Virus record (IMG/VR): IMGVR_UViG_3300020180_000475
Coordinates: 1 to 21,684 of that record
Strand: one strand, 5' to 3'
DNA length: 21,684 nt
Source of the DNA: a virus
Under the pieces are notes generated by a model that saw only the letters and a list, made by a program, of their open reading frames with translations, was not told where the DNA came from and did no database searches. Made by a program: the position numbers and the translations under genes. Positions 1 to 21,684 of the stretch are shown here, one piece after another (position 1 is the stretch's first letter; every line of letters begins with the position of its first letter).

Positions 1-269
1 GTAATATCTCATACAATCTTGGTGTTATTGGCATTAATAAAAGTCTTCCCACCAGTTATGGCATTGAGGTTGGGGGGACTTTTGGTTTTGGTGCATATGG
101 GATTGATTTGACAAAGCCAGAAGAAGCAGCCAAATATTTCCTTGTTAAGAAAGCTGGAGTTATTCCAGACTTAGCTAGGGCACTTACTGCAAGTGTTGCT
201 TTGACCCAGCAAGGGCTACGCAATACTATTGGGACCAGCCCTAATATTCCGTTTATGAGGAAGGAATAA
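1..269 (+). CDS. 3' end of an upstream gene, product not recognised (partial)
   Basis: The frame is open from position 3 to the TAA at 267-269, giving the last 88 residues of a protein whose start lies outside the window. The visible part is glycine-rich at first (GVIGINKSLP, GGTFGFGAYGIDL). It continues with a helical segment (KPEEAAKYFLVKKAGVIPDL) and ends in a basic tail (FMRKE). I do not recognise the family. The next gene begins 4 bases after this stop, and that gene's ribosome binding site (AGGAAGGA) lies inside the last codons, so the two are co-transcribed and probably coupled. Because the next gene encodes a giant probable virion protein, a structural or internal virion role is likely here too, but that is inference from position only. 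Confidence 0.75.
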   Translation, partial: NISYNLGVIGINKSLPTSYGIEVGGTFGFGAYGIDLTKPEEAAKYFLVKKAGVIPDLARALTASVALTQQGLRNTIGTSPNIPFMRKE

Positions 270-272
270 CTT

Positions 273-3200
273 ATGAGCGCCGCAGAATACAACAGTCTTA
301 ACAGCGCTATTGACAATCATAATCTCGCCAGCGGTGGCGAGAGTTGGTTTAAGAAGCGAGCAACCAGCATAGGGAATTTTGCTGGTGATGTCGGGGAAGC
401 AATAAGTAAGGGCGCACCGGCAGCAGTTGCTAGTGGAGTTATCTCTCTCTATAATGGCGCGGCATATATTGGTAAGAACTTCTTTGGCGCCGACATTGAG
501 GAAGTAAAGACGCTGGATGTACTGTCTGCGTATGATAGTGATCTTGGCAGATATTATGCTGAGAATCAAACCGGTGTTGACCTCGGCGGCTTTATTATTG
601 GCAGTATTGTTCCAGGGGTTGCTGGCATCAAAGCTTTGCGGCTGGCTCAGTCTGGCCGCCATAGTGAAGGCATTGGAGCTGCTACTAATCTCATGCGTTC
701 CAAGCAAGCAGAGTTTGCTGCAGAGGCTACTAAGGCCATTGAAGCTGGAACTCCTTTTAGCATGATAAGTGGTAACGCATTGAAGACTATTGGCTATGGC
801 GCGGGTGCACAAGCACTGGACGCCGCAGCGTTTGAAATTGCTGTTGCAGCAACTATGTTCCGTAATCCAACCATTGACGCTACGAGCCTAAAAAATGTAT
901 CTGAAAATATACTTATTGGTACACTGCTTGGTGGTGGTCTTGGTGGGGTTATCGAGGGCGCTACTCTCGCTTTTGGCTTAAAGAAAACACTTCGTAAAGT
1001 TAACGAAGCTGACTTGCCATTTCGTAACTTTGGAGAAATTGGAGATGGTGCTTCTCCGGATTTAAAGATCATTGCGTACAAAAAAGCAATGCTGGAAATG
1101 CCTAAGGTAGAAGCTGAGGTAGGTACTGCAACATACATTCGACAAACCAATATTCGAGAAGAATCTCAAACACAACTTGGCCTGTTAGTTGCAAAAGAAT
1201 TCAATGTGCTAGCTGGCGGAGACAACGCATTATCGTCACAATTTCTTGCTGGCTTTTTGACTACAAAGACTACGCAAGAAGCAGCGAACATGATGCTGGA
1301 TGTAAAGAAGCTAACAAGAATCGGCGCGCCAGATGCCCGTTCAGCATCTGAGACATTTACGTTTAACATGGGTGCGTCCAGTAATGAGTTTATAGAAGCT
1401 GCTTTCAGCAAGGATTTTACTAAAATATTGAAGCCCGGCGGAATTAACAAAAACGAAACTGGCTTTGTAATTGTTGGAGATGTTTCTAATCTTCGAGCTT
1501 CTGGGGCAAAGATTTTAAATCGTGAGACTCCGCGCGGCATAGAGGCTTATGAAGATAGTGTTGCTGCGTTTAAAGATGGAGTGGATATCTGGCGGAATCC
1601 CAATGGGACAATCGGCATTAATCCTAAGAGCAAGATTCTCAAAGTAGATTTGCAAGCAAGAAAACAAAACAATTTGATTGTAGACTTTGAGAAGGGGGGC
1701 GCAATTGTCGAGCGCGCTACTGCGGGCCTGGCTGACTTAGCCACAGCAAAAGAACCTTTGAAAGTCGTTGGCAATATTGTTGCTGCTGGAAGTCGCTTTC
1801 ATACGCAAATTGATGTTGCAGATATGACGTGGACACCGTTCAAAGGTACGGTGGAAGAAACACAAGCGCGGTATCTTTGGGCGCATGAGACTAAGAAGAG
1901 CATTGACAAATACACCATTGGAGAATATGATCTTCCTTTGTTGGAGAAGGCGGCCCGAGATGGTGCTTCTGAGATTACTATTCGTAGGGCAGATGGCCGG
2001 GTTATCAGTGCGCCAACAGGACAACGCTTGCATGAATATATTATCAAAAAGAAGTTGGAGCTAGCTGAGGATACCAAAGGATTTCCGTTGGAAGAAGTTG
2101 AGTATCGACTCAATGCAACGGATAAGTTTATCTTAGAGCAAGATACGAACGGGGTAGTGAAGTACGCTAGCGCGGAAGAAATAACTAGGCCGCGCTTTGC
2201 TAGCGTTGACTACGACCAAGGTACGAGTGCAGCAAAGACGTATGATACTTTTCGTGCTGAAGGAGAAGTACACTTTCAACGCAGAGTGCAGCTTATTCAA
2301 GAAATACATGAACAGAACTTTGCTCACTTCTTACATGACTTTGGCAGTGGGCTATTAGCCGCGTTCCCAGATTCTTTCAAGACTGCGGCCAAAGGTCCGT
2401 TGGGAGAAAATGCTGGTGCTGGCCCACTTACTTTCACTAACGGGGATTATGGTTCCTGGGTTGGAAAGGCACAGTTTATTGGCAGTCTAACTGCGCGGCT
2501 AACAACGAGCATGCAAACGGAAAGCACTCGCATACTGAATGCTGCCGCACAGAAACTTCTTGCAACTCCAATGCTAGGCGCTGAATTTGATATTGTCAAC
2601 AATCGTTTGCGTCAGTTTGATGATAGCATGGTCTGGCATCCTATTGCGATGGGGGCGGGCGGAGAGCGCTATTTGATTGCTAAGAAGGATTTGGAGTTTG
2701 CGATAGAAGGTAAGAGAGTAGATAACATTCCTGTTAGCAAGGCAGTTGCTGAGATGTTTGAAGCGCATAGAGTTATTAATGGAAAGCGCTCTCCACATAT
2801 TGCCGCAATGCGTAATGACGCTGGCTTGAGTGATCGCTATGATCCAAGTGTAATCTACCCAATCCCTGTTGATACCAGAAACTATCGACACTTCGTTATT
2901 GTGCGCGCATTAGATGGTGGCATTGAAGGTCCGAAGCAATCCATCATTGCCGCTCGCGATGAAGAGAAACTTCGTGAGTTGATTAGCCGTGTGGATCGCA
3001 GCACACATCAAGTTATTAACAAGGATGGAAGTAAACTCTATCACCAAGCAATGGGAGACTTTGATGCCAAGCTGGGTTTTGACGATGTGCTTATTGACAG
3101 TGAACTTAAAAGAAAAGGAGTTGCCAGTGAATTTATTCCGTCCGCAGATGGAAAGCAAGCAGTCGATGAATTTCTTTCGTGGCATCTTCGAGAAGATGAG

Positions 3201-5231
3201 AAGCTTGCAAGAAGCATGGTTGCACATAAGTATAGTCAAGACTTTGAAGAGTTAAGAAGAATCGGAGAACAGACTAGCGGCGTTAGTACGTCAATGTACG
3301 GAACCATCAACGCATATCTTCGTGATACGGTTAAAAATAACTACACGGATATTATCAAGACTAGTTTGAACATCAGCCGCATAAGTGAATTCCAGCGCTG
3401 GTCAGACTTTAATAATCTTGTGCGCGGATATGTAGAAGCTCCGGTTAACAAGCTTATAGATCTTTTTAGCAAGACACAAGCGCCTACACAAGCGTTTGTT
3501 GATAGTGTAAATAAGATTGGACGTGAGACTGGAATGGGCGCGGTATATAAAGACATTGCCGATGCCATGATTGCTAACAATGCTATTGCGCCCAAGCCTT
3601 GGATGCCAAAAATTATTGCGCAAACACATGCTGTTATGGCCGGCGCTATCTTGCAACTGGATTTCTTTAACGCAATTAACAACGTGATCGGAACGCCAAT
3701 TCTTTTGTCCGCCGAAATGTCTAGCCTTAGAAAGGCCATTGCGGCGGGAGATAGCTCAACAGCTGGAAAGTTAGCAGCATTGACAAATACAGAAGTGCCG
3801 GGCCAAGGGTTTTCTATCCCCAGTACTTCTAAGCTTATGCACATCGCTACGCAAAACATGGCAAAAGCTATGGGCGGTGAGACAATTCATCTCGATCGAT
3901 ATAACCGTATTGGCAGTGTGATGGATACCATTACACAACAACGGGAACTGTTCAAGGATCTAACACACGACTTTGGAACCTTGACGGAAGCACAAGCTAC
4001 AAGCAAGCTTGGAAAAGCCTGGGAAAAGTCTAAGGCATTAACTGATTCTGCGTATGAGAAGGGGCGCAAGATCACTGGCAACACATTGTCAGAGCAAGCA
4101 ACGCGGTTCATTACTAGCGATGTAATGCGGCAAGTTACAGACCTTGCAGTTGAAGGTGGTTTGATGTCTGTAAAAGAGGCGGATGAATACATCTCTATTT
4201 TTGTTAATCGAGTGCAAGGAAACTATATTGCATCTCAACGTCCGATTGCGTTCCAAGGAGTTGTGGGGCAGGCTATTAGTTTGTTCCAGACTTATCAATT
4301 CAACTTGATGCAGCAGTTGTTTCGGTACGTTGGAGATGGAGATAAAAAGTCTGTAGCTACATTGCTTGGATTGCAAGGATCGATCTATGGACTGCAAGGG
4401 ATGCCGGCGTTTAACTTCCTTAATACACACATTGTAGGCAACGCTGCGGGTAACACTGAGCACAAGGATTTGTACAATGCTGCCTATAGCACTGCTGGTA
4501 AGACGATGGGGGATTGGCTGCTGTATGGACTTGGGTCTAATGCGCTAAGCGTTATTGACCCATCCATGAAGGTTAACATCTATAGTCGTGGAGATATTAA
4601 CCCTCGGCAACTTACGGTGTTGCCAACTACGCTGGCGGATATTCCAGCTATTTCGGCTACTACTCGATTCGTTGCCAATCTTTATGACGTGTCAAAGAAA
4701 CTTATCAAGGGCGCAGATCTCTGGCCGACACTGTCACAAGGTTTGGAACACAATGCTTTGTCTCGCCCGCTTACTGGCATTGCGCAAGTTATGCAGGGGT
4801 ATACAACTACCAGTCAAGGATCATTGTTGAGCAATAGTCAAGACTTCTATCGCATAGCAACGCTTAGCCGTGTGCTTGGTGGTAAACCGTTTGACGAAGC
4901 TATTGCATTGGATGCTCTGTATCGTATCAATGCATACAGAGCTAAAGACTTAAATCAGATTCGAGGACTGGGCGAAGTTATTAAAACTACCCTGGTTGCT
5001 GGCGGGAATCCTTCGCAGGAACAGATACATGAGTTCCAAGCATCTTACGTTAAGGCAGGTGGGAAACAAGAAAGCTTTAATCGGTATATGACGGGGCTAA
5101 TGACAAGCGCTAATCAATCGCAAGTTAACAAGCTAGCACAGAATATCAATAGCCCCTTTAGTCAACAGATGCAGACTATCATGGGCGGGGTACCTTTGCG
5201 TGATTTTATGAATACTCCCGCAACAGACTGA
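273..5231 (+). CDS. Giant 1652-residue probable internal virion / DNA-ejection protein
   Basis: Start ATG 273 follows AGGAAGGA at a good distance. There is no signal peptide. The first 240 residues are rich in Ala and Gly and hold hydrophobic stretches near 103-125 (GGFIIGSIVPGVAGIKAL), 183-196 and 212-235 (ILIGTLLGGGLGGVIEGA), which could enter a membrane. The middle is long, mixed alpha/beta and charged. The last 400 residues contain QRPIAFQGVVGQAISLFQTY and a further hydrophobic helix. This resembles, from memory, regions of large phage proteins carried in the virion and injected with DNA (internal virion or 'polyvalent' proteins). No RNA polymerase, peptidase or lysozyme motif was found by eye. 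Its size, its plus-strand position downstream of another probable structural gene, and its Ala/Gly-rich hydrophobic N-terminus support a virion role. Its stop overlaps the end of the convergent minus-strand gene by 26 bp. The coding call is certain; the function is inference. Confidence 0.9.
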   Translation: MSAAEYNSLNSAIDNHNLASGGESWFKKRATSIGNFAGDVGEAISKGAPAAVASGVISLYNGAAYIGKNFFGADIEEVKTLDVLSAYDSDLGRYYAENQTGVDLGGFIIGSIVPGVAGIKALRLAQSGRHSEGIGAATNLMRSKQAEFAAEATKAIEAGTPFSMISGNALKTIGYGAGAQALDAAAFEIAVAATMFRNPTIDATSLKNVSENILIGTLLGGGLGGVIEGATLAFGLKKTLRKVNEADLPFRNFGEIGDGASPDLKIIAYKKAMLEMPKVEAEVGTATYIRQTNIREESQTQLGLLVAKEFNVLAGGDNALSSQFLAGFLTTKTTQEAANMMLDVKKLTRIGAPDARSASETFTFNMGASSNEFIEAAFSKDFTKILKPGGINKNETGFVIVGDVSNLRASGAKILNRETPRGIEAYEDSVAAFKDGVDIWRNPNGTIGINPKSKILKVDLQARKQNNLIVDFEKGGAIVERATAGLADLATAKEPLKVVGNIVAAGSRFHTQIDVADMTWTPFKGTVEETQARYLWAHETKKSIDKYTIGEYDLPLLEKAARDGASEITIRRADGRVISAPTGQRLHEYIIKKKLELAEDTKGFPLEEVEYRLNATDKFILEQDTNGVVKYASAEEITRPRFASVDYDQGTSAAKTYDTFRAEGEVHFQRRVQLIQEIHEQNFAHFLHDFGSGLLAAFPDSFKTAAKGPLGENAGAGPLTFTNGDYGSWVGKAQFIGSLTARLTTSMQTESTRILNAAAQKLLATPMLGAEFDIVNNRLRQFDDSMVWHPIAMGAGGERYLIAKKDLEFAIEGKRVDNIPVSKAVAEMFEAHRVINGKRSPHIAAMRNDAGLSDRYDPSVIYPIPVDTRNYRHFVIVRALDGGIEGPKQSIIAARDEEKLRELISRVDRSTHQVINKDGSKLYHQAMGDFDAKLGFDDVLIDSELKRKGVASEFIPSADGKQAVDEFLSWHLREDEKLARSMVAHKYSQDFEELRRIGEQTSGVSTSMYGTINAYLRDTVKNNYTDIIKTSLNISRISEFQRWSDFNNLVRGYVEAPVNKLIDLFSKTQAPTQAFVDSVNKIGRETGMGAVYKDIADAMIANNAIAPKPWMPKIIAQTHAVMAGAILQLDFFNAINNVIGTPILLSAEMSSLRKAIAAGDSSTAGKLAALTNTEVPGQGFSIPSTSKLMHIATQNMAKAMGGETIHLDRYNRIGSVMDTITQQRELFKDLTHDFGTLTEAQATSKLGKAWEKSKALTDSAYEKGRKITGNTLSEQATRFITSDVMRQVTDLAVEGGLMSVKEADEYISIFVNRVQGNYIASQRPIAFQGVVGQAISLFQTYQFNLMQQLFRYVGDGDKKSVATLLGLQGSIYGLQGMPAFNFLNTHIVGNAAGNTEHKDLYNAAYSTAGKTMGDWLLYGLGSNALSVIDPSMKVNIYSRGDINPRQLTVLPTTLADIPAISATTRFVANLYDVSKKLIKGADLWPTLSQGLEHNALSRPLTGIAQVMQGYTTTSQGSLLSNSQDFYRIATLSRVLGGKPFDEAIALDALYRINAYRAKDLNQIRGLGEVIKTTLVAGGNPSQEQIHEFQASYVKAGGKQESFNRYMTGLMTSANQSQVNKLAQNINSPFSQQMQTIMGGVPLRDFMNTPATD

Positions 5232-6483
5232 AGTTAGTATGCGCAGTGTTGAAGTTAAGCCGGGGCCGAATTGGTAGAAAGCCTTGGCCCTTGATAAACT
5301 GTACCTTGTGTGCAGATAGCAGTCCAGCCATAATTTCCCCTAAATGAGTCAGCTTCTCTAGGTCACGACTAACAAGTGGCCAGAGATGCGTCTCAATCTG
5401 CATGGGCGTTTCCGCCCGATCTAGTGCGTCCAGTATCTTCGTAGTAACATCGCTATTCCTCGCCTTACCAAATTCCCCCAATGCTTTCGGCATATAGAAC
5501 TCTGCCATTGTTAATATGCTGTTAGCGTATATTACACAATCGGAATTGATTTCTAAACTACCAGCACTAGCAGCGCAGACTATACAAAGTTTAAGGAGGT
5601 GAGTAAACCGTCTGCTATTATAGTGTTTAAATCTAATGTCCTTGAGGTCTGTTGGCTCTCGGTAGATATCCCCGAGTATGCTTCTTGCTTCTGTTGTGAG
5701 AGTAACTTCTCCAGCGAGTGTTGCGCGTATGGATGTAAGGCCAGCGACGATTGAATCTCTATCTTCAGTTGCAAGTGATGTTGGGAAGGGAATTCTTTTC
5801 CCACTTGGTTCAGAAAAGATAAGAAGGAGTCTGGAGAAGAATCCTTGTCCAATAACTTCAGGAGGGAACGCCATGCTGATACCAGTCGGTGTGTTACCGC
5901 CGAGAATGTTAATTGTGGGGTTTGGAATTCGGATACTTTTTCCAGTCTTAATTCTATTCCGATACATACCCCCGTAGTCCCAGAGGTTTGTAAGTAGATC
6001 GACGAACTCAACGTTGCCATGTCCAAGGAAGGCGTTGAACTCATCTGCGCATATAAGACAGTCAGAGGTTGCATTTATATCATCCTGGTCAGCATAAATC
6101 GAGGCAATAAACTCTTTGCCGCCCATATCACTAGGTATGTCCAAGATGCCATCTTCATCAAGCTTATCAAATCCTGTTTGTAAGTCAAGAAGAAACTTCT
6201 CTTTACTGCTTTTGTCTGCCGCAATTTTTTCATATCCGCTCAGTTGCAAGAAAGCTTTGCTATGCTTGATCGCAGTAGACTTCCTAGTGCCTGGATCCCC
6301 TACCAACATCACATACATGTTAGGGTAAATGTTATCTTGGCCAAAAGGTAAGTATACATTGCGTGCAAGAAGCGAAGCAATTGTTGTAAGTATTGACCAT
6401 CTGTGAAAGATGATCGGCGTCTCCGTATCAGCCTTGATATCTAAATACTGCTCAATCAAGCTATTTGCGGGGGTAAATAGCAA
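5206..6483 (-). CDS. DUF3987-like AAA+ ATPase, probable replicative helicase (TTG start)
   Basis: A 425-residue ATPase. Walker A is GDPGTRKS (G62 to S69, lysine K68). Walker B is CLICADEFNAF (D147, E148). A sensor-like asparagine sits in INILGGNTPT (N197), and a probable arginine finger in GFFSRLLLIF (R218). This order fits the DUF3987/VirE-like helicase domain that phages and plasmids often fuse to a primase. Here no primase domain precedes it, so the protein would only unwind DNA or load other factors. The start is TTG at 6483, supported by GGAGAG ending 5 bases upstream, inside the polymerase gene. The two genes overlap by 23 bp and are probably coupled. It is the last gene of the minus-strand block, and its 3' end runs 26 bp into the convergent virion gene. 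A TTG at 6459 is an alternative start. Confidence 0.85.
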   Translation of the reverse strand: MLFTPANSLIEQYLDIKADTETPIIFHRWSILTTIASLLARNVYLPFGQDNIYPNMYVMLVGDPGTRKSTAIKHSKAFLQLSGYEKIAADKSSKEKFLLDLQTGFDKLDEDGILDIPSDMGGKEFIASIYADQDDINATSDCLICADEFNAFLGHGNVEFVDLLTNLWDYGGMYRNRIKTGKSIRIPNPTINILGGNTPTGISMAFPPEVIGQGFFSRLLLIFSEPSGKRIPFPTSLATEDRDSIVAGLTSIRATLAGEVTLTTEARSILGDIYREPTDLKDIRFKHYNSRRFTHLLKLCIVCAASAGSLEINSDCVIYANSILTMAEFYMPKALGEFGKARNSDVTTKILDALDRAETPMQIETHLWPLVSRDLEKLTHLGEIMAGLLSAHKVQFIKGQGFLPIRPRLNFNTAHTNFSLLREYS

Positions 6484-8764
6484 GATCTCTCTCCGGTGCA
6501 GGTTTCATCTCAGACCAGCGGCTGCCAATCTTGAGTGCCATGGGGATCTTCAGTACTCTTTCAATACCCCGGTAATCTTTGACTGGCACTGAGAGTGTTG
6601 CCAGATCAACTACGCGCCAAGCTAGATCCATTCTATTAGCAAGAAACATAAAAAATATGCTATCGTGGATTTGTCCTTTTAATCGAAATGAAAGTGGGTT
6701 TGTATGTTGTATATTCCAGTATGTTGCTTTGAGGCCACGGTTGAGGATACCGACGGAAAGATTCTGAGGCCCATGCGCCACGTATTGGTTGAGATCAAGC
6801 TTGTTACCTTTCGGGTTCCCAAAGCAATAACGTGTCCACCCAAGGGGAGATATAAGTAAATGGGTAAGCCCAATGACATTCTTAATATGCGTATACCAGC
6901 CCCCTTTAACCTCCGGATATGCTTTTTCATATGTGCTTAAAAGATATTCTGCCACCATCTTCATGCTAAAGAATTCAGGCAAGCCTAACAATTTCTTGGC
7001 GCGAAGGATGTTAATCTCACCCATAGTATCAATGAGCACATTGGCGCCCATGTTATAGTTACTACCATGATTAACTCGCTTTGCCAGATCCCGAATATCT
7101 TTTGTTATTTCTGCGTATAGTACACCAAAAAACCTTTCTGCATTGAGCTTATGGTAATCAAGGGTGGATTCCACTGTAGCGATAAGATTCTTATCCCCAG
7201 ACAAATATCCAACTGCCCTAGCCTCCGCTTGCTCTCCATCGGCCTCTCCAAATAACCAGACTTGGCCGCTGCGGTGTATTCTTTTATCAGGAACATACAT
7301 TGATTTAACGTTATCGGGTTGATTTTGTATCTGAGAGCCTGACCAGGACGCTCCTTCAGAACATGAAAACCTACCGCTGTCGGTACCATCAGGGTTGAGG
7401 GCATAAAACACCCTGCCATCAACAACCAAAGGTCTCTGCCCTTTAGTACGTTTGTTATCTGGCTTAAGATATGTACTGATAACTTTTCTGTCCGCACGTT
7501 GCCCTTCTATCTCTCGCTTGAAGCGAGCATTAAGTGGGTGCATGTTAGCCCATCTTGACAAGGATTTTTCATCGGTACTTGTAACTTGCAACATACCGAA
7601 ACAACGCATTAGGTTTGCAACGTGAATGGGGCTGTTGCTATTAAACCCAGCGCCGAACCAAGATTCAAGTTGAACTTGTCTAGCATCTATTCGTTGCTGA
7701 TAGTATTGAACTAAGCGAGTACGTTCATCCCTATCTATCTCTAGCCCTTCTGTATTCATTGCCAAGATTGGCACCCAAAGTGGAAACTTCTCTACGAAGT
7801 TAGCCTTAGCCCAAGCGGGCATTTGTGCCACAAGGTTAAGGCATCCGACTACAGTTGCCCAGCCATCACGAGCGTTATACTCAAAGAGATTATCATCACC
7901 ACCAAATCTGGATTGATCTTTCCAATAATGAACATCTTTAATTGTAAAAGCGGCGATGAAGTCAAGTCGTTTAGGTAACTCTGAATACCAACTATGGAAT
8001 AAGGACTGAGTGTCAAAAAGATAGCTATGTACGGGAGCACCATAGCGCATGAGATGAAAAGAATCATAGAGTCCATTTTGCATTACTTTCGCCGTTGGAA
8101 GTCTGCAGAAACGCCGCAGCCAATATATCCAGTATACAGGGTCACTGCTGCGGTGTATCGGAATAACGACAGTGTGCGAAAGTAACTTCCCGTCGCTAAG
8201 CCAAAGCCCAGAAAAACAGCAACATTCAATGATGGTATGCTTGTTGAGGTAACTCCCATCCAGATTATATGTCTCGAACGAGTAAGTTTCAATGTCCACA
8301 CCCGTGAGAATCGCACTACGAAATTTATCATACCAGTTCTCCGCAGTAGAAGGAGTTAACAACTCCCATGTAAACTCTGGACTGAGCGGCCAGCTATCCG
8401 GGGCCGTAAACTTGCTGACAAAATGCTTAGCTATGAACTCACCATATGGCACTGAATACATCTGCCGCAGCGGGTTCATAGCTAAGATCTCAAGATCTCC
8501 ACGTTTCCAGCAAGAGCCATTCCAATTATCAATGCTCTGCTTTATAGGAAAATCTATCAGTTGATTGAGTACTACTTCGTTGGTGGTAATCAGATGTGTG
8601 AACTTATGTGCTTTGCAATACTGCGCCCACTCCGCCCCATTCTCACCGTTAACTAACACAGCTTTGGCGTTATGTCCACGTAGCAATGATGTAAGCTTTC
8701 CGATATACGGAGTATCATCAGGAGTTAATGCAATGAGAATATTACGGGGCGGAGTAGTTGTCAT
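6461..8764 (-). CDS. Family A DNA polymerase with 3'-5' exonuclease domain
   Basis: A 767-residue DNA polymerase of the Pol I/T7 type that copies the phage genome. The proofreading domain keeps all DEDDy residues: D157 and E159 (GVDIET), N230 and D234 (QNGLYD), Y296 and D300 (YNARD). The polymerase domain has TDSGRFS near 461, motif A EADGEQAEAR (D509, E514), motif B RDLAKRVNHGSNY (R558, K562, H566, Y570) and motif C QIHDS (H700, D701). No 5' nuclease domain is present, as in T7. The residue matching E. coli F762 or T7 Y526 is His566, which is unusual. The start is ATG 8764, because its TGATG overlap with the stop of the 51-residue gene upstream is typical coupling. A GTG at 8851 would give 29 extra residues lying wholly inside that upstream gene. 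The next gene overlaps by 23 bp. Confidence 0.95.
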   Translation of the reverse strand: MTTTPPRNILIALTPDDTPYIGKLTSLLRGHNAKAVLVNGENGAEWAQYCKAHKFTHLITTNEVVLNQLIDFPIKQSIDNWNGSCWKRGDLEILAMNPLRQMYSVPYGEFIAKHFVSKFTAPDSWPLSPEFTWELLTPSTAENWYDKFRSAILTGVDIETYSFETYNLDGSYLNKHTIIECCCFSGLWLSDGKLLSHTVVIPIHRSSDPVYWIYWLRRFCRLPTAKVMQNGLYDSFHLMRYGAPVHSYLFDTQSLFHSWYSELPKRLDFIAAFTIKDVHYWKDQSRFGGDDNLFEYNARDGWATVVGCLNLVAQMPAWAKANFVEKFPLWVPILAMNTEGLEIDRDERTRLVQYYQQRIDARQVQLESWFGAGFNSNSPIHVANLMRCFGMLQVTSTDEKSLSRWANMHPLNARFKREIEGQRADRKVISTYLKPDNKRTKGQRPLVVDGRVFYALNPDGTDSGRFSCSEGASWSGSQIQNQPDNVKSMYVPDKRIHRSGQVWLFGEADGEQAEARAVGYLSGDKNLIATVESTLDYHKLNAERFFGVLYAEITKDIRDLAKRVNHGSNYNMGANVLIDTMGEINILRAKKLLGLPEFFSMKMVAEYLLSTYEKAYPEVKGGWYTHIKNVIGLTHLLISPLGWTRYCFGNPKGNKLDLNQYVAHGPQNLSVGILNRGLKATYWNIQHTNPLSFRLKGQIHDSIFFMFLANRMDLAWRVVDLATLSVPVKDYRGIERVLKIPMALKIGSRWSEMKPAPERDLAIYPRK

Positions 8765-8919
8765 CAGAAGCGCAGTGTAAAGCGAAACACAGCCACAATG
8801 AGGCCAAGAGCTACGAACGTAAGAGTGCCCGTAGCTAGAATCATAAGACACATCATGCAGACATCCCAGATTGCAGCCAGATATTGTCTGCGACGCTCTG
8901 GCGTGAGAGGGTTATGCAT
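8764..8919 (-). CDS. Small single-pass membrane protein, 51 residues
   Basis: A short gene missed by the usual length cut-off. ATG at 8919, TGA at 8766-8764. The N-terminus is hydrophilic and basic (MHNPLTPERRRQY, residues 1-13). It is followed by one long hydrophobic segment, roughly residues 21-45 (CMMCLMILATGTLTFVALGL and on), and a short basic end (FRFTLRF). Basic residues on both sides make the orientation uncertain. Its start overlaps the end of the 108-residue gene by 8 bp, and its stop shares one base with the polymerase ATG (TGATG). It therefore exactly fills the space between two real genes, which is strong support for a gene. No clear ribosome binding site is seen, so translation probably depends on coupling. 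It could anchor the replication machinery to the membrane or be an unrelated membrane effector; function unknown. Confidence 0.75.
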   Translation of the reverse strand: MHNPLTPERRRQYLAAIWDVCMMCLMILATGTLTFVALGLIVAVFRFTLRF

Positions 8920-9238
8920 TGTTGGTAACGCTGGTTGTTTCACGACAATAAAGCATCAGCGCAATAATGGCCAGGTCCAAATTATCTTTGGAAGAGCTAT
9001 GTGCTGACGAGAAATTATCTATCAGTTCATTCCGAAGCTTCTCCCTGGGAACCAGCTCAGGATTATACCAGCCGTGCCTTCCTTTCTTGATGTTCTCACG
9101 CATGCGTCGTGTTATTTCAACGTTCGCACGCCGCAACAACATATACAAAGCATGCAATTCGATATCCTCTATAAGACTAACGGGCTCGTTAAACTTCGCT
9201 ATACTTTCTGTGGATCTACTTTCTGCGTGATTCATCAT
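8912..9238 (-). CDS. Hypothetical 108-residue helical protein
   Basis: ATG 9238, with a second ATG three bases further on at 9235. AGGAG at 9243-9247 suits either, with 4 or 7 bases of spacing. The protein is helical and charged, with MRENIKKGRHGWYNPELVP in the middle and a C-terminal helix containing DNLDLAIIALMLYCRE. The pattern of a GW motif, then a short loop, then a D-x-A-hydrophobic-ML-x-x-R helix recalls small phage proteins distantly related to MazG-type or dNTP pyrophosphohydrolases, but the acidic metal-binding cluster of MazG is not obvious, so I leave the function open. It is the first gene after the terminator at 9277-9312 and overlaps the next gene by 8 bp. Confidence 0.8.
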   Translation of the reverse strand: MMNHAESRSTESIAKFNEPVSLIEDIELHALYMLLRRANVEITRRMRENIKKGRHGWYNPELVPREKLRNELIDNFSSAHSSSKDNLDLAIIALMLYCRETTSVTNNA

Positions 9239-9276
9239 AGCACTCCTGGTTGAGTTATTACTGCGAGGTGTAGCAT

Positions 9277-9312
9277 AAAAACAAAAACCCCGACAGCTTG
9301 TGGCTGCCAGGG
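9277..9312 (-). terminator. Rho-independent terminator after the SSB-like gene
   Basis: Read on the minus strand, a 10-bp stem (CCCTGGCAGC pairing with GCTGTCGGGG, two G-U pairs) with a 5-base loop CACAA is followed at once by TTTTTGTTTTT. It lies about 28 bases after the stop of the SSB-like gene and 38 bases before the next start. No clear promoter is visible between it and the next gene. Confidence 0.88.
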
Positions 9313-9340
9313 CTCTTGCTACAGATACATTGACGCCCGA

Positions 9341-9793
9341 TCAGGATGCCAATGCAACGTTTCTGTACGAGGCGTACAGCTTGGTCTTGTCGTGAGCATC
9401 AGCACGATTACCAATAGTGGCTGTGATCTCTATGCCTTCCAGCTTTTCAAGCAGGCTCAGAACATCAGTCACAGCCAGTGCCTCGGCCAATGCGCCATAA
9501 CGCAACTTGATGACAGACAACGTCTTGTCAATCTTTTCAGGATCACCGAAGAAGAAGGCTTCCCCGCACAGTGAGCCAGCGGGTACTGGAACGTCTTCCT
9601 TGTCTGCCAACTCAAGCGTAGCCAAGACAGTGTACGTAACGCTGATTGCTGGCTTGTCTCCGATCTCTTTGGAAGTCACTTCGGTAATCATCAGCCGGTA
9701 TGAACCCGGTGGCGGCGTGATGAATTCCGGCAAGTCTGCGACTTCATCAAGCGGCTTTGCCAGGATGGACTGCAACAGCGACAGATCTGACAT
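9341..9793 (-). CDS. Probable phage single-stranded-DNA-binding protein, 150 residues
   Basis: ATG 9793 follows AAAGGAAAC. After a short N-terminal helix comes TPPPGSYRLMITEV, then KPAISVTYTVLATLEL, an acidic loop, SLCGEAFFFG and a helical stretch, ending with EGIEITATIG and LYASYRNVALAS. The 'PxGxYxxxIxeV ... ISVTYxV' opening and strand-rich layout are like phage SSB-type proteins of the DUF669 kind. The place directly after a Sak4-like ATPase and a nuclease gene also fits, since Sak4 proteins are known to act with an SSB. It has no acidic C-terminal tail as in bacterial SSB. The gene is richer in GC and in CTG, GAC and AAG codons than its neighbours and has its own terminator, so I infer high expression. 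The SSB call is moderate; the gene itself is certain. Confidence 0.8.
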   Translation of the reverse strand: MSDLSLLQSILAKPLDEVADLPEFITPPPGSYRLMITEVTSKEIGDKPAISVTYTVLATLELADKEDVPVPAGSLCGEAFFFGDPEKIDKTLSVIKLRYGALAEALAVTDVLSLLEKLEGIEITATIGNRADAHDKTKLYASYRNVALAS

Positions 9794-9881
9794 GATTGTT
9801 TCCTTTCAATATAACTATAAGCTAATGCTAACAATGACTCTAGCCTAGTCTAAATACCCCAGGGCCGCTGAGGAGCCGGTA
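9794..9881 (-). other. Leader between the Sak4-like and SSB-like genes
   Basis: 88 bases, the longest gap within this part of the block. It contains the AAAGGA ribosome binding site of the SSB-like gene and AT-rich sequence (TTATAGTTATATTG) just upstream. TATATT would place the transcription start inside the ribosome binding site, and TATAGT has no good -35 partner, so I do not call a promoter. No strong hairpin was seen. Confidence 0.5.
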
Positions 9882-11063
9882 TTACTCCGTTGCTTCCAAC
9901 ACATTCTTTGCTAACGGTGCGGTAGGAATCTTCTCTCCCGGCTTTGGTTTCTTACCGCCGTGCTTATAAAACCATTCCGTCCAACTTCCCTTAAGCAAAG
10001 TTGCTGCATCCTTAGGACGAAACAGATGCAGTAGTGCTGGTATTTCCTGATCTTCAAGAGCGATGCCGCTACGGCTGCCAGTCTGAATGTTCCCAGCAAA
10101 AGTAGTGGCACTGTTATACGTATGCTTTCCGTTCACTACTCTAGTGAATACAACGGTGCCATAGTTTCTGGCAAAAGTCTTGCTGCTGTTATCACTGCCA
10201 GCCACAGCTGCAAGAGTCTTAACACCTGGTACTTCAGTCTCTACCATAGTCTCATGACTGATCCCAATAAAGTTACAATTAAGATCTTTGATGTAGTTAC
10301 CTAAGTTATCCATGATGTTCTTGAGACTGCCCCATTGATCTCGTTCGAACTTAAAATCTAACGGAGCTTCCTTGCCAGGAAAGAGTTGCTGTGTAATCTG
10401 GCGGCCCGCACTAGTAACGAATTGCGTCTGGCTATCCATCACAACAACCCAATTGTCTGGAAGCTGATTGAGTGCAAAGGTTGGCATGTTCTTACCTTCC
10501 TTCTTACACATGGGGCAGTCAACAATTCCGTGGTCAGTACACATGGTTATCTTCCGCCCAGTCACTACCTTAAGCATGGTGCGGACATACATTGGAGTAT
10601 CTGGAGTATCCAGAACCTTGAACGGAATAATGCGTTTGAGCAACTCAGGTGGCAGGTTGTCGTAAATAGCCTTGAGTCCCTTATCACCATCAAACCACAA
10701 GACATTATAAAACTCAGCGAGAATGCCAGCAGCAAGAGTCTTACCTGTCTTAGGCGGCCCGTATAAACAAACATGCTCTCGCTCCAGATCTCCTACGTCC
10801 ATCATGGTTGGTAATGACAGCAAACTGCTAGCCATTCCCTTGCGATCAAACACAACGGTTGTCTGCGGCTTAACTGCAACCGGTGCAAGGGATGCGGCAA
10901 CTACTATTGGTGCTACGGAAGTTGGTTCAATAGGCTCAATAGGCTGAACTTCTGGAGCTACAGTCTCAGGAACCTGTGCTTGTGCTCGCATCAATGTTAG
11001 TGCCCGCTCTGCTGCTATTCTAGCCTTGGCGGCAGCAACCTTAGCTTCTAATTCTGGAGTCAT
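9882..11063 (-). CDS. Sak4-like RecA-core ATPase (AAA_24 type), single-strand annealing/recombination
   Basis: A 393-residue protein. Walker A is GPPKTGKT (G102 to T109, lysine K108), after EHVCLY. Walker B is NWVVVMDS (D210). A sensor-type CNFIGISHE lies near 263-271. This matches the AAA_24/Sak4 group, phage RecA-like ATPases that assist strand annealing with an SSB. Between the Walker motifs there is a Cys/His knuckle CTDHGIVDCPMC (C175, H178, C183, C186) that could bind zinc. Residues 1-16 form a helix shared with two other proteins of the window. Residues 30-66 are a proline-rich linker (PIEPIEPTSVAP). The start is ATG 11063 with GAGG seven bases upstream, 8 bases after the nuclease stop, so it is in one operon with it. 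A nuclease, Sak4 and SSB set is typical of phage recombination cassettes. Confidence 0.88.
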   Translation of the reverse strand: MTPELEAKVAAAKARIAAERALTLMRAQAQVPETVAPEVQPIEPIEPTSVAPIVVAASLAPVAVKPQTTVVFDRKGMASSLLSLPTMMDVGDLEREHVCLYGPPKTGKTLAAGILAEFYNVLWFDGDKGLKAIYDNLPPELLKRIIPFKVLDTPDTPMYVRTMLKVVTGRKITMCTDHGIVDCPMCKKEGKNMPTFALNQLPDNWVVVMDSQTQFVTSAGRQITQQLFPGKEAPLDFKFERDQWGSLKNIMDNLGNYIKDLNCNFIGISHETMVETEVPGVKTLAAVAGSDNSSKTFARNYGTVVFTRVVNGKHTYNSATTFAGNIQTGSRSGIALEDQEIPALLHLFRPKDAATLLKGSWTEWFYKHGGKKPKPGEKIPTAPLAKNVLEATE

Positions 11064-11071
11064 GATAGCCT

Positions 11072-12142
11072 CTATCTAGGGTTGTCGATAAGATTACGTT
11101 GAGTGCTAATGATCTTGCTGATCTTGAATTGAAAATTCCAATCATAACTAAGAATCTCAGCATCTTCAACAGCCACAAAGTCTGCTCCTTGCGCTAGGTC
11201 ACACAAGCCAAAGTATTCACACACATAGCCGAAACGACTAACGCAATTATTACCTCGCTTCGGAAAGAACAAATGCGTGCGATAGTTATCTACTTGCTGA
11301 ATATCAAAAAACAATGTGTTCAACCAATCCGCACGATTGCTACGGAACTTTGGAAACTCCCAGTATTTGAAGTCATCTAAGGTAGTGACATAGCAGAGAT
11401 AGAACACATCATAATCCGAAACTACATCTAGACTATCAGCGATTTCGTCAAGGATAATGCTGTAGCCAGTTGCTTGTGGCGAATTCTTGTAGTGCGCTTC
11501 TTGTTGCTGCCTATTGCCAGTTGTCTTGATCTCAAGAACGCGTAAGCGTCCCGATGTCTTATGCCGTAGACACAAGTCCATGTGCCCCATGAAATAGTAG
11601 CCATTTTCCATGTCCACCAGCATCGACAATTCTGCTGCTGGCTTGGTCTCACCAGTCTCTTTATCAATGAAGTTAAAAACTTCCCACTCTCCGAAGAGGA
11701 TGGGAGCAATAGTCTGGAACTTCTCGATTGCGATGACACACTGAGTGAAACTCTTGTTATTTTTCTCTGGCTTGTAATCGAGTGGCAAGTCCCAAGCCAT
11801 GAACATATCATACCAGATCTGGTTCCAACTCTTACCAAGAAGGGTTGACTGTATGCCTGTCTCAAACGCACGACCGTATGCAAAATGCTCGTTGGTTTCT
11901 TCCCAGGAAACAGCTACCTTGAAACGCTCAGCTGACTTATACTTATTCAACTGAAACTTTCTAGGACACTCATAAAGAGCTTCCAAGGTAGAATAGCTAG
12001 TGACATTAATGCCGCGAGCCATCTCACGATACCGTCGCTGTTTAGAATCTTTTGCCTTGTTCGGACTGAAGTCAGTGCCACTAAATATGGGCGTGCCACT
12101 AAGTTTCAAAGCAAGATTGCTATCAAGATCGAGTGCCATCAT
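11072..12142 (-). CDS. PD-(D/E)XK nuclease of the Cas4/AddB-like kind, probable recombination exonuclease
   Basis: A 356-residue nuclease. The N-terminal motif is VTSYSTLEALYECPRKFQ (C59). The catalytic motifs are GHMDL (D189), VLEIKTT (E204, K206) and QATGY (Q223, Y227). Near the C-terminus are C300, C308 and C314 (CVSRFGYVCEYFGLCD). One Cys before and three after the nuclease core is the layout of the 4Fe-4S cluster in Cas4 and AddB nucleases, so a cluster is likely here, though the spacings differ. It probably resects DNA ends to give single strands for the Sak4-like ATPase next door. No CRISPR array or other Cas protein is present, so a CRISPR role is not suggested. The start is ATG 12142 (or the next ATG at 12139), overlapping the stop of the previous gene (ATGATG) with TGGAGTTAT as leader. 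Confidence 0.88.
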   Translation of the reverse strand: MMALDLDSNLALKLSGTPIFSGTDFSPNKAKDSKQRRYREMARGINVTSYSTLEALYECPRKFQLNKYKSAERFKVAVSWEETNEHFAYGRAFETGIQSTLLGKSWNQIWYDMFMAWDLPLDYKPEKNNKSFTQCVIAIEKFQTIAPILFGEWEVFNFIDKETGETKPAAELSMLVDMENGYYFMGHMDLCLRHKTSGRLRVLEIKTTGNRQQQEAHYKNSPQATGYSIILDEIADSLDVVSDYDVFYLCYVTTLDDFKYWEFPKFRSNRADWLNTLFFDIQQVDNYRTHLFFPKRGNNCVSRFGYVCEYFGLCDLAQGADFVAVEDAEILSYDWNFQFKISKIISTQRNLIDNPR

Positions 12143-12444
12143 AACTCCAGAATGTTATTGACGTTGATCTTTGTGCGCTTGTTAGCCTCTGCCTTCTGCT
12201 TTGCCGCAGTCATTTGCACAATGATAAGCCCCTTGTGACGTTGATGGATTTGCACAAGCATAGCAATTCCCTCATCATCTAGAAGGTGCGCTAATTCTTC
12301 ATGCGCTTGCATGTTCTTATGCAGATCTACCATTGCTTGCGGGATCAAAGGTACGCTAGTAGTTAGCATGCCCTTAAGAACTTCAAGCTGCCGAACCATA
12401 GCAATCACACTTGGATTGCTAATATCTGCCGTTTCTAGCATCAT
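12139..12444 (-). CDS. Hypothetical 101-residue helical protein
   Basis: ATG 12444 overlaps the stop of the preceding gene (ATGA) and follows AAGGTG. The protein is almost entirely helical with a basic C-terminal third (AAKQKAEANKRTKINVNN). It has no cysteine and no membrane segment. No family recognised. It lies directly before the nuclease gene, whose start overlaps its stop codon, so the two are coupled. A small accessory factor of the recombination cassette is possible but rests on position alone. Confidence 0.75.
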   Translation of the reverse strand: MMLETADISNPSVIAMVRQLEVLKGMLTTSVPLIPQAMVDLHKNMQAHEELAHLLDDEGIAMLVQIHQRHKGLIIVQMTAAKQKAEANKRTKINVNNILEL

Positions 12445-12668
12445 ATTTTCACCTTGCCGCTGCTAACAGCTTCTTCCGGCTTTATTTGTACGGCCAATTC
12501 AGTTGTCAGCACTACTGTCTTGAGCATCTTGTTTACATGTATGCCCGTGACTGCATGATATTGCCCGCTCTTAGTCGGACTAGCTAACAACAGTGCATAC
12601 GTATGAATATCTTTTGGGCCTTCAGACATATGCTTAGCAAAATTAAACAGTGTGATCGGTGGTTTCAT
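12441..12668 (-). CDS. Hypothetical 75-residue protein
   Basis: I choose ATG 12668 rather than the TTG at 12782 that a longest-frame rule would give. The longer form would overlap the zinc-finger gene 12671-12889 almost completely, whereas ATG 12668 lies three bases from that gene's TAG and has GGGAG just upstream. The protein starts MKPPITLFNFAKHM, contains HTYALLLASPTKSGQYHAV and ends EEAVSSGKVKI; it looks like a small alpha/beta domain. Function not recognised. Its stop overlaps the next ATG (ATGA). Confidence 0.72.
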   Translation of the reverse strand: MKPPITLFNFAKHMSEGPKDIHTYALLLASPTKSGQYHAVTGIHVNKMLKTVVLTTELAVQIKPEEAVSSGKVKI

Positions 12669-12670
12669 TT

Positions 12671-12889
12671 CTACTCCCAAGTACACTTGTGTTTGCGAGG
12701 TTCCCAAGTACGAGCACCGCACGCACGGCACTCTAAGACAGGTAACTTCTCGCCCCAAATACTGACGTGCCAAAGTCCCCAACTTACGCCAATGCCATGC
12801 TTACGAAAGACAGGGGAAGTGCGAGAGAGCCTCAAAATACTTGGCTTCCAACGCCATTCAAATCGTACTTTTATAACTTCCAGTTCCAT
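12671..12889 (-). CDS. Small zinc-finger-like protein, 72 residues
   Basis: ATG 12889 with a strong AGGAGA site 7 bases upstream. The protein is rich in Trp and Arg (VRFEWRWKPSILRLSRTS, VSWGLWHVSIWG) and ends in a possible zinc site, ECRACGARTWEPRKHKC (C54, C57, H67, C69). A basic, Trp-rich small protein with a Cx2C...HxC end may bind nucleic acid or a host protein. I do not recognise the family. It sits in a run of small coupled genes upstream of the recombination cassette. Confidence 0.75.
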   Translation of the reverse strand: MELEVIKVRFEWRWKPSILRLSRTSPVFRKHGIGVSWGLWHVSIWGEKLPVLECRACGARTWEPRKHKCTWE

Positions 12890-12915
12890 GATATTTCTCC
12901 TAGTAGTAACATCGG

Positions 12916-13329
12916 TTACTTCGGCTGTGCTCCGATATCATCGGGGTTGTTGGGATCATAGAACAATCCCTTGCCAACTTCCACACCAGAGCCCAGCTGG
13001 AAGTCAACATTTTGTTGCCGCTCATCAGCTATGCTATCTCGCATGGCACGAATCTGTGCGGCATTGTAGTCATTAGCTGTTCGCCGCTTGAGAGCTCTAA
13101 GCAACAGCGCGTATCCCAAAGCAGCGGGCATGCCTGATTGTACTTGCGTACCCAAGTATTCATTAAGCAGCACAAATGCGCTACCATCATCAAGCTTGAC
13201 TTGTGCAAACGCCAGCGCCGCATTAAGCTCCTTGTGATGCAACGTAAGTTCTTTTACAAACTCTATGTATACTTCTGGCATTACGGTAACAACAAACTTA
13301 CCTTGCCGATATACTTCTTGATCGCTCAT
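12916..13329 (-). CDS. Hypothetical 137-residue protein
   Basis: ATG 13329 overlaps the stop of the preceding gene (ATGA). The first half has two predicted helices and strands (KFVVTVMPEVYIEFVKELT), the middle is helical (ALGYALLLRALKRR), and the end is polar and acidic (YDPNNPDDIGAQPK). No known motif, no membrane segment, no cysteine. Function unknown; it belongs to the small-gene cluster. Confidence 0.75.
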   Translation of the reverse strand: MSDQEVYRQGKFVVTVMPEVYIEFVKELTLHHKELNAALAFAQVKLDDGSAFVLLNEYLGTQVQSGMPAALGYALLLRALKRRTANDYNAAQIRAMRDSIADERQQNVDFQLGSGVEVGKGLFYDPNNPDDIGAQPK

Positions 13330-13757
13330 GATTGCCTCGCAACAGTTCGTAATTCTTGAATCAATTCTGCGGAAACCCCTGCTTGTTCAAGGGAATAAGT
13401 AATCTGATACATCAATTGCTCTGCCCTAGCACTAGCTAACGCAACACTGTGCTCAGCAATTCCTTGTTGATCTTGCGCTTTGTTTGCGGCCCGCAATAGA
13501 CTAATAGCCTCATCTTTTGCAACAACAGCATATACCCAAGGAAGGATATCTACTACCATGGCAAACAACGATAGGACAGCTGGCACACTCTCCGCACTTA
13601 TCGTTGCGCTTCCAATGTGACTATAGCTGATTGCTATGTATTTCAGCACTCCACTAAGATCAACAAGATGAAGTTGTCCAACTAATTCTTCGGGAGTTTT
13701 CCCTAGGTGAGCAGCTATCTTGGTTCTAACTTCATCTTGCTTCTGTTTATAGTCCAT
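13326..13757 (-). CDS. Hypothetical 143-residue helical protein
   Basis: ATG 13757 shares one base with the preceding stop (TAATG) and follows AAGGAAC. The N-terminus (KIAAHLGKTPEELVGQ) looks like a small helical domain. The middle contains a hydrophobic run (AVLSLFAMVVDILPWVYAVV, about residues 60-79) that could be a membrane segment or a buried helix, and the rest is amphipathic helix. No family recognised. Confidence 0.75.
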   Translation of the reverse strand: MDYKQKQDEVRTKIAAHLGKTPEELVGQLHLVDLSGVLKYIAISYSHIGSATISAESVPAVLSLFAMVVDILPWVYAVVAKDEAISLLRAANKAQDQQGIAEHSVALASARAEQLMYQITYSLEQAGVSAELIQELRTVARQS

Positions 13758-14083
13758 TACAGTTCCTTGATTGCACGTATGCTGGTATCAAGAACCAAGC
13801 GGAACGTCAGTTTAACTGCGTATCCTTTGGCCGTTAAGTCACTTAGATTCGGGAGCGTAGGATCAAGAGGCTCAGCTGCGGAAGATAAAACATATCCAGC
13901 ATCTTTGCTATCATCCTTGCTTTTTTCTTTCTTTACTGCGTTGACAATGGTAAGGCTATCTGGGATAGAAGCATAAACACGTATGATGCGATTAGCCTTG
14001 AGCTGCGTCCACAGCTCTGCATACTTACGTTTCTTAGGCTGATCTAACTTAGCCAGTGCTTCATCCAGATCTTCCATAATCAT
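13757..14083 (-). CDS. Hypothetical 108-residue protein
   Basis: ATG 14083 overlaps the preceding stop (ATGA), with TGGAGTTAT as leader; ATG 14077 is an alternative. The protein begins with a charged helix (EDLDEALAKLDQPKKRKYAE), has RIIRVYASIPDSLTIVNAV in the middle, a lysine- and serine-rich loop (KKEKSKDDSKD), and ends with GYAVKLTFRLVLDTSIRAIK, which suggests a beta-rich end. No recognised motif. Confidence 0.75.
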   Translation of the reverse strand: MIMEDLDEALAKLDQPKKRKYAELWTQLKANRIIRVYASIPDSLTIVNAVKKEKSKDDSKDAGYVLSSAAEPLDPTLPNLSDLTAKGYAVKLTFRLVLDTSIRAIKEL

Positions 14084-14484
14084 AACTCCACGATCTTGTT
14101 GGGATCAATACGCTTTCCTATACGCGCCCGCGCAGCATCAATCTTAGCTTGCGTCTCTGGGCTAATTGATTTCTTAGCAGCATTAAACCCTGTTACTTGT
14201 TGAAGAACAGATGTAGGAACAATAGCGGCAGTAGGAACGATGGACCCAACCGGGATAGAAATAGGCTCAAACCATAGCCCATCTTTTCCACAGCCACCAT
14301 AGCCTACATGCGCCCTAGCATCTTCGCATGTTCTATGAACGAACAAGTTAGTGCCAGTAACAAGATCATACCCATCAAGATTATCGGGAGCAAAACAACG
14401 GAACCTAGACGAATCATAGGTTCCGTTAGTCGCAACCCAGCGACAGTTAACACAAAAATTTGGCTTGCTACCTTCGTCCATCAT
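14080..14484 (-). CDS. Zinc-ribbon-like protein with C-terminal shared helical module, 134 residues
   Basis: ATG 14484 shares one base with the preceding stop (TGATG); the ATG at 14481 is equally possible. The N-terminal domain has C11, C14 (NFCVNCRW), C30 (RFRCFAP), C53 (RTCEDARA) and C65 (GYGGCGKDGLWFE), a Cx2C-x15-C-x22-C pattern typical of a small zinc-binding phage domain. After a flexible Val/Pro linker (IVPTAAIVPTS), residues 107-122 (ISPETQAKIDAARARI) match the N-terminal helices of the Sak4-like ATPase and of the RecD-like helicase. This links the protein to the replication and recombination set. The biochemical role is unknown; an adaptor is my inference. Confidence 0.82.
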   Translation of the reverse strand: MMDEGSKPNFCVNCRWVATNGTYDSSRFRCFAPDNLDGYDLVTGTNLFVHRTCEDARAHVGYGGCGKDGLWFEPISIPVGSIVPTAAIVPTSVLQQVTGFNAAKKSISPETQAKIDAARARIGKRIDPNKIVEL

Positions 14485-14906
14485 CAGTCCAATATCTCAA
14501 AAGAAATAAAGCGCTTGGTTTCCGTAGGTATCTCACGGGAAAATATTACGCGACGCAGTGCTGGAGAATCCCCAACAGTCGTTATCTTGTAAACAATTGT
14601 AAAGTCTACGAAGTCATGAAACGCTTGAGTTAACTTCTTATCCGCGCTACGGATAACTGACAGATGATGATGCAACTTTGCTGCCATGTTCGCTGTCTCT
14701 GAATGCGTTTCGAACGTAAGCGCAACCCTGCGGCCCAGCTTAAGCGTAGCATAGATGTCTTTAACAGACATGCCAGGATCAATAGCCTCTGGCACATGAA
14801 CATCTGCCATGATCTCATTGTACGCCGCTGTCTGCGCATCTTCGGCAGACTGTTCAGCACATACAGTGCAAGTTTCAAAGTCATTACCATGCTGGCATCC
14901 AGTCAT
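14484..14906 (-). CDS. Hypothetical 140-residue protein with N-terminal Cys/His cluster
   Basis: ATG 14906 overlaps the preceding stop (ATGA), and AAGGAAAC lies upstream. The first 16 residues hold C4, H6, C13 and C16 (CQHGNDFETCTVC), a possible small zinc site. The remainder is alpha/beta with DPGMSVKDIYATLKLGRRV, LTFETHSETANMAAKLHHH and a C-terminal strand region (RRVIFSREIP, RFISFEILD). No family recognised. It is directly coupled to the zinc-ribbon gene that follows. Confidence 0.77.
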   Translation of the reverse strand: MTGCQHGNDFETCTVCAEQSAEDAQTAAYNEIMADVHVPEAIDPGMSVKDIYATLKLGRRVALTFETHSETANMAAKLHHHLSVIRSADKKLTQAFHDFVDFTIVYKITTVGDSPALRRVIFSREIPTETKRFISFEILD

Positions 14907-15253
14907 ACAGTTTCCTTCTTCTTTGGGGTAACACTAACATCCATGCCTCTGTTATCATCAATGATAACATGCCCATGAATAACAGAATCTTCTATGCCTT
15001 TATCTCCCAACGGACGAAGCTCAATTTCCAGTGTACAGAATTCTTCGACTACTCGCATTACTATAAATGGGCCAAGTTTGACTGGTAGCTTAAAACTTAA
15101 AGCAACCAATGGATGCGTTTGATACGTTAGCCGCTTACAATCTTCACAGTGACTGATATCAGAAAGCACTGAAGCAAGCTCTCCGTTTAACGAGGAAAAA
15201 TTGCCCGTCATATTCTGATAGATAGCAACGTCTCCAGCTTTGAAGTGGCCCAT
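14903..15253 (-). CDS. Hypothetical 116-residue protein with SH3-like start
   Basis: ATG 15253 with AGGGAATT just upstream. The opening FKAGDVAIYQN followed by LNGELASVLS looks like a small beta barrel of the SH3 or KOW type, and C36 and C39 (HCEDC) could form half a zinc site. The C-terminal half is strand-rich (RVVEEFCTLEIELRPLG) with a basic end (TPKKKETV). Function unknown. It opens a long chain of overlapping small genes. Confidence 0.77.
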   Translation of the reverse strand: MGHFKAGDVAIYQNMTGNFSSLNGELASVLSDISHCEDCKRLTYQTHPLVALSFKLPVKLGPFIVMRVVEEFCTLEIELRPLGDKGIEDSVIHGHVIIDDNRGMDVSVTPKKKETV

Positions 15254-15280
15254 TTTAATTCCCTAATGGTAAAAAGTTTT

Positions 15281-15457
15281 TTACAGCTGAATTGTTGGGA
15301 TATCAGTTTCAAATTCCACGGCACGGACTAACATCCGCACTAGTGCAAAGTCATGCTTGTCCATGCTTATTTGTTGCAGCTTTGAGTTCCTAACTGCATT
15401 AAGAATTACGATCAGACGCGCACGGTCTGCGTTGGCAAGTTCTGAAGTGAGTTTCAT
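15281..15457 (-). CDS. Hypothetical 58-residue helical protein
   Basis: A short gene below common length cut-offs. ATG 15457, TAA 15283-15281, with AGGAG 7 bases before the start. The protein is compact and helical, with LTSELANADRARLIVILNAV, then SMDKHDFALVRMLVRAVE and a polar end (TDIPTIQL). It has the even mix of charged and aliphatic residues of a real folded protein. It is the first gene after the 275-bp non-coding gap. Family unknown. Confidence 0.75.
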   Translation of the reverse strand: MKLTSELANADRARLIVILNAVRNSKLQQISMDKHDFALVRMLVRAVEFETDIPTIQL

Positions 15458-15502
15458 GGCAAGGCTCCTGATAAGACTATTGTGTGTTATGAAGTACTAC
15501 GA

Positions 15503-15534
15503 GGAAAGACTACTGCGGAAAGACTACTGCGGAA
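15503..15534. repeat. Tandem repeat, 14-bp unit, 2.3 copies
   Basis: GGAAAGACTACTGC occurs twice in a row without mismatch, then GGAA starts a third copy. A degenerate copy (GAAGTACTACGAG) lies directly before, at 15491-15503. Confidence 0.85.
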
Positions 15535-15721
15535 CATTAATGCATACTCGGTAGTTTTCGTAAACAGAACACATACAACATGCCGATCTAGGCTAAAATT
15601 GTGTTCGTTCGCTACTTACTACCGGGTAGACACTACCTTAGCTGGGAGTCTAGGGATCCAGACCTATTACCTTTACTAGATTCAATCTGCGATGCCTTGC
15701 GCCATACTAAGTTACTACCTG

Positions 15722-15731
15722 CCCGGCCGGG
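15722..15731. repeat. Perfect GC palindrome CCCGGCCGGG
   Basis: A 10-bp perfect palindrome, two bases past the stop of the GTG-start gene on the minus strand. It is not followed by a T-run, so it is not a standard terminator. It could be a binding site for a dimeric protein, or chance. Confidence 0.5.
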
Positions 15732-15732
15732 G

Positions 15733-16023
15733 TTAGGGAACGATGTTTGCTGCTTTCAGCACTCTATCGTCATATATCGGCTGCATGAAATGGGCGACAT
15801 AATCATCCCAGTCAACGTTATTATTTTCAACAAGAAGAATCTGAGCAACAAACAACAGTTGCTTATCTTCACTGTTAAACCTTCGAAGGATTGGTGTGAT
15901 CTCAGCATGACCAGTTATATATACGCTGTATTGGCGCAATACACGTGCCTCTTCGGCTGGAATAGAATCTTCCGAACACTCAAGAATAAGGGCGCTGTTT
16001 GCAATATTGATTGTACCATGCAC
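15733..16023 (-). CDS. Hypothetical 96-residue protein (GTG start)
   Basis: I choose GTG 16023 because a strong AGGAG lies 7 bases upstream. The longer frame from ATG 16158 would begin inside the preceding gene and read through a hairpin. The protein starts (V)HGTINIANSALILECSED, followed by AEEARVLRQYSVYITGHAEI, PILRRFNSEDKQLLFVAQIL and a C-terminal part rich in Asp and Tyr (VDWDDYVAHFMQPIYDDR). It looks like a small alpha/beta protein. No family recognised. It is the second gene downstream of the strong promoter at 16979-17007. Confidence 0.72.
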   Translation of the reverse strand: MHGTINIANSALILECSEDSIPAEEARVLRQYSVYITGHAEITPILRRFNSEDKQLLFVAQILLVENNNVDWDDYVAHFMQPIYDDRVLKAANIVP

Positions 16024-16080
16024 GTTATTTCTCCTGATAGGATTGTTAGGAAAGCTGGCAGCAATTGCGTTGGCAATCAC

Positions 16081-16118
16081 CAACAAGCGCCTATCAATAT
16101 TCCGACTGGCGCTTGCTG
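16081..16118 (-). other. RNA hairpin between the 258-residue orphan and the GTG-start gene
   Basis: On the minus strand CAGCAAGCGCC pairs with GGCGCTTGTTG: 11 bp with one G-U pair and a 16-base loop. No T-run follows, so it is not a classical terminator. It could stabilise the 3' end of the orphan mRNA or be a processing site. Confidence 0.55.
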
Positions 16119-16138
16119 TTGATAGTGCTAACTTGCTC

Positions 16139-16915
16139 TTACAGCTCAGTGATCTCATCCACCTTCAGGAAGCTAGTGACACGAGTCTTGAGATACTCGT
16201 ATACTGTCTGAAAGTCATCCCCGTTTTCGGAATTAACAAGCCAGATATCCAGCAGACCATCCAACTGCGTAAGCAAGTCTTGTCGGGCGCGAATGCTGTT
16301 AACGCGGCCCACCAAGATAGCAACCAACTGATCCACAGTATCGCTACTGCGACGCTTGCCGCTGGCAGTGAGTGGCGCATTGTCTGCAAGCATGATAACC
16401 TTGAAGTCTGCGCCGAAGGCTTCCAGCATTTCCTTCGTGATGCCTGAGCCACGCTCGCTCTTCGGCATGTTGGCAATAGCCTCGATGGTCAGCTTCGACA
16501 CATCGATCATACTGGCTTCCAGCACGAAACTCATTGCTGTGAAGTTGTCATCAGGAATCAAGCTGCCCACCTGATTCTTGAGAACATTGAAGATCTGATC
16601 ACGAACAGAATCCATCACGAAACTACTGATCTTCGGATCTTGCATGCCAGCAAGGATGCCTGCCAACGTTGGTACTGGAATATCCAGCTTGAACGCACCG
16701 CGCTTCCAATCCTTGGTGATGACCCCTTCAGGCGACTTGATTTCCCGAATCTTGCGGAAGTTGACAGTAGCGCTTTCGGTGTTGGCAAGCGGGTCCGTGC
16801 TAACGCTGACGTTGGGAACATCAGTTGTTGCGCTGATCATTGCGCCGGCGCCTTCAACTGCGTACATCGGGAACATGCCAGCAAACATTGCATTCAACAA
16901 AGTATTGCGTTTCAT
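16139..16915 (-). CDS. Unrecognised 258-residue protein, predicted highly expressed
   Basis: ATG 16915 is chosen because TGGAGTTAT lies directly upstream and the promoter's start point falls near 16972. A longer frame from the TTG at 16987 would begin inside the -10 box. The N-terminus MKRNTLLNAMFAGMFPMYAV is mildly hydrophobic but is not a clear signal peptide. Then come a strand-rich part (ESATVNFRKIREIKSPEGV, GAFKLDIPVPTLAGIL), a helical centre (VMDSVRDQIFNVLKNQV, SKLTIEAIANMPKSERGSG), a basic loop (TASGKRRSSD), helices (QLVAILVGRVNSIRARQDL) and an acidic end (KVDEITEL). No cysteine and no catalytic motif is visible. GC and codon choice (CTG, AAG, GAC, ATC) are stronger than in its neighbours and like the SSB-like gene. 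With its own promoter this suggests an abundant structural or DNA-coating protein, by inference. Confidence 0.82.
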   Translation of the reverse strand: MKRNTLLNAMFAGMFPMYAVEGAGAMISATTDVPNVSVSTDPLANTESATVNFRKIREIKSPEGVITKDWKRGAFKLDIPVPTLAGILAGMQDPKISSFVMDSVRDQIFNVLKNQVGSLIPDDNFTAMSFVLEASMIDVSKLTIEAIANMPKSERGSGITKEMLEAFGADFKVIMLADNAPLTASGKRRSSDTVDQLVAILVGRVNSIRARQDLLTQLDGLLDIWLVNSENGDDFQTVYEYLKTRVTSFLKVDEITEL

Positions 16916-16978
16916 TTTGATAACTCCAGTTAGGATATTACTAGGGTTTGGATGCATTGGTTTCCGCATCGTAAAACA

Positions 16979-17007
16979 AGTATACAATAGCCGCCGGCCT
17001 TTGTCAA
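16979..17007 (-). promoter_or_regulatory. Strong sigma-70 promoter
   Basis: On the minus strand TTGACA (17007-17002) is separated by exactly 17 bases from TATACT (16984-16979). The -35 is perfect and the -10 differs from consensus at one base. Transcription should start near 16972, giving a 5' leader of about 57 bases before ATG 16915. The TGA stop of the preceding gene lies inside the -35 box. Confidence 0.88.
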
Positions 17008-17192
17008 GAGGGTGGTCGACAGCTTCGCAGCACTTTCAAAACTTTAGCCACTGCCGTAGCATGTTGTCTTGTGACTATCTTCCACAGTCCGTAGGCACTT
17101 TTAGGCGTAGCCGCTTTTACTACCGTGCCATTACTTCCAATACAGTGCCATTGTCCTTTGTGCAAGAACAAGTTAGGCTTCCCTTTAATCAT
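17004..17192 (-). CDS. Small hypothetical protein, 62 residues
   Basis: I choose ATG 17192, which overlaps the preceding stop by 8 bp. A GTG at 17213 would add 7 residues but has no ribosome binding site. The protein begins MIKGKPNLFLHKGQWHCIGS and continues with ATPKSAYGLWKIV and a basic C-terminus (HATAVAKVLKVLRSCRPPS). 'KPxLxxxxGxWxC...TPxxAYxxW' is, from memory, a common pattern in small phage proteins of unknown role. Its TGA stop is part of the TTGACA box of the next promoter, so the end of this gene and the promoter are locked together. Confidence 0.75.
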   Translation of the reverse strand: MIKGKPNLFLHKGQWHCIGSNGTVVKAATPKSAYGLWKIVTRQHATAVAKVLKVLRSCRPPS

Positions 17193-17466
17193 TGCCGGGC
17201 TCTTGATAGTCACAAGTGTTTATCATGAATATCAACGCATCATCATAGTACTGTCGAAAGCCTGTTGAAAACCTTATAGCTCCCGTTGATGCTGGCACTG
17301 TCATCGGTCGATCAAACTTGATGATGTACATACCCTCATCGTCAAGAACAAGATCGAATACAATTGTGGCAGACCCCTTGCTACCAGTACAACTAGCAAG
17401 GATGTCCCGATTCATGCTATCCTTTCCTAACGAAACATCTGACTTAAACTCTTTAAGTATGTTCAT
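17185..17466 (-). CDS. Hypothetical 93-residue protein
   Basis: ATG 17466 overlaps the stop of the protease gene (ATGA), with GAGG upstream. After a charged start (MNILKEFKSDVSLGKDSMNR) the protein is strand-rich: SATIVFDLVLDDEGMYIIKF, PASTGAIRFSTGFRQYYDDA and LIFMINTCD. It looks like a small beta fold. No family recognised; no catalytic motif. Confidence 0.75.
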   Translation of the reverse strand: MNILKEFKSDVSLGKDSMNRDILASCTGSKGSATIVFDLVLDDEGMYIIKFDRPMTVPASTGAIRFSTGFRQYYDDALIFMINTCDYQEPGND

Positions 17467-17903
17467 TCTGTGTCATCCTCATAAGTCATGCGATTGAACG
17501 CATCGATAATGATGCGCTCTTTATCTGTTGCGAACTTAGTGGTATTAATCCTAGACAAGCGATCAGGGGAAAGTTCCATAACATCGTTCATAACCTCTTT
17601 CCACTTCAAGCCATGTCCACGATCACCGAACAAATCAAAAGCAACTTGATGTGCAACTTCGTGCGGGATAGTAATGTCCAAGATCTCCCGCATTATTGCC
17701 GGCGTATCAGAGCTTAGATACACCGGGTTAATCGCCACTCTGCGCCGATTAAAATAACACATGCCAAGCACTCTTTGGGAGCGTAAGGCATAGTCCAGAG
17801 CTGGCTTGATACCTAGCTTAGGATCGTAACGATAGAACTGTCTTGCACATTCCCACGCACGATCAAGAGAAGCTTGCGCCGCTTGCTGAAGGTGTGCTGG
17901 CAC
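17463..17903 (-). CDS. SprT-like zinc metalloprotease
   Basis: A 146-residue protein with the signature HEVAH (H81, E82, H85) followed by GHGLKWKEVM (H97, W101), the HExxH...HGxxW pattern of the SprT/Spartan family. The C-terminal zinc ribbon of bacterial SprT is absent, and the protein ends in an acidic tail (YEDDTE). Family knowledge: Spartan cuts proteins cross-linked to DNA, while the substrates of phage versions are mostly unknown. It lies between the RecD-like helicase and small genes, which suits a role in DNA maintenance. The start is GTG 17903, because no ATG, GTG or TTG lies further upstream in the open frame; its ribosome binding site is weak. The next ATG overlaps its stop. Confidence 0.87.
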   Translation of the reverse strand: MPAHLQQAAQASLDRAWECARQFYRYDPKLGIKPALDYALRSQRVLGMCYFNRRRVAINPVYLSSDTPAIMREILDITIPHEVAHQVAFDLFGDRGHGLKWKEVMNDVMELSPDRLSRINTTKFATDKERIIIDAFNRMTYEDDTE

Positions 17904-17935
17904 TGTGAGTGCTAGCTTAATCCGCAGCGACGCAG

Positions 17936-19948
17936 CTACTTTTTTGGCAAATTTTCCTCGGCTTCGGTATCATTTCTTTCATAGTACTCTTTAAGATCAT
18001 CTTGAATATCCTCTTCAGTATCAGGACCATCAACAAGATCAGTATCTTGATCAGACATTTTCAAGATTACCTCTTCAGTAGTATCTGACATGCCAAGCAA
18101 TCTTTGCTTAGTTTCCTTTGCCTTGTCAGTTGCCATCCTACCTTTGAAGTACTCTGCCTTCTCGGCTAAAGTATTGCCTTTGATGCGTTGGCTTTCTACG
18201 CCAATCACAAAGCTTTCCGGTTCGCAAATTATGTGTAACTCTTTTTGCGCGCGTGTAATAGCAGTATATACCATCTCACGCTGAAGCTTTGTGTTATGAC
18301 TGTTATGAAAGATAACGTATACTTTACGCCATTGACTGCCTTGACTCTTATGCACCGTAAGCGCATAACCCATCAATAGGTTATTTACTTCCCCGGCAGT
18401 GCTAATCGTGAATGTTTCCTCTTCACCGTATTTCCGAACAGTTATAGCATGACTGCATTGGTTCTTTATTTCTTCCGCATCCTTGCCGATAGCAGTACTA
18501 GCAAGCAAGGCATCAATATCCATAAATCCTTCTGCGTCGGTATCTGTCTGATCTATCATCCTACGGTAACCGCCCCAACGATCCATATGCACACTTTCGC
18601 GTCTTGTATGCCTGCCAACATAACGTTCGTTTCGTTTGATGCTAACTATCTCCGCTTCCTCTCGCTCAAAGAATACCTTGTCCCCGACTGCAAAGCAGTG
18701 TTTAAACTTGCCGCTGATTACTTCAAACACTACGCGGTTATGCTGAATCGAAAGAAAATCCGCGATATAGTTATTGATATCGATACTACCAACGCCCACA
18801 TTGAACGGCACAAGAATCATATCCGTCTCAGGAATATATTTCCCCGCTTCTATCTCAGACTTAAAGAACTGAGACAGCTTGATCAGGGTAGTTAGCTTGC
18901 CGTTTTCTCCGGTAAGCCTCTCGCTTAAGAATTGAAAGGTAACCTTGCTACCATCTTCCTCTCCATTCCATATATCAGCACACTCTTTTCTAGCAAGCGC
19001 TCGAATCTTATCTAGATTCTTAGCGAACTTCGTACCGCGATACTGCAGCATACTGCGCAATGCTGGTATCGTGTTTCCGGTACGGATATGGTTTGCCAGA
19101 TTAACAATGCGCCCCGCATGTCGATAGACTTCTGTCAGCTCTATCACGGGCAATTCTAGCAACTTGTATCCAAGTATCGCAGGCTCAAATATCGGTGGAA
19201 GTTGCGCTAAGTCACCTATGAAGATAAACTGCGCATCTGTATTGCTGATAGCATCCAGTAGCAACTGATACATTCCGGTGCCGACCATGCTACTTTCATC
19301 GATTATAAATACCTTGAGTTCGCTGCAAAGAGGCTTAATCCTATTTCGGCTAGGCTCGAAATTCATAATTGTCTTAGGTCTGCCAGTCTCTTCGTTGATA
19401 GTCTCATAAAAGACTGGCTGGAATTCTAACAATTTATGTATCGTATGAATGTTATGCTTGATATCTGGTGGGACATTACCCTTCAGATTACGCGTGGCAA
19501 TCCGTGTAAAGCTTCCGCCCCATATTCCGGGCGTACCGCCATGCATATACTTATGTTCGAAGCCTTTTGGTATGATTGGAATTCGTCCAAGATGCATCAT
19601 AGCCCGAACGATAGCATACGTGGTAGTAGTCTTGCCAGTGCCCGCTGGTCCCATGAGACAGCCACTAACCCCTTCAATGCCGAACATTTGAACAGCTTTA
19701 CGTTGCTGTTCGTTTAGGACGATACCGTTGATGGTGAAGAAATCGAACGGAACACCTTCCTTAATAAGCGGTGTCCCAACTACAGGTTCCGGCGCAGGCA
19801 ATGCTTCCACCGCATCTTGCACTGCTAATGCCATGATGCTAGGCATTATTGGCGCAGACTCTGGCTTGCTTGCCTGCGCCCGCTCCAGAATACGCTTACG
19901 CGCAGCCTCGATTAGTAACTCCATTTTAGGACTAATGCTTGATGCCAT
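17936..19948 (-). CDS. RecD/Dda-like SF1 DNA helicase
   Basis: A 670-residue helicase. Q motif LNEQQRKAV (about 78-86), Walker A GPAGTGKT (G100 to T107, K106), motif Ia FTRIATRNLKG, motif II FIIDESS (D217, E218), motif III FIGDLAQLPP (G245 to P252), motif IV LTEVYRH (R276), motif V GYALTVHKSQGSQW (527-540) and motif VI YTAITRAQKE (R566). The stretch VGDKVFFEREEAEIVSI sits where RecD2 and Dda have an SH3-like insertion. It should unwind DNA 5' to 3' during replication or recombination. Residues 5-20 (ISPKMELLIEAARKRI) are the shared module, followed by a proline-rich linker. The last 50 residues are strongly acidic. The start is ATG 19948, one base after the previous stop, with GGAG upstream; a longer frame to 20032 would overlap that gene. 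Confidence 0.93.
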   Translation of the reverse strand: MASSISPKMELLIEAARKRILERAQASKPESAPIMPSIMALAVQDAVEALPAPEPVVGTPLIKEGVPFDFFTINGIVLNEQQRKAVQMFGIEGVSGCLMGPAGTGKTTTTYAIVRAMMHLGRIPIIPKGFEHKYMHGGTPGIWGGSFTRIATRNLKGNVPPDIKHNIHTIHKLLEFQPVFYETINEETGRPKTIMNFEPSRNRIKPLCSELKVFIIDESSMVGTGMYQLLLDAISNTDAQFIFIGDLAQLPPIFEPAILGYKLLELPVIELTEVYRHAGRIVNLANHIRTGNTIPALRSMLQYRGTKFAKNLDKIRALARKECADIWNGEEDGSKVTFQFLSERLTGENGKLTTLIKLSQFFKSEIEAGKYIPETDMILVPFNVGVGSIDINNYIADFLSIQHNRVVFEVISGKFKHCFAVGDKVFFEREEAEIVSIKRNERYVGRHTRRESVHMDRWGGYRRMIDQTDTDAEGFMDIDALLASTAIGKDAEEIKNQCSHAITVRKYGEEETFTISTAGEVNNLLMGYALTVHKSQGSQWRKVYVIFHNSHNTKLQREMVYTAITRAQKELHIICEPESFVIGVESQRIKGNTLAEKAEYFKGRMATDKAKETKQRLLGMSDTTEEVILKMSDQDTDLVDGPDTEEDIQDDLKEYYERNDTEAEENLPKK

Positions 19949-19949
19949 C

Positions 19950-21302
19950 TTATGCTCCGATATCAAACGATGTTTCCGGTTTCGGTGGTATCTTGAGATG
20001 ATTAGCCTCAAGCTGAGCCTGCATTGCCGCACGCATCGCGATACGCCACTTAGCCATTGCGATGTAATAATCTAACTTGGTTACAAAAGCCGTAAACAGG
20101 GGCTTGGTGCTTAAACCGTTAGCGTTTGCAAATTGCTCTAATGCTAAATCATTTGTTTGCACAAGCGGCGCATCGACACTCTCATTAAGCATCTCAAATT
20201 GACTGCGTTCACTTTCAAAGTAATCGATAGCCCTATTTACCAGCTTCATCGCAAGCCCTGCGCTAGTAAAGTAATAACTGCTTGTTTCTAGCAGCATTCC
20301 CTCTGCATTGCTGGGCTCTAGCAAGTTGTCGTAAAGATGGTCTCGCAATTCTTTAACATCTGCAAGCCTGACTGGAGTATACTTCGGTTCATCCTTTGTG
20401 GCGCCCAGAATCGGAACACCGCCATAGCGTAGTTTTTCTGGCGGGATGCTAAGCAATCCATACCAATAGGGCGCAATGGATTTTGGTACGTTGGTACTCA
20501 TCAGTACCCACTTTGCGACAAGCTTATTGTTACCTTGCCAGATATCCTTATCTTCCCCCACCCTGCGAGAGACTAGCAAAGCGATGGCCTGTTCGTAATT
20601 CTCAAGCTTATCTTCGATCATCTTGCTACGAAACTTCGCCCCAATGTCCCGGCGCGCAATGTCTAGTTCATCAAGATAGAATCCAAGATTGCCGAGATTC
20701 AGGTTCTGATTATGCTTGCTGATCTTATATAGCGGTAACCGCTCTTTTAAATATTCCGCCTGAATGTTACTTGCCCACATAAACAACTTAATTGCCGGCC
20801 AAAAGTATGCATCCAAAACCTCTGGGCGTGGCCTAGCATATGCGCCCGGATCAATTGACAGCAATCCACTATGTTTGAACCATGCTAGGAATACAAGCTT
20901 TTTGGTAGTGAAGTGCTGGAATGCAGGATGCTTATACTCTTTACCCTTCATTGCTTCAAGGGTTAGAAGCACAAGCGCATCATTGGATAGCATTTCTTCC
21001 GCATATCCTTCCAAGCTGGAAGCATGCTCATTAAGCTGAGCAAGCACAGTACTGGCATGATTCTGCTTAATGTCTTTGATGCTTTCCGCTCCAGAGGGCT
21101 CGAACGGATTTTCTTGTGACTCTTTTGCCACTTCATCACGAAGCTTGCGAAGCACTCTTTCCTCTTCAGTGCGTACATAATCCAGTGCTTTTACCAGATC
21201 ACTGAACGGCAGGTTAAAGATAGGATGTGGCATTTCCAGCTTGAACGGTAGCATGTCATTGCTAGTCCAAGGTGTTCCACTTATTGAACAAAGTATTTTC
21301 AT
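19950..21302 (-). CDS. Unrecognised 450-residue protein upstream of the helicase
   Basis: ATG 21302 overlaps the preceding stop (ATGA), with AAGGG upstream. The N-terminus MKILCSISGTPWTSNDMLPF followed by MPHPIFNLPFSDLVKAL resembles, from memory, phage proteins of unknown function found in replication regions. The rest is mostly helical and charged: EERVLRKLRDEVAKESQENP, AYFWPAIKLFMWASN, then a strand-poor C-terminus ending in AMRAAMQAQLEANHLKIPPK. I looked for primase (TOPRIM, prim-pol), nuclease and ATPase motifs and saw none. It is one base from the helicase start, so a helicase partner, loader or atypical primase is possible, by position only. Confidence 0.82.
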   Translation of the reverse strand: MKILCSISGTPWTSNDMLPFKLEMPHPIFNLPFSDLVKALDYVRTEEERVLRKLRDEVAKESQENPFEPSGAESIKDIKQNHASTVLAQLNEHASSLEGYAEEMLSNDALVLLTLEAMKGKEYKHPAFQHFTTKKLVFLAWFKHSGLLSIDPGAYARPRPEVLDAYFWPAIKLFMWASNIQAEYLKERLPLYKISKHNQNLNLGNLGFYLDELDIARRDIGAKFRSKMIEDKLENYEQAIALLVSRRVGEDKDIWQGNNKLVAKWVLMSTNVPKSIAPYWYGLLSIPPEKLRYGGVPILGATKDEPKYTPVRLADVKELRDHLYDNLLEPSNAEGMLLETSSYYFTSAGLAMKLVNRAIDYFESERSQFEMLNESVDAPLVQTNDLALEQFANANGLSTKPLFTAFVTKLDYYIAMAKWRIAMRAAMQAQLEANHLKIPPKPETSFDIGA

Positions 21303-21490
21303 GTCTTTTTCCCTTCAGCTTGTGCTATGTCCAACAAATGCAATAGCACATATATACGGATTGACATGGGCGTATTAGCTCTGCGAAATACCTCTACAGC
21401 AGCATCTGCCGTAGAAGTATTTGAGTGCTTTTGATGAAGGCTAATTGTTGTGATTAGCCCATCACGGATACTGCTATCAACAGTGTTCAT
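21299..21490 (-). CDS. Hypothetical 63-residue protein
   Basis: ATG 21490 is chosen over the TTG at 21499, which would overlap the previous stop and has no better ribosome site; neither start has a clear one, so coupling is likely. The protein starts MNTVDSSIRDGLITTISLHQ, continues STADAAVEVFRRA and MSIRIYVLLHLLDIAQ, and ends in a lysine-rich tail. It is probably a small helical bundle. Its stop overlaps the next ATG. Function unknown. Confidence 0.7.
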   Translation of the reverse strand: MNTVDSSIRDGLITTISLHQKHSNTSTADAAVEVFRRANTPMSIRIYVLLHLLDIAQAEGKKT

Positions 21491-21495
21491 TTTGT

Positions 21496-21684
21496 TCAAT
21501 AGCGGAAAGCTGCTTGCGCGTTATGTTCGCGTGAGAATTCGGGCTCCATTATTTCCATATCAATATCAACGATAACCTTGATGAAGGTATCTTCTGATAT
21601 GTCTTGCCACAACCAATGCTCGAACGCAGTATCCAATTCGATAACATAATCTAATACTTTGTGTTTATAAATACCGCTTTTACT
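21496..21684 (-). CDS. 3' end of a gene, product not recognised (partial)
   Basis: The minus-strand frame is open from the window edge to the TGA at 21498-21496, giving the last 62 residues. Visible parts are SGIYKHKVLDYVIELDTAFE, HWLWQDISEDTFIKVIVDID and MEIMEPEFSREHNAQAAFRY. It is acidic and alpha/beta. The start lies outside the window. The next gene begins 5 bases later. No family recognised. Confidence 0.65.
   Translation of the reverse strand, partial: SKSGIYKHKVLDYVIELDTAFEHWLWQDISEDTFIKVIVDIDMEIMEPEFSREHNAQAAFRY

Follow-up and report, generated by a model that had tools for sequence, protein, structure and literature searches.

Phage replisomes are usually described by the enzymes that they comprise and less by what holds these enzymes together. 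The locus examined here raises the latter question directly: three unrelated proteins of a phage replication block carry a similar 16-residue segment which, according to the original prediction, is a mobile docking helix, and we ask whether this segment is a genuine module and what it is likely to bind. The DNA analyzed (hereafter, the window) is the whole of the 21,684-base virus record IMGVR_UViG_3300020180_000475, probably a genome fragment, with the same gene order as Polaromonas phage Tiera, Aeromonas phage P5 and Pseudomonas phage PaMx41 (Fredfastierviridae); all coordinates given below are on the minus strand. Translation yields exactly MTPELEAKVAAAKARI at residues 1-16 of the Sak4-like ATPase (11016..11063), ISPKMELLIEAARKRI at residues 5-20 of the Dda/RecD-like helicase (19889..19936) and the tag-like helix ISPETQAKIDAARARI, the weakest of the three, at residues 107-122 of a Cys-rich (zinc-ribbon) protein (14119..14166), in agreement with the original prediction. 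The start codons fit because the upstream gene stops just before the helicase ATG at 19948, and AGAGG precedes the Sak4 ATG at 11063. The carriers are the Sak4-like ATPase/annealase (9882..11063; phrog_124 Sak4-like, E 6.6e-13; AAA_24, E 2.2e-11), the Dda/RecD-like SF1 helicase (17936..19948; phrog_325 Dda-like helicase, E 5.9e-57; Pfam AAA_30 and UvrD_C_2) and the zinc-ribbon protein (14080..14484), which was recognized by its sequence and has no Pfam or PHROG match. The predicted Pro/Val/Ala-rich linkers were found in all three proteins: approximately 10830..11015 between the Sak4 tag and the ATPase core (the AAA_24 match begins at residue 97), 19718..19888 between the helicase tag and the helicase core (an approximate end, the Pfam core starting from about residue 82 of the translated stretch), and 14167..14262 preceding the zinc-ribbon helix.

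The ungapped pattern common to the three proteins has only these three matches in the six frames of the window and none in 300 shuffled window proteomes. In an all-against-all comparison of ungapped 16-mers from the 21 window proteins, the Sak4 and zinc-ribbon segments form the best pair (score 48, the maximum in 60 shuffled proteomes being 44) and the helicase and zinc-ribbon segments the second best (41); the Sak4/helicase pair, with a score of 34, is by itself within chance and not significant. At the DNA level, the copies have indeed diverged, with 31/48 identical bases for Sak4/zinc-ribbon, 29/48 for helicase/zinc-ribbon and 20/48 for Sak4/helicase. We also compared the copies with a profile of 17 columns that was trained on the N-termini of 78 related helicases, with the window excluded. 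The Sak4 and helicase tags match this profile, built from other phages, in the originally proposed register, with 15.2 bits (shuffle p 0.002) and 13.3 bits (p 0.009), respectively. The zinc-ribbon segment scores 0 bits, so the case for this copy is its close similarity to the Sak4 tag, together with the C-terminal helices of the orthologs in L009 and L168, which are only loosely similar to the tag; judging from the sequences, it probably, though not certainly, belongs to the same module.

Single window proteins used as queries against viral contigs gave no matches, and family alignments were needed: with those of the polymerase and the helicase, 160 IMG/VR loci were gathered, and 12 close Sak4 relatives were added later. 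A scan of GTDB genomes gave 418 matches, the best 80 of which included a single full-length relative, a phage contig located in a Coxiella MAG, and this contig was added as well. Most of the approximately 78 non-redundant helicase orthologs have an N-terminal tag followed by a variable Pro/Ser/Thr/Ala-rich linker. The profile consensus is a basic amphipathic helix, K-x-[RK]-[LFM]-A-E-[LI]-[LI]-A-[KA]-A-R-A-[KR]-K, in which A9 and R12 are the most informative positions. The tag sequence is degenerate, and the linker is slightly more diverged than the tag, so that the contrast in conservation between the two among the helicases is modest. Helicases of L105, L108, L120 and L125 lack the tag. The exact 16-residue pattern has no matches among the 747,213 amino acids of the related-protein set, which at first resembled a refutation; the orthologous termini, when read directly, show a diverged version. 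At the tag position, the helicase orthologs have MNPKLQQLIAEAKARS in L085 and a diverged version, ALNPRVQQIIEQAKLRN, in L177, whereas the Sak4 orthologs begin with NPAVQKILDDAKAKA in L007, L009 and L165 and with NPAVAAALAKAKAAT in L168. Since L168 and L177 are one record, one other phage shares the N-P register on both Sak4 and the helicase. Among orthologs, the tag is thus retained by many helicases and by most of the close Sak4 relatives (it is absent from those of L006, L169 and L170), whereas for the zinc-ribbon protein the likeness is loose and confined to the nearest relatives.

Across the clade, the tag is evident at the level of sequence not only in helicases: it recurs on different enzymes, prefers termini, and has moved both between termini and between enzymes. 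Among 3340 non-helicase proteins, there were 53 profile matches of at least 14 bits compared with 4.8 in shuffles, and 18 of at least 18 bits compared with 0.6. Within the terminal 50 residues, matches accumulate at the N-terminus of the family A DNA polymerase (8, with 0.05 expected), the C-terminus of Sak4 (7, with 0.05 expected) and the N-terminus of the PD-(D/E)XK exonuclease (3, with 0.1 expected); the profile search over the relatives thus places the tag at the extreme termini of all three. By contrast, the structural-strand genes are near background (3 matches in 1568 termini, 0.75 expected). Comparison of terminal with interior densities controls for ordinary amphipathic helices: with near-duplicates collapsed, there are 41 matches in 166,260 terminal positions versus 10 in 445,281 interior ones, an 11-fold difference, which reaches 34-fold for the polymerase, exonuclease and Sak4. 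In 79 loci of cellular genomes, the 2 matches in 2672 termini, against 5 in shuffles, represent background. In unrelated proteins of the phages, the motif occurs above the background rate.

Individual genomes show the same. In L099, the tag is present on the helicase N-terminus, polymerase N-terminus, exonuclease N-terminus and Sak4 C-terminus, and in L103 on the helicase, the polymerase, the exonuclease and one further protein. The L178 genome, which was outside the training set and served as an out-of-sample case, gives 24.1 bits for the helicase, 17.8 for the polymerase and 12.1 for the Sak4 C-terminus. The Sak4 tag is C-terminal in relatives and N-terminal in the window's own subclade. In the window itself, the polymerase (6461..8764, assigned by Pfam) has no tag, and neither does the N-terminus of the exonuclease (11072..12142, also by Pfam); profile matches identify N-terminal tags on the polymerases of several relatives and on the exonucleases of L099, L103, L106 and L174. 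Two other groups of matches, at the C-termini of p450 (PNKLAFLKAKLRW) and of the exonuclease, resemble conserved helices of the respective families (in the exonuclease family, the C-terminal helix is tag-like) and were rejected as added tags and not counted as evidence. The hopping of the tag between enzymes and termini within one phage clade amounts to a natural experiment in the spread of a recruitment motif. Moreover, any terminal match in the clade is a candidate, so the tag provides a direct handle on unknown replisome members from sequence alone.

The helical module on unrelated replication proteins, at either terminus, therefore extends far beyond the window; docking, the other part of the original prediction, fits these observations, and we infer that the tag forms a helix and that its carriers share one binding partner. 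The 16-residue segment would be a short linear docking element, namely, an amphipathic helix of basic character tethered by a disordered Pro/Ala/Val-rich segment, carried N-terminally by the helicase, the family A polymerase and the PD-(D/E)XK exonuclease and at either end by Sak4, the C-terminal part of the zinc-ribbon protein being a probable further carrier in the window. Binding of the tags to one shared surface would gather unrelated enzymes at the same DNA, and the tether would leave their catalytic domains free. A shared protein-docking function, with the single-stranded DNA-binding protein (SSB) as the leading but not proven receptor, appears to us a reasonably probable reading.

The most likely partner, although we would put our confidence at a little short of even, is the acidic PrgE-like OB-fold SSB (9341..9793; net charge -9) encoded between sak4 and pol. 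If so, the tagged enzymes would be delivered to SSB-coated single strands. The protein is acidic, whereas the tags are basic (median net charge of +3 per tag, +1 to +3 in the window), and the family contains a conserved acidic N-terminal segment, LDxLLDxxLDDLxDLPEF; the SSB itself shows no tag match in 101 orthologs. The SSB-like family has no Pfam match and no significant sequence match in the PDB (one at E 0.5); nevertheless, the label SSB-like, proposed from the sequence, holds given that the family AF2 model (m9a3fa97bb9cc) is an OB-fold with the best PDB match, and closest solved structure, in PrgE (8s4s, E 3.9e-05). Against this reading, the SSB is also present in L105, L108 and L125, which are among the loci with tagless helicases. 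Docking was modeled for this one candidate partner as a single chain, using a natural read-through in L093, where a single frame runs from the tagged Sak4 C-terminus across a short gap into the SSB. In the model, the tag is helical, with a pLDDT of 86 in its core, compared with 54 in the linker and about 97 in the SSB; this rise over the tag is compatible with docking but is not proof of it, since a free helix could give the same. Tags from the same genome are no more alike than those from different genomes (p 0.81), so there is no sign of concerted evolution of the tags or of genome-by-genome co-evolution with a receptor, another point against the docking reading.

Among the partners originally offered, the polymerase is disfavored, since it carries an N-terminal tag itself in several relatives and is thus unlikely to be the receptor; the SSB is the best candidate, and the 258-residue orphan (16139..16933) is neither excluded nor supported. 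That the docking helix has a receptor other than the SSB, be it this orphan, the DUF3987 primase/helicase, the small conserved 108-aa protein or a host replication protein, seems unlikely. The primase, the orphan and the 108-aa protein are essentially never tagged, as befits a receptor: the primase and the 108-aa protein have no tag matches, and the orphan has none with the 17-column profile and two weak, alanine-rich ones with a 12-column profile. The orphan, which ends in DEITEL, is in addition acidic and apparently well folded (AF2 mean pLDDT of 82.7), with a fold that lacks a PDB relative (best E 0.6), so that no known hub fold was found in it. On the other hand, the orphan was not detected in several tagged genomes, among them L128, L132-L134, PaMx41 and Tiera, although distant homologs may be missed, and positive evidence points to none of these candidates.

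Less likely still is direct, non-specific DNA binding by the tag, as a basic helix that raises the DNA affinity of the enzyme with no protein receptor involved. The basic charge of the tags and the fact that every carrier acts on DNA agree with this possibility, but the hydrophobic positions 4, 7 and 8, together with alanine 9, are as informative as the basic positions, as expected of a helix that packs on a protein, and the charge of the window tags is low. We regard as very improbable that the tags bind each other, in a helical bundle or coiled coil, and assemble the enzymes without a separate hub: despite the amphipathic hydrophobic spacing and the occurrence of several tags per genome, the tags are all basic and would repel each other, and many genomes have a single clear tag, on the helicase. 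A chance or compositional resemblance of Ala/Lys/Arg-rich terminal helices without a common function, as could be suggested by the degenerate tag sequence and by the Sak4/helicase pair score taken alone, is similarly improbable and already disfavored, considering that composition-preserving shuffles, natural interior segments and cellular proteins all fall below the observed rate and that the out-of-sample L178 genome confirms the tag.

Docking on the SSB, the reading that we prefer, is not without parallel. Some examples of RPA32C ligands share an I/L-S/T-x6-I register with the tag, which we take only as a lead. The 32C domain of RPA binds a basic motif of XPA, Rad14, UNG2, SMARCAL1, TIPIN and NEIL1 (PMC11387677), so that, as in the phages, a short basic motif in a flexible or disordered region is found in several unrelated DNA-processing enzymes, and there it docks on an acidic surface of a ssDNA-binding protein. 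The receptor, however, is the winged-helix domain of RPA32, whereas the phage SSB model consists only of an OB-fold and an N-terminal helical segment. Because no winged-helix receptor was found on the phage SSB model, and no RPA in the window, the phage tag would work like the RPA32C-binding helix but is no member of that family. If the SSB is the receptor, these viruses of bacteria would have arrived convergently at a counterpart of RPA32C recruitment. A phmmer search of two tags against PDB chains gave no match at E 10, peptides this short giving little power. Another relevant case is the hub formed by the C-terminal tail (DDDIPF) of SSB: in phage HK620, Sak4 docks on, and requires, its cognate SSB on ssDNA, with the SSB tail as the ligand (PMC5928155). 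There, as proposed for the present phages, the SSB acts as a hub through which Sak4 and other enzymes reach ssDNA, but the polarity is reversed, the SSB carrying the peptide in that system and the clients carrying the tag in the phages described here; an acidic/hydrophobic C-terminal tail is absent from the candidate SSB, which ends in NVALAS in the window and without an acidic tail in the family. PrgE, the closest fold to the candidate hub, is an OB-fold ssDNA-binding protein of plasmid pCF10 involved in conjugation, and its N-terminal tail matters for assembly, which bears comparison with the conserved acidic N-terminal segment of the phage family; unlike the candidate hub, it is a conjugation protein, and a docking helix of client enzymes is not among the features described for it in the parts of that report available to us (PMC11137577). 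A QLxLF-type hydrophobic peptide, the bacterial sliding-clamp-binding motif, occurs in none of the three tags, nor in the profile consensus. In the literature on phage linear motifs, as far as covered, which included few subscription journals, we found no description of such a tag.

A second shared feature of the block is a C-terminal tail with an I-x-E-L ending, which was read from the sequences of four window proteins, namely, the 101-aa protein (INVNNILEL, 12142..12168), the 108-aa protein (TSIRAIKEL, 13760..13786), the zinc-ribbon protein (IDPNKIVEL, 14083..14109) and the 258-residue orphan (LKVDEITEL, 16142..16168), and in none of 3193 other C-termini. Within a genome, the last residue of the four families agrees in 65% of cases versus 46% after shuffling (66 genomes; none of 2000 shuffles reaches this value), an agreement that is inflated by kinship. 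Conceivably, although we consider this doubtful, the two features make up a code for replisome recruitment comparable to that of RPA in eukaryotes, in which the mobile basic helix would bring the helicase, polymerase, nuclease and annealase to the PrgE-like SSB, while the C-terminal tails (I-x-E-L in the window and different acidic-hydrophobic endings in relatives) would serve as another tag, one that marks a separate group of small partners; the zinc-ribbon protein, which has both tags, would link the two groups. Overlap of stop and start codons as the full cause of these tails is rejected in general, since hydrophobic C-terminal ends are common throughout the four families and mostly occur without an ATGA overlap. 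In three of the four I-x-E-L genes of the window, the last codons coincide in part with a Shine-Dalgarno-like sequence belonging to the next gene, and the tail codons of the 101-aa protein overlap both the start and the Shine-Dalgarno-like sequence of the gene that follows; such overlaps with Shine-Dalgarno-like sequences may account for some of the E-L ending in the window.

The window encodes four small proteins, unrelated to one another, that share the C-terminal end I-x-E-L: those of 101 and 108 amino acids, the zinc-ribbon protein and the 258-residue orphan. Their tails finish in ILEL (12142-12168), IKEL (13760-13786), IVEL (14083-14109) and ITEL (16142-16168), all on the minus strand. 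This ending was found in none of the 3193 other C-termini in the related loci and, across the four protein families, the last residue covaries within genomes. The signal is in part confounded by overlap of the tails with the ribosome-binding site of the next gene. The orphan itself (16139-16933) is conserved in 66 loci, and its structure was modeled confidently (pLDDT 82.7), with no fold match to the model in the PDB; its relatives end in EDLLANL-type tails.

The SSB family of these phages (9341-9793, minus strand, in the window) has no Pfam match and is predicted by modeling to adopt an OB-fold whose nearest structural match is PrgE of plasmid pCF10; the family alignment contains a conserved acidic N-terminal segment, LDxLLDxxLDDLxDLPEF. 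In a Coxiella-associated phage contig (L178), two non-SSB proteins (L178:15659-16051 and L178:11779-12354) have the C-terminal ends DFDDDIPF and YPDIPF, which resemble the bacterial SSB tail; these proteins are possible SSB-tail mimics that would recruit host SSB-binding proteins.

In the window, the SprT-like protein (17463-17903) is encoded on its own. Helicase-sized proteins of relatives (L081, L101, L109 and L111) match the SprT family, which suggests a helicase-SprT fusion. The family A polymerase is divided between two reading frames in three close relatives (L006:5531-7978, L169:4822-7572 and L170:4787-7221); the two parts are separated by a gap or a small ORF, possibly representing a split gene or an inserted element.
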